The position numbers were made by a program, and so were the translations under genes. DNA of 51,645 bases from a virus. The first letter of the stretch is position 1, and each line of letters opens with the position of its first letter. Under the pieces are notes generated by a model. The model did not search any database. It was not told the DNA's origin and saw nothing but the letters and a program-made list of their open reading frames with translations. The DNA is taken from positions 1 through 51,645 of the IMG/VR virus record IMGVR_UViG_3300034198_023276. One strand, given 5' to 3'. This document shows, piece by piece, positions 1 through 51,645 of the stretch.

Positions 1-531
1 ATGAGAGTGTCCACGAACTAGGGAAATACCCCAGTTGTTTACATCGTTACGTACTGATTCTCCAGAGTGTTTAGAAATGGACTCGCCGTGATGACCATAC
101 ATGTCGCCAAAACGTTTAACTGGTGGTTCATTATAATGATGCCAATTAAAGCCATGCTTTGTATATTCGTAGAGTGTATCTGGTGTAACGAAATCTAGAA
201 ACGTCGGAGCCTTTTTTGCAAGGTAATCTCCATGTCTTGTCCATCCATGATTTCCATCATGAAAATGACAATCTGCATTTGGAACAATTTCTCTAATGTC
301 CCCAAGGAACTGTCTAGTTCCAGCAACTCCGCCTTCCATAATAGAAGTAAGTTCATCTGGAGTTCCATCAGCCCAACGGCTTGTGGAATCAGCATCATCA
401 ATATCGCCAAGCAGATCAACCGCATCTGGCTGCCACCATTTCATAACTTTAAGAAAAAGCTCTACTTTTCTTTCGTCATGTCTTGGAAAGTGTACATCTG
501 ACACCATCATCCATTTTAAATCGTTTGTCAT
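1..531 (-). CDS. Calcineurin-like metallophosphoesterase, 3' end cut by window edge
   Basis: The open frame runs from ATG at 531 to the window edge without a stop (177 codons). Metallophosphoesterase motifs appear in order: D12-x-H14 (SDVH), G42-D43-x-x-D46 (GDIDD), G93-N94-H95, G146-H147-H148 and G174-H175-S176-H177. These are the usual ligands for a two-metal site, so it is probably an active phosphodiesterase or phosphatase, perhaps acting on nucleotides or nucleic acid; the substrate is unknown. AAAGGGA lies about 5 bases upstream of the ATG. A consensus promoter sits in front of it, so this looks like the first gene of a module continuing left, separate from the virion genes. The family call is firm; its role in the phage is inference. 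Confidence 0.88.
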   Translation of the reverse strand, partial: MTNDLKWMMVSDVHFPRHDERKVELFLKVMKWWQPDAVDLLGDIDDADSTSRWADGTPDELTSIMEGGVAGTRQFLGDIREIVPNADCHFHDGNHGWTRHGDYLAKKAPTFLDFVTPDTLYEYTKHGFNWHHYNEPPVKRFGDMYGHHGESISKHSGESVRNDVNNWGISLVRGHSH

Positions 532-557
532 TTAATCCCTTTCTGGGGGTTTAATTA

Positions 558-587
558 ATTGTATCCTACTTTGTTATTATCTGTCAA
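558..587 (-). promoter_or_regulatory. Sigma70-type promoter for the phosphoesterase gene
   Basis: On the minus strand a perfect -35 TTGACA (582-587) is followed after 18 bases by -10 TACAAT (558-563). The -35 overlaps the stop codon of the HNH gene. It is the only perfect TTGACA box I noticed in an intergenic gap here. The start point would fall near 550, giving a short leader that keeps the AAAGGGA ribosome binding site. Confidence 0.65.
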
Positions 588-844
588 GCAACGTGTGCTT
601 TATTATGCTCTAATCTTGAACATAGAAAAAGATTAACTAATCTATTATCAGTTTTATCTTCATTAATATGATGTATTGTTTCCCAATCATCAATAACTCT
701 ATTTAATTGTTTTTCTAAAATTAAACGATGTTCGTAATACCAGCCTTTAAATGATTTAGGGTGTTCTGGAACTTTGATCAGAACATATCCTTCACGGCTA
801 ATTTTCCTATCACGCTTTACCCAAGCTTTGATAGGCTGATACAT
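584..844 (-). CDS. HNH homing-type endonuclease, small free-standing
   Basis: This 86-residue protein matches the HNH_3-type phage endonucleases. It has EHRLILEK at 39-46, the metal-binding core IHHINEDKTDNR (57-68), then NL and a terminal H80...H84. Such proteins nick or cut DNA and often sit between structural genes as mobile endonucleases. The start ATG lies 3 bases after the preceding stop, with no clear ribosome binding site, so translation is probably coupled. The N-terminal 35 residues resemble the short beta region that usually precedes this HNH core. No interrupted gene or intron is visible around it, so it reads as free-standing. It marks the boundary between the virion genes and the next module. 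Confidence 0.87.
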   Translation of the reverse strand: MYQPIKAWVKRDRKISREGYVLIKVPEHPKSFKGWYYEHRLILEKQLNRVIDDWETIHHINEDKTDNRLVNLFLCSRLEHNKAHVA

Positions 845-847
845 TTG

Positions 848-1294
848 CTACTTTTGACCAATTGCCAAAATATTTACTGTTACCTGATTAGTATTTTTTG
901 CATTGTAAGCATCAACTACCACTACAGATGTTCCCGTCAAACTTGCTGCGGTATATCCAGCACCTGAGCCAGTAGGTAAAATTTGTGCTATTAGTCCAGT
1001 GGACTTAGAAGAAGTACTTGCTTCAACTGTAGCAATAACTACAGGGGGAGTGCTAAATGTAGTTCCAAAATTTACTGGTATGCTATCTCCAATATTTCCA
1101 TTTACTCTAACACCAGCAACTTTAATTGAAATAACATTATAGGACATTGGTGATGTATTTGTTGCTGAATCTGTATATGTGAGCATTGGCTCTGATTCAA
1201 ATGCTGTAAATTGATCTTCATGAGCATTTAATGTAGTAATAATATTACTTATAGTTCCAAAATCAATAATTGCATTATCAATTGATATTGCCAT
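848..1294 (-). CDS. Small virion tip or adhesin-like protein
   Basis: A 148-residue Ser/Thr/Val-rich protein with no Cys. The middle has VNFGTTFSTPPVVIATVEAS, resembling the strand pattern of H-type lectin-like domains at the ends of some phage fibres (F-x-x-x-F-x-x-P-P-V-V). The C-terminal VTVNILAIGQK would be the last strand. Its start ATGGCAATATCAATTGA overlaps the last 17 bases of the preceding gene, so the two are translationally coupled. It belongs to the adhesion block that ends the structural operon. A lectin-like role is inference from the strand pattern; the alternative is a fibre assembly or cap protein. Confidence 0.6.
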   Translation of the reverse strand: MAISIDNAIIDFGTISNIITTLNAHEDQFTAFESEPMLTYTDSATNTSPMSYNVISIKVAGVRVNGNIGDSIPVNFGTTFSTPPVVIATVEASTSSKSTGLIAQILPTGSGAGYTAASLTGTSVVVVDAYNAKNTNQVTVNILAIGQK

Positions 1295-1676
1295 CTAAAT
1301 CTTCTCCTTCTTCATGGGCTAAAATTTCTTTCTGCCCTACTGATATAATTTCTGTATTTAACCATTCTAAGATATCTGGCTCTGTAATATGCCTACGCTT
1401 TGAATCGCTTATAAGATATATTTTACCATCTGATATGTCTTTTACCAAAGTCCCGTCTCTAAATCCAAGGGATCCGAAAAGGTTATACCCAGATAACATT
1501 GCATCTTTAGTTTCTATAATTGGTAATGACCAAGAGGTCATTGCTCTGTCAGAAACAAATTTAAACTTCTTTTTATTTTTAATATAAAAATAGCCTTTTT
1601 CTGTTTTAGCAATTAAACCACTTGGCACTACTGGATTATATGCTTTTTTACTTTGCTTCTTTTGAAATAGGCGCAT
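1278..1676 (-). CDS. Conserved small virion-associated protein with DGKIYLISD repeat
   Basis: I start this protein at ATG 1676 (132 residues). The longer frame back to a TTG at 1763 would run through a better-supported 52-residue gene and add a basic, unlikely N-terminus. It has two copies of a short beta motif: SGLIAKTEKGYFYIKNKKKFKF and GTLVKDISDGKIYLISDSKRRHI, each ending in a basic or aromatic strand. This resembles proteins that recur in the tail regions of uncultured phages. The C-terminus is acidic (EEGEDLDG). No strong ribosome binding site precedes 1676, consistent with reinitiation after the overlapping upstream gene. The biochemical function is unknown. Confidence 0.6.
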   Translation of the reverse strand: MRLFQKKQSKKAYNPVVPSGLIAKTEKGYFYIKNKKKFKFVSDRAMTSWSLPIIETKDAMLSGYNLFGSLGFRDGTLVKDISDGKIYLISDSKRRHITEPDILEWLNTEIISVGQKEILAHEEGEDLDGNIN

Positions 1677-1806
1677 CAGTATTATTCTGTTGATCCATAA
1701 GTTGTGTAATCTCTGCACGAAGAATAGCGACTTGAGTCTCATAGTTTGAAACAATCTCTCCAATACGCTGTTGTAGTGCTGTAATTACTAGCTCTGCTTT
1801 ATCCAT
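1648..1806 (-). CDS. Short 52-residue helical protein
   Basis: ATG at 1806 is preceded by AAAGG at a 6-base spacing, and the frame closes with TAA at 1648. The protein is 52 residues, begins MDKAELVITALQQRIGEIVS and continues with a heptad-like helical pattern up to ITQLMDQQ, so it may be a small coiled coil. Its last 29 bases overlap the start region of the next gene. Small coiled-coil proteins in tail regions often act as trimerisers or chaperones, but I do not recognise this one. The gene is short; the good ribosome binding site and a promoter-like site upstream are the main support. Confidence 0.6.
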   Translation of the reverse strand: MDKAELVITALQQRIGEIVSNYETQVAILRAEITQLMDQQNNTDAPISKEAK

Positions 1807-1829
1807 TTGTAACCTTTCTAGTTATATTC

Positions 1830-1838
1830 ATTGTATCA
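1830..1838 (-). promoter_or_regulatory. Extended -10 promoter-like site
   Basis: TGATACAAT on the minus strand lies in the 44-base gap before the 52-residue gene. It matches the TGnTATAAT form seen in other gaps of this window with one change. No good -35 is visible. Confidence 0.4.
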
Positions 1839-1850
1839 CATCTATAGCTT

Positions 1851-2960
1851 TTAATCAATCGCTGTAGCTTTCCAAGCATTTAATTTTTCAATACTTGAAA
1901 CTCCATATCCATCAAGGTACTCCCCGTCAAAAAATAGCTTTAATCTATTCTTAGAAGATTGATCCATTTTCCACCACTCTTGATGGTCTTCCCAATGCAT
2001 GCTTCTTCCAACCCTATCATATCTATGATAGGCAAAGTTTTTAGGAGGTATAATTAAATTAACATCCTTATCATTAAATCTAGCTGATAATGTTGGTTCT
2101 TCTCCTGAAAAATATAGGGATTTATCATATGGAGTTTCTATAAACAATGCTGATTCTCCAAATGCAAAGTGACCTGAAAAATAATTTGTTTTCTCTCCAA
2201 ACACATCTCCAGCATAATCTTTATATGTACCTTCAAATGGTACTTCCCCTAAACTTTTCTTTAAGCGTACAGCAGTGGGGGTATTAGAAGAAAAATATTC
2301 TATTTTCCCATCTTTATAAGAATAAGGATACACGTATGTAGTATAGATTAATCTATACCATTTTTTCTTAGATTCTTTATAGCTTGATATAACATTTGAA
2401 TCCCAAGATTTTGGGAATTTCATATGACTATCTATTTGTAAGAAATAGTTATATGAAAGATTTAATTGTTCTTGTGCCATAGACCTAGCCCAACATGCAC
2501 CCTTTGATTCTTTATAGTTTATTTTATAATAATAAATTCCGCCAACTAAATTTTCTATGTCAGAAAAATCTGGATGTTCATTATCATCAGCTTGAGATAC
2601 TACAGAGAAGTGCAATCTTTTTGGATTTTCTGCATTTTCAATTGCAGAAACCATTGTATCTTTTAATTCTGGATCCCTATATGATGCTATTGATATTAAA
2701 ATAGATTCATTGCTTATCACTGGATATTGATATGGTGCCGATGCGGGAGGTATAAAATTTTCTCCATCAAAATCCCAGTTAACAATGTTAAACGATTGAT
2801 CTTTATCTTTATAAAAATCTGTAACATCAACTATAATTGGTTCACTAAGCATAATTGCAGAAAGTCTATCGTCTGTATGAAGAACATCTAGCACCTTCCC
2901 GTCAATAATATATGCAAGTTTATTTGATGGTACTTTGTTTTGATTTGTTTGATCTGACAT
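1851..2960 (-). CDS. GlcNAc-transferase-like glycosyltransferase with phage N-terminal domain
   Basis: 369 residues in two parts. Residues 1-72 form a small domain (KLAYIIDGKVLDVLHTDDRL...IVDVTD) that I associate with phage tail-region proteins. From about 84 onward it resembles the Skp1-type GlcNAc-transferase family: ILISIASYRDPEL (87-99), A-R-S at 158-160, the nucleotide-sugar/metal motif QIDSHMKF (D177, H179), then a later SGEEPTLSAR and a His-rich HRYDRVGRSMHWEDH. The expected reaction is transfer of GlcNAc or a related sugar from a UDP-sugar to a protein hydroxyl. Its place among tail adhesin genes suggests it may glycosylate a virion or host-surface protein. The ribosome binding site AGAGGAA overlaps the stop of the zinc-ribbon gene. 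The family call is good; donor and acceptor are unknown. Confidence 0.85.
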   Translation of the reverse strand: MSDQTNQNKVPSNKLAYIIDGKVLDVLHTDDRLSAIMLSEPIIVDVTDFYKDKDQSFNIVNWDFDGENFIPPASAPYQYPVISNESILISIASYRDPELKDTMVSAIENAENPKRLHFSVVSQADDNEHPDFSDIENLVGGIYYYKINYKESKGACWARSMAQEQLNLSYNYFLQIDSHMKFPKSWDSNVISSYKESKKKWYRLIYTTYVYPYSYKDGKIEYFSSNTPTAVRLKKSLGEVPFEGTYKDYAGDVFGEKTNYFSGHFAFGESALFIETPYDKSLYFSGEEPTLSARFNDKDVNLIIPPKNFAYHRYDRVGRSMHWEDHQEWWKMDQSSKNRLKLFFDGEYLDGYGVSSIEKLNAWKATAID

Positions 2961-2962
2961 TA

Positions 2963-3205
2963 TTATTCCTCTTCTTTATATGATACACGAACTTGTCCCC
3001 ATTTATGTTCAGGACATTCTGCATTTGGAAGCTTAGTTTTTAATTGCATAACACAACCACATTTACTGCAGTTACCAGTTGGTAACAAAAATGGACATTC
3101 TTTACAAATAGCATATCGTTCTTCCGCTATAATTGTTTCAACACGACCAAGATTTTTATTAAATAAATCCCAAGGTCTGGCTGGTCTATCAAATGGATCT
3201 GTCAT
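2963..3205 (-). CDS. Small zinc-ribbon protein
   Basis: 80 residues with Cys pairs C34-x2-C37 and C46-x2-C49, plus C51 and C64, in the frame CKECPFLLPTGNCSKCGC and NAECPEHKW. The leading RPWDLFNKN and the AEERYAICKECPF stretch are typical of a small zinc-ribbon family (DUF6171-like) common in phage tail and fibre regions. It most likely binds one zinc ion; its task is unknown, perhaps a virion assembly factor. It ends 2 bases before the glycosyltransferase start and provides that gene's ribosome binding site. Its own start has AGGAAA upstream. Confidence 0.8.
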   Translation of the reverse strand: MTDPFDRPARPWDLFNKNLGRVETIIAEERYAICKECPFLLPTGNCSKCGCVMQLKTKLPNAECPEHKWGQVRVSYKEEE

Positions 3206-3219
3206 ACATTTTCCTATCT

Positions 3220-4161
3220 TTAAGTTGCTGAAAAATTATCAATTGTATTGCCTTGTAAATAAGTACATGGTGCCTTAATAATACCAACAGATGTTGCTGT
3301 AATTGCTGGACTAGATACAACAATAATATTATCAGATCCCATTTGACTTGTCAACCCCGTTCCATTATATGCCCTTGTTGTAATTTGATTTCCAGAAATT
3401 ATTACTCTTAAAGAACCGACAGGGTTTAATGAACCAGAACCACTTGAGAAAAGTGCTGTAGATTGTAGATTTACTGTTCCAGATACTGAACTAATTATAG
3501 ATACATAAGTATCATAAGTGGTAGCACCTGCAACCAATGATGCCGAAGAACGTGTATAACTTGTAGTTGCAGGTATAGTATTAAAAGGATTCAAATTATC
3601 ATTACAAATTGGATTACCAAAAATATCAAAATTTGGACCATAGTACCCAGAAGGACATGAATAACTTACTGATTGACTTATAGTACCGCAACTTCCGCCT
3701 GGTGTACAACCAGCACTATAACAATAAACAGTCCCGCCTGTACAAGTAGATGATCCTGTAGAAGTTGTATAATTTGGATAAGCAGCCCACCAATTATTAG
3801 CATCTGTTATCCAAAATGCTAATCCTGTGCCACCACTTACATCTGCAGACAAAGTAGCATCTGCAGCAAATGTTGCCGAAGCAATTGGGTATGTTGATTC
3901 TGTATCTGCACTTGTTGCCTGAGATCCATTTGCAGACCATACCCCCCTTAGTGCATTCCATAGAGTTCCACTATCACTAGTTCCTAAGCTACCGCTTGTA
4001 GTCCTAGTAAAAGTATCAGTAATTGTAGTAACTATATTATATATTAATTGCCAAACGCCATTAATATTAGAATAGCCTTTTGCTGTTGATTGCCATGAAC
4101 CGTTAACATTTACAAACATTTTTGTTACTGTTTGCCATGAATTGTTTATATTTATAAACAT
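3220..4161 (-). CDS. Tail adhesin with NGSWQ repeats and LamG-like domain
   Basis: 313 residues. The N-terminus has three tandem ~14-residue repeats: FININNSWQTVTK, FVNVNGSWQSTAK and YSNINGVWQLIY. This beta repeat is common at the start of phage tail adhesins. Residues ~45-300 look like a concanavalin/LamG-type sandwich (DTFTRTTSGSLG..., ATFAADATLSADV, GLAFWITDANNWWAAY). The sandwich is interrupted near residues 138-185 by a Cys-rich loop with seven Cys. It probably binds a surface sugar or acts as a tail-tip lectin. Start ATG 4161 has AAAGGAT upstream and lies 9 bases after the preceding stop. Confidence 0.7.
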   Translation of the reverse strand: MFININNSWQTVTKMFVNVNGSWQSTAKGYSNINGVWQLIYNIVTTITDTFTRTTSGSLGTSDSGTLWNALRGVWSANGSQATSADTESTYPIASATFAADATLSADVSGGTGLAFWITDANNWWAAYPNYTTSTGSSTCTGGTVYCYSAGCTPGGSCGTISQSVSYSCPSGYYGPNFDIFGNPICNDNLNPFNTIPATTSYTRSSASLVAGATTYDTYVSIISSVSGTVNLQSTALFSSGSGSLNPVGSLRVIISGNQITTRAYNGTGLTSQMGSDNIIVVSSPAITATSVGIIKAPCTYLQGNTIDNFSAT

Positions 4162-4170
4162 AAATATCCT

Positions 4171-4950
4171 TTAATAAGGGCATCCAGTTGTATTACCGCT
4201 ACCATAAAAGCTACATACGTTAATAGCAGAACAACCTGGTTTACCATTAATAACATCTGAGTTAACACATCTATGATTATACCCGTCTGGATTTGGTGTA
4301 TATGCAGGGGTAGCTGTTGGCGTAGGCGTTGGAGTAGGCGTTGGAGTAGGCGTTGAATTTGCAGTACATTGCCAATACGTCGTTGTAGTGCAGTCAGCAA
4401 ATGTTACAAGCATTTGCCTACATGAAGTACATGTAGAATCTCCAGTATATGAAGCACATATACTTCCTGCTGCACCAGAAATTGCTACCTCGCCAGGGGT
4501 ACAAGAAGAAGCTGTAGCTGTTGGCGTAGGCGTTGGAGTAGGCGTTGGAGTAGGCGTTGGCGTGTCTGTTGGCGTAGGTGTTGGCGTAGCTGTTGGCGTA
4601 GCTGTTGGCGTAGGCGTTGGAGTGGCTGTTGGCGTAGGCGTTGGAGTAGGTGCAACTGGAACACTCGCTACAACAAAAACAATATCTCCTGGATTTCCAC
4701 CCGTTGGTGTTGATGTAGAAGTTGTAAATGTAACTGCTATCTTAGAAACAGATCCATTTGACTGAGCAGCTAAAAAATATGCGGGAACTGAATAAAATGA
4801 ACTTGTATCATTTAAATACATGCTAGCAACACTACTGATTACTGTGCTACCCGACAATGTTGTATTATTTAATTTAGAAGTGTCAACTACATTTATAGAC
4901 GAAACATCCAATGACTCACTATAATCGTGGTTTAATTTATTTAGAGCCAT
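4171..4950 (-). CDS. Pro-Thr-linker, Cys-rich tail protein
   Basis: 259 residues in segments: an N-terminal ~100-residue beta region (ALNKLNHDYSESLDVSSINVVDTS...), a long Thr-Pro linker with Ala and Asp interruptions, a compact domain with eight Cys (CTPGEVAISG...YWQC), a second Thr-Pro linker and a short Cys-containing tail (HRCVNSDVINGKPGC...GCPY). The linkers should be extended and rigid, holding small disulfide- or metal-stabilised knobs away from the tail. Similar linkers end the 2075-residue hub protein, so both may display binding knobs. The ribosome binding site AAGGAAG lies upstream of ATG 4950. Function as an adhesin is inference. Confidence 0.65.
   Translation of the reverse strand: MALNKLNHDYSESLDVSSINVVDTSKLNNTTLSGSTVISSVASMYLNDTSSFYSVPAYFLAAQSNGSVSKIAVTFTTSTSTPTGGNPGDIVFVVASVPVAPTPTPTPTATPTPTPTATPTATPTPTPTDTPTPTPTPTPTPTPTATASSCTPGEVAISGAAGSICASYTGDSTCTSCRQMLVTFADCTTTTYWQCTANSTPTPTPTPTPTPTATPAYTPNPDGYNHRCVNSDVINGKPGCSAINVCSFYGSGNTTGCPY
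4312..4355. repeat. 12-base repeat encoding Thr-Pro (tract A)
   Basis: The plus strand reads as GGCGTTGGAGTA units, which encode Thr-Pro-Thr-Pro on the minus strand with the codon cycle ACT-CCA-ACG-CCT. It forms the second linker of the 259-residue protein. Confidence 0.85.
4511..4654. repeat. 12-base repeat encoding Thr-Pro (tract B)
   Basis: The longest Thr-Pro tract in the window, about 144 bases built from GGCGTTGGAGTA and variants (GTTGGCGTAGCT and similar) that insert Ala or Asp. Units are the same as in tracts at 4312-4355 and 13609-13667. Confidence 0.85.
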
Positions 4951-4964
4951 TGTACTTCCTTACT

Positions 4965-7900
4965 TTATGCCTGAGCTTCTGTCCAAGATAATCTTCCAAG
5001 TACATCAACTGATGCTGCACCAATATTAGTTACAACAATTGTAAGTGTATCTGGACCATCTGGATAAATACCCGCATTTGCTTGACCCGTTCCTCCGCCA
5101 AGAATTGAATTTCCAAGGTCACGAAGCGATGTTAAGTCTGTTGCTCCAGTAGTTGCCACAAAATAACCACCAGTTACTTCACCGCCAGTTACTGTTGTTG
5201 CAACAGTTCCATAATCTGCAATTTGTGCAATTGAGGAATTAGTTATTCCCGACACACCACCAACAGCATTTGTCCATGATGTTGAAAGAGAAGGAGTAGC
5301 ATTTAAATATGCACGAATAAGCATATTTGAACCAGCTGTCTTTGTGGTAATATCAAGAGCAGTTAATTTTAACTGCATTCTATTAATAATTTCACGCACT
5401 GAAAAATTTGCAGCAATTCCAGAATCTACTGACGGTGCCAAACGTATTGAAAATAATGCCTTGGATACACCTGAAGCAATAGTAGAAAATGTTGTTTGAC
5501 CATAAGTAAAGATAAGAGATTTATCATCATCAAAACGACCATCCATTATTACTGAAGATCCCCAGTGTGATACTGCTGGGGCAAATGTTGGTTGAGCAAG
5601 TTCAACTACAACTATTGGAGTTGTTGTAATATTAAATGCTTGTCCTGTTGTAGTTGCGGGTGCAACAAATATTACTGATGGGTTAGTAGCAGTTACTGCT
5701 TGACTTAAAGTAATTGCTGTACCATTAATTGCTGTAACAAATGTATTGTCTGGTATTGGAGAAGGAGATGTAGTACTTACTACACGTTGTCCTACTTGAA
5801 TACCTGTTGCAGCAGATACTGTTCCAGAAGAAGTGTTAGCTGTTGCTGTTAATGTTTGTGCAGCAGCACCTGCCTGTGCACGGGTTAAACCAGTAAATCC
5901 AGTTGTACCCGACTTTCCTGTGTAGTTAACATATTCAATTGTTGCTGCTGTTGTCGTTGTTGCTGCGGTAAGTTTTAAAGTACCTGCTGAAGGAAAATAT
6001 GTATTATCAGCAACTGTTAAAGTTGTATCTGTAGCACCAACATTTGCAGTAAGTTTAGTTGTTGGAGAAATACTTGTTGCTTCATAGTGTGCTGGAAGGT
6101 TTCCAGAACGCATATAAGCTTCTGTATTTACATTGTTATTTGCTAATTTGTGTACGTAGATAACATCTCCATTTGAACCTCTTACGCCCCAACGAATAAA
6201 ACCTGCTCCGTACCAAGAATAATCAATATAAAACATTTGCATTTTTGTAAGATCAATATTATATCCTGAAGGACCTGTACCATCTAATTTATCAATATTA
6301 AATGATGATGCTGGAATCTTAAGATCTTGTGTTTTTGAAACAATAACATTAGTTGAAGTTACGCCACGATATGCCTGGCTAATGTATAGTGTTGTGTCAG
6401 AAATAACATCTGTTACACGATAAGACTGTCCACGAATTACAATAAAATCACCTGGGTTAATTTGTTTTGTAAATGTAGTTGGATAATCAGATGAAGTTTG
6501 CGCTACAGTAGTAGATCCCGTTGTTACAGATACACGACCACCAATTTGAAAAATTGAATTACGACGAACTGCATATAAAGTAGATCCATCAAATTCCCAA
6601 AAAATACCATTTTGTAAATCAAAAGCACCTAATCTAGTAGATGATCCAGACCAAGAATTTACTGCAACTCCATAATTACCCGATGCATATGTTGTAGATG
6701 GTGTGCCTGTATATGTAAATTTATTAGCAGCAGTTACTGCAGAAACAGTATATGTTCCATTGTATCCTGATTCATTTACGTTTGATACAGTAATTGATGT
6801 ACCTGGAGTAATGCTATGTGCTTCTCTTGTTTGCACTGTTACTGTAGTACCAGATGAACTTATATTATCAACACTTGCATATGGCTTTAAAATTGTTCCA
6901 GTTGACATTTGAATTCCTTTACCTGATTGGTAACGGAAATAACGACGTGTTTGACGAATTGTTGATTGATTTGCAGATAATGAATTATTTCCAAATAGAA
7001 CTCCACCATCAAATGATCTATGAACAACTTGACCTTGTGGCCTTGGATACACTGCCATTGAAAATGTTGTTGTAGTTGCAGCAAGTGCAGCCGTAGTTCC
7101 TTGAGAAAGTGTAATTGTTGTTCCTGAAATTGCCGTTACAGTTGTGTATGACGGTATACCTGCTGCAGTAACTAACATTCCAATTTTAATACTTGTTGCT
7201 GATACAACCACAATTGTTGTTGCTCCTATTGTTGCTTGTGTAGAAGTTGTTGCAGTTGGGTTAACAACTACTGTTCCTGTTAGACCTGTTGCAGGTCCAT
7301 AATATGTAAATGTTGATGGACTTGTTACTTGAGCAACTACCCAATTGCCATCTACAGATGTTCCACTTGAAAGTCCAGAGGATCCCGTAACTGCAATCTC
7401 ATTACCAATTGCAAGACCATGTGGTGTTGCTGTTGTAATTGTTGTCAATCCTGTTCCTGATGCATAAGTAATTGATGATGGGGTTGCCATACCAATTTGA
7501 GAAGCTAAATAAGGTTGTCCTGTAAATACTAACGTCTTTGAAGCATCATAAATTGCTGTTGTCGCAGATATATTTACTGATTTTGCGGAATATGTAAAAG
7601 TTGTTGTTGTTGGAACTGTTTCAATAATAAAAATACCATTTGCAATTGGAAAAATTGTATCCTGAATAAGTACTGGGGTTCCAACTGAAAGTCCGTGTGC
7701 AACCGCACCCGTTGTAACTGTAACTGTTTTTGAGTTTTGAGGTATTGCAATTGCTGAAATGTTAGGTAATGCAGTTGGTGGAAAATAAAAACTTGGTTTA
7801 TTATTAGTTAATGATACAGATTCCCACTTTGTATTTTGAACGCTATATTCAAAATCTGTATCAATTAATGCTTGTGGCTGTGATGTTCTAAGTTTATTAA

Positions 7901-8213
7901 CTGGGTCTAACTGAGACTCCGATGGTTCAAATTTTTCTACAAATTCATCTACTACAATTTGGAGTTTATCTGTTGATGACATTGTTGTAGTGCTATAATT
8001 TAGAACAATTGTTGTTAGTCCCGTCGCACCTGTTACAACTGAAGAATAAGATGTTGCTTTTAAACTTGGATCAGAAAAATTATAAATGACTTTACCAGTA
8101 GTAACATTAGTGATAAGTGCAAGTCTTTCTTGTGCAATGTATCTTGGAATAACTATTGTTTTTGTAGATGGAGTAAATGTATACGCCGTTTCTAATATTA
8201 CTTTTCTTGCCAT
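4965..8213 (-). CDS. Large tail fibre-like structural protein with bead modules
   Basis: 1082 residues. The N-terminus ARKVILETAYTFTPSTKTI...RYIAQERLALITNV..KVIYNFSDPS is a conserved domain I associate with fibre proteins of environmental phages. The body holds at least three ~60-residue bead modules of the form (S/T)TVTV..AHGL..G..I.I......NG...V....TFTY, near residues 155-215, 245-310 and 445-500. A central part (~570-690, GDVIYVHKLANNNVNTEAYMRSGNLP) and a C-terminal domain ending DVLGRLSWTEAQA follow. Start ATG 8213 shares one base with the preceding stop (TAATG) and has AGGAG upstream. No catalytic motif is seen. Confidence 0.7.
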   Translation of the reverse strand: MARKVILETAYTFTPSTKTIVIPRYIAQERLALITNVTTGKVIYNFSDPSLKATSYSSVVTGATGLTTIVLNYSTTTMSSTDKLQIVVDEFVEKFEPSESQLDPVNKLRTSQPQALIDTDFEYSVQNTKWESVSLTNNKPSFYFPPTALPNISAIAIPQNSKTVTVTTGAVAHGLSVGTPVLIQDTIFPIANGIFIIETVPTTTTFTYSAKSVNISATTAIYDASKTLVFTGQPYLASQIGMATPSSITYASGTGLTTITTATPHGLAIGNEIAVTGSSGLSSGTSVDGNWVVAQVTSPSTFTYYGPATGLTGTVVVNPTATTSTQATIGATTIVVVSATSIKIGMLVTAAGIPSYTTVTAISGTTITLSQGTTAALAATTTTFSMAVYPRPQGQVVHRSFDGGVLFGNNSLSANQSTIRQTRRYFRYQSGKGIQMSTGTILKPYASVDNISSSGTTVTVQTREAHSITPGTSITVSNVNESGYNGTYTVSAVTAANKFTYTGTPSTTYASGNYGVAVNSWSGSSTRLGAFDLQNGIFWEFDGSTLYAVRRNSIFQIGGRVSVTTGSTTVAQTSSDYPTTFTKQINPGDFIVIRGQSYRVTDVISDTTLYISQAYRGVTSTNVIVSKTQDLKIPASSFNIDKLDGTGPSGYNIDLTKMQMFYIDYSWYGAGFIRWGVRGSNGDVIYVHKLANNNVNTEAYMRSGNLPAHYEATSISPTTKLTANVGATDTTLTVADNTYFPSAGTLKLTAATTTTAATIEYVNYTGKSGTTGFTGLTRAQAGAAAQTLTATANTSSGTVSAATGIQVGQRVVSTTSPSPIPDNTFVTAINGTAITLSQAVTATNPSVIFVAPATTTGQAFNITTTPIVVVELAQPTFAPAVSHWGSSVIMDGRFDDDKSLIFTYGQTTFSTIASGVSKALFSIRLAPSVDSGIAANFSVREIINRMQLKLTALDITTKTAGSNMLIRAYLNATPSLSTSWTNAVGGVSGITNSSIAQIADYGTVATTVTGGEVTGGYFVATTGATDLTSLRDLGNSILGGGTGQANAGIYPDGPDTLTIVVTNIGAASVDVLGRLSWTEAQA

Positions 8214-11200
8214 TAATATGCTCCTAGTAGTATGTCCATTGCTTTGAATGGGTATTTTGTATTCGATGTATTTGTTGTAGGTCCCGCCATAATTCTTGCG
8301 TCAAATGTTGAACCAGCTGGTGGAGCTTCCGAGAAAGCCAAATATCCATCATCATCCACCATAAAGCCATCCGAACCGAACGGGGAATCCCAAACATATT
8401 CTGGATAACCTACTCTTTGAATTATACCATTTATTGTTAATAAAAGCCTAAAAGCATTTCCAATATATACTTTTTCTCCACGATATAGTGGCAAAAACCT
8501 ATTTTGAACTCCATCAAAATCATCTTGTAAATCATCAAGTGGTATGATATCATCAAAATCTGAAACAGATCCATCAGCCTTTAAATATTGATTTGCAGTT
8601 CCACCAGCTTTTCTTATACTGGTAGCAATTAAAGATCCATTAATATTAGTCAATCCTTCTATAGTTAATGATGGTGTTTTAATATTAATGTTATTTTCAT
8701 CTGGGAATATAATGTAATTGTAATAACTTGATGCTATTTCTGTTTGTACAAGTTTTGCCGTTCCGCCTGATACATAGGATCCTGTTTGAGTTGAAGATAT
8801 AGTAAAGGTATTTGAATTTGGCTCATATGGAGCAAATGCTGTGCCCATAACTGTAGCTGAACCAGTTGTTGAATTTGAAATTGTAAAAGTATTATTTGTT
8901 ACAGCAGTAATTAAAATTTCATATACAGTATATCCACCAGAAGGGGTTCCACCAGTAGTATTAAGTACAGTAACTAGCTGGCCTGGGACAAAGCCATGAG
9001 AAGAAGTTGTTGTGTAAGTTACAAAGCCAGAAGATGGTGTACTTGGTGCAACTGATTGTATTGTTGCTTTATTTACAAGAATATTTTGAGCTTTACTATT
9101 ACTATATAAAGTTGCAGAACCTGTTGTTGAATTCTGTATAGTAAATGTTGTGCTTGATATTGCAGTAATTGTTGCATCATCAACGCTATATCCACCAGTA
9201 GGTGTTCCTCCATCTATATCAATTATAGTAACTAAATCTCCTACAGAATATGTATGAGGAATTTTTGTTGTATATGTTACGTATCCTGAAGTTGGTGTAC
9301 TTGGAGTAACAGCAGTGATTATATGTGGATCACCGCCTAATACAGTTGCAATTGTATTATAATTTGAAGGAACAATTCCAGATATTGTTACTTTTTGTGC
9401 TACAGTAAAATTATTCTGAGATACAAAAGTTACTTTATTATTAAATGTATAAACTCCAGTAATTGAAGCATTTGAGTTTAAAAATGATATATTTGGATAC
9501 AAAGATCCATCTGGAGCTGCATCAGATCCAGCATGCATTATTATTCCAGAGGCGGTACCGTTAGAAGTATATCCTAATATATGTCCAACAGATGTTGTTC
9601 CTGCTCCTTTATAAAATGATATTGCACTTGAATTTGGATCAATCCATATAGGATTAGCTGTACTACCTGTTTTAATTGTACTATTTGTAATTGTTAATGC
9701 TGTATTATCGTAATACAATCTGTTAGCTAAACTGAACTGTCCCGTTCCATCTACATAGAATGGCGTATTAGAATTAGCATATGTAGGTGTTCCAGAAGAA
9801 ATTGCTATGATATTTGAAGCATCAGTAGCTCCAACATTAAGGGAAATAGTTTTACTTGTTCCGCCAGAAATTGCTAACGCTGATCCGTCCCACTTCAAAT
9901 AAGAAGATGTTGTTCCTACTCTAAATTGATTATTTGTAAACCACCAGTTATAAGCATCTAATCTTAAGCCTTCTCCAGATGAGTGGTAGTACGATTGACC
10001 TACAGTTCCTTCTGCTGGATGTAAGCCCAAAGTCATTTCTCTTAATGTTGCTGTAGCACCAGTAATTCCTGTTGTATTAGATATAGTGCCACCAGTTATT
10101 GCAACTGTAAATGTTGTAGTATTAACAACAGTAATTTGACGTGCACCATTTGCTGCAGCTGCGTTTCCTGTAAGTCCTTCAATAGTTACATATTCACCAG
10201 TTATAAAGGAATGAGTTGCAGTAGTAATTGTTGCTGCGGTAGATCCAGTTATATTTACACCAGAAATTGCTACCTGCAATTTGTTAGAAGGAATTAAAGT
10301 TACATTTTCTATTGCACCTCTAATTTTTCCAGATACTGTTAATTGGCCAAATGTGCCTACAGTTGTTGATGGTACAAATGTAAGCTGATCTTTAAGAGAA
10401 AATTGACCTGTTCCATCTACATAAAATCCAGTATTGGTATTTCCAAATGTTCCTGTACCTATATAAATCTTTTCGCCTGTTGCATCTAGCGTAATGTTGT
10501 TTGATGCTGACTTTAATGTTGTTGCACCTATTACCCAAGTTCCAATAGAACCAGATAATGAAGTTAAAGCTCCAGCTGTAGATAATGAAAATGTTGGAGT
10601 TGTGCCAGTTCCGCTATATCCCTTTATTCCTGTTGAATCAAATAATACTCCTGCTATAGCATTGGGAGTTCCCGTTCCTACACCTGTTGCTGTTTGGAAT
10701 TTACCACCAGTAAACGTTCCATTTGTAGAAGTTATTGAGCCATCTGAAGTTGAAATAGTTGTTACTGCAGTAGTTCCATTATAAGCAATTAATCCTGAAG
10801 AACTTAATTTAATGCCAGTATTTGCAGTAGCACTTGTTCGTATGGTACCTCCAGTAATTGTTCCATTTGCTATTAAATCTCCAGATAAAGATAAGATCCC
10901 AGTGGAAGCAACATATTGTAATACATCAGTGCCATCTCCTAATTTTAATCCAGAAGAGTCCCAATAATTATTTGAATCTATAGATAATGCATTTGCAGTA
11001 ACTGTTCCAGAAATTACAGCACCTGTAGCATATAGTTTTCCTTCTGCTGTTACTCTAAATGCTGCCAAAGATCTGTTTGCATAATTTTGTGCACCCGCCC
11101 AAATCACCGTATCTGTATTGGCGGTGGGTCCTGTTGGAGGAGTAATACCTACATAATATGAACTACCTGAACTATTTACTGTTATAGCAGATAGTCCTGT

Positions 11201-11731
11201 TCCTACTGCAGTATTTAATTCTATTCCATTTTTATAAATACTTGTTGAACTTATTGTCCATCCGCCAATATCTCCAAGCTTTGCAGATAATGAACCTGTA
11301 GAACCTATTACAGAAAATGTTGGTGAAGCTTGTGTTGGAACATATATATCTGATCCTTCAATTATTCCAGAGAAATATGCGTTACCAGTTCTTGAATCTA
11401 TATAGAATTTCTTTACTCCACCTGTAGCATATCCAATAATTCCATACTGATTTACTACTACACCATTTCCAGTTGTTGAACCAGATAATGGATCAAGAAT
11501 TCCTACGCTTCCCGCAAATGAACCTGCATAAATAGATCCATTTGATAATCTCATATCAACTGTTGAATTTGTTGTATTTGTATTGCCACCATTTGGTGCT
11601 GTTCCTGAAACTGTATATGGTATAGAGGCGTAATCAGAATATGTATTACCATTGGCATCTTGTTTTACTGCTCTTACAAGAAGTATTCCGCTAGTTCCTG
11701 GTGTAATATTAGGAATTATAACTTGAGCCAT
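8213..11731 (-). CDS. Large tail fibre / tip protein
   Basis: 1172 residues. The first ~60 residues (VIIPNITPGTSGILLVRAVKQDANGN..DYASIPYTV) look like an FN3-type strand set. Residues ~60-450 contain repeated SGTI.GGTI..SATANTGI-type motifs like those in the C-terminal shafts of tail-tip fibres. Bead modules (TTATHSFITGEYVTIEGL...TTFTV) lie near 480-540, 800-870 and 880-950; the last two are close copies. The C-terminal ~130 residues (FRLLLTINGIIQRVG...YLAFSEAPPAGSTFDARI) match a domain found at the ends of cyanophage-type fibres. The ribosome binding site AGGAG overlaps the stop of the gene before it. A structural role is inferred from composition and position. Confidence 0.7.
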   Translation of the reverse strand: MAQVIIPNITPGTSGILLVRAVKQDANGNTYSDYASIPYTVSGTAPNGGNTNTTNSTVDMRLSNGSIYAGSFAGSVGILDPLSGSTTGNGVVVNQYGIIGYATGGVKKFYIDSRTGNAYFSGIIEGSDIYVPTQASPTFSVIGSTGSLSAKLGDIGGWTISSTSIYKNGIELNTAVGTGLSAITVNSSGSSYYVGITPPTGPTANTDTVIWAGAQNYANRSLAAFRVTAEGKLYATGAVISGTVTANALSIDSNNYWDSSGLKLGDGTDVLQYVASTGILSLSGDLIANGTITGGTIRTSATANTGIKLSSSGLIAYNGTTAVTTISTSDGSITSTNGTFTGGKFQTATGVGTGTPNAIAGVLFDSTGIKGYSGTGTTPTFSLSTAGALTSLSGSIGTWVIGATTLKSASNNITLDATGEKIYIGTGTFGNTNTGFYVDGTGQFSLKDQLTFVPSTTVGTFGQLTVSGKIRGAIENVTLIPSNKLQVAISGVNITGSTAATITTATHSFITGEYVTIEGLTGNAAAANGARQITVVNTTTFTVAITGGTISNTTGITGATATLREMTLGLHPAEGTVGQSYYHSSGEGLRLDAYNWWFTNNQFRVGTTSSYLKWDGSALAISGGTSKTISLNVGATDASNIIAISSGTPTYANSNTPFYVDGTGQFSLANRLYYDNTALTITNSTIKTGSTANPIWIDPNSSAISFYKGAGTTSVGHILGYTSNGTASGIIMHAGSDAAPDGSLYPNISFLNSNASITGVYTFNNKVTFVSQNNFTVAQKVTISGIVPSNYNTIATVLGGDPHIITAVTPSTPTSGYVTYTTKIPHTYSVGDLVTIIDIDGGTPTGGYSVDDATITAISSTTFTIQNSTTGSATLYSNSKAQNILVNKATIQSVAPSTPSSGFVTYTTTSSHGFVPGQLVTVLNTTGGTPSGGYTVYEILITAVTNNTFTISNSTTGSATVMGTAFAPYEPNSNTFTISSTQTGSYVSGGTAKLVQTEIASSYYNYIIFPDENNINIKTPSLTIEGLTNINGSLIATSIRKAGGTANQYLKADGSVSDFDDIIPLDDLQDDFDGVQNRFLPLYRGEKVYIGNAFRLLLTINGIIQRVGYPEYVWDSPFGSDGFMVDDDGYLAFSEAPPAGSTFDARIMAGPTTNTSNTKYPFKAMDILLGAY

Positions 11732-11739
11732 TTATACTC

Positions 11740-12651
11740 CTAACTTAACTGCAAATAATATTCAATGTCCAAAGGAGTTCCGTAAGTTTTAGCTATTGGA
11801 GTTGTTAAAGTAGATCTACTTATAAGTGAAGAGCTATCTCCAATTTCTAATGCTACGGATACTCTCATTGCATCTAATGTTATTGCAGAATTAGTTCCTA
11901 CAGATTGAATTTGAATAGATTGAATTGTAGAAAGAGTATTTATATTTGAAGCAAAATTAGTTGAAAGTATTTGATAGCCCGAAGTAGTTGATGCATTATA
12001 TGAATATGAAGCTGTAGATGTAGATCCATTAACATCTGTTAAAACTACATTAAGAGTATTGGAGCCTGTTGAAGATGTTGGAACATTTACTAATATATCC
12101 AGGGTATCCATTGATGTATAAGAAGATAAACTTAAAGAAATATTAGAATTTTTAATTGTAGTTGCTGCAGGTAATTTTATAGAGTTAAATCCAATTCTTG
12201 GAGAATATGGATCTTGTGATACAAATGGGACATTTGTTACAGTTCCCGATCCTGCGGTTTTTATCCAATCATAGTAATATGAAAAATCTGTTAAAATCAT
12301 TTGATCTCTTGTGCCAAAAATTTGAGTTGTTGTGTATGGGTATAATCCTACTTCAAAAATGTTTGCTGTAACTGAGGCATCTAATGTACCTTTAACTATA
12401 ATTAGATTTGGAGAACCAGTTTTATAAGATTTCATGGTTACAGCACTTCTTGCAACTTCATAATATAATGTTCTATCTGATGCTGTAGCGGTTGTTGGAA
12501 TTGCTCCTACAGCTAAACTTGATGCCCATTCTGATACTGAATTAGTTAAATATTTTAAAATAGCCATCTTACCATTATCAGTAATAATGTTATTTGATCG
12601 GCCAATTTCTGTGCCATTTTGTTTAAATACGTATGTACCCTTTAGCATCAT
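11740..12651 (-). CDS. Tail or baseplate-like structural protein
   Basis: 303 residues beginning with two adjacent Met codons. The N-terminal ~120 residues (ITDNGKMAILKYLTNSVSEW...ARSAVTMKSYKTG...IIVKGTLDASVTANIFEVGLYP) resemble a small domain seen in tail-fibre-side proteins that may pack on a tail or fibre shaft. The rest is a beta-sandwich-like part (PRIGFNSIKLPAATTIKNSNISLSLSSY...LNVVLTDVNG) that could be a carbohydrate-binding fold. It lies 6 bases after the FN3 gene and overlaps the next gene's ribosome binding site. I do not recognise a specific function. Confidence 0.6.
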   Translation of the reverse strand: MMLKGTYVFKQNGTEIGRSNNIITDNGKMAILKYLTNSVSEWASSLAVGAIPTTATASDRTLYYEVARSAVTMKSYKTGSPNLIIVKGTLDASVTANIFEVGLYPYTTTQIFGTRDQMILTDFSYYYDWIKTAGSGTVTNVPFVSQDPYSPRIGFNSIKLPAATTIKNSNISLSLSSYTSMDTLDILVNVPTSSTGSNTLNVVLTDVNGSTSTASYSYNASTTSGYQILSTNFASNINTLSTIQSIQIQSVGTNSAITLDAMRVSVALEIGDSSSLISRSTLTTPIAKTYGTPLDIEYYLQLS

Positions 12652-12657
12652 ATCTAA

Positions 12658-13380
12658 TTATACCACCGTAACCGTAGAAGGAGTTATTGCTGATTGTCCC
12701 GCAATTCCATTTGCATTGTATGGAACAACTGTTACTGTATATGCACCTGCTGTAAGACCAGATATACTTCCCGATGCTGTTGTAGCATTTGCTGTAACTA
12801 CAATTGGTGCAGTTGCATAATAATTTTTAGCAGATTTTGTAGCATATAAAACATAATTACTTGCATTTGATATTGGTATCCATGTAATAGAAATTGTTCC
12901 CGTTCCTCCAGTTGCTGATAATCCAGTAACTGCTTGAGTTGAATATCCAATTGCTTGTGGTATAAAAACTCCTTCATATGATATAGCACCAACAACATCA
13001 TCAAAATTAAGACTTATTGTATAAGATAAAGTTCCATCATTTCCTACTACTGCTGATGTATTTGTAATAGCTAAATTGGTTGGGGGATTTAAAGAAACAA
13101 TATCATTTTGTATAGTCATTGTTGGACTTGGATTTGTATTTATGGTATATACAGGGGTAAATCTTTCAGATGAATAATTAGCCATAGATATGGTATCTAT
13201 AGGTTGAGACATATTAAATTGATCTACAACTATTACATTTCCTTGCCCATATTTGGCATAAAGTTGTGCTAGGCCTATAAGTGTATTTCTAGGGTCGTCT
13301 TTAGTAATGTATATTTTTCCACGTTCTTGAACTGTAAGTGGATATACAATATCTGCATTACCTGTATATATATTTGTCAT
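12658..13380 (-). CDS. FN3-containing tail protein
   Basis: 240 residues. Residues 1-80 (IVYPLTVQERGKIYITKDDPRNTLIGLAQLYAKYGQGNVIVVDQFN) form a distinct domain of unknown role. Residues ~95-240 carry FN3-like strands (PPTNLAITN..., ISITWIPISNASNYVLYATKS, ITASGSISGLTAGAYTVTVVPYNANG). FN3 domains in tail proteins are thought to help attachment to cell surfaces. Start ATG 13380 has AGGAG upstream and a promoter-like site in the 56-base gap, so this may be the first gene of the downstream adhesion arm. Confidence 0.7.
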   Translation of the reverse strand: MTNIYTGNADIVYPLTVQERGKIYITKDDPRNTLIGLAQLYAKYGQGNVIVVDQFNMSQPIDTISMANYSSERFTPVYTINTNPSPTMTIQNDIVSLNPPTNLAITNTSAVVGNDGTLSYTISLNFDDVVGAISYEGVFIPQAIGYSTQAVTGLSATGGTGTISITWIPISNASNYVLYATKSAKNYYATAPIVVTANATTASGSISGLTAGAYTVTVVPYNANGIAGQSAITPSTVTVV

Positions 13381-13400
13381 TTTGCTCCTAGAATATGTTA

Positions 13401-13409
13401 ATTATATCA
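13401..13409 (-). promoter_or_regulatory. Extended -10 promoter-like site
   Basis: TGATATAAT lies in the gap between the hub protein stop and the FN3 gene start. A leader of about 14 bases would keep the AGGAG ribosome binding site. No -35 consensus is present. Confidence 0.5.
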
Positions 13410-13436
13410 TTTTGACATGTTTTATCATAAGTTTTA

Positions 13437-16400
13437 TTATTGACAACATATCCAAACATAAGGTACACCTGGAATTCCATAGAATGTTCCACATGTTGTA
13501 CTTATAGTTGAACCAGAACCTGTTCCGCTTCCCGATGATGTTATTGATCCTATTGTGCATTTAGGAGTTGTTGTTCCGTAAACCATAGAAAGTGTAGGGC
13601 TAGCTAGGGTTGGAGTAGGCGTTGGAGTAGGCGTTGGAGTAGGCGTTGGAGTAGGCGTTGGAGTAGGAGCACCACCTACACAAGGTGCACATACTGTATT
13701 AGAAACTTTAGATAAAGCATCAGCATCACTAATAGTACTATAATATTCACGTTTATATGTTGCGCCACCCAGCCTTACACTTTTTAAGGTATTTGCAGTA
13801 TATCCAGATGGTAGTGTTGTTACAGAAGATCCATTTGCTGGACATGTATCATAATTACCAAATCCAGAATCACATGATGATGATGCATAATAATATGTTG
13901 TAACAGCTCCGCCGTTGTTTTGATTACCGCCATTTCCAGTTGATGACCCAGGCGTTCCGCTTCCAGGTACATAATCTCCAGCCCAAGGACTAACTATTGC
14001 TCCTTGAACAGCTCTAACTCTTGCAGATGAAGTAGTATCTTTTGATGATATGCTGTATGGGTTTGTTGAAGAAACAAAACCTTTTATTCCACTATCTATT
14101 AAAGATGGTGCTGATGGATTTGAATTATTATATATTTGGTATTCATAACTATAAGGGTCTGTTCCATTTGATAATTTAATGTTATACCAAGACCATGTAA
14201 AACCTCCTGATACAATTGCTGTTTTATAAACAGCTGGTCCACCTGCAATTGCTGCTGCTGCTGGAACTGTATATGTTTTTGTGTATGTAGTTCCATAAGT
14301 ACCAGTTGAAGATATTCTTCCAGTTATTTTTACAGTTAAGGTAGATCCTGGTGCAAAAGTAAAACGGGAATCTGAAAAATTAATACCATTTGTTGATATT
14401 GCCACAGACCTATTTACACCATAATACATAGTAGAACTTGAAGAACAGCATGTTATTATATTATCTATTTGACTAAATCCTGCTGAATCAACATACTCAA
14501 CATCATACCCAGAATAAGTTGTAGCAGATGGTGCAGTCCAAGATATCACAGCATTTCCAGAAATACTAATATCAATAACATCTGCCCCTGGCGTCACTAT
14601 TGAAAGTATATTGCTTGGCTCACTATCAGAATATACTTCTTTATCATCAGAAGAAATAACAGAAACATAATACGTTTTATCGGGTGAATATAAACCTACA
14701 ACACCTTTTGTAGAGGTAGCCAAAATATAAAATCCTGAATTTGTTAAATTAATTGTATTAAAAACATGATATGCTTCATCAGTTCCATCTGATATAACCA
14801 TAGTATATGATGATGGAGGTGGGCTATCTATAAGATCTAATGCTACATCAACAAGCAAAGCTACACTTACTCCCACCGTTACAAATCTACCATTACTTAT
14901 AACTGGTGTTTGCAATTGTGTGCTTGGGTATCCTGGACCAGATGAGGATCCGCTTCCTCCTGTTGCGGTTAAAGTTACACTTTTTGCATTTCCAGTATTT
15001 ATATTACCTAAAGCATCTATATATTCTGGAGTAATGGTTATTATATAAGTATCTCCTGGAACTAAACTATCTAACGATATTCCGTGAGATCCACCGTCTA
15101 ATATGTGCAAGCCTGATTGTGAATTTAATTTCACCCCAGAACTTACAACATTCCAACTAAATGCATTATAACTTTTACCTATAGTGGTAGTAATTCCCCA
15201 AGTTACATTTGCAGTATTATTATTATATGCGTCTGTTCCCGTAATAGATGCGGATAATGCTGTTAAATCTTGAACATTTGTAGTTGTTGATACATAAGAA
15301 AATCCTCCAAAGAGTGTGTCTGACAATCCACTTAAAACTACTGATAAATCCACTGGTCCACCTGAAGCAGAATATGGAACTGTAACTGTTATTGAAGTAT
15401 TTGAAACTAGTGTAACACCTACCCCTGCAGTTTTTCCAAAAAGAACTGACGGCGTTATTGTATTTCCAAAACCAGTTCCAGTAATTGTAATTACGTCTCC
15501 CTGCTTACCGCTTTTAGAAGAAAGACTAGTAATTTTTGGACCATTTCCAGTGTTTGTTGCATAAGGAAAAACAATTCCTAGATTATTTCTTGTTACGCCA
15601 TTGTAAGTAATTTGATTTAATACAAGCGATGTTGATAGTCCATTGCTAAAATTTTGAGTTACTGATTTAACAAAAAATGCAATATTTTGAATATTTTTTA
15701 ATCCATAAGTTACAGTTACTACATCTCCAACTTGAATCAAAGGATTTCCAAATATGTCAATTGTAATATCAGTACTGAAGGCTTCTGTTGCGTATCCTAT
15801 ATTTTTTAATATTGTTTCTGCAGATTTTTTAGATTGAATCCAATCTGATTGCAATTCTATAACTTCATTAATATTTTCTGCGTTTAAAACTTTTTCTATA
15901 GTCAATTGTGGAGTTAGGGTAATCATTCCTCTTGTAGCCATTAATAATTGAGCATGTGCCATTTGGCTATATGTTGCACCTGTTTGAGTATAGACAGCAT
16001 ACCTAGAGTTATTAACTATTGCAAACTTTGATCTGTAACCAGTTGAAGTTACATTTGAATATGATAGTGCATCTTCTTTAACACGCACCAATTTAGGTTC
16101 TGTTTTTATATTTTTATTTGGATAATAATAATAACTATAAGAAGTTTTAAACATCTCAGCACCCAGTGAAGGTGTAGGAGTTAATTGAACATCATAGACA
16201 TTTAAACCAATAACTGATGGTCTTGATTGTACAAAAAATGATTTTTCACAAACATTTTGATTTTGTATTAATGAATTAAGAAATTCTCTTGTTTGGAAAT
16301 AATATTCAACATTTTCAAATACTGGTGTTTCTGTTGCATATACTTCTAACAGATTGGTTGTTAATGAAGTATTTGTAGTAGATCCTGTAAAGAAACCAAA

Positions 16401-19400
16401 ATTTGTACCGCCAAAATTTGAAGGTAAAGATGAAGATGCTGTATCGCTTATCCATTGATGACTATATACATATTGGCCAGATGTGTTTAATTTATTGGAT
16501 AATCTCTCAAGATTAAATCTATTTTTGTTAACATAAATTACTCTTTTGCCTGGAACATTTACAAATTTTAGATTAATGTAATATCCAAGTTCATCATTAT
16601 ATAATGCATCTTCTGGTTCATTATTAAAATCTGCATGCAAATAATTGCTAATATCTATACTTTTTGTAAGTGGTGTTTTAATTCCAGCTGCGTCTACCGA
16701 GTAAATAGATAGTTGATATTTTCTATATACTGTATCTGATCCAGTAGATAGTAATTCTACAAAATATGTGACTCCCGACCCAGAGCTTGGCTTCCCTAAA
16801 AATATACCTGATGAAACATCTGTTACTGAAGTTGGAAATTTAAATTTTACTGAGTATGTTGAAAAACCAGTATCTTGTTCGTTTGCAGTAACCATAGTTT
16901 TATTTCCTGGGCTTGCACTTGTTACTTGTATTACATTTTTATAAACATTTAGCTCTTGTAAAGGTTTACCAATTATTCCTGATGAAGACATTTGTAATGT
17001 ATTAAATTTTAATCTATAATCACTAGAAGAGTTCATAACTAGGTGTGCTTTGGCTTCTGTTCCAAACAAACCTCTTTGTACATTCACATATCTTCCAGTT
17101 GGAGTTTGTATAACATTTTGAGATCCCACCCTATTTGAAAAAGAACCGACCATAGAAGATAGTTCTGTTTCATTAGTTGGATAAATAGTTTCTTGACCCT
17201 TAATAATAACTCCATTTGGATTTAATGGATCTTTATCTTGCCCAATTAAAGAAAATTCAAAGTTTCCAGATGACATAATTTCGCCTTCTATAATACAATA
17301 TCCATTATGATTAATTGTATTTGTAAAGAACATGCTTTGAAGACCACCTTGATCTGTTTCATAATAATTTTGAGATAAACTATTAATTGAAGTTTTAAGA
17401 AGGTTAAATGGAACTAAATCTTCAGAATCTTGTTGCCAAATAATATCTGGGGCAACTTTTAAAATACTTTGTGATTTATTTGGATCGTTAATTGCAATGC
17501 TTCTTTTAATTTGAGGAGCTCGATAACGCATTAAAATTTTACCTATTTTAGTTTTAATAGTTTCATTATAACCATTCTCTATTATATTTGCATCGTTTAT
17601 GTCATACGAAGAAGTATAATTAGTTAAAATATTTTGTAAACTTTTAAAACGCATAACCCCATATTCATCTATCCATGCACCGACTTGATATGACATAAAA
17701 GCTTCTTGTAAAATTTTATACAATGTTTTACTTGCTGAATCTGCAAAGAAAAAACTTGTAGATATCAATTGATTGTTACTTGTAAATAATTCTTTTAACT
17801 GATCATAATCATAATCAGTAAATCCTGTAAAATCCAATATGTTACTAAAAACATTAATTAAACTTTGATTTTGAGATACATAATCTGAAACTGGCAGCGA
17901 TTGTAAAAATTTCATTATGTCAAAACAATTTACTTTAGTTGATTTAATATCTTGATTGTCCCAAGCATCTACATAGAATACTCCAGCTGGAATTATTTTA
18001 TTTGATAGTCCTGGAACATAATGATTAATATAAAACTTAACATTTTTTACAAGCATTCCAGCAAGTGGTGTTATGTAAGCAAGTGTATTTGCATTTGTTG
18101 AAAAAACTGATAATGGTGCATTTCCTGCACCAGTCAAAGGTATGTTTGAAAAAGTAATAGTTGCTGAATTTGCAGACATAGCAGAAATTGGCAAAGGAGT
18201 ATTATTATTATCAATTTCTTTTTTAATATCATAATCTATTACAAATGATGACATATCTAACTCAAGCCTTGGAGATACTTCAATTACTTGAAACCTTCTT
18301 AATTCATCATATGAGTCTTGACCTGAAGATAAGTTATAATTTGAAACTGGGGTTGAGGATACTTGAGTTACAACAATTTTATTTATACTTTGATATCCAT
18401 TGACTTTATTTCCAGATACATACATCGATATATTACCTGAATCATCAATAGTTGGCATATTAGAATTACCCGTTGGTGTCCAAGACCACTTAGAATTTGT
18501 CCATGTAGATCCATTCCAATATAGAATACATACTCCAGCGTCAGATATCCATGAACCTGGTATATTCAATGTTGTTACTGGAGTAATTAAATTGTTTGCA
18601 GTATTGTAAAGTTTTAAAATAAGATTATCTGGTTTTGATTGACTTAAATTAAACTTAAGAACAATTTTGTTTGCACTTAATAATTCTGGATAAAAAGCAC
18701 CTATTGATGTATTGCCACTTGTTTTTTCTGAAACAAAATACTTATACTGAGAAAATGAAGTAAGTACTCCATTTTTAAATATTGGATTACATTTAGATGG
18801 CATAAACAATGTTCTAGGTGCATATACTACTGGACTAACAGGCATTACATTATTCCAATTTCCCGATTTTACTGATGTTAAATCAATAGTTCTTGTAATG
18901 CCCCCAGATTCATTTGGGGCAGGAATTGCTGAATTTCCTGAATTAACATAACTTTCTCCAGGTCTAAAATATGTAAATGCGTTTAAAGTTGGATATAGTT
19001 TTCCATGCTCATAGTCAAATTGTGTAATTTCATAAATTTGAATTTGACTTACAAGAATTCCCCATGTCTCTTCGCTATTTAAAGTATTATTTGTAAAATC
19101 TAAAGTTATATCCATGTCTGCGTATGGGGCATCTGTAGATCTTTGACCTACAACCATTTCTACTTTTTGCCAATCAATATTATCTAAAACATCTGAGCTT
19201 GATCCATTAAGTATTGAATCTTGACTTGTAGCCTGTGTAACAAGATTTATAATATTATTATTTAAAGATTTTGCATAAAAAATAACCTTAAAACATTTAT
19301 TTGTATTTTGACCAAATTTAATTTTGTAGGATGCAGATCCATTAAAATTGTTATATTTTGCTAAATCAACTTTACCATTTACAGTAGTTGGAGTTATTGA

Positions 19401-19664
19401 AAATTGTAAAGCATGTCCTGTAGTAAATACACTAGTTTTTTTACCAAGGCTTGATGAATATATTACTGATACTGATGATGAAGATTTAGTCCAATCTCCC
19501 GCATTTAGCATTTCTGCAGTATTTATTGTATTTCCTGATCCAGCAAATGTAACGTATGGGGCTAGTACAAGATTATAATTCCACTCTCCAGATATAAAGG
19601 GAAGAACATTAGCTGTTCCACCCTCAAAATAATTTTTTGTTGTTGTGTCTGTTGAAAATAGCAT
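13437..19664 (-). CDS. Tail hub / tail-associated protein with IPT, FN3 and Pro-Thr tail
   Basis: 2075 residues following the distal tail-like gene, the usual place of the tail hub or tip protein. Residues ~1-460 are beta-rich (two sandwich-like parts). About 465-800 resembles the phage hub/gp27-like fold (IDYDIKKEIDNN..., AGVFYVDAWDNQDIKSTKVNCFDIMKFLQSLP, GAWIDEYGVMRFKSL), and the hub closes near 1290-1360 (FGNPLIQVGDVVTVTYG). Then an IPT/TIG domain (~1370-1455, SSKSGKQGDVITITGTGFG), several FN3-like repeats (~1465-1930), a Cys-rich patch, a Thr-Pro linker (~2000-2020) and a Cys-containing C-terminus. I see no peptidase or lysozyme motif. It probably forms the tail tip opening and displays binding knobs. 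Confidence 0.75.
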   Translation of the reverse strand: MLFSTDTTTKNYFEGGTANVLPFISGEWNYNLVLAPYVTFAGSGNTINTAEMLNAGDWTKSSSSVSVIYSSSLGKKTSVFTTGHALQFSITPTTVNGKVDLAKYNNFNGSASYKIKFGQNTNKCFKVIFYAKSLNNNIINLVTQATSQDSILNGSSSDVLDNIDWQKVEMVVGQRSTDAPYADMDITLDFTNNTLNSEETWGILVSQIQIYEITQFDYEHGKLYPTLNAFTYFRPGESYVNSGNSAIPAPNESGGITRTIDLTSVKSGNWNNVMPVSPVVYAPRTLFMPSKCNPIFKNGVLTSFSQYKYFVSEKTSGNTSIGAFYPELLSANKIVLKFNLSQSKPDNLILKLYNTANNLITPVTTLNIPGSWISDAGVCILYWNGSTWTNSKWSWTPTGNSNMPTIDDSGNISMYVSGNKVNGYQSINKIVVTQVSSTPVSNYNLSSGQDSYDELRRFQVIEVSPRLELDMSSFVIDYDIKKEIDNNNTPLPISAMSANSATITFSNIPLTGAGNAPLSVFSTNANTLAYITPLAGMLVKNVKFYINHYVPGLSNKIIPAGVFYVDAWDNQDIKSTKVNCFDIMKFLQSLPVSDYVSQNQSLINVFSNILDFTGFTDYDYDQLKELFTSNNQLISTSFFFADSASKTLYKILQEAFMSYQVGAWIDEYGVMRFKSLQNILTNYTSSYDINDANIIENGYNETIKTKIGKILMRYRAPQIKRSIAINDPNKSQSILKVAPDIIWQQDSEDLVPFNLLKTSINSLSQNYYETDQGGLQSMFFTNTINHNGYCIIEGEIMSSGNFEFSLIGQDKDPLNPNGVIIKGQETIYPTNETELSSMVGSFSNRVGSQNVIQTPTGRYVNVQRGLFGTEAKAHLVMNSSSDYRLKFNTLQMSSSGIIGKPLQELNVYKNVIQVTSASPGNKTMVTANEQDTGFSTYSVKFKFPTSVTDVSSGIFLGKPSSGSGVTYFVELLSTGSDTVYRKYQLSIYSVDAAGIKTPLTKSIDISNYLHADFNNEPEDALYNDELGYYINLKFVNVPGKRVIYVNKNRFNLERLSNKLNTSGQYVYSHQWISDTASSSLPSNFGGTNFGFFTGSTTNTSLTTNLLEVYATETPVFENVEYYFQTREFLNSLIQNQNVCEKSFFVQSRPSVIGLNVYDVQLTPTPSLGAEMFKTSYSYYYYPNKNIKTEPKLVRVKEDALSYSNVTSTGYRSKFAIVNNSRYAVYTQTGATYSQMAHAQLLMATRGMITLTPQLTIEKVLNAENINEVIELQSDWIQSKKSAETILKNIGYATEAFSTDITIDIFGNPLIQVGDVVTVTYGLKNIQNIAFFVKSVTQNFSNGLSTSLVLNQITYNGVTRNNLGIVFPYATNTGNGPKITSLSSKSGKQGDVITITGTGFGNTITPSVLFGKTAGVGVTLVSNTSITVTVPYSASGGPVDLSVVLSGLSDTLFGGFSYVSTTTNVQDLTALSASITGTDAYNNNTANVTWGITTTIGKSYNAFSWNVVSSGVKLNSQSGLHILDGGSHGISLDSLVPGDTYIITITPEYIDALGNINTGNAKSVTLTATGGSGSSSGPGYPSTQLQTPVISNGRFVTVGVSVALLVDVALDLIDSPPPSSYTMVISDGTDEAYHVFNTINLTNSGFYILATSTKGVVGLYSPDKTYYVSVISSDDKEVYSDSEPSNILSIVTPGADVIDISISGNAVISWTAPSATTYSGYDVEYVDSAGFSQIDNIITCCSSSSTMYYGVNRSVAISTNGINFSDSRFTFAPGSTLTVKITGRISSTGTYGTTYTKTYTVPAAAAIAGGPAVYKTAIVSGGFTWSWYNIKLSNGTDPYSYEYQIYNNSNPSAPSLIDSGIKGFVSSTNPYSISSKDTTSSARVRAVQGAIVSPWAGDYVPGSGTPGSSTGNGGNQNNGGAVTTYYYASSSCDSGFGNYDTCPANGSSVTTLPSGYTANTLKSVRLGGATYKREYYSTISDADALSKVSNTVCAPCVGGAPTPTPTPTPTPTPTPTPTPTLASPTLSMVYGTTTPKCTIGSITSSGSGTGSGSTISTTCGTFYGIPGVPYVWICCQ
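13609..13667. repeat. 12-base repeat encoding Thr-Pro (tract C)
   Basis: About five near-perfect GGCGTTGGAGTA units in the 3' part of the hub gene, giving a Thr-Pro linker. The units match those in the 259-residue protein gene 9 kb away, including the codon cycle. Confidence 0.85.
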
Positions 19665-20161
19665 TATATCTCCGTAAAATCTATTTTAACGTTGACATAA
19701 TCATATCCAGTACTTGCGCTACTACTCACCATTCTTTTTTGAACATCGTAAGTAAAACCTGTCATGTAAGCCTGAAATACATCTCCTGTTGTTTTAAATG
19801 AATCAGAATATGTTGAATTGACTGGTACTGCGTTATAAGTTGCAGTAGTTTCTTTAGCATAAATTAATTTAACATAAATAGGCAAAAATACATTTCCATC
19901 ATAAAATGACTTCATCCATGCTGCTCCATGTCCACCTGCACTATAATCTACTACATTTGAATCTAGGGAAGGAAGGTTCTGCCAATCTGTTGAAATTTTC
20001 TTCTTGCTTGCAATAACATATTTTCTAAGTTTGCCGTTTGCCATGCGTTGAGAGGTCTCTATGTTTTCATAACTAATTTGAATAGGAGAACGGGAATGAT
20101 CAGATAACTTGTACCATGTTGAATTATCTAACGACACCTGAACACCTATTGCTATTTTCAT
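19664..20161 (-). CDS. Distal tail-like protein
   Basis: 165 residues, mixed beta composition (VQVSLDNSTWYKLSDHSRSPIQISYENIETSQRMANGKLRKYVIASKKKISTDWQNLPS). It sits between tape measure and hub protein, the place of the distal tail (Dit) protein that connects tube to tip. The strand-rich N-terminus resembles tube-like folds of tail tube and Dit proteins, but the Dit family is too divergent to name from sequence. Its ATG overlaps the tape measure stop by four bases (ATGA), and its stop overlaps the hub gene start by one base (TAATG), so the three are translationally coupled. Confidence 0.65.
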   Translation of the reverse strand: MKIAIGVQVSLDNSTWYKLSDHSRSPIQISYENIETSQRMANGKLRKYVIASKKKISTDWQNLPSLDSNVVDYSAGGHGAAWMKSFYDGNVFLPIYVKLIYAKETTATYNAVPVNSTYSDSFKTTGDVFQAYMTGFTYDVQKRMVSSSASTGYDYVNVKIDFTEI

Positions 20162-23100
20162 TGTGAAACAAACCTTCTATCCGTACTTGTCATAGCAGTA
20201 TTACGCTTTATAGTATCCATTACTGCTTTAGCAATATCATTGGCATCTGCATTAGATCCCGCATTTACTGTAATATTGAATGTACTACCCATTATACCAT
20301 TATTTTGGCTTGCAGGAATAATTGCTTCACCTTTATGTATTTGAGCAATCATATCGTTAGTAACGTAATTTGTTCCTACGTCAAATGAAGGTAATTTATA
20401 ATTAGCAAATCCACCTTTTGAAAAATGAGGTATGTGACCAGAAGGTAGTGTACGAACAGCTTCAAAAACATATTCACTTATGAATTTAGAAAAATTATTA
20501 CCACCTGACCAGTATTGATGTTTTCCTTCCCCAACAAATTCACCTGTCCCTGGAATTTTGTGTGCAAATGGATTAATTTCTTTTAAAACATATTCTGTAA
20601 ATGGTGCAATAAATTGTTCTTTGTCAGCTAAATTATATCTATTTCCACCTAGGCCTAAATCCATTAGGTTTGAAATTCCTTTAATATCTTTACCTAAAAT
20701 TATTTTTGCAATGGCATTCATTTCTCCACCACCAGTTCCACCTTTTGCTGCTATTGATTTAGCCCACTCTAGGCTATCTGTGGCAGATTTTCCAAGACCT
20801 GGTATCCATGAATCATTAATATTAATACCTTTATCAAAATCTCTAAACGCTGCTGCTGCTGGGTCATTAAAATTTGGTGCTGGTTTTCCAGATTTTGCAA
20901 TTAATTCTGTTGCATTTGTTTTCCATCTATTTGTAATGCTTTCCCAAGGAGACCCTTTTTTATAACCCACAATTTCTGCCAAATCATTTTGACTGAGTGC
21001 TCTATATACAGTTTGATCTTTACCAATTGTTTTTCTGGTAAGCATTGTATTAATTATTCCCCAGTCTTGATTTTGTGCAAACATAGGTCTGTCTGTATAT
21101 AATTGAAGTGAAGGAAGTCCTCCTGGAGGCGTATCAGTTTTTCTACCTAATTTAATTAATCTTAAAGAATCAGCAATTAGATCTTCATAATTTTTTATAA
21201 ATATTGGTTTGTCTTCTAGCTTAAAATAAGGCTTTCCTTCAAAAAATTCACCACTGTTTATTTTATTTAAACTAGATCTATATTCAGCAATACTCGCTTG
21301 ATAAGTTTTAATAGATTTAATTGTATCTGCGGATAATGAACGTGTTAAAGCTGAATGTTCTGCTGCTGGAACTGCTCCTTTTGTAGGAAGAAACATAGTT
21401 GCTGCAGATAAATAATCCATCCATTTTCCAGCTTTTTTATTACCAGTCTGTAATGAAAATGGACTTTGTGATGTTTTTCCTGCTAATGATCTATATATTG
21501 AAGGTATACCAGAAAATTCTTGTAAATCTTTATTTTGTTTTTTACTTGTGTTTGAAATGAATTGTGGGGCTAAACTATGTAATGCAGTTTGCCCTAGGGT
21601 ACCTAAATTTTCAAGTAATCCCGTCATCATAGACCCTGTAGCAGATTTATTAGACTGATTTTTAAATTTGTTCCATAATGCTGATACTCCGCCTAAGCTA
21701 CCATTAGCAAAATGTTGTGCATTTAATGAATCAAAAAATTCTGTGCCGTATTTACTTACCGTATCTGCTTTAATTACATATTCGCCATTTGAAAGGTAAG
21801 CGGGAATAGAATCAGATGTTGCTGTTCCTGCTCCTCTAATATGTCCACCATCTGCATACCCTCTAGCCTTAGTTAAAGCAGTTTTTGCAGAAGAAACTGC
21901 TTTATTATCAGAAATTATTAAAGAGGCTGGATATTTATCTAATCCCGATTTAGCTGTATTAAGTTCTGTTTTTGCAGAATTTAATGCTGTTGCTGCGGCA
22001 GTTTTAGCAGCACCTGCTTTTGCTTTATTATATTTTGTTTGTGCAGCTTTCATTTTTGAAGATGCTGTATTAAATTTTTTCTGTGCTGCAGCTTGTGCAA
22101 GCTGGTCAGATTTTAATTTTGCAGTTGCTTTATCAAGTGCTAACTGTGCTTTTACCATTGCAATAGTAGTTTTTTTAGCTTCTGCATCATTAATTTGTGA
22201 ATCAATAGATTGGTTATTATAATCTGCCCCATAAATATTTTGCAATACGTCTGTTGAATATGTCTTGCCTGCAAAACCAAATTGAATCCCTTGATCACTA
22301 TTATAATTAACTTTTTTAGCTTGTGCATATGCATTTGTTTTGGCATCAAATAATGTTTTTGCTGAACCTGTGCTAAAAGTAGTTACTTTATTTACTGTAG
22401 CTGAATTTGGAGCTGGTGCATTTGGGCCTTCTGCTCCAACATCAATATATTTACCTTTTTGAGTATCATAATTATATTGTCTTCCTTGATATGTAAATCC
22501 ACCTACTGCTGCTGATTCTGGAAATTGTTGTACAAGAAATGATCTTGCCTCATCAGATAAAGTTTTATAGTCATTACCTTTTGCATCCTTTTTTGTAACC
22601 ATCCAATTTTTACCTGTAAAACCAGATTGTCTTGCAGCTTTTTCTGTCATATCAGAAAGACCTGGTATGGCTGTTCCGCCTTGACCAGGGAGTGTAAGGT
22701 TTCCACCTTTTCCAGTGAGGCTGGTTGTTCCGTTACCATTTGATGATTTTACAGCAGTATTTGCATTTATAGCATCTGTATTTTTTTGTAAAGCTGCTTT
22801 ATCTTCATCTAATGCTAGCTGCATACTAGATACTAATTCTGCTTGTTTATCTGCTTGTGACTGAAGATCATTAAGATTTCCTTGATTAGCAAAATCAACA
22901 GTAGTACCAGTAAGTTGTTGTTGTAATAATGCTGCTTTCATAAAATCACCAGAAGCGTTAGCTAATCTGATTTGATTTTCAAGATCTGTCTTAGAAAGAT
23001 TAAATTGTTGTTGTCTTTGTATTTCTGAAGTAATATCTCTTTGTGTTTTTAATTGTTTATCAAGTATTGCTTTTTTATCTTTTTCAATTTTAAGAGATTT

Positions 23101-26100
23101 TTCTTCTTTTGCTATTCTATCATTAAGTTTTTTTAATTCTGCTGCAGAAAGTGTTGGTGATATTTTACCTGGATTAGTTCCTCCACCTGATTTTAGTGTT
23201 GCTGCATCTACAACGTTTATTGCTTTATTAAGTGCACTTTTAGGATCATTAAGTTGTTTTGCAAAATCTGCAGCATTTTCGAAAGCTAATGTTTTTCCAG
23301 ATGTTTTGCCCATTCCACTAAAATCAACATTATATCCACCAGCAGTAAGTTTTTGAGCAACTGCATTTGCTGAAAAAGCATCATACCCCGCTTGACCCAA
23401 TTGCACTACTGCTTGTGCAGCTTTTACATCTCCAATTCCCATTAAATAATTATATAACCCTTGAACTGTTTGTGATGCTGACAGTCCAGATTGTGCAATT
23501 CCATCGAGAATTGCTTTAAATTGTTCCCATGATGTTGTGTTTACAGCAAGATTTGATAAAGCACCCAAATTAGTTTGTAATGTTTTTGCATTTCCTGATG
23601 AGTCTGAAAGAAGTTTTTTAATTGCACCCAGCTGGGTAGGCAACGATGCAGATGTTGATGCTGCAATATCTGAATGTCCACCTAAAACTAGAATTAATTG
23701 AATCAATTTATCTGCATTTTCTTTACTTATACCATTAATTGCCATTTGCGTATTAACAAAATCTTGAGCTACTTTAGCTGCAGATCCTGAATTATGAGTC
23801 TCTTTAATTTTTTCAATTATTAATGATAATGGATCATTTGTTGGTAACGATGTAATTAATTTTTTAAATGAATTAAGTTCATTATTTGTATATTTAAGAT
23901 TTGAAGCTAATATCTCTGATTCACCATCATAGGTAGTAACAGTTTGTGTAAAATTAGATAATTGATGTTCTGTATTTGCTATAGATTGTCCAAAAAATTG
24001 CATTGCATTTGTGCTTGCAGTAAATGTTGCCTTTGCTTGTGCTTCATGTCTTTTTTCAATTTCAATAAGATGTTGTATACCACCATATGCAAATCCTGCA
24101 ACTGCTGCTGCACCTATAATATATGGGTTCATAGTCATAGATGCCATAGATGCCCATGAAGCTGATGTTCCTAATTCTTTTCCTACTCCTGGGACTTTTG
24201 CTAATTGCGGGGTGATCATTGGTGCAATCATCATTGCAGCCATACCAGCTCCCGCTCCCTTTCCTATTCCACCCTTAAATAAACCTTTAAGACCTTTTCC
24301 ACCACTAGCACCAATTTCTGCAGCACCTGCTAACTCTGCACCAGCTATTATAGTTGCAGGGATTTCATCCTGAATTCCTTTATCATAACCAATTCCAAAC
24401 CAACGTCCTAGCATTCTTGCAACAAATGATGGAGACTTACTCTTTTGAGTAGTTGCAACTGCAGTTATTGCAGCATTGGCAATTTTTTTACCTGCTACTG
24501 CAACTAGCGTATCTTGAGATATTCCTAATGCTAATCCTTGATTAAATTGTTGACCTAATTTACGTGCAACGGCTGTATACTCAGCAGATCCTTCTTGAAG
24601 AGTAAGAAGTTTATCTCTGCTATTTTTAATCTCTAGCATTAACGATTCATTATCTTTCATTTTTTGAATCTGAAGAAGATTTTCTTGTATCTTTTTATAT
24701 TCTATAGTTTGTTGTTTACCAGCATCTTGCAACATTTTTAATTCTTGCTGAAGTGTTTTTTGATATTCTACTTTTCTTGCATTAATTGATGTTGGGTCAA
24801 AAACTCTATCTGTAGCATTGACCCCTGGATTATCTTTAGCCCATTGTTTTACTTCAGTTAAATTTTTTCCTGAATTACTTGGAGTTACATAATTACTAGC
24901 TATAAGGTCTTCTTGAGCTCTTAACCTTCCACTTCCCCTTGCTTCAAGATATTGATTGGCGTGAAAAGCTGTTCTTGTTCTACCTTCAAGTATAATTTTT
25001 CCATCTTTGTCTACACCTTTAATCCATTTAGATGTAGGTTTTTTTCCTTCTGACCTAATTTTTGCAGCATCTGCTTCTACTTCTTTAACTATTGATTCTG
25101 TAAATTTTCCATAAAGCTGTGTTCCTATTTTACTATGTGGCTGTTCACCAACACTTATTTTTCTAAACTCTTCTTCTACTACCAATTGTTCTTCTTTAGA
25201 AACAGTTAATTTTAATTTATTTGCTGCTTCTCTTAATTTTTTCATTGCATCTTCAGTTAATTTTTCTGGTTTAGAAAATAAATTAAGAAGTCCATTTTCA
25301 GCACCACTGCCTAATCCTAGTTGTGATAATAGCCAAACTTTTTGATCATTTAATGGACCTGTAACGTGTGATGTTCCAAGATGTTGTAAATCTGGTTGAG
25401 TATAATTTTTTAACTGTTCTAGAGCTGATGGAGTTGCACCAATTGCAGATATTCTAGATTCTGCTTTTCTAGACTCTGATGCAATTGCCTCTCTATTTCC
25501 GCTTGCTGCAGATATATATTCTGCTGAGCCTTGTAATGTTGCTGGGGCTCCACGAGCTTTTGATCGATCAATAGCCATACTTTTAGAAGGACCAATAAAA
25601 GCTATCTCTCCATTTTCCATTTCTCCTTGCTTATCATTAAGTCCGATAGGTGTGTTTGGCTGACCTTGTGGATGTGGATGATAATGTTTTCCTGCATTAT
25701 GTTTTGGAAGTGTGCCTTGAATCATTCTAGAAATAAATCCTGAGTATTTCATTGATTGTGGATAAGGAATTACTGCTTCTCCTCCAGTAAGTAATGCTGG
25801 ATGAATATCTCCTTCTGATGGATTACCCTTTACAAATCCACCTGTTGCATATTTTGTTGGTCCCGCAAAACCTGGGACTCCTTGTGCAGACCTTGCAATA
25901 ACAGATCCTATTCCTCTTGTTGCAGACATTGCTGCAAGCATACCTTCCATATTAATAGTTAAATTTTTAATTGCTGAATTTAATAAATCAATTGATTCTA
26001 CATTACTCATAAGACCTGCATCAAAAATTTGTGATGCATTTTTGGCAGCAATTAATTCAGGTGTAAGCATAGTTCCTAATGTTTTTCCACCAGTTGCTAG

Positions 26101-27816
26101 TTGCTTGAGATTAAATGCACCTCTTATTAAGAAACCAACAAAGTTGCCTAACAGACCAGTTAACATGATAATTGGACCAGCAAGTGCTACTCCGACTGCT
26201 AGGGCACCAGCTAGTGATTTAAGTGGTCCTGGAAGTGAATCAAATATTTTTGCAATAGAATTTCCAAAATTAAGTAATTTAGTAGCAAAATCAAGTATCT
26301 TTTCGCCAATTGGAATCAAATTTGCTTTCATTGATTCAACTGCACGTTGAAATCTTCCAGTTGTTGATTCTATAGCAGTATTTAATTCTCCTTTTGCTAT
26401 TTTAGATAACTGAGTATCTGTTGCATTGGCAAGTTCAAAAGCTGTTTTAGTTTGACTATTTACTGCACCTAAATTAGTGATTAGTGCTTGAATTCTTGCT
26501 TCTTGAAATTTACCAAACATTTTTTCAATTAATTGTGCTTGTGCAAGTGGGGCTAAACCTTTTAATGCATCTTGCAATGCCATGATCATTTTGATTGGAT
26601 TTCCACCCGTAGATGTTGCTATAGATTCAACACTAATTCCATAATCCATAAATGCTTTTTTAGCAGCAGATGTTGGGTTAATTAATGAAGCAAGAGCAGA
26701 CTTAATAGCATTAGCAGATTGAGCTGCTGGAACTCCCGCCTCTTTCATAGCAACCATCATAATCGCTGTATCTTTAAAATCTCCACCTAATTGCTTTACA
26801 ATTGGTCCTACACGTGGAATTCCATCTACTAAATCTTGAAGACTTGTAGATGTTTGGTTTTCAACTGCATTAAGAAAATTTACTGCGCCTGATAATTTTT
26901 CTGTACTTAATTTATAAACATTTTGTAATGATATAGTTGCTTGCATTGCTTTTTGAGTATCTAATTCACCTAATTTTGTAAGTCTCATAGATTCTCTAGT
27001 GGCTGATAATAAATCTTTTCCTTGTAATCCCGTCGCTGCTAGATCTGCAGCCATTGCTGCAGTATCTTTAACTGCCATACCCATAGATGAAGCAAGTTCT
27101 TTAGATAAAGATAAAACTTCTCTTTTAATTTCAGAAAGTGCTGCTTTTGATGGTTGAACTAATCCCGTACCATATACTTTTTGTAGGCGAACAAGTTCCG
27201 TATTAACATCTTTAAATACTGATGTAGCCTGTTGTCCAAATAACATTAGTGGTACAGATAAGCCAACAGTTAATTGACGACCTGCCCACTGTGTATTTTT
27301 ACCCCAATTGATAAGAGCCTGGGATCCTTTGTTTACCGCAATAGCATATAGATTTGCTTCATTTGCTGCAATTTTAGTTGCATTAGCAACTTTATTTATA
27401 GTAGTTGGGGTAAATACAGATAATACGCCCTGTTTAGTAGGATCGTTCATTATTACAGAATTTTGTAATTTTGTTTGCTCTATTGCAAGTGCTTTCATCT
27501 GAGTTGTAGCTTCAGATGATCTACGCTTAATTATATTATAATAGTCAGTTAATTTTAGCTTTCCCGCTTCAAGTTGTTGACCAAATTTTTCTGTTTCTGA
27601 GGTCAGTTTTACCGTTGATACTGTAAATTGATTAGTTGACAACATTGTCTGCTTGAAAGCAGCATTCATTGCATTCAAATCTTTTGCCATGTTTGGATTT
27701 ATTCCAACTCCAGCAAGGTTACTTTGAAGTGCTATTACTTTTTCTTGTAATAATTTGATTTGGCTATTTACGGAAGAAAAATCACCAAGGGCTACTATAT
27801 TAAGTCTTAGATCCAA
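20158..27816 (-). CDS. Tape measure protein with ADP-ribosyltransferase-like domain
   Basis: 2552 residues. The N-terminal ~150 residues are helical coiled coil. Residues ~160-600 match the TP901-type tape measure core (WAGRQLTVGLSVPLMLFGQQATSVF, VNTELVRLQKVYG) with hydrophobic segments near 545-590 (LAGALAVGVALAGPIIMLTG). Gly-Gly...Gly-Glu-x-(V/I)-(I/P) linkers occur near 655-690, 1985-2040 and 2480-2505. A ~300-residue insert of unknown fold covers ~700-1000. Further hydrophobic stretches lie near 1160-1260, and coiled coil near 1565-1700 and 1870-1970. Residues ~2250-2415 resemble an R-S-E ADP-ribosyltransferase (R2272, S2344-A-T, D2398-x-E2400). I start at TTG 27816: the ribosome binding site GGGGTGAT is 6 bases upstream and no ATG fits. 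Length suggests a tail up to roughly 380 nm if all residues span it; inserts would shorten that. Confidence 0.93.
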   Translation of the reverse strand: MDLRLNIVALGDFSSVNSQIKLLQEKVIALQSNLAGVGINPNMAKDLNAMNAAFKQTMLSTNQFTVSTVKLTSETEKFGQQLEAGKLKLTDYYNIIKRRSSEATTQMKALAIEQTKLQNSVIMNDPTKQGVLSVFTPTTINKVANATKIAANEANLYAIAVNKGSQALINWGKNTQWAGRQLTVGLSVPLMLFGQQATSVFKDVNTELVRLQKVYGTGLVQPSKAALSEIKREVLSLSKELASSMGMAVKDTAAMAADLAATGLQGKDLLSATRESMRLTKLGELDTQKAMQATISLQNVYKLSTEKLSGAVNFLNAVENQTSTSLQDLVDGIPRVGPIVKQLGGDFKDTAIMMVAMKEAGVPAAQSANAIKSALASLINPTSAAKKAFMDYGISVESIATSTGGNPIKMIMALQDALKGLAPLAQAQLIEKMFGKFQEARIQALITNLGAVNSQTKTAFELANATDTQLSKIAKGELNTAIESTTGRFQRAVESMKANLIPIGEKILDFATKLLNFGNSIAKIFDSLPGPLKSLAGALAVGVALAGPIIMLTGLLGNFVGFLIRGAFNLKQLATGGKTLGTMLTPELIAAKNASQIFDAGLMSNVESIDLLNSAIKNLTINMEGMLAAMSATRGIGSVIARSAQGVPGFAGPTKYATGGFVKGNPSEGDIHPALLTGGEAVIPYPQSMKYSGFISRMIQGTLPKHNAGKHYHPHPQGQPNTPIGLNDKQGEMENGEIAFIGPSKSMAIDRSKARGAPATLQGSAEYISAASGNREAIASESRKAESRISAIGATPSALEQLKNYTQPDLQHLGTSHVTGPLNDQKVWLLSQLGLGSGAENGLLNLFSKPEKLTEDAMKKLREAANKLKLTVSKEEQLVVEEEFRKISVGEQPHSKIGTQLYGKFTESIVKEVEADAAKIRSEGKKPTSKWIKGVDKDGKIILEGRTRTAFHANQYLEARGSGRLRAQEDLIASNYVTPSNSGKNLTEVKQWAKDNPGVNATDRVFDPTSINARKVEYQKTLQQELKMLQDAGKQQTIEYKKIQENLLQIQKMKDNESLMLEIKNSRDKLLTLQEGSAEYTAVARKLGQQFNQGLALGISQDTLVAVAGKKIANAAITAVATTQKSKSPSFVARMLGRWFGIGYDKGIQDEIPATIIAGAELAGAAEIGASGGKGLKGLFKGGIGKGAGAGMAAMMIAPMITPQLAKVPGVGKELGTSASWASMASMTMNPYIIGAAAVAGFAYGGIQHLIEIEKRHEAQAKATFTASTNAMQFFGQSIANTEHQLSNFTQTVTTYDGESEILASNLKYTNNELNSFKKLITSLPTNDPLSLIIEKIKETHNSGSAAKVAQDFVNTQMAINGISKENADKLIQLILVLGGHSDIAASTSASLPTQLGAIKKLLSDSSGNAKTLQTNLGALSNLAVNTTSWEQFKAILDGIAQSGLSASQTVQGLYNYLMGIGDVKAAQAVVQLGQAGYDAFSANAVAQKLTAGGYNVDFSGMGKTSGKTLAFENAADFAKQLNDPKSALNKAINVVDAATLKSGGGTNPGKISPTLSAAELKKLNDRIAKEEKSLKIEKDKKAILDKQLKTQRDITSEIQRQQQFNLSKTDLENQIRLANASGDFMKAALLQQQLTGTTVDFANQGNLNDLQSQADKQAELVSSMQLALDEDKAALQKNTDAINANTAVKSSNGNGTTSLTGKGGNLTLPGQGGTAIPGLSDMTEKAARQSGFTGKNWMVTKKDAKGNDYKTLSDEARSFLVQQFPESAAVGGFTYQGRQYNYDTQKGKYIDVGAEGPNAPAPNSATVNKVTTFSTGSAKTLFDAKTNAYAQAKKVNYNSDQGIQFGFAGKTYSTDVLQNIYGADYNNQSIDSQINDAEAKKTTIAMVKAQLALDKATAKLKSDQLAQAAAQKKFNTASSKMKAAQTKYNKAKAGAAKTAAATALNSAKTELNTAKSGLDKYPASLIISDNKAVSSAKTALTKARGYADGGHIRGAGTATSDSIPAYLSNGEYVIKADTVSKYGTEFFDSLNAQHFANGSLGGVSALWNKFKNQSNKSATGSMMTGLLENLGTLGQTALHSLAPQFISNTSKKQNKDLQEFSGIPSIYRSLAGKTSQSPFSLQTGNKKAGKWMDYLSAATMFLPTKGAVPAAEHSALTRSLSADTIKSIKTYQASIAEYRSSLNKINSGEFFEGKPYFKLEDKPIFIKNYEDLIADSLRLIKLGRKTDTPPGGLPSLQLYTDRPMFAQNQDWGIINTMLTRKTIGKDQTVYRALSQNDLAEIVGYKKGSPWESITNRWKTNATELIAKSGKPAPNFNDPAAAAFRDFDKGININDSWIPGLGKSATDSLEWAKSIAAKGGTGGGEMNAIAKIILGKDIKGISNLMDLGLGGNRYNLADKEQFIAPFTEYVLKEINPFAHKIPGTGEFVGEGKHQYWSGGNNFSKFISEYVFEAVRTLPSGHIPHFSKGGFANYKLPSFDVGTNYVTNDMIAQIHKGEAIIPASQNNGIMGSTFNITVNAGSNADANDIAKAVMDTIKRNTAMTSTDRRFVSQ

Positions 27817-27822
27817 TTAATA

Positions 27823-28448
27823 TCACCCCCCCATTTGCATAAAGCCAAGTCCTTCATCTAATCCGAAGCCTTCTTCTCTTGCAACAAATTTTTGATTCAA
27901 GTCCAAAACATCATTTAAACTATCTTCAATTGGTGTTGAATCATCAAGATCAACCCCATTTATTGCTGCAAAAAACTTCCTTTCACGTTGTTCTTTTTCT
28001 CTTGATGCTTTCAATGTTGCCATTAATTCATCAATTGAAAGATTACTTTCTAGCTCATCATAATTTTTCCAATGACCGAGCAAGAAAACTTCAGACTCCA
28101 AGGAGCTTAGATCTAGTCCGTCCCAACTAGAGCCGCTCCCAGAAGGTTTGGGTCTGTGAGTTTCAAACCACCAGCAACTTCTAGAATCTTCATCATAGTA
28201 GGAATTTCAATTACTTCTTCAAACTTATCTCTATCTTTTGCAAGTTCTGGCATAGTTGTTTCCAAGCAAGCCATAGCTGCTTCAATAAAAATTTCCATTG
28301 CTGCATCTTCTGATGCATTTTCTTCAAGATCCATCTTTTGAATGATTTTCATGAACTTTCTAAGTTGCTTGATTGCAAGCGGTTTAATGACTAGTTCATC
28401 ACCATTTGATAATTCAATTTCTAATGTATCGTATACTGTTGTTGCCAA
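27823..28448 (-). CDS. Tail assembly chaperone, -1 frameshift long form (gpGT-like)
   Basis: The long form joins residues 1-101 of the short chaperone to 107 residues read in the -1 frame, giving 208 residues. After Pro-Asn the shifted product continues PSGSGSSWDGLDLSSLESEV, a flexible Gly-Ser junction, then a GHWKNYDELESN...DELMATLKASREKEQRERKFF helical part. The -1 frame is open from before the heptamer through to the stop at 27823. The segment alone could only start at a TTG (28101) without a proper ribosome binding site, which supports the fusion. The stop is 6 bases before the tape measure start. This is the classical lambda G/GT arrangement. Confidence 0.85.
28102..28152 (-). other. Programmed -1 frameshift signal (slippery heptamer plus stem-loop)
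   Basis: The heptamer C-CCA-AAC (28146-28152) fits X-XXY-YYZ in the zero frame. Six bases downstream a stem can form: GGAGC (28135-28139) with GCTCC (28102-28106), enclosing a 6-bp stem TCTAGT (28126-28131) with ACTAGA (28112-28117) and an 8-base loop. Both frames are open across it. The spacing and parts are as expected for stimulated -1 slippage; the fold itself is a by-eye prediction. Confidence 0.85.
28113..28448 (-). CDS. Tail assembly chaperone, short form (gpG-like)
   Basis: 111 residues, acidic and helical (IKPLAIKQLRKFMKIIQKMDL..., EDAAMEIFIEAAMACLETTMPELAKDRDKFEEVI), typical of the first tail chaperone placed between major tail protein and tape measure. It binds the tape measure protein and recruits tail tube subunits. 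The start is TTG at 28448 with AAAGGAG 7 bases upstream; no ATG exists nearby. A slippery heptamer at codons 100-101 lets some ribosomes shift to the -1 frame and make the longer form. Confidence 0.88.
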   Translation of the reverse strand: MATTVYDTLEIELSNGDELVIKPLAIKQLRKFMKIIQKMDLEENASEDAAMEIFIEAAMACLETTMPELAKDRDKFEEVIEIPTMMKILEVAGGLKLTDPNLLGAALVGTD

Positions 28449-28475
28449 TTTATTTCTCCTTTGTTTATTAGTTAA

Positions 28476-28484
28476 ATTATACCA
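28476..28484 (-). promoter_or_regulatory. Extended -10 promoter-like site
   Basis: TGGTATAAT lies in the gap between the major tail gene and the chaperone gene, just downstream of a strong hairpin. A start about 7 bases later leaves a ~20-base leader containing AAAGGAG. Confidence 0.6.
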
Positions 28485-28511
28485 AAATTATTAATCAATA
28501 CAAATTCAAGA

Positions 28512-28533
28512 CCCTCCCGCTTTGGCGGGAGGG
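28512..28533 (-). terminator. Hairpin terminator after the major tail gene
   Basis: CCCTCCCGC-CAAA-GCGGGAGGG on the minus strand is a perfect 9-bp GC-rich stem with a 4-base loop, followed by TCTTGAATTTG. The U-tract is short, so termination may be partial, or the stem may protect the 3' end of the major tail mRNA. Confidence 0.7.
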
Positions 28534-28577
28534 CTTGATTACTATATTAAGTTGTATTTGTTTTCGTTCAATATTGA

Positions 28578-29300
28578 TTATGAACCAAAAATGCGATCAA
28601 TTACAACACCATATTCAGAACCTGCATATGATGTAGAACGATCATCTGGTAAGCAACGGAAATTCACTGGGAATACTGTTGCTCCATCACGTTTCAATGA
28701 ATGAGCTGTTGTGTCAATTGATACAACACGACGTGCAACATATACACGCTCTTTTTGTCGAGCTGTACTTGCTGCGCCAGCTGCAGAAACCTGTGAAGGA
28801 GCACTACCAACTGCAACTAGAACACGCTCTACTGGAGCATCTCCAAGAGCACCTGCTGCCATGCTTAATGTAGCACCAGTATCTGAACCTTGTGGAGTAC
28901 TTGTAACTAATGTATTAATAGATGCAATTGTGCTTGCATTTGTAGCAACATAGTATGAATCCATTTGACCCCATGAAAATGTTAAGTTTTCAAGAGTAGC
29001 TTCTGTTAATTCTGTCTTAAGCATTACCTTAAGTGATTGCTTGAAAAGACGAGCAGCATCAAGAAGTTGATCAACAACTACTTCGCCGTAATTTGGTTCG
29101 TAAGAAACCTCAAGACCTGTATTTGTATAACCAATCTCACGATAACTAGCTGAGCGTAGTAATCCCTGACGAGCAGAAACACCTGCTGGTAGCAATGTTG
29201 TTAAATCTGAAGTTGCTGTGTTTGGGCGAGTTTCACCATTAGTTGTACTAATGAAGATATCTGCTGCACCAACGATAATATTTTTTGTACTTGTAGCCAT
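28578..29300 (-). CDS. Major tail protein (tail tube subunit)
   Basis: 240 residues. The segment YREIGYTNTGLEVSYEPNYGEVVVDQLLDAARLFKQSLKVMLKTELTEATLENLTFSWG matches a major tail protein type common in siphoviruses of Gram-positive hosts. Its place directly before the chaperone and tape measure genes supports this. It polymerises into the tail tube. Arg codons are mostly CGT, unlike the AGA-rich tape measure, suggesting high expression. It has its own promoter, a leader shared with the capsid gene and a hairpin after the stop. Confidence 0.88.
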   Translation of the reverse strand: MATSTKNIIVGAADIFISTTNGETRPNTATSDLTTLLPAGVSARQGLLRSASYREIGYTNTGLEVSYEPNYGEVVVDQLLDAARLFKQSLKVMLKTELTEATLENLTFSWGQMDSYYVATNASTIASINTLVTSTPQGSDTGATLSMAAGALGDAPVERVLVAVGSAPSQVSAAGAASTARQKERVYVARRVVSIDTTAHSLKRDGATVFPVNFRCLPDDRSTSYAGSEYGVVIDRIFGS

Positions 29301-29302
29301 AT

Positions 29303-29322
29303 TTTATTTCACCACCTTATTT
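29303..29322 (-). promoter_or_regulatory. Shared translation leader of the major tail gene
   Basis: AAATAAGGTGGTGAAATAAA precedes the ATG by 2 bases and is identical over 20 bases to the leader of the capsid gene at 33682-33701. AAGGTGGTGA differs at one base from a full anti-Shine-Dalgarno match. Confidence 0.75.
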
Positions 29323-29380
29323 TATTTTTGTTTTAAAACCTCAAAATCCAATAGCAAGATAACTTGCTTCCTCAGAATAA

Positions 29381-29408
29381 ATCATAGCATATTTGTATAA
29401 TAAAACAA
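29381..29408 (-). promoter_or_regulatory. Promoter for the major tail gene
   Basis: A -35 TTGTTT (29403-29408), a 16-base spacer and a -10 TATGAT (29381-29386) with a TGC extension just before it. The resulting ~75-base leader contains a 6-bp hairpin (29353-29368) ahead of the ribosome binding site. It lies just downstream of the tail terminator gene's stop. Confidence 0.6.
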
Positions 29409-29412
29409 ACTT

Positions 29413-29928
29413 TTATGCATATCTTCCAGTATCTGAATCTAGGTCTCTAGTATAGGCATAAAGTATAGAAATGCTTGCATTCATAACTCCGCCTTCATTT
29501 ACATAGGATTGAACAGGATCAGCTGCCTCAAGCTTAAAAAATCTAAATGTGAATGGACTGGTTGAGGAAAGCTGTAGATTTACTTCTTTTGCAGATTTAT
29601 CAAATCTTCTAAATACGTCTAATATGAAGTTTATAATTGTTTGAATTTGTAAAGCATCAGTAGATACAATATTAAAAGTAACTATTTCTTCATTCATCCA
29701 CCATGCAACGCTTGTTGGGTTCTGCATAACATCATAAATTAAATATGTGGTTCCTGGTAATAGGTTATTAAATTCTGGTACCTGTTGTGCGGGTATAATG
29801 GGCACTAGGGCCTTTGTAAACCCGTCTGCCATGTAATCATTAGGGTCAAGCAAGTTAGCTGCCTGTAATTCGCTCCAGAGCACATTCCTAATGTCATAGA
29901 ACGCCACCTTTGTATAATCTGCTGTCAT
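29413..29928 (-). CDS. Tail terminator-like protein
   Basis: 171 residues placed just before the major tail gene, the usual site of the tail terminator (gpU-like) that caps the tube and joins it to the head. The pattern fits: an N-terminal helix (VAFYDIRNVLWSELQAANLLDPNDY), a central strand pair (TTYLIYDVMQNPTSVAWWMNEEIVTFNIVS), a helix (ALQIQTIINFILDVFRRFDKSA) and a C-terminal strand (MNASISILYAYTRD). Its ATG overlaps the upstream stop by four bases. The call rests on position and secondary-structure pattern. Confidence 0.7.
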   Translation of the reverse strand: MTADYTKVAFYDIRNVLWSELQAANLLDPNDYMADGFTKALVPIIPAQQVPEFNNLLPGTTYLIYDVMQNPTSVAWWMNEEIVTFNIVSTDALQIQTIINFILDVFRRFDKSAKEVNLQLSSTSPFTFRFFKLEAADPVQSYVNEGGVMNASISILYAYTRDLDSDTGRYA

Positions 29929-30653
29929 TGAATTGCCTCCATTCCACCAACAAATGAATCAACTACTCTTTTAATTGCTAGCTGAACATCTGTTATTCCT
30001 GAATTTTTTGTGTTTAAAACTTTAATTGTTTCATCAACTATTTTTGGATACAAATTACTTGAATCCATAATTGATTGAGCATTCCTACTATACCACTCAA
30101 ACATGAATTTTTCAAAAGAATGAGTTACTTGTTTTCCCCCAGGATTTAATATATTTATAGTAGTATTAGGTTGAATAAATTGTATTCCATTCCTTCCTAA
30201 AAATGCCATCATTTTTCTTGACTCTAATCTTACTGGTTTCCCGTTTTCCATCATATCCGCTTTATTTCTAAATATGTGCCTTGCTCTAACAACTTTCCCC
30301 GTCTTGCCTGATCTTTGCAATTCTCTTGGGATAGGAACAAAAGTTTTTGATGGTAAAAATCTAGATGAAACAACTAATGAATTATTAACAAATGCTACTT
30401 TTTCAAGTACAAATAATCTTGACTCTTTATGTCCAGTTTTTCCCCATTCATAAATGTGATGCATTTTTTTGGGGTTAAGCCTGGAATGAGTATCTACTGC
30501 AGGTAAAAATCTATTTTTAAGTATAACATACGCTGCTTTTGAAATTTGTTCAATATTAGATTGATTTATTATGCTGTTTAAAGCAGCATATTTAAGATTA
30601 AGTTCTTTGTTTAACTCATCAAGACTTTTTTGTTCAATTGACAGTTTTATCAT
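29925..30653 (-). CDS. Neck / HK97 gp10-like tail completion protein
   Basis: I start at ATG 30653 (242 residues). The frame extends back to 30707, but that would overlap the head-closure gene by 74 bases instead of 20 and add a hydrophobic leader without a ribosome binding site. The N-terminal helix pair (LSIEQKSLDELNKELNLKYAALNSIINQ, AAYVILKNRFLPAVD) is typical of gp10-like neck proteins, which are basic and helical. The middle has a basic part (RELQRSGKTGKVVRARHIFRNK). It sits between head closure and tail terminator, consistent with a neck role. It is longer than the usual ~120-150 residues of the family, so an extra domain is likely. Confidence 0.6.
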   Translation of the reverse strand: MIKLSIEQKSLDELNKELNLKYAALNSIINQSNIEQISKAAYVILKNRFLPAVDTHSRLNPKKMHHIYEWGKTGHKESRLFVLEKVAFVNNSLVVSSRFLPSKTFVPIPRELQRSGKTGKVVRARHIFRNKADMMENGKPVRLESRKMMAFLGRNGIQFIQPNTTINILNPGGKQVTHSFEKFMFEWYSRNAQSIMDSSNLYPKIVDETIKVLNTKNSGITDVQLAIKRVVDSFVGGMEAIQ

Positions 30654-31092
30654 TATTTTGTACTGGCACCCTACGTAATGTGGACTCGTAATAAGAAATT
30701 TTACCAAATGGATCTAAAACTGCATGCGATGATGTTACTTCAAATATTGTGTCTGGTTGATCATATTTATCTATTTCAACAAATACCTTTTTTCCATTAC
30801 TTGACCTTATGCCTGAAACTCTCCATCTTTTACTTAACAATTGAAGGCTTTTAACTTTAATCATTAATCCTTCATCATATCCCGCTGTAGCATTATTTCC
30901 TGGAGTAAATGATTTGTTATCAGATCTTGTGCTAGTTCCTGAAGTTTTAAAAGGCTCAATTTTGCACTGCATTGTTTTTTCATAAACCCATTGTCTTGAA
31001 ATTGTTCCTGTATTATCGTCTTGTACATTTTGTTGCGTTAAAACATCAGCTTTCATATTCATAATAGAACTAACATATGAATTAGCTCTCAT
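30634..31092 (-). CDS. Head closure / stopper-like protein
   Basis: 152 residues, beta-rich (QCKIEPFKTSGTST..., YDEGLMIKVKSLQLLSKRWRVSGIRSSNGKKVFVEIDKYDQPDTIFEVTSSHAVLDPFGKISYYESTLRRV). The size and position directly after the adaptor fit a head-closure (stopper) protein that plugs the head after packaging. The strand pattern ending in YYESTLRRV is typical of that small barrel. ATG 31092 shares one base with the adaptor stop (TAATG). Confidence 0.62.
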   Translation of the reverse strand: MRANSYVSSIMNMKADVLTQQNVQDDNTGTISRQWVYEKTMQCKIEPFKTSGTSTRSDNKSFTPGNNATAGYDEGLMIKVKSLQLLSKRWRVSGIRSSNGKKVFVEIDKYDQPDTIFEVTSSHAVLDPFGKISYYESTLRRVPVQNNDKTVN

Positions 31093-32045
31093 TATATTAC
31101 CACTATGTTGAGATTACGATAAGTATCTAAAATGTTGTCTACGGCTATATTCCCAGTGCCATTAAACGCACCACCAGCCATTTCAAATGAAATTTCGCTT
31201 AAATCAACTCTCTTAAGATATTTGTTTCTCCAATTAAAATCATTAGAAATAATGTCATTAACTAACAGCATGGCTGCTATCTTAATGTCTTCTGGGACAT
31301 ATTTATAACCAATATCTCCCTCAAATTTATATCTTGATTGATCTCTAAATTTTCCATAATACATTATTGTGGGATCTACTTGATTATCATACCTTACATC
31401 CCAGCCTGGATTTACAATCCTAATAGCTTTACCCGTAGGACTAATTTCTACTTCAAACCCAAAAGAATTTAATGCGGGGGTAACAGTATTATCTACTACT
31501 AGCAGTCCGTTCTCATAGACTTTTTTAAGAGTTATCATTTTTTCAATTAACTCTACGGAATCACTTCCAATGCCTACTTGTTCTTGTGAACCATAATATC
31601 TTCCAAATGTCTGCATTGTGTACCCATCAATTATGGTACGAGCAAGCTTTTCAGCAGACTGTATTTCATTTGGATCATAATAATTCATATCTGAAGGCGT
31701 AGAACCAAGTCCTAGAAAATCAATAATTTCATTAATATCTGCATATGTTGTTTCTACTTTATAATAATCTGTTTGTGTTCCAGTGACGCCATTTAGCGTA
31801 TATGACCAAACTACTTCTAAAACTCTATTTGTGTTTGTTATATTTTGATTTAAAAATATAGAATATTCACCTGCTGTATCACCCGCTGTTGCAGATATAT
31901 TAGAATAACCTGTTAATGCTACAGCATTACTGTCTGCATCATAGACTGTTGCCCTTACAATTCCTGAATCTGCTGGAGTTAATACTCCATTACTATATAT
32001 GTTTAAATATATACTTGATTGTGAATTCCTTGTTATATTTTGCAA
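31092..32045 (-). CDS. Head-tail adaptor with N-terminal Ig-like domain
   Basis: 317 residues. The N-terminal ~100 residues form an Ig-like or FN3-like sandwich (SSIYLNIYSNGVLTPADSGIVRATVYDADSNAVALTG...GEYSIFL...VLEVVWSYTLNGV). The rest (ADINEIIDFLGLG..., NEIQSAEKLARTIIDGYT, YKYVPEDIKIAAMLLVNDIISNDFNWRNKYLKRVDLSEISFEM) resembles gp6/gp15-like adaptors, which have a helical bundle that docks on the portal. The added Ig-like domain may decorate the neck. The start is TTG 32045, with GGAGGT 7 bases upstream. Confidence 0.7.
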   Translation of the reverse strand: MQNITRNSQSSIYLNIYSNGVLTPADSGIVRATVYDADSNAVALTGYSNISATAGDTAGEYSIFLNQNITNTNRVLEVVWSYTLNGVTGTQTDYYKVETTYADINEIIDFLGLGSTPSDMNYYDPNEIQSAEKLARTIIDGYTMQTFGRYYGSQEQVGIGSDSVELIEKMITLKKVYENGLLVVDNTVTPALNSFGFEVEISPTGKAIRIVNPGWDVRYDNQVDPTIMYYGKFRDQSRYKFEGDIGYKYVPEDIKIAAMLLVNDIISNDFNWRNKYLKRVDLSEISFEMAGGAFNGTGNIAVDNILDTYRNLNIVVI

Positions 32046-32059
32046 TCAAAATACCTCCG

Positions 32060-32458
32060 TTATGCGTAGTACTCTTGCGCCTCTCGGGGAGTAGCAAGGC
32101 GAAAACCGTCTTGTGTATCAAAAATTCTTTGTGCTTCTGATTCTGTCATAGCAACAAATGGATGTTGTTGGCTAAATGTGTAGCCCATAACTTGGTATGA
32201 ATGGTTATCTCTATCCATTTTAACTAGCACGGCATCTTGTGTCTTCATGATTTTCTTTTCTCTTTTTTGTTTTTCAAACTCTGGAATTTCAATTTCTTCT
32301 TTTTCAGCGTTACTAAATTTTGCAAACATTGAATAGGTAATTCCTTCTTCTTCTAGCAATGCAGCAATCTCTTGCTTTGTTTTTGCTCCTGAAGTATCTA
32401 CACCAAATGAATCTGCAGCTTTTCTTAAATCGCTTACTTTAAGTTCTAAAAATGACAT
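32060..32458 (-). CDS. Small head-region protein with SAP/Rho-N-like domain
   Basis: 132 residues. Residues ~5-37 (LKVSDLRKAADSFGVDTSGAKTKQEIAALLEEEGI) fit the helix-extended-helix pattern of SAP or Rho N-terminal domains, which bind nucleic acid or pack on proteins. A charged linker follows and then an alpha/beta C-terminus (AVLVKMDRDNHSYQVMGYTFSQQHPFVAMTESEAQRIFD). Similar proteins sit after the capsid gene in actinobacteriophages; their role is not settled, perhaps a capsid-associated or neck protein. It has its own promoter-like site between the capsid hairpin and the start. Confidence 0.65.
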   Translation of the reverse strand: MSFLELKVSDLRKAADSFGVDTSGAKTKQEIAALLEEEGITYSMFAKFSNAEKEEIEIPEFEKQKREKKIMKTQDAVLVKMDRDNHSYQVMGYTFSQQHPFVAMTESEAQRIFDTQDGFRLATPREAQEYYA

Positions 32459-32486
32459 TATGTTTCCTCTCGTTAATGTTAATGTA

Positions 32487-32495
32487 ATTATATCA
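32487..32495 (-). promoter_or_regulatory. Extended -10 promoter-like site after the capsid terminator
   Basis: TGATATAAT sits 12 bases downstream of the capsid hairpin and 28 bases upstream of the next ATG, whose ribosome binding site is GAGAGG. No consensus -35 is seen; the hairpin occupies that place. Confidence 0.6.
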
Positions 32496-32507
32496 GAAAA
32501 TTGTTAA

Positions 32508-32531
32508 GGGAGAGATATTTCTATCTCTCCC
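32508..32531 (-). terminator. Hairpin terminator after the major capsid gene
   Basis: GGGAGAGATA-GAAA-TATCTCTCCC is a perfect 10-bp stem with a GAAA tetraloop, followed by TTAACAATTTTC. The tail is only partly U-rich, so it may terminate partially or stabilise the capsid mRNA. Confidence 0.75.
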
Positions 32532-32557
32532 CCAACTTGCAACTATCTTATTAAAGA

Positions 32558-33679
32558 TTAGTATGTGTATGTACCTGAACCACCTAGTGTTCCAGCTCCG
32601 TGTGTTACAGAACCGAATGATCCACCAGTTGAACCTGATACCTTTACGTTCTTAACGATAACATGTGCATCGTAGTTTTCAACTGCACAACCAACACGGA
32701 TAAAGAGAGTGTACTCAATTGTATCCTTCTTTGGTTGGAACAGACGATAAACAGTTACGTCACGCTTGATACCGATAATAAAGTTTTGAGGGAATGTAAG
32801 ATGTACATCACCATGCAAACCTGAAGTGCCTGCATAATCGCCTGCACGAGTTTCGTCCATCAAAGGAACGTTAATTACTGGAATACCAAATGCAAATGGA
32901 GTTACAGTACCTGGACCACCATCATTTGCAGCAACATCACCACGAATAACGGTTGAACCGATATCGAATGGAGTAGCTGTTGTTGAAGATGTTAGGTTGT
33001 ACAAGTAATCCTGTACCAAGTTAGATCCTGTGAAGAATCGTAGTTGGTTACGGCGTTGCTTGTACTTACGAGGCAAAGTCTTGATTGCTGTATTAAATAC
33101 AGCCTTGTCAAGTCCCTGACCTGCTGCATCGACAACGTGTGCGTTATCGATTGCCAATTTGCGGAATCCCTTAAATGCGGATAGCAACCCTGTGCTTGAT
33201 CCAATACCGTTGATGAGAACATCCTCGATATCGTTACCAGCTTGGGTAGCCATAAGACGTGCAATGTGATCCTCTAGATCTGGACCTTCGAGGTTATCCT
33301 CAAGAGATTCAGATGAGAGTTCCCAGTCAAGACGCAATTTGCGTGTTGTTAGAGAGATCTTTGAAAATGTTGCTGCAGCGTTTGTAAAATCAGCATCTGC
33401 TTCATTAACATAGTTACGAGGATTATCCTCAGAAGCTACAGTCATAATTCTTTGACCTACTGAAACACGATCAATTTCTGTAACATTAGAGCGCATACGG
33501 ATTGTACGAGCTGCCTTTGCAAGAATTGTTGCATCCCACATGTAATCTAGGAAACGATTAGCTTGATCTGGATATAGGAGACCAGTACCTGAAAGGGTAC
33601 GTCCGTCACCTGAAAGATCAGAACCTGAAGTTCCAAGATTTGTTGTATCAATTACTTTTTGTAAAAGTTCATTACTCAT
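32558..33679 (-). CDS. Major capsid protein, HK97 fold
   Basis: 373 residues directly after the protease/scaffold gene. The N-arm (GLLYPDQANRFLDYMWDATILAKAARTIRMRSNVTEIDRV), the central WELSSESLEDNLEG and the spine-helix region DLEDHIARLMATQAGNDIEDVLINGIGS, together with IGIKRDVTVYRLFQPKKDTIEYTLFIRVGCAVENYDAHV, fit the HK97-fold capsid type found in siphoviruses. It forms the icosahedral shell after the protease trims the prohead. Codon use (many CGT, fewer AGA) and the strong shared leader mark it as very highly expressed. A perfect hairpin follows the stop. Confidence 0.92.
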   Translation of the reverse strand: MSNELLQKVIDTTNLGTSGSDLSGDGRTLSGTGLLYPDQANRFLDYMWDATILAKAARTIRMRSNVTEIDRVSVGQRIMTVASEDNPRNYVNEADADFTNAAATFSKISLTTRKLRLDWELSSESLEDNLEGPDLEDHIARLMATQAGNDIEDVLINGIGSSTGLLSAFKGFRKLAIDNAHVVDAAGQGLDKAVFNTAIKTLPRKYKQRRNQLRFFTGSNLVQDYLYNLTSSTTATPFDIGSTVIRGDVAANDGGPGTVTPFAFGIPVINVPLMDETRAGDYAGTSGLHGDVHLTFPQNFIIGIKRDVTVYRLFQPKKDTIEYTLFIRVGCAVENYDAHVIVKNVKVSGSTGGSFGSVTHGAGTLGGSGTYTY

Positions 33680-33681
33680 TA

Positions 33682-33701
33682 TTTATTTCACCACCTTATT
33701 T
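33682..33701 (-). promoter_or_regulatory. Shared translation leader of the capsid gene
   Basis: The same 20 bases AAATAAGGTGGTGAAATAAA as before the major tail gene, 2 bases upstream of the capsid ATG. The remaining gap to the protease stop is only 3 bases. Confidence 0.75.
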
Positions 33702-33704
33702 ATT

Positions 33705-34208
33705 TTATTTAGTTAAGCTATTAACACCGAGGAAGTGTCCTTGCCATATACTTTTTTGGATTTGTGTTTCTTCCATTGACCCGTTAAGATCACTGGACTT
33801 CTTTACTGCGGTTGCGGATTCAAAGCCCTTAAGCTGATGGTCAACATAATCAATCTTGCCATACATATCCGTAATCGTCTTTGTCATTTCTTCGCTTTTT
33901 GCCTTTAGTTCATCTATCGCTTTACCAAATTGGCTTCTGGTTTCCTCTACCATGCGATAAACATCTTGAACTGTAGCAGCCTGTGATGCAAAATTCTTTT
34001 CAATAGAATCATTGAAGAAGGATTTAAGGTCGCTTACCATCTTTGTGAAATCAAGTGTATCCTCGACCTCTGAAATAGCAACTGCCTTTTCGATTGCTTC
34101 TCCCGCATCAACTGCTGTTTCATCAACAGCAACAACTGCATCAACTGCAGCTGGGGCTTCAACTTCAGCAACTTCTGGAGTTACCTCTGTACTTGTTTCT
34201 TCTGTCAT
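33705..34208 (-). CDS. Nested scaffold protein, internal start in the protease gene
   Basis: An in-frame ATG at codon 297 (34208) is preceded by AAGGGGG at 7 bases, a much better ribosome binding site than any at the protease start. The product would be 167 residues: an acidic Glu/Ala/Val region and then coiled coil (DFTKMVSDLKSFFNDSIEKN..., RMVEETRSQFGKAIDELKAKSEEMTKTITDMYGKID). This mirrors lambda gpC/gpNu3, where the scaffold is made in excess from an internal start. The domain boundary coincides with the internal start. Confidence 0.7.
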   Translation of the reverse strand: MTEETSTEVTPEVAEVEAPAAVDAVVAVDETAVDAGEAIEKAVAISEVEDTLDFTKMVSDLKSFFNDSIEKNFASQAATVQDVYRMVEETRSQFGKAIDELKAKSEEMTKTITDMYGKIDYVDHQLKGFESATAVKKSSDLNGSMEETQIQKSIWQGHFLGVNSLTK

Positions 34209-35096
34209 TTCATTACCCCCTTCATTTTTCTTAATCGCCGTTGTTACATCTATAGGCGAAACCTTTTTTTCTTTATTTTGATCTGGATAAAGATTAATTG
34301 TTGCTGTTGTATCTACAACATTTCCAGGAGCTGCTGATTCTGTTGCTGAATGTGATGATGTTGGAGCATCATCTTTCTTAAAATAAGAATCAATAACTTT
34401 TTCAACTGCTTCAAATTTTTCAATATCTGCTTGTTCTACCCATCCAATTGAAGTCATGGAATCTCCACATACAACACAATCCTTTTGTGTTTCTACTGAT
34501 GTTGATGCAACTTCATCTTGTTTGCACCAAAATACATTTTCTGTAATAAGTCCTTCTGCCATCTTTTGAATTGAAAAAATATTTGCTAAAGGATTTGCTG
34601 GGGAATCTACTAAACTCAACTCATGCAAATCATAATTATGGATAACTCTGTGTGATTCCCCGCCGTCATCTGATTTTTCCATTTTAGCATCTACAATATT
34701 GCCACCAATAGAAAATCCTGTGTATGTGCCATCTAAGCACTTTTCCCATGCATCTTGTGCACCCTTTGAAATATAGGCTGTTACATAAACGCCATTGTAC
34801 TTTTTGCCTGAATCTTTATCAAAATATGAATCTTCTTTAAAATTAAGCATTTTGCCAACTGCAGATGGACCGTGCATTTCTCTAATATTTCCACGAAATC
34901 TTTCAAATGCTTTTCTACTTGCTTCAGCAGTAACAACATCTCCGTGACGATCTAGGTTATCTAAGGAAGCAAATCCAGACACTGTTCTTTTTTCTCTATT
35001 CACTTTAGCAATAGGAAAAGATAAAGTCATTGATGATTCGCTGTTATTCCAGTACGTTTTTTTAATATCCATATGTAAATAAATAATATCAAACAT
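33705..35096 (-). CDS. Prohead protease (XkdF-like) with C-terminal scaffold region
   Basis: Up to 463 residues. Residues ~24-175 form the XkdF/HK97-type serine protease: IAKVNREKRTVSGFASLDNLDRHGDVV, catalytic His in REMHG (H75), catalytic Ser in TGFSIGG (S129), then HELSLVDSPANP (159-168). A Cys pair (C207, C210) and an acidic linker follow. Residues 297-463 are acidic, Ala/Val-rich then coiled coil, a typical scaffold that the protease destroys during maturation. Three starts are possible: ATG 35096, 35072 and 35030; none has a good ribosome binding site, so the true N-terminus is uncertain. Family and order (portal, protease, capsid) are clear. Confidence 0.87.
   Translation of the reverse strand: MFDIIYLHMDIKKTYWNNSESSMTLSFPIAKVNREKRTVSGFASLDNLDRHGDVVTAEASRKAFERFRGNIREMHGPSAVGKMLNFKEDSYFDKDSGKKYNGVYVTAYISKGAQDAWEKCLDGTYTGFSIGGNIVDAKMEKSDDGGESHRVIHNYDLHELSLVDSPANPLANIFSIQKMAEGLITENVFWCKQDEVASTSVETQKDCVVCGDSMTSIGWVEQADIEKFEAVEKVIDSYFKKDDAPTSSHSATESAAPGNVVDTTATINLYPDQNKEKKVSPIDVTTAIKKNEGGNEMTEETSTEVTPEVAEVEAPAAVDAVVAVDETAVDAGEAIEKAVAISEVEDTLDFTKMVSDLKSFFNDSIEKNFASQAATVQDVYRMVEETRSQFGKAIDELKAKSEEMTKTITDMYGKIDYVDHQLKGFESATAVKKSSDLNGSMEETQIQKSIWQGHFLGVNSLTK
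34216..34222 (-). promoter_or_regulatory. Internal ribosome binding site for the nested scaffold
   Basis: AAGGGGG followed by 7 bases (TAATGAA) and ATG. The same G-run binding site precedes several other start codons in the window. Confidence 0.65.
35083..35091 (-). promoter_or_regulatory. Possible extended -10 site before the protease gene
   Basis: TGATATTAT lies 10 bases upstream of the second possible protease ATG (35072). If used, the mRNA would be nearly leaderless. It is inside the frame of the longest protease version, so support is weak. Confidence 0.3.
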
Positions 35097-35124
35097 TACA
35101 AATAATGCATAATTTTATATGATA

Positions 35125-36717
35125 TTATTGTTGCGATCTCCCTTCACCTTTTGGATTTCTTCCCGTTCCCATTTTATCTGGGGCGTTAAGAGTTCTATTT
35201 TGACTTCTTTCTTTTCCGCCATTTGCATCTGATGCAGCATCAAGTGCAGCTTTTGGATTGAGTTCAAGGACTTCATCTCCACCTGATAGAGGTGCCATGC
35301 CCTTGCGAGCACGTACTTCGTTAGGTGTAATTACTTGATCCTTAAGCATTCTATCATCAATTCTTGACTGTGTTTCTTCATCTGTAAGTGCCAATTCATT
35401 AAATCTAAGCACAAAAGCATCTGTAAATTCTTTAATAATAAGGTTTAATTTATATTCAAGCTCTACCTGCCTTGGTCGACAAACTTGTTCTTTAAATGTT
35501 TTATCTGCATCTTTAGCATTTGCCAACGATACGCCTTGTGGCATACCTATTTTAGAAATTGGAACTCTATGAGCAATAAGAATACGATCTCTATTTTCTA
35601 CGGCATAGTTCTTAAATGAAGAATCTTGCATCCCCGCTTCAACTGCTTCCATATTAAATTCTACACGGCTATTTTCTCCATCTGAAGGAAGCGGGATATA
35701 TAGAGTTCTATGGTTACGACCACGCAAGCCTGTTTGAAAGAACTCAAGCAATTTGCGCTCAGAATCTGCATTTAACTTAGCACCCTTTACAGTGATAATA
35801 TAGCGTGGAACTGCTTTATTCTCAAAATAATCTAGGTTGAATCTCTGTGCAAATTCATCACCAGCAACTGCATTTTTGGCAGATAGAATATCTGGAATTC
35901 CATAATATGTGTTTGATGGAGTAAAAATTTTAAAATGAATTACTTCATTTGGTTGTGGATCTGTACCAATCTGGTCTGGAGTTTCTGTATCTCCAAAATT
36001 CCTAAAAAATGTATAGCGGTTATATACAACTTGAACAAAACCATCACGGTGACGACGAATACGCATTGTTGTAGTAGGAATATGTCCTACATAACCAATT
36101 TTGCCTGTTGATGTACGACCAATTTCTAGATATGCGTTACCTGTTGCCTCAAGATCGATAAATACTTTTTTCATATTTTCAATAAAAGAATCATCAGAAT
36201 TTAATGATTCAAAATATTCACGTAATTGTACTTTTGCATCTTCAATTTTTGAACGTAATTTATCAAGCTTTTTTGGGCTTTCCATTGCTTCTTCAACTTT
36301 TTTAGTTGTTGCCCATGTTTCTTCAAATTTATATCCTAGACCAACTACGTTAGCTGCCTTAGCATTAACTGCTGAGTGATGATATGGTGATACATCATAA
36401 AGTTGTGCCAAATAAAGCATGTTGTATGGAGGTTGTACAATTTGAAATAATGAATAACCTGTAAGATCTAGAGGGTCTAATTTCTTTGATTTGGCATCTT
36501 CTACGCCTGTAAATGATTTTTCTAATCTAGTGGCTTGTCTACGAAAATTAGAACTAAGTCCTTCTGATTTTCTAATGTCCCCCCAAGTTTTTGCAAATGG
36601 GTCTTCAAAAGAATCTACAGCCGAACCATTCATGCCATAATCAGCATTTGATCTAATATTTACTAGCTGGCTTTCGTTATCATCATCATTCATGATTGTT
36701 ATTTTAGGCGATTCCAC
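35125..36717 (-). CDS. Portal protein, PBSX type
   Basis: 530 residues. The core matches PBSX-type portals: LYDVSPYHHSAVNAKAANVVGLGYKFE, a stem region LEATGNAYLEIGRTSTGKIGYVGHIPTTTMRIRRH, then EVIHFKIFTPSNTYYGIPDILSAKNAVAGDEFAQRFNLDYFENKAVPRYIITVKG and HRVPISKIGMPQ. It forms the dodecameric ring for DNA packaging and tail joining. A GTG at 36717 overlaps the upstream stop by 14 bases; an ATG at 36693 is an alternative. The C-terminus is Gly/Lys/Arg-rich (KMGTGRNPKGEGRSQQ). The terminase, usually just upstream, is not adjacent here. Confidence 0.92.
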   Translation of the reverse strand: MESPKITIMNDDDNESQLVNIRSNADYGMNGSAVDSFEDPFAKTWGDIRKSEGLSSNFRRQATRLEKSFTGVEDAKSKKLDPLDLTGYSLFQIVQPPYNMLYLAQLYDVSPYHHSAVNAKAANVVGLGYKFEETWATTKKVEEAMESPKKLDKLRSKIEDAKVQLREYFESLNSDDSFIENMKKVFIDLEATGNAYLEIGRTSTGKIGYVGHIPTTTMRIRRHRDGFVQVVYNRYTFFRNFGDTETPDQIGTDPQPNEVIHFKIFTPSNTYYGIPDILSAKNAVAGDEFAQRFNLDYFENKAVPRYIITVKGAKLNADSERKLLEFFQTGLRGRNHRTLYIPLPSDGENSRVEFNMEAVEAGMQDSSFKNYAVENRDRILIAHRVPISKIGMPQGVSLANAKDADKTFKEQVCRPRQVELEYKLNLIIKEFTDAFVLRFNELALTDEETQSRIDDRMLKDQVITPNEVRARKGMAPLSGGDEVLELNPKAALDAASDANGGKERSQNRTLNAPDKMGTGRNPKGEGRSQQ

Positions 36718-37042
36718 TGTCTCTCATTTCCTTTACATATTCTATCATTGCTGGTAAATCTCTTGGATCTGGAACAAGTCCCAGTTCTGCTCTTTGTTTT
36801 TGTTCTTGTAATTCTTCATCTGTAACCTGTCTATGGCCAGAAAAGAATATTGGCTTTCCTTCATCAATTCCATAATTTTTAGCTGCTTGCTTTAGCTTCT
36901 TTATCTGCCTTATATCTCCACGCATTGATTTAATGCTTAGATAGTTTCCATCTTCGTCCATAACTACAGACTCATCTGGCATTTGCCACACATAGAGGCC
37001 ATAATTTACTTCTTCTACTGGACTTACTTTCATTTTTCCCAT
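36704..37042 (-). CDS. Small conserved protein upstream of portal
   Basis: 112 residues, charged, with KSMRGDIRQIKKLKQAAKNYGIDEGKPIFFSGHRQVTDEELQEQKQRAELGLVPDPRD. Proteins like this precede the portal gene in some siphoviruses; the function is unknown. There is no ribosome binding site before ATG 37042. A TATAAT lies 6 bases upstream, so the mRNA could be leaderless. A second ATG at 37033 has GGGA upstream. It overlaps the portal start by 14 bases and likely opens the head operon. Confidence 0.7.
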   Translation of the reverse strand: MGKMKVSPVEEVNYGLYVWQMPDESVVMDEDGNYLSIKSMRGDIRQIKKLKQAAKNYGIDEGKPIFFSGHRQVTDEELQEQKQRAELGLVPDPRDLPAMIEYVKEMRDSGIA

Positions 37043-37048
37043 AAACTG

Positions 37049-37054
37049 ATTATA
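37049..37054 (-). promoter_or_regulatory. -10 box for the head operon
   Basis: A perfect TATAAT 6 bases before the first ATG of the head module. It lacks the TG extension and a clear -35. Its spacing predicts a start point at or next to the ATG. Confidence 0.45.
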
Positions 37055-37071
37055 GCCTATTTATTTATTAA

Positions 37072-37108
37072 GCCATAAAATATGGCATTTATTTGTTACA
37101 AAAATGCC
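37072..37108 (-). terminator. Two overlapping hairpins after the LamG protein gene
   Basis: Stem 1: GGCATTT (37102-37108) with AAATGCC (37084-37090), 7 bp, 11-base loop, starting inside the stop codon. Stem 2: GCCATA (37081-37086) with TATGGC (37072-37077), 6 bp, 3-base loop. They share three bases and cannot form together. The region separates the upstream adhesion arm from the head module. Neither has a strong U-tract, so a terminator role is tentative. Confidence 0.4.
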
Positions 37109-40100
37109 TATAGAGTTACATTTGTTGGTCGTGTGTATGACAAAATAGGATTTCCACCGTTATAAACTGTACTTCCGCCTGATAGTTCAGCAATAGTACC
37201 GACTATATTTGACGATGTGGCTATATCTGTAGTGTAGTTAACCTGTGATGATGCTGCTGATAAATAAGACAAATATCTATTCTGGATATCTGCTTGTGAC
37301 AAAATAGAGGGGTAAAGCGTAATAAATCCGTAAGTTGCAAGTGAAAAATTGTTTAACCCAATGTCTCCGCCCAGGTACATGGGCGCATTATGTGCTAAAT
37401 TATACACGCAAACTATGTGATATGACTCTCCTTGAACAAGATTTTTTACTCCCGTAAAAATAGAACCATTTACATATACTGCTCCAAAGCCATATTGCCT
37501 TAAACTTCCAATAGAATCAAAATATAAGGTTGCAGTAATTCCTTTTGTATCAAGAATTATTTGAGCTGGTGTTGAAGTTAATCCATCATATCTAAACCAG
37601 AATTCAACTGTTTGTACTGCTGATGTTTTTACTTTAGGAGATATTATTGCTACGGAATTTTTATTTGCCACCTTATCAATTTTAATGCCAAAATTACTTG
37701 ATCTTGCAAGAATGTTAAAGAAATTCTTTTTAATTGAATAAGTATCTCCCGTGTAACTTCCCATTCTTGGAGATAATAAAAATGCTGCTCCATCTGATAA
37801 TATATCTAAATCTTTATACATAGCAATCATCGCATTATCTACTCTCGGTTGCTTTGCATTTGATGAATCACTTGTAGAAATATTTAGCTTAAACATTGTA
37901 TTTGGGTAAGGTATAGTTGAATCATCTGCAAAATGTGTTGCGGGATAGCCATTAGTAACTTTGTTCCAAGTAGTACCTTTATCTAAAGATATCTGTGCGG
38001 TTACATTCTGATTTGTACTTAATATTGAATTATCTGAAGTAGCTGAATCCCACGTAATTCTTGATCCCACCACTTTACTTAATAATGAAGAAGCAATACT
38101 ATAAACCCAAGATCCTTTTTGAGATATAGCTAAACTATTATTAAAAGTAATTGTTGTATTATCTTTTTGTCCATATAAAGTGTATGTAGATGGATCTTGA
38201 TATTTTGGAATTAAAGATATATTATCAATACTTCCAGATAACGGAAGCGTGGTAGCAGAAGAATATTCGTTACCAAAGTATAAGTTCATATTAGTATATG
38301 AATAACTTGGCATTGTTGTACTAGCTGCAGTTCCAATTGATGAGACATATAGTTTAACATTGCTTCCATCTATAGCCATACCAAAGTTATAAGTTGCATT
38401 TGAGGTTATTGCCGTAGATATTTGAGCAATTATATTTTCTGTATATCCATATGGGTATACATTAGATGCTTTATGATGATATAGGGTAAGTTTCTTGTCA
38501 GTGCTTTGTGCTAGGTATAACCATTCATCACCGTTTATTCCATCCATACCAAAAATTACTGCTGGACTTGATCCAGTATTTGGTATCCAGTTAATTTGTC
38601 CTACTATAGAAAAGTTATTTGGTCTGAAATAATCAGAGAAGTTTTTAAATTTAGCTGAAGCATTATTATATACAGATAAATCGCCAGCAGAAGTGTCTAT
38701 ATAACTTGTTGCATAACTTAAAATATCTTTACTTGTTGATGCATGGGCAGTTCCTGTCCAAGATTGACTTACACCACCAGTTGATCCATCAAAATATTCA
38801 GAATTAACATAATCGTTGGCGGTACTTCCTGGTTGCAAAAGAACATTGTTTACATATGCTATAGTTCCTGATGGCCAATCTGCTGCTTCCCAGCCAATAT
38901 CTAACCGAACAACTGTCCCTGCCACTGCAGATTTAGTAAATGTTCTTGTAACTCTTGTCCATGTATAAGGGGTAAGAGAATGTGTTGCTGGTGAGTACTC
39001 AGCTCCACCATTATCACGAATAACTGTTCTTATTGTTGTTGCAGTTGGTGAATATATATAAGCACTTAATGTATAAACTGTAATTGGAATTAATCCACCT
39101 ACATTAGTTCCACCAAAACAATAACCAGCATCTTTTGTAATAAGTAATGCTTTATTTCCATATTGGGATGTAATTGCTTTTTGTTCAATTGTTCCAGCAA
39201 TACTTCTATTAACATCCCAACCAATTATATTATTTTCAAAAGATGAATTATTTATTAAATTAACAGATGATGCTTCTTCTGCTATTGTAGAGTCTATATA
39301 AAGTGGTGCTACTTGATATGAGGGGGAAGCGTTTGTAGTTCCTTTCCATGCATACCCCGTAGTAGATCCATCAAAATATGAAGAATCTGCAAATGTATTT
39401 AATGTAGCACTTTTTTCAACCATAAAACCAGTAAATGATACATTAGTTGCTGCTGTACCAGACATATCAATATGCCATTCTGTATCGGAATCAAAATTTG
39501 ATGTTGCAGTAAAAGTATTTGAAAATCTTTGCCAGGTTGATGTAGGGGTAAATGATACTCCATTTGCTGGATTATTTAAAGATGATCCATTAGAAAACCA
39601 CATGTTATATCCAGTACTAGATCCTGAATTTAACTTAGCGTAAAATGACATAGTATATGTTTGACCAGCTACAAAAAATCCATTTGCTCCTTCTACTTTA
39701 CCCATTAAAAAATTCCATGTTCTTGCTGCATCTGCAGGTGAATTCACATTTATTGCTGTTGTAATTCTTTTATTTGGAACATCGGTTAATCCTGTTAACC
39801 TTGTTAATGTTGGAGCGGTTACTGAATAATTTTGGTGCCATCCAGTTAAATCCCTTGCCATACATGGATTTAATGTTGCATTATAAGAATCTGCAACTTC
39901 CATAGATACAGCATCAATATATACTGGTGGAGAATCAATAGATGTAGAAGCATTGGCAGTTCCAGTCCATCTTTGAAAAGTACCACCTGTTGATCCATCA
40001 AAATATTCTGAGTTTCTAAAACTAGTTACTGAAGCACCAGTTTGTAGCATTACATTATCAATATAAAATGCATTTCCATTTACTGGAGTTCCTACATATC

Positions 40101-42879
40101 CAACATTAATAACAACATACCCAGGGCTTGTCACAGTAAATGTATTACTTGCTACATTCCAAAAACCATTGAGTGTAGCATTAGTAGAAGAGTTGCTTGT
40201 TAATAATGCAAGTGGAGATGAGTTTGATTCAGCTTGAATATAAACTGCCGTAATTCCTTGACTTGCAGCACCATATATGCGAGCAGAAAGGGTGTATTGA
40301 CCATTGGGAAGGTATGCTTTTAAATTTTCAGTTGCTCCATATTGATAACGAAGTGTTCTTGTGTCTGCTGGAGTTCCAGTATACGTAACTACACCCGATG
40401 CTTGCCCTGAATAAGAAATTGCTGTAGTTCTTGCTAACGTCGCTGGACCAGTAAGTACTGACCAGCCAGTTGTTGATATATCAAAAGAACCAGTTGCAAC
40501 ATAATTAAAAACACTTTCTTGTTCAAAAACTGCTGCATCAAAATAAGCTTGAGTTCCTGCTGTTGGAGTTGTTGTAGAATAAATTGTTGGAATTGCTCCA
40601 AGAGAACCTACTGGGGCAACGGCAGTAACAGATACACGAGTCCACCCAGTGCTGTTAATTGGAGTTGTTGTTCCTATAATTGTTCCGACATTGCTTCCAG
40701 CAGTTAAAGAATTATAGAATTCAACTCTTGCAGCATATGAAACAGCAGTATTGATATCTTTTACATACATCGACCATGTATATGTTTGCCCCGCTGTAAC
40801 TGGAAATCTTCCTGCAGCATATGTAGTATGATATGGACCCATTGCTGTTGTACCTGATGATGTAACTAATAATGATGCTGTGCCTGAATAAAATTGTGCT
40901 GTTGACCGAACAGTTGCAGATGCCCCAATAGTTCCCCAACCAGTTAAATTAACTTCAAATGAAGGATTTTCAGATAAATTTTCTCTAAACGGAAATGGAG
41001 TTGTTGCTGATTCTTGCAATAACATATTTGGAATTGAAGCATTTGCAGGAGTTGTTCCTTTTGAATAAACTTTTGTCCATGTATTTGCTGGAACTAATGT
41101 TGTGTCTCCCGTAATAGTTGATAAATATGTTGAACTTGAATTATATATATCAAGATAATTAAATACTGATATTGGTACTGGACAATAAACATATTGACTA
41201 AATACCATGCTCTTGCTTGGGACTAAAGCTTCTGCTGCAGAATTTCCACCAACTAAACTTAAATATCTAGCACCTGTTCCTTTTCCAGTTCCCGCTAAGT
41301 TTTTGTCTGATTTTGTACCAGTATATGCATAGTCTGTACTACTTGAGTATGCTGAAGTTTTACCAACTCCAGCATATGCACCAAAATAAGTAGTTGCGCC
41401 ACTTTCAAATCCTGGATCTGGAAATTTATTTATTCTATTTGTGAGTGATGGTGAGTTTGAATTTACTCTAAGTACCCATGTTCTTCCCGCTGTTACATTT
41501 GATGGATATGTCATTGTTTTTGAAACTTTTGACCATTGACCTCCACTTAATGTTGGATTAACATAAGATACTGTAGTTGGACCACCACTTGCTTCATCTG
41601 AAATAGAAATAGTTTGACCAACAAATGGTGAATCAACTTGACAATAAACATAAGCAGATATAGTAATTGTTTTTCCTGATAATGCTACTGAATCTGGTAT
41701 GCTTATGCTTGTCATAGCTATGTTTGTGTCATTTAAATAATCTCCTGCTTGTGTTTTCAAAGAATATGTTCCCTTAAATCCTATATCTGCAGATTGAGAT
41801 AATAGCATAGGAGAACCTGCAGACCAATTAGCAAGACTAACTTCAAGTGATGGGTTATACAATAAATTTGTTCTTGTCACAGTAGTAGATTCACGTTTTT
41901 CTTCAGTTAAACTAGGTATTGTTTTTAATGTTAATCCATCTCTATCTATAACAAGGTTATCTATAAGTCCTTCATTATAATTTCTTGAATCTGAAAAGTC
42001 TCGCTTAAAAGCAAACATATTTTCTGTTTCTTTAATATCAATTAAATATCCATCTGTTTTCTTTATATAATTTTGCGGGGAAGAATCAGTAGTTCCCCAG
42101 ACCATATGAGATTTAATTAAATTATCTGATAGTACATAATCATAAAAAGCAAGATCATTTAGTACAAAATTATTTGTTGTTGGAGATGGACCTAGTTCAT
42201 ATCTAATAGTAGAAGATGAACTATACGGTGTAGAAAATACAAAATTGTTAGATAGAGTCATAGTATCTGAACCCATAGAATTTACAGAAACTTTAATCTG
42301 ATTATTATTATATGAAACTAAAATATGGTTTTGTGAATCCCAACTTTTTACTTGTTTAAATGTAGTATATTGAAGAGCTGATGCAGATGCTTTATTTTGT
42401 CCATAAATAGTAAAATAAATTTTGTCATTATTGACATATACTTGACCAACGGTTCCCGTTGAATTTTTAATAGTTATAATATTATTAGTAACGGCGGGAT
42501 TTTGATCAAAAGAAAGCCAAAACTCCATAGAGAAACTTAAACTCTCTGTACCATTATAAAACATCTTATATTTATTAACTGGATTAGATATAGATAAAGT
42601 AGAAAATGATGTAAACTTTGCACCACTTAATTGCCCATCATAACTTGAATTTGTTACAAGTGGAAGAACATCTTGCAAAGCAACAAATGATCCACCTAAT
42701 TGAAGTGCTGAATTTGCATTAGTAGATGTATCATTGATATATTTTTCATTAGGGTCGTTATATGACGTATTAATATCATTATATGTAATAACATTATCGC
42801 TATATGTTAATGCAGCAACAGAATTTATTTCCCAAAAACCTACAGGAGAGTCGTTTAGGACTCTTTGTCTATATGACAT
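37108..42879 (-). CDS. Giant LamG and carbohydrate-binding-module tail adhesin
   Basis: 1923 residues. An N-terminal LamG-like domain (~1-270, RVLNDSPVGFWEINS..., FSMEFWLSFDQNP). Then six CBM-like sandwiches, each opening with an N-P-S-F-E-x-x-x-x-G-W-like signature, near residues 338 (YNPSLEVSLANW), 487 (FPDPGFESG), 634 (SENPSFEVNLTGW), 794 (ATGSFDISTTGW), 1000 (NPCMARDLTGW) and 1207 (NNSSFENNIIGW). Three are followed by YFDGST-x-G...W-x-GT-x-x-AS linkers (963, 1168, 1363). Further LamG-like parts lie near 1400 and 1754. It probably binds host surface glycans. ATG 42879 has AAGGGGG upstream. No enzyme motif is visible. Confidence 0.78.
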   Translation of the reverse strand: MSYRQRVLNDSPVGFWEINSVAALTYSDNVITYNDINTSYNDPNEKYINDTSTNANSALQLGGSFVALQDVLPLVTNSSYDGQLSGAKFTSFSTLSISNPVNKYKMFYNGTESLSFSMEFWLSFDQNPAVTNNIITIKNSTGTVGQVYVNNDKIYFTIYGQNKASASALQYTTFKQVKSWDSQNHILVSYNNNQIKVSVNSMGSDTMTLSNNFVFSTPYSSSSTIRYELGPSPTTNNFVLNDLAFYDYVLSDNLIKSHMVWGTTDSSPQNYIKKTDGYLIDIKETENMFAFKRDFSDSRNYNEGLIDNLVIDRDGLTLKTIPSLTEEKRESTTVTRTNLLYNPSLEVSLANWSAGSPMLLSQSADIGFKGTYSLKTQAGDYLNDTNIAMTSISIPDSVALSGKTITISAYVYCQVDSPFVGQTISISDEASGGPTTVSYVNPTLSGGQWSKVSKTMTYPSNVTAGRTWVLRVNSNSPSLTNRINKFPDPGFESGATTYFGAYAGVGKTSAYSSSTDYAYTGTKSDKNLAGTGKGTGARYLSLVGGNSAAEALVPSKSMVFSQYVYCPVPISVFNYLDIYNSSSTYLSTITGDTTLVPANTWTKVYSKGTTPANASIPNMLLQESATTPFPFRENLSENPSFEVNLTGWGTIGASATVRSTAQFYSGTASLLVTSSGTTAMGPYHTTYAAGRFPVTAGQTYTWSMYVKDINTAVSYAARVEFYNSLTAGSNVGTIIGTTTPINSTGWTRVSVTAVAPVGSLGAIPTIYSTTTPTAGTQAYFDAAVFEQESVFNYVATGSFDISTTGWSVLTGPATLARTTAISYSGQASGVVTYTGTPADTRTLRYQYGATENLKAYLPNGQYTLSARIYGAASQGITAVYIQAESNSSPLALLTSNSSTNATLNGFWNVASNTFTVTSPGYVVINVGYVGTPVNGNAFYIDNVMLQTGASVTSFRNSEYFDGSTGGTFQRWTGTANASTSIDSPPVYIDAVSMEVADSYNATLNPCMARDLTGWHQNYSVTAPTLTRLTGLTDVPNKRITTAINVNSPADAARTWNFLMGKVEGANGFFVAGQTYTMSFYAKLNSGSSTGYNMWFSNGSSLNNPANGVSFTPTSTWQRFSNTFTATSNFDSDTEWHIDMSGTAATNVSFTGFMVEKSATLNTFADSSYFDGSTTGYAWKGTTNASPSYQVAPLYIDSTIAEEASSVNLINNSSFENNIIGWDVNRSIAGTIEQKAITSQYGNKALLITKDAGYCFGGTNVGGLIPITVYTLSAYIYSPTATTIRTVIRDNGGAEYSPATHSLTPYTWTRVTRTFTKSAVAGTVVRLDIGWEAADWPSGTIAYVNNVLLQPGSTANDYVNSEYFDGSTGGVSQSWTGTAHASTSKDILSYATSYIDTSAGDLSVYNNASAKFKNFSDYFRPNNFSIVGQINWIPNTGSSPAVIFGMDGINGDEWLYLAQSTDKKLTLYHHKASNVYPYGYTENIIAQISTAITSNATYNFGMAIDGSNVKLYVSSIGTAASTTMPSYSYTNMNLYFGNEYSSATTLPLSGSIDNISLIPKYQDPSTYTLYGQKDNTTITFNNSLAISQKGSWVYSIASSLLSKVVGSRITWDSATSDNSILSTNQNVTAQISLDKGTTWNKVTNGYPATHFADDSTIPYPNTMFKLNISTSDSSNAKQPRVDNAMIAMYKDLDILSDGAAFLLSPRMGSYTGDTYSIKKNFFNILARSSNFGIKIDKVANKNSVAIISPKVKTSAVQTVEFWFRYDGLTSTPAQIILDTKGITATLYFDSIGSLRQYGFGAVYVNGSIFTGVKNLVQGESYHIVCVYNLAHNAPMYLGGDIGLNNFSLATYGFITLYPSILSQADIQNRYLSYLSAASSQVNYTTDIATSSNIVGTIAELSGGSTVYNGGNPILSYTRPTNVTL

Positions 42880-42891
42880 TTAGCCCCCTTT

Positions 42892-43986
42892 TTACATTGC
42901 TATTGTTCGAGATATCTCAACTAAGTTTGTTCCATTGGATATAAATTTAAATACAAAAGTTTTAGCACTAACAATTCCTGTTGCCAAAGTTCCTTGTGAT
43001 ACAAAACCAGTACCAAATGTCATTGTATATGAAGTTGTTCCACTTGTTAATATTATAAGAGTACATTCAATTCCTGCTGCTGGAACTGTTGTAGTAAATG
43101 ATGCTGTAGCATTTGGAGTAACTTGAACTTTATAATTTGTTGATAATGCAAGTGCTAATGTTCCAGCTGTTAGCGTAGTAATAGTTCCAGTTTGATTTGT
43201 TCCGCCATTTGCTATAGGCAAAATTCCAGTTACTCCACTTGTTAAAGGCAAACCAGTAACACTAGTAAGAGTTCCAGAAGTAGGAGTTCCAAGTGCACCA
43301 TTAAATAAAACAGGTGCACCCGCAGAACCAGTATTAATAGCAAGAGCAGCAGCTATACCAGTACCTAAACCAGATACGCCAGTGCTAATAGGAAGTCCAG
43401 TACCATTTGCAAGAGTAATAATTGGAGCGGCTCCAAGTACCACTGCTCCTGTTCCAGTATATGTACTAAAATCTGTTAATCCAGCTTCCCAAGCTGCTAA
43501 TGTATCTACCGTAATATCAATACACGTAACCATTGCAGTTGTTCCTGCAGGTACTGTAATAATTGAAACAGATGTACTTGAAACAACTGACAAATTACCA
43601 GTACTATTATTTACAATATGAAATGTCCAACCTTGTGCTAATGTGGAAGTTGAAGGAAGCTGAACTGTTTGAGCTAATGTTCCAGTAAATTGTTGATAAT
43701 ATGAACTTACGTTGCTGAGGGTAGTTGTTGTTCCCGCTGTTGCAGTACTTGCGTACCCCATCAAGTTAGCCATAGCAGCTGGTGCAGTTGTCTTACCTGT
43801 TCCACCGCTTGTTAATGGTACAGATGAACCTGTACCTAATTTTGTTTGTATAGCTAATACTGCGTCATTTAAATTAGCATGTTGATTAGCATGTGGAACT
43901 GCTGTTGATCCCCCTGCGGTAGCAAGAGTATCTGTTGAGACGGGATTCGTAAAAGAATCCAAAGATGTAGGATAATTAGTAGCCAT
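42892..43986 (-). CDS. Tail fibre-like protein
   Basis: 364 residues. The N-terminus (NYPTSLDSFTNPVSTDTL..., VPHANQHANLNDAVLAIQTKLG) is a recurrent fibre attachment segment. The middle has SGGTGKTTAPAAMANLMGY and ILPIANGGTNQTG, repeats common in fibre shafts. The C-terminal ~90 residues form a beta domain (YKVQVTPNATASFTTTVPAAGIECTLIILTSGTTSYTMTFG) that may be the tip. AGGAG lies 4 bases before the ATG. Promoter-like sequence is discussed with the preceding gap. Confidence 0.7.
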   Translation of the reverse strand: MATNYPTSLDSFTNPVSTDTLATAGGSTAVPHANQHANLNDAVLAIQTKLGTGSSVPLTSGGTGKTTAPAAMANLMGYASTATAGTTTTLSNVSSYYQQFTGTLAQTVQLPSTSTLAQGWTFHIVNNSTGNLSVVSSTSVSIITVPAGTTAMVTCIDITVDTLAAWEAGLTDFSTYTGTGAVVLGAAPIITLANGTGLPISTGVSGLGTGIAAALAINTGSAGAPVLFNGALGTPTSGTLTSVTGLPLTSGVTGILPIANGGTNQTGTITTLTAGTLALALSTNYKVQVTPNATASFTTTVPAAGIECTLIILTSGTTSYTMTFGTGFVSQGTLATGIVSAKTFVFKFISNGTNLVEISRTIAM

Positions 43987-44104
43987 TGTACTCCTAGTAT
44001 ACCAAAATATTTGCTAAATGCTATATTTTATAAATTATAGTTATTCTACAGGTGGCCTGCCATTCAGGTTCACTCTCCCCTTAATATGAATTAATTATAT
44101 TATA
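43987..44104 (-). promoter_or_regulatory. 118-base non-coding gap with promoter-like site and GC-rich patch
   Basis: TGGTATACT (43996-44004) is an extended -10-like site, but it lies so close to the start codon that the ribosome binding site AGGAG would be upstream of the predicted transcript start; a second TATAAT lies further up. The middle (about 44050-44085) is GC-rich (GAATGGCAGGCCACCTG) in an AT-rich context. I found only 4-bp stems, so no convincing terminator. The gap is among the longest non-coding stretches in the window. Confidence 0.35.
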
Positions 44105-45133
44105 TTAGTTAATAGACAAGAATCCCCATGATTCAATGCTTGTAACTCCGCCACCTGCATTTATAGCGTTAGAAGTAATTGTACTCAATGCATTTAAATA
44201 AGAAGATTCACTATAATATATAGGGCTTGCTAGAGGTCCCGCCAAGGCAATTGTCCACGCAAGGTTAGCCGCAGTGTCAGAGGTTGTAATTGTATTGGTA
44301 CCTGAAGCGGTACCCACTGTGCCGTTTGTTTTATCTGCAATTGCAATGCTTTCACCAGCGGTAGTTGAGGGGTAATCAAAACGAGAAGTTACACCACCTC
44401 CAAAAGTTGTTGTTTCTGTTGTACCAGACAAGAACGGCATTGATACATAAATTGCTGTTGTATACCCAACAGTTGAAGTAACTGATGGTAGTACTGCTCC
44501 GCTTGAAGCGGCTAGTGAAGAGTTTGAAACTGCGTTAATTGGAGAAGGGTTGGTTCCATTATAAATTGCATAGGCTAAGTTCCAAGAAGCAGATGTTGTC
44601 CATGTTGCACTATAAATTTGATAAGATTCAGATCCGTCAACAACTCTATACCAAACTGCTCCAGAATCGGCGGTACCATTAACCTGAAGAGCTGTTCCTA
44701 CAGAAGTAAAACCTGAAGGAGATGTGCTTAAAGTAGCTGCAGCAGATTTATGAAGAAAAAGTAATATTACTTGTCCTGGAACTACTGCGGGAATTTGAAC
44801 AGATGCTGTTGTTCCCGATCCGCTGTTGTTTCCAGAAGTTATAAATGAAGGATAAGTTTTACCTATATTTACAGGATATGCCGTAGATAATACTGCGTTA
44901 CTTAATGAAGATAAAGTAGCAGATGCAGATTGAGTGGGTGTACCACCAGTAGCTGCAAGAGCTAAGCTAGTATTTGCAGACATTATTGAACTTATATTAT
45001 CATCAAAAGTCCAAGATCTAATTATATTAGTTACTTGATAATTTGAATTTTGAGCAATTGTAGATGTACTGAATAAACCAGAAGAGAATGTGTTTTCTAA
45101 TTCATCACTAAGCTTAAATAGTGGCAAGGCCAT
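44105..45133 (-). CDS. Virion structural protein, unrecognised
   Basis: 342 residues, Ser/Thr/Ala-rich. Residues ~90-300 form a beta-sandwich-like domain (VPGQVILLFLHKSAAATLSTSPSGFTSVGTAL, AVWYRVVDGSESYQIYSATWTTSASWNLAYAIYNGTNP) found in phage and surface proteins of unknown role. N- and C-terminal ~50 residues are different and may mediate assembly (EDELENTFSS-like start, SYLNALSTITSNAINAGGGV end). It follows the 271-residue gene by 14 bases with a G-run binding site. It probably belongs to the tail or collar adhesion complex. Confidence 0.6.
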   Translation of the reverse strand: MALPLFKLSDELENTFSSGLFSTSTIAQNSNYQVTNIIRSWTFDDNISSIMSANTSLALAATGGTPTQSASATLSSLSNAVLSTAYPVNIGKTYPSFITSGNNSGSGTTASVQIPAVVPGQVILLFLHKSAAATLSTSPSGFTSVGTALQVNGTADSGAVWYRVVDGSESYQIYSATWTTSASWNLAYAIYNGTNPSPINAVSNSSLAASSGAVLPSVTSTVGYTTAIYVSMPFLSGTTETTTFGGGVTSRFDYPSTTAGESIAIADKTNGTVGTASGTNTITTSDTAANLAWTIALAGPLASPIYYSESSYLNALSTITSNAINAGGGVTSIESWGFLSIN

Positions 45134-45147
45134 TTTTTAGCCCCCCC

Positions 45148-45963
45148 TTAGTTATTCGCAATCTCTATGTTCATATCAATAACACCAGAAGAAGTTGCAT
45201 CAGGAATTGCTGTTACGACTAATGCTGATGTAGCATAAACTATTGGAAGTCCCGTTCTATCAAGACCGTCAATACCACCACCGTTAGCAATTGTTACACG
45301 GTTTGTCCATAAAGGACGAGCAATAATAATATTACAAGCACCTGCTGCGTTAGTGGCACCAGCAACAGTAACAGAAGTAATTGCCTGAACACCAGTATCA
45401 CCAGCTGCAAGAGGCAATTCAACCCAACGACCAGCAGTAAAACCAGAAAGAGATGCTGTTGTTATTGTAGTTTTACCTGTAGCACCTGCCTGATTTGTAT
45501 ATGTTACCTGAAGGGTTGTAGCGGATGCTGAAAAAGTTGTTGTAATTTCAGCATAAATTCTTAAACCTGAATAATCTGTTCCGTTTGGAATACGAGATGT
45601 AAATGAAGTTGGGGATGTCACTGAAGTAGTAGCAAGTGCATTTAATACTGGCACTAATCCCCAAATTTTATCAAAAATCTCAAGTCTTCCAGTTACAGAA
45701 GAAAAATACTGAACACGACTTAAATATCCAGTAGCAGAACCACCAAATGCGTTGATTGTTGGCATACCTGAAGATGAAGATGTAAATAGTGTTCCACCAT
45801 TTGAAGTTGTTCCTGTAGATGGCAATGTACCTGCTCCAGGAAAACCGTTAAGCTGTAATGTTGCAAAGCGGGTAGCAGCAATAGTTGTTACAGAAGAAGT
45901 CTTTACATAAGGAATAATTTGCTTTGAAGAAGCAATGTACTGATCGCCAGATGCTATAGCCAT
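45148..45963 (-). CDS. Virion structural protein, unrecognised
   Basis: 271 residues. An extended N-terminus (MAIASGDQYIASSKQIIPYVKTSSVTTIAATRFATLQLNGFPGAG) is followed by beta-rich parts (GYLSRVQYFSSVTGRLEIFDKIWGLVPVLNALATTS..., RIYAEITTTFSASATTLQVTYTNQAGATGKTTITTASLSGFTAGRWVELPL, CNIIIARPLW). Proteins of this type occur in actinophage and uncultured-phage virion clusters. ATG 45963 lies 1 base after the preceding stop, so it is coupled to the 130-residue gene. A decoration or tail-side structural role is inference. Confidence 0.6.
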   Translation of the reverse strand: MAIASGDQYIASSKQIIPYVKTSSVTTIAATRFATLQLNGFPGAGTLPSTGTTSNGGTLFTSSSSGMPTINAFGGSATGYLSRVQYFSSVTGRLEIFDKIWGLVPVLNALATTSVTSPTSFTSRIPNGTDYSGLRIYAEITTTFSASATTLQVTYTNQAGATGKTTITTASLSGFTAGRWVELPLAAGDTGVQAITSVTVAGATNAAGACNIIIARPLWTNRVTIANGGGIDGLDRTGLPIVYATSALVVTAIPDATSSGVIDMNIEIANN

Positions 45964-45964
45964 A

Positions 45965-46357
45965 TTACACCAAGCTCACTACTATAGAGTTAATTGCAAA
46001 TTGAAGAGTATCTCCAGATGCTGTTGTTCTATTTGTTGTTAATGGACCCCAAGCAAGTCTTTTTGGAGTTCCCGACGAATCCCATAATTCAATTCCAGTA
46101 ACTGTAGTAGCTGGCATAGATGCAAATGAAATTGCTGCGTTATTTTGCAGAGTTTCAGTAAGAATTGATCCTGCTGAGCTAAATGTGATGTTTTGTGATG
46201 CATAAGAACCACCAGTAACTTCAGTTCCAGCTGATGTGTTTGTTCCATTTACAGTCATAAGACGCAATTTAATTGGAGTTGTTACAGTATAAGACGCATT
46301 TCCAACTAAGCTATCGAGTAGCTGGTTAGAGATGGTAGTTACAATATTTGCTGCCAT
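45965..46357 (-). CDS. Small tail-fibre-like protein (gp53-like)
   Basis: 130 residues. The pattern IKLRLMTVNGTNTSAGTEVTGGSYASQNITFS, ISFASMPATTVTGIELWDSSGTPKRLAWGPLT and ASGDTLQFAINSIVVSL matches a small tail protein family widespread in siphoviruses. They are single beta-sandwich domains that probably attach to the tail or fibres. It has its own promoter-like site and the ribosome binding site AGAGGGA. Confidence 0.7.
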   Translation of the reverse strand: MAANIVTTISNQLLDSLVGNASYTVTTPIKLRLMTVNGTNTSAGTEVTGGSYASQNITFSSAGSILTETLQNNAAISFASMPATTVTGIELWDSSGTPKRLAWGPLTTNRTTASGDTLQFAINSIVVSLV

Positions 46358-46383
46358 TTTATCCCTCTTTTTCTAATATATAG

Positions 46384-46392
46384 ATTATAGCA
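46384..46392 (-). promoter_or_regulatory. Extended -10 promoter-like site
   Basis: TGCTATAAT in the 52-base gap between the 1054-residue fibre gene and the 130-residue gene. A leader of about 20 bases would contain AGAGGGA. No -35 consensus. Confidence 0.6.
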
Positions 46393-46409
46393 CAAAACTT
46401 ATATTTGGG

Positions 46410-49400
46410 CTATGCTCTTTGAAGTTCAACAAAAACTGATAAATCTGAGCCTGCTACCGTTGATCCCACCTGAGATATGTTAACGGTTAAGTAATCTCCA
46501 GCAGCCAAAGTAGTCACATCGGGGGTTGGAGATGTTGTAGTTGCAAATGTAGATATTGCAATTGTAGGTCTATTCGCTGTTGTAGAATAAATAGTAGTAC
46601 CATTTTTAAGCACATCCACAATTATTGCTGCTCCCGTAGGGGCAGTATTTACTGCAGCAGTTGTTGCAATAATAGTTGCTGCCCAAGGGAGGCGGTAACG
46701 AATAGTTCCCGTAGAAGTAGTCAATACACCAGTTTTAGTATAAGGAATAATATGATCTGCATAATATGAAGAAGGTTGATTATTTAATTGATTGCCTGTT
46801 GTATTATAATAGTTAATTGCAGTAGTGCCCATTGTATCTGTAGTTTTATTTGTATTAAACCATTGAGTAGCACCATTTAAAGTTCCTTGATCTACAGAAA
46901 TAGGCATTGCAGAAACCTTGCCCATTGTGTCAGAGTCATTATCACGTGTAAGTACTGCGGAAACTCCTGTGGCTCCAGCGGTTGTTACAATATAAATACC
47001 ATTTGCTATATTTGTAGGAGTTGTACCTGCAGTTTGATTTTTAATAAGTAATCTTTCACCTGCATTAAGAGTATAACCATCAACAATTAATGGACCAGTA
47101 GCAGTAATTGTAAATGTGGATGCAACAGTTCCAGGGGTATTGTTATTATAAGTACCTGTAAGTGCAGTAGTTGTTGCAACAGAAACGCTTTCCATAGCAG
47201 CAATTGAAACCCACTCAGGGGCATTTAAACCGTAGCCACCATAAGACATAAGAATCTGTCCAGCAATACCAGAGCCACCAAGTGAAGTAACCACGTTATT
47301 AAAGTTAACTGCTGAGCTTCCCATAGTGGTGGTTGCTGAGTTAGTACATTGCCAAATAGTCCCGCCATTTACAGTTCCTTGGTTAACGGTAACAATACTT
47401 CCGCCCAATTTACCAATAGTGTCTGCATCATTGTCACGAGTAAGTACAATAGTTGATGCGCCAATACTGCTAATTATATAAACACCGTTTGCAATATATG
47501 TGGGTGTTGAGGACGAGGTTTGGTCTTTAACCAATACTCTATCACCTGCTACAAATGTATATCCATCAAGAACATATGATGTTCCTGTATATGTTAGTGT
47601 TGATGCAGTAGTTCCTGGAGTATTGTTAGCATATACCCAAGTTCCCGTCAATGGACCATTTGTAGCAGCCATTACCTCTTCAACAATTGGAAGAGAAATC
47701 CATTCTGGTCCGCCATTTGCAATATCTCCATATGACATAAGGAATTGACCAGCAGTTCCTGCAGGCGTTGATGTGTGCTTTCCTGCAGAATCTCCAAATG
47801 CAACTCCAGCAGGAGTTAAAGCAGTTGAAGTTCCAGTTCCACCTTGAGATGTTGATAGTGGAGTTGTTAATCCAGTTAGTGATGTAATATTAGAATTTGC
47901 ACCCGATGTTGCTCCATTGGAAATACCATATCCAGATAAAGTTGTTGGCGTAGATGAAATATCTGCCCAAGGTACGCTTGAAGAACTTGAAATAACTCCA
48001 CTTGAAGTTGTTTTTACATATCCTGCAGTTGTGAGCGGGAATGTAACAGTTCCTGTAAATGTAGGAGAAGCACTTGTAGCAAGTCCTGATATAGATCCAC
48101 CAAGTGAAATTGCTGAACCATTTATACTAATTGATGAATTTGAAAGCTTGCTATTTGAAATAGATCCAGCAAGCATTGTATTAGTTACTGTACCTGTATC
48201 TGTTGTATAAACACCATTTGTTACAGTTCCCGCATTTCCATCAATTGAAATTCCATTTAATGTTTGAGAGCCAGAAGATCTATTTATTGCTATGGATGTT
48301 GTTCCAATATAGAATGTTTGGCTAGTTGTAGCAATGTTTGTTATAGCTCCTGTTGATCCATTTACTGAAAGAACACCAGTATTAGATACTTGATTTGCAG
48401 TAACAGATATACCAGTTCCAGCTGTTACAGTTCCAGATCCAGAGCTTTGTGAAAACGTTATATATGATGAACCAATTGTAATTGTTCCTGCTGAATTCAT
48501 TATCCAACTAGTATTTTGATTTATTGGAGTTATAGAAAATTTTGAAGCAGGGGCAAGAACAAACACCATGTCTCCAGCTGCTACTTCTCCTGGAGTACTT
48601 TGATCATAATCTGAAGCACGAGTAAGTACCCAGTTAGAAGAACCTGAGCCCACTGTTGTTAATGTATAAATACCATTTTGAGTTGAATCAGTTTGATTTT
48701 TAACAAGAATACGATCATATTGAGCTAGTGTAACATTATCAATAGAAAAGGCTGCTTGAGTTCCAGCATTTGTAAGTGTTGCACCGACACCCGTTGTGTT
48801 GTTATTATAAGTAACAGTAAGTGGGGCGGTAGATGCAGCAACCACTGCATCATGGGCATTAATTCCTGATGCAATATTGTCAACATACTGTTTTGTTACA
48901 GCATCAGTTGCATTTGATGGAGTTGGTACTGTAACGATTCCAGTAAATGTAGGACTATTTATGGGAGCATATGTTGATGTTGCATTTGTCTGTGTCAAAT
49001 ATGTTGATGTTGCATTTGTTTGCGTCAAATATGTTGATGCTGCATTTGTTTGTGTCAAATATGTTGAAGAGGCAGTTGTAATTGGTAAATATGTACTTGT
49101 TGCAGATGAAATTGTTAAATAATTACTTGCTGCATTTGAAATTGTTAAATAAGTTGAGGCTGCCGAAGATGTAGTTAAATATGTAGATGAATCAGATGTT
49201 AGATTGCCAGAAGAATCAATTTTTACAAATCCCGCTGTTCCACTTGAAAGTGAACCAATTTTTACAAGTGAAGAGTTTGTAACTCCAGAAGCTAAAGTAG
49301 TTGAAGAATCTAATATTCCAGAATATGAGTGAACGTGATCTGAATGTGAGCCAGTTGATGAAGTTCCTGCTGATGCTGAAGACGCCAGATTTGATGGAGA

Positions 49401-49574
49401 TGATGAACCTAAAACAATATTAAAATATCCGAGGGAGTTCCATGCAGTTGAACCGTCGCCAACTTTAACTTTAAGGGTATCTGTTTCAACACCCATTTCT
49501 CCTTGTGCAAGAACTGTATTTGCTGTAGACCAATCTGATGATGTTCCACGTCTTAATTGAATTTTAACAACCAT
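46410..49574 (-). CDS. Tail fibre with Mtd-type N-terminus and bead modules
   Basis: 1054 residues. The N-terminus IQLRRGTSSDWSTANTVLAQGEMGVETDTLKVKVGDGSTAWNSLGYF is the phage fibre N-domain also seen in major tropism determinants. Next come ten-residue repeats (STYLTQTNAT), a TKQYVDNIASGI segment, and three copies of a ~120-residue bead with (R/V)(I/V/L)L(V/I)K(N/D)QT...NG(I/V)Y and VLTR...D motifs (near 240-365, 640-760 and 800-920). A C-terminal ~110-residue domain (IRYRLPWAATIIATTAAVNTAPTGAAIIVDVLKNGTTIY) is a typical TNF-like fibre tip. ATG 49574 has GGAGGGGGAA upstream and shares one base with the preceding stop. Confidence 0.78.
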   Translation of the reverse strand: MVVKIQLRRGTSSDWSTANTVLAQGEMGVETDTLKVKVGDGSTAWNSLGYFNIVLGSSSPSNLASSASAGTSSTGSHSDHVHSYSGILDSSTTLASGVTNSSLVKIGSLSSGTAGFVKIDSSGNLTSDSSTYLTTSSAASTYLTISNAASNYLTISSATSTYLPITTASSTYLTQTNAASTYLTQTNATSTYLTQTNATSTYAPINSPTFTGIVTVPTPSNATDAVTKQYVDNIASGINAHDAVVAASTAPLTVTYNNNTTGVGATLTNAGTQAAFSIDNVTLAQYDRILVKNQTDSTQNGIYTLTTVGSGSSNWVLTRASDYDQSTPGEVAAGDMVFVLAPASKFSITPINQNTSWIMNSAGTITIGSSYITFSQSSGSGTVTAGTGISVTANQVSNTGVLSVNGSTGAITNIATTSQTFYIGTTSIAINRSSGSQTLNGISIDGNAGTVTNGVYTTDTGTVTNTMLAGSISNSKLSNSSISINGSAISLGGSISGLATSASPTFTGTVTFPLTTAGYVKTTSSGVISSSSSVPWADISSTPTTLSGYGISNGATSGANSNITSLTGLTTPLSTSQGGTGTSTALTPAGVAFGDSAGKHTSTPAGTAGQFLMSYGDIANGGPEWISLPIVEEVMAATNGPLTGTWVYANNTPGTTASTLTYTGTSYVLDGYTFVAGDRVLVKDQTSSSTPTYIANGVYIISSIGASTIVLTRDNDADTIGKLGGSIVTVNQGTVNGGTIWQCTNSATTTMGSSAVNFNNVVTSLGGSGIAGQILMSYGGYGLNAPEWVSIAAMESVSVATTTALTGTYNNNTPGTVASTFTITATGPLIVDGYTLNAGERLLIKNQTAGTTPTNIANGIYIVTTAGATGVSAVLTRDNDSDTMGKVSAMPISVDQGTLNGATQWFNTNKTTDTMGTTAINYYNTTGNQLNNQPSSYYADHIIPYTKTGVLTTSTGTIRYRLPWAATIIATTAAVNTAPTGAAIIVDVLKNGTTIYSTTANRPTIAISTFATTTSPTPDVTTLAAGDYLTVNISQVGSTVAGSDLSVFVELQRA
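48960..49190 (-). repeat. 30-base tandem repeat in the fibre gene
   Basis: About seven to eight units of 30 bases, each encoding a variant of STYLTQTNAT. The first three units (48966-49055) are nearly identical; those nearer 49190 have diverged. In protein they would form a periodic trimeric shaft. Confidence 0.8.
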
Positions 49575-49813
49575 TATATTCCCCCTCCATCTATAATATC
49601 AATGCCACCATAATTTGATGTTGGAAATCCACCATCAATATTTAGTATAGCATTTGTTGTACTAGTTCCACTTCCCGCATCCGACCATGCACCATTTTGA
49701 TAAATTCTAGCACCATGTAGAGTAGTATTAAAATACATCTCGCCTTCAGTACCTGAGACGGGATCTGAAGATAAATTTACTAGACCAATGGTACTTTTAA
49801 ATTTATGAGACAT
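49574..49813 (-). CDS. Small virion protein with DGGxPTSNYGGID tail
   Basis: 79 residues. Residues 1-48 (FKSTIGLVNLSSDPVSGTEGEMYFNTTLHGARIYQNGAWSDAG) are like the fibre-start domain of the 533-residue protein (GTTTDPGSGSAGQLYYNTSTNLLKYWNGTSWQA). The C-terminus ILNIDGGFPTSNYGGIDIIDGGGI is a motif seen at the ends of small phage structural proteins. It may be a cap or adaptor for the neighbouring fibres. The ribosome binding site is weak (GTAGG). Confidence 0.65.
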   Translation of the reverse strand: MSHKFKSTIGLVNLSSDPVSGTEGEMYFNTTLHGARIYQNGAWSDAGSGTSTTNAILNIDGGFPTSNYGGIDIIDGGGI

Positions 49814-49823
49814 TATCTACCTA

Positions 49824-51425
49824 CTATCCAACTATCACTACGTTATATGTATTTCCAGATGTACCAGCAGAAGCAAATGTTATGGTAACTGAAGATGTAG
49901 AAGTTCTTACAATATCTGCTTCAACCTCTGCATATTGAGTATCTGGTCCCGCTGAAGATTGATATACTTGTACTTGAACATCTCTTGAGTTTAAGTTATG
50001 TGCAATTGCCCAGGAAGTTGTTGTTCCATCAAGAGTAATTGTAGCAGTCTGCTTTTGAGTTGCATATGAATATGCTCCCCCAGATACTCCAGTTGCTGCT
50101 TGAGAAGTTGTTCCTGAAGCAAACACAAGTGAATTTCCAGATAAAGTAAGTCCAGTTCCTGGTGTATTGATTGCAAGTCCAGATGTTGATGATGTTAATC
50201 CACCAGAAGAACTTAATCTAACTTGTAGTGTTCCGCCACCGATTGAAAGTCCTGAAGTTCCAGTTCCAGAGGTTGAATCAAATGCTGATCCTAGATTTAC
50301 TCCAACTTGATTTCCAGTTACAATTGTCAAACCATTTGTAGCAGTTACAGTTCCAGTTCCTGAACTTTGAGCAAATGTAATTGGAGAAACTCCAATTGTA
50401 ATTATTCCTGCTGAATTCATAGTCCAGCCTGTATTTTGGTTTGTTGGGGTTGTAGAAAATTCTGATGCTGGGGCAACAACAAAGACTGTATCTCCTGATG
50501 CTACTTCTCCTGCTGTGCTATTATCATAATCAGTAGCACGAGTAAGTACCCAGTTTGTTGAACTAGAACCTACATTTGTAACGGTATAAATACCATTCTG
50601 AGAACCAGACGCTTGATTTTTAACAAGAATTCTGTCATTAACTACTGGAGTTACGTTATCAATTACAAGAGTTGCTTGAGTTCCAGCATTTGTAAGTGTT
50701 GCTCCTACACCAGTTGTATTATTATTATATGTAACAGTTAATGGAGCTGTAGTGGCTGCAACAACTGCATCATGTGCATTAATTCCTGATGCAATGTTAT
50801 CTACATACTGCTTAGTGGCAACATCTGTAGCATTTGCAGGAGAATTATTAATTGTAATCTGATTAAATGTTGGAGTTGATGTTGTAGAAATTGCTTGTGG
50901 CAAACTGATTGTAAATGTGCTTCCTGTAACAGAAGTTGAAACTCCAGTTCCGCCTGAAATTGTTAATGTTCCTCCGCCAGATACGTTGCCAGATCCAGTT
51001 CCTGCTCCAAGAGAGATTGATGTGCTGATTGATGCAGTTCCTGCTGCTGTTAAACGACCTTGTGCATCAACAGTAAATGTTGGAATCTGTGTTGATGAGC
51101 CATACGAGCCTGCTGATACTGATGTATTTGAAAGATTAATTGTTCTTGCAGCAGAACCATCAAATGTTGTTCCTGTTGTATAAGAGAGCCCAGTTCCTGT
51201 TGATAATGCATTGGCAACGCTAGTAGCAGTTGTGCTGGATGTCAAAGCCTGCCAAGAAGTACCGTTCCAGTATTTTAAAAGGTTGGTGCTGGTGTTATAA
51301 TAAAGCTGACCAGCAGAACCACTACCTGGATCTGTCGTAGTACCATAAATAATTGCATTGTTTAAAACTGGGGAAACAATTTGGTTCCCACCCATATTAA
51401 TATTAACTAAAAATCTTCTTGACAT
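49824..51425 (-). CDS. Tail fibre-like protein with one bead module
   Basis: 533 residues. The N-terminus (RRFLVNINMGGNQIVSPVLNNAIIYGTTTDPGSGSAGQLYYNT...YWNGTSWQAL) is a fibre-start domain. Residues ~195-345 carry TKQYVDNIASGINAHDAVVAA and a bead nearly the same as one in the 1054-residue fibre. The C-terminal ~75 residues (TSWAIAHNLNSRDVQVQVYQ...EADIVRTSTSSVTITFASA) form a small tip domain also found in the partial gene upstream. ATG 51425 has AAGGGGG upstream. It probably forms a side or collar fibre. Confidence 0.72.
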   Translation of the reverse strand: MSRRFLVNINMGGNQIVSPVLNNAIIYGTTTDPGSGSAGQLYYNTSTNLLKYWNGTSWQALTSSTTATSVANALSTGTGLSYTTGTTFDGSAARTINLSNTSVSAGSYGSSTQIPTFTVDAQGRLTAAGTASISTSISLGAGTGSGNVSGGGTLTISGGTGVSTSVTGSTFTISLPQAISTTSTPTFNQITINNSPANATDVATKQYVDNIASGINAHDAVVAATTAPLTVTYNNNTTGVGATLTNAGTQATLVIDNVTPVVNDRILVKNQASGSQNGIYTVTNVGSSSTNWVLTRATDYDNSTAGEVASGDTVFVVAPASEFSTTPTNQNTGWTMNSAGIITIGVSPITFAQSSGTGTVTATNGLTIVTGNQVGVNLGSAFDSTSGTGTSGLSIGGGTLQVRLSSSGGLTSSTSGLAINTPGTGLTLSGNSLVFASGTTSQAATGVSGGAYSYATQKQTATITLDGTTTSWAIAHNLNSRDVQVQVYQSSAGPDTQYAEVEADIVRTSTSSVTITFASAGTSGNTYNVVIVG

Positions 51426-51438
51426 TTATTTGTCCCCC

Positions 51439-51645
51439 TTATGTAAGATATGCATATCCAACTACTGAATCAGTAAATGTTATAATTACTTGATTAACGC
51501 TAGTATGAACTATATCCCCTTCTAATGTATTATGTGCATAATCTGTTGTAAATACTGATGGACGATAACCTAGATTATGTGTTATTGACCATACTGAAGA
51601 ACTTGATTGCTGTTCATACACAAAAGATGAAGATGCAACTGAGTC
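51439..51645 (-). CDS. C-terminal part of a fibre-like protein, 5' end cut by window edge
   Basis: The frame is open from the window edge to TAA at 51439 (68 residues visible). VYEQQSSSSVWSITHNLGYRPSVFTTDYAHNTLEGDIVHTSVNQVIITFTDSVVGYAYLT is the same small tip domain as at the end of the 533-residue protein (W-x-I-x-H-N-L...T-S-x-x-x-V-x-I-T-F). A GTG at 51621 could act as start, but the frame continues upstream without a stop, so I read it as a truncated larger protein. Confidence 0.7.
   Translation of the reverse strand, partial: DSVASSSFVYEQQSSSSVWSITHNLGYRPSVFTTDYAHNTLEGDIVHTSVNQVIITFTDSVVGYAYLT

What the first reader, a model, noticed from the sequence alone, without database searches (positions are those of the whole stretch)
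20560..21070. ADP-ribosyltransferase-like domain inside the tape measure protein
Residues ~2250-2415 have the order of an R-S-E ADP-ribosyltransferase. There is a strand with Arg (QTVYRALSQND, R2272), then a GKSATDSLEWAKSIA segment resembling the Ser-Thr-Ser plus helix element (S2344), then MNAIAKIILGKDIKGI and LADKEQFIAP, with an acidic-x-Glu pair (D2398, E2400) as in the catalytic end. The surrounding tape measure Gly-rich linkers suggest it was inserted as a unit. Tape measure proteins are released into the cell at infection, so this would be an injected effector modifying a host target, conceptually like T4 Alt but carried in the tail. Fold and activity are predictions from motifs.
Basis: partly seen in the sequence, partly recalled or inferred. 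Interest (0 to 1): 0.82.

Follow-up and report, generated by a model that had tools for sequence, protein, structure and literature searches.

The report
Swappable enzyme cargo in phage tail
This virus's tail-length protein carries an extra, exchangeable block near its end; in related viruses the same protein carries a block that is predicted with good confidence to be a protein-modifying enzyme (an ADP-ribosyltransferase), but for the block in this particular virus that identity remains only a suggestion.

Summary
As a motif they are not beyond chance: between the 90th and 95th percentile of 700 TMP segments, and between the 95th and 99th of the segment's own shuffles. No profile library, PDB search or profile comparison links this domain to an ADP-ribosyltransferase (ART). 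Its only relative found is one identical contig; a single-sequence AlphaFold2 model was useless.

The wider idea holds in sister phages. The candidate lies in an exchangeable cassette (residues about 2041-2467) between two conserved TMP linkers. Relatives L003 and L005 carry an ART-like domain in this very slot. Two TMPs 96% identical on both sides carry unrelated cassettes. The same ART family occurs in 50 contigs, 48 with a matching TMP N-terminus in the same ORF; R, S and E-x-E are invariant in 37 non-redundant members. AlphaFold2 of that family (pLDDT 81, pTM 0.78) has only ARTs among its nine best PDB matches.

Verdict: tail-carried ART cargo is a well-supported prediction for sister TMPs and a new variant of a known kind. 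For this window's domain I put ART identity at about 0.45.

The parts
20158..27816 (-). tape measure protein gene (2552 aa, TTG start)
   Evidence: open frame; PhageMin_Tail E 3e-31; phrog_10030 tape measure E 6e-103
26512..27105 (-). PhageMin_Tail core of the TMP, residues 238-435, within the region used to find the sister TMPs
   Evidence: Pfam PF10145; alignment A1
21697..21834 (-). upstream linker, about residues 1995-2040 (SDSIPAYLSNGEYVIKADTVSKYG...), shared with sister TMPs
   Evidence: positions; sequences
20416..21696 (-). exchangeable cargo cassette, about residues 2041-2467; unrelated to the cassettes of sister TMPs
   Evidence: no blastp match to the cassettes of L003, L005, L006, L007, L009, L010 or L041
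20542..21084 (-). candidate ADP-ribosyltransferase-like domain, about residues 2245-2425 (unproven)
   Evidence: motif order only; no profile support
21001..21003 (-). codon of R2272 (VYRAL), candidate first catalytic Arg
   Evidence: sequence; best R position in the motif scan of this segment
20785..20787 (-). codon of S2344 (GKSATDSLEWA), candidate Ser of the S-x-S/T element
   Evidence: sequence; best S position in the motif scan of this segment
20617..20625 (-). codons of D2398-K-E2400 (DKEQFIAP), candidate acidic-x-Glu
   Evidence: sequence; scores no better than E2426 in the motif scan
20161..20415 (-). conserved C-terminal tail of the TMP, residues 2468-2552 (FDVGTNYVTNDMIAQIHKGEAIIP...)
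   Evidence: 49-82% identical to seven sister TMPs; the motif recurs in most of 36 contigs

Best explanation
The window's tape measure protein has an exchangeable cargo slot near its C-terminus, bounded by a GEYVI-type linker and a conserved DMIAQIHKGE-type tail. The slot holds different enzyme-like cassettes in different phages of a group that probably infects Actinobacteria. In sister TMPs the cargo is a predicted R-S-E ADP-ribosyltransferase, in the same slot (L003, L005) or some hundreds of residues upstream (most others). The likely working: the cargo is built into the tail with the TMP, leaves the tail with it at the start of infection, and modifies a host target before phage genes are expressed. 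Supported by computation: the slot, the cassette difference, the sister ART family and its predicted fold. Inferred: delivery into the cytoplasm, activity and target. For the window's own cassette the favoured single identity, unproven, is a very divergent ART (my probability about 0.45); otherwise it is another effector in the same slot. The confidence given is for the cargo-slot reading.
For: Sister TMPs with N-terminal 640 residues 52-73% identical to the window carry unrelated cassettes at this point while the tail stays 49-82% identical. L005 and L007 are 96% identical on both protein flanks; DNA similarity stops in the linker (L005 8111-8179) and resumes at 9010 where the tail starts. 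An R-S-E family was reached from L003, L079 and L124: 50 contigs, 48 with a window-like TMP N-terminus in the same ORF; R44, S86, E153 and E155 invariant in 37 sequences. Held-out motif scores, trained on known phage ARTs only, are 8.6-21.6, from just under the 99th percentile (8.9) to above all 700 decoys. AlphaFold2 pLDDT 81, pTM 0.78, with R and S on strands and E-x-E just before a long strand. The nine best PDB matches are all ARTs (probability 0.75-1.00), and 17 viral matches have E <= 0.001, several named ART. WhiB genes in 8 of 25 related contigs point to actinobacterial hosts. Precedents: the C-terminal muralytic part of the T5 TMP is cut off, stays at the tail tip and is expelled first (PMC10038345); the P23-45 TMP carries an RNA polymerase (PMC10770324).
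Against: The window's cassette matches nothing but an identical contig. Comparison with the sister ART profile gives probability 0.1-0.3% and does not align the motifs. The motif score lies within decoys and below every held-out sister ART. The sister ART itself matches no Pfam, PHROG, NCBIfam or PDB sequence profile; its support is motif conservation, a weak profile match (P 0.0015, probability 17%) and a predicted fold with modest TM-scores (0.42-0.47 to the PDB matches). Nothing shows that the cassette stays in the mature virion or enters the cytoplasm.
Confidence: 0.65

Rival explanations
1. The window's cassette is not an ART but another cargo domain of unknown fold in the same slot; the order of R2272, S2344 and E2400 is chance.
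For: Motif within decoys; no profile link; other slot cassettes (L006, L009, L010) also look unlike R-S-E ARTs; cargo in this TMP group is varied, with OmpA, CHAP, NlpC/P60 and weak kinase-like matches.
Against: The order and spacing R-72-S-56-E fall in or close to the range of the sister family (R-S 35-66, S-E 50-69), and L003 and L005 carry an ART in this exact slot.
Confidence: 0.5
2. The cassette is a structural or envelope-acting part of the TMP (tail length, pore formation, or cell wall digestion as in mycobacteriophage TM4 and T5), not a cytoplasmic effector.
For: TMPs of mycobacteriophages are known to carry peptidoglycan hydrolase motifs (PMC1796659); CHAP and NlpC/P60 domains occur in sister TMPs.
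Against: No hydrolase match in the window's cassette. A length-setting or pore-forming part should be conserved, yet cassettes are unrelated between TMPs with 96% identical flanks. ARTs use NAD, which is cytoplasmic (general knowledge).
Confidence: 0.25
3. The sister 'ART family' is an ART fold without enzyme activity, kept for binding.
For: No biochemical data; modest TM-scores.
Against: All catalytic positions are invariant in 37 non-redundant sequences down to about 33% identity to the reference, as expected for selected catalysis.
Confidence: 0.15

Closest known systems
MuF-VIP2 and portal-fused ADP-ribosyltransferases of phages (e.g. Microbacterium phages Percival and Goodman, PMC7302621; survey PMC9503650)
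   Same: R-S-E type ART fused to a virion structural protein, predicted to enter with the DNA; the S and E-x-E elements of the sister-TMP family align with them.
   Different: Those are head or portal proteins; here the carrier is the tail tape measure protein. The survey of 21,191 viral proteomes does not contain the word 'tape' in its main text.
Phage T4 Alt, ModA and ModB
   Same: R-S-E phage ARTs; Alt is virion-borne and injected; working analogy for early modification of host proteins.
   Different: Alt is a separate internal head protein; ModA and ModB, used here in the known-ART profile, show no significant relation to the window's domain.
Tape measure proteins with enzyme domains: Thermus phage P23-45 TMP-RNA polymerase (PMC10770324), T5 pb2 (PMC10038345), mycobacteriophage TM4 (PMC1796659)
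   Same: A TMP carries an enzyme used at the start of infection; in T5 it is C-terminal and at the tail tip.
   Different: Activities are RNA polymerase or cell wall hydrolysis, not an ART; no cassette exchange of this kind is described in the passages read.
Tape-measure-related effectors of Streptomyces contractile injection systems, Tme (PMC11126660) and Sle1 (PMC13277306)
   Same: TMP-like proteins of actinobacterial tail-like particles with a variable functional C-terminal domain.
   Different: Those belong to cellular injection systems, and the domains described include a nuclease and a growth-modulating domain; here the carrier is the true TMP of phages.

Membership tests
R-S-E ADP-ribosyltransferase (window domain, residues 2245-2425) | Arg on first strand, S-x-S/T element, E/Q-x-E in this order with ART-like spacing, beyond chance | tested here: inconclusive
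   Order present (R2272, S2344-A-T, D2398-K-E2400); score at 90th-95th percentile of decoys and 95th-99th of shuffles
R-S-E ADP-ribosyltransferase (window domain, residues 2245-2425) | profile or sequence match to known ARTs | tested here: not met
   No Pfam, PHROG, NCBIfam or PDB match; hhalign probability 0.1-0.6%
R-S-E ADP-ribosyltransferase (window domain, residues 2245-2425) | ART split beta-sheet fold | tested here: inconclusive
   AlphaFold2 without homologues, pLDDT 32, pTM 0.18
R-S-E ADP-ribosyltransferase (window domain, residues 2245-2425) | catalytic residues conserved in homologues | not testable with these tools
   Only one, identical, relative found
R-S-E ADP-ribosyltransferase (sister TMP family, L003/L005/L159 and others) | conserved R, S-x-S/T, E-x-E | tested here: met
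   R44, S86, E153 and E155 invariant, S or T at 88, in all 37 sequences
R-S-E ADP-ribosyltransferase (sister TMP family, L003/L005/L159 and others) | ART fold | tested here: met
   By prediction only: model pLDDT 81, pTM 0.78; nine best PDB matches all ARTs (probability 0.75-1.00, TM-score 0.42-0.47); 17 viral matches with E <= 0.001, several named ART
R-S-E ADP-ribosyltransferase (sister TMP family, L003/L005/L159 and others) | NAD-dependent ADP-ribosyl transfer | not testable with these tools
   Needs biochemistry
Phage tape measure protein | PhageMin_Tail or PHROG TMP profile and gene position after tail chaperones | tested here: met
   PF10145 E 3e-31; phrog_10030; overlapping upstream ORFs 27823-28206 and 28113-28487
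T4 Alt-like injected ART | shown to be packaged in the virion and injected | not testable with these tools
   Inferred only from fusion to the TMP

The most novel reading that the evidence does not exclude
Tape measure proteins of a large group of actinobacterial phages are modular delivery proteins: a slot near the C-terminus (and others upstream) takes exchangeable effector cassettes, among them R-S-E ARTs, possible second-type ARTs, kinase-like and metallopeptidase-like domains, much as polymorphic toxins do, but carried in the tail of an infecting phage. The window's cassette is one of these and is itself a divergent ART.
Probability: 0.3. Interest if true: 0.8.

Novelty: new variant of a known kind. 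Interest (0 to 1): 0.6.

Why it matters
Phage ARTs delivered at infection are known from the head (T4 Alt) and predicted on MuF and portal proteins. A family of ARTs built into the tape measure protein would put a host-modifying enzyme in a part of the virion that leaves the tail at the start of infection, and would explain part of the unexplained length and variability of these proteins. Cassette exchange between near-identical TMPs marks a place to look for early anti-host effectors. The sister ART sequences tested matched no Pfam, PHROG or NCBIfam model at a meaningful level, so the family would be missed by standard annotation.

Tried and rejected
Pfam, NCBIfam, PHROG and PDB searches with the window's domain: nothing relevant. 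PDB profile searches with the sister family: nothing. PF03496 in 25 related records: none. Homologues of the window's domain in viral contigs with three pattern sets, and in named phages and plasmids: only the identical contig L002, or nothing. The loci other than L002 share the C-terminal tail, not the candidate domain. Sister ART in 84,980 prokaryote species genomes: none confirmed. MAFFT alignment of the window's domain with the sister family puts R in register but not S and E, so I ran no further search on that forced alignment and used it on the sister family instead. Some high decoy scores of the sister profile probably came from segments of L003-L005 themselves, which that decoy set had not excluded (a profile search of all ORFs found no further members but L079). 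Considered and not adopted: filing the window's domain as an ART because DKEQFIAPFTEYVL resembles the end of known ARTs; that is a resemblance by eye and the score does not support it.

Full report
What was checked. The window is a linear virus record of 51,645 bases, G+C 35%. The finding lies in a 2552-aa open frame on the minus strand, 20158-27816, which is a tape measure protein by Pfam (PF10145, E 3e-31) and PHROG (E 6e-103). Portal, protease and head genes lie upstream.

Is the motif more than chance? I built position scores for the three catalytic elements from 11 known phage ARTs (Percival, Goodman, T4 ModA and ModB and others) and seven sister-TMP ARTs, and searched for the best ordered triad. 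The window's domain picks R2272 and S2344 but scores 2.4 (2.3 with E2400). Among 700 segments of other TMPs the 90th and 95th percentiles are 1.8 and 4.9; among 500 shuffles of the same segment the 95th and 99th percentiles are 1.6 and 6.6. A better triad occurs by chance elsewhere in the same TMP. The motif is therefore suggestive at best. Two limits of this test: seven of the 18 training sequences are the sister ARTs, and the allowed R-S spacing was set at 30-85 residues, which excluded some true training triads (part of the 'shifted' rows).

No independent line links the window's domain to ARTs. Pfam, NCBIfam, PHROG and PDB searches are empty for it. Profile comparison with known phage ARTs and with the sister family gives probabilities of 0.1-0.6%, inside the decoy range. 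Three pattern searches of viral contigs returned only one contig with the same domain, identical to the window. AlphaFold2 without an alignment gave pLDDT 32, which says nothing either way.

The surroundings. The domain lies between two TMP motifs: a linker with GEYVI at residue 2011, and a conserved tail with DMIAQIHKGEAIIP. Sister TMPs with the same linker and tail carry other sequences between them. In a set of eight such TMPs the N-terminal 640 residues are 50-96% identical and the tails 49-96%, while blastp at E <= 0.01 finds only L003 with L005, and a 54-residue weak match of L041 with L006, between cassettes. A wider comparison of 20 TMPs links 13 longer cassettes through shared pieces, among them L007, L010 and L041, so the cassettes are not all unrelated to one another. 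The clearest case is L005 against L007: 96% identical on both sides, with DNA similarity ending in the linker and resuming at the first bases of the tail.

The sister ART family. The L003 and L005 cassettes read as an R-S-E ART (WRG, RSWT, EAE). A weak match in L079 led to an alignment, then to L124 and to 23 and 51 loci. Of 50 contigs with the domain, 48 have the window-type TMP N-terminus in the same open frame; the other two, L163 and L194, showed no such match. In 37 non-redundant sequences R44, G45, S86, W87, E153 and E155 are invariant. In most TMPs the domain lies at about residues 1100-1640; in L003 and L005 it lies at the window's slot.

Is that family an ART? Held-out motif scores are 8.6-21.6 when trained only on known phage ARTs, close to the 99th percentile of decoys (8.9) or above, up to above all 700. 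Profile comparison with 13 known phage ARTs aligns the S and E-x-E elements (P 0.0015, probability 17%). AlphaFold2 on the 37-sequence alignment gives pLDDT 81 and pTM 0.78, with R on the first strand, S on the second and E-x-E just before a long strand. In the PDB the nine best matches are all ADP-ribosyltransferases (probability 0.75-1.00, E 1.3e-3 to 0.09, TM-score 0.42-0.47), and the next match has probability 0.33; in viral predicted structures 17 matches have E <= 0.001, several named ART. The TM-scores are modest and the alignment is shallow, so I call this a well-supported prediction, not a demonstration.

Hosts. The TMP core resembles those of Streptomyces and Gordonia phages, and WhiB, an actinobacterial regulator family, is encoded in 8 of 25 related contigs, including L010 of the nearest clade, though not in the window's record or L002. 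The sister ART has no confirmed relative in 84,980 prokaryote species genomes.

How it most likely works. A cassette at the C-terminal end of a TMP would be built into the tail and leave with the TMP. In T5 the C-terminal muralytic part of the TMP is cleaved, held at the tail tip and expelled first (PMC10038345), and in P23-45 an RNA polymerase is part of the TMP (PMC10770324). By analogy with T4 Alt the sister ART would modify a host protein before phage genes are expressed. Delivery, activity and target are inference. For the window's cassette I weigh the slot (known to hold an ART in L003 and L005) against the weak motif and the missing profile link, and put ART identity near 0.45.

What is known. 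ARTs on MuF and portal proteins are described (PMC9503650, PMC7302621), as are multidomain injected proteins (PMC5512222), enzyme-bearing TMPs (above) and TMP-related effectors of Streptomyces injection systems (PMC11126660, PMC13277306). Searches of the open-access library for tape measure proteins together with ADP-ribosyltransferase or effector terms gave no report of an ART inside a TMP among the titles and passages seen; I read selected passages of nine papers, and most subscription journals and preprints are not held. I therefore rate it a new variant of a known kind.

Noticed in passing
L095, TMP residues about 2680-3160: OmpA domain (E 3e-17) followed by a kinase-like stretch (ABC1 E 0.001, APH E 0.006; GHGDMHPGNLLL...AFDWG) inside a tape measure protein.
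   Followed up: partly
L106, L073, L098, TMP C-terminal regions: CHAP (L106) and NlpC/P60 (L073) domains, and zinc-peptidase-like HELGH, HELRH and HEFGH motifs seen by eye.
   Followed up: partly
L067, TMP residues about 960-1070: HAD-phosphatase-like motif (AYDIDETLAETKG...VILTARTE) in the variable region after the TMP core; judged by eye only.
   Followed up: no
L041 14495-15526, cassette residues about 80-166; similar stretch in L082: Cassette with GMGFFSTSSKNEAERYA that weakly matches DUF3990 (E 0.04) and an Alt-like ART PHROG (E 0.14): possibly a second, differently built ART in the same slot.
   Followed up: partly
L079 8521-8523: In-frame TAA separates the TMP frame from a same-frame ORF that holds the ART's first two motifs; the contig ends before the third.
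   Followed up: no
window 27823-28206 and 28113-28487, minus strand: Overlapping open frames in different frames just upstream of the TMP gene, the usual place of tail assembly chaperones made by frameshifting.
   Followed up: no
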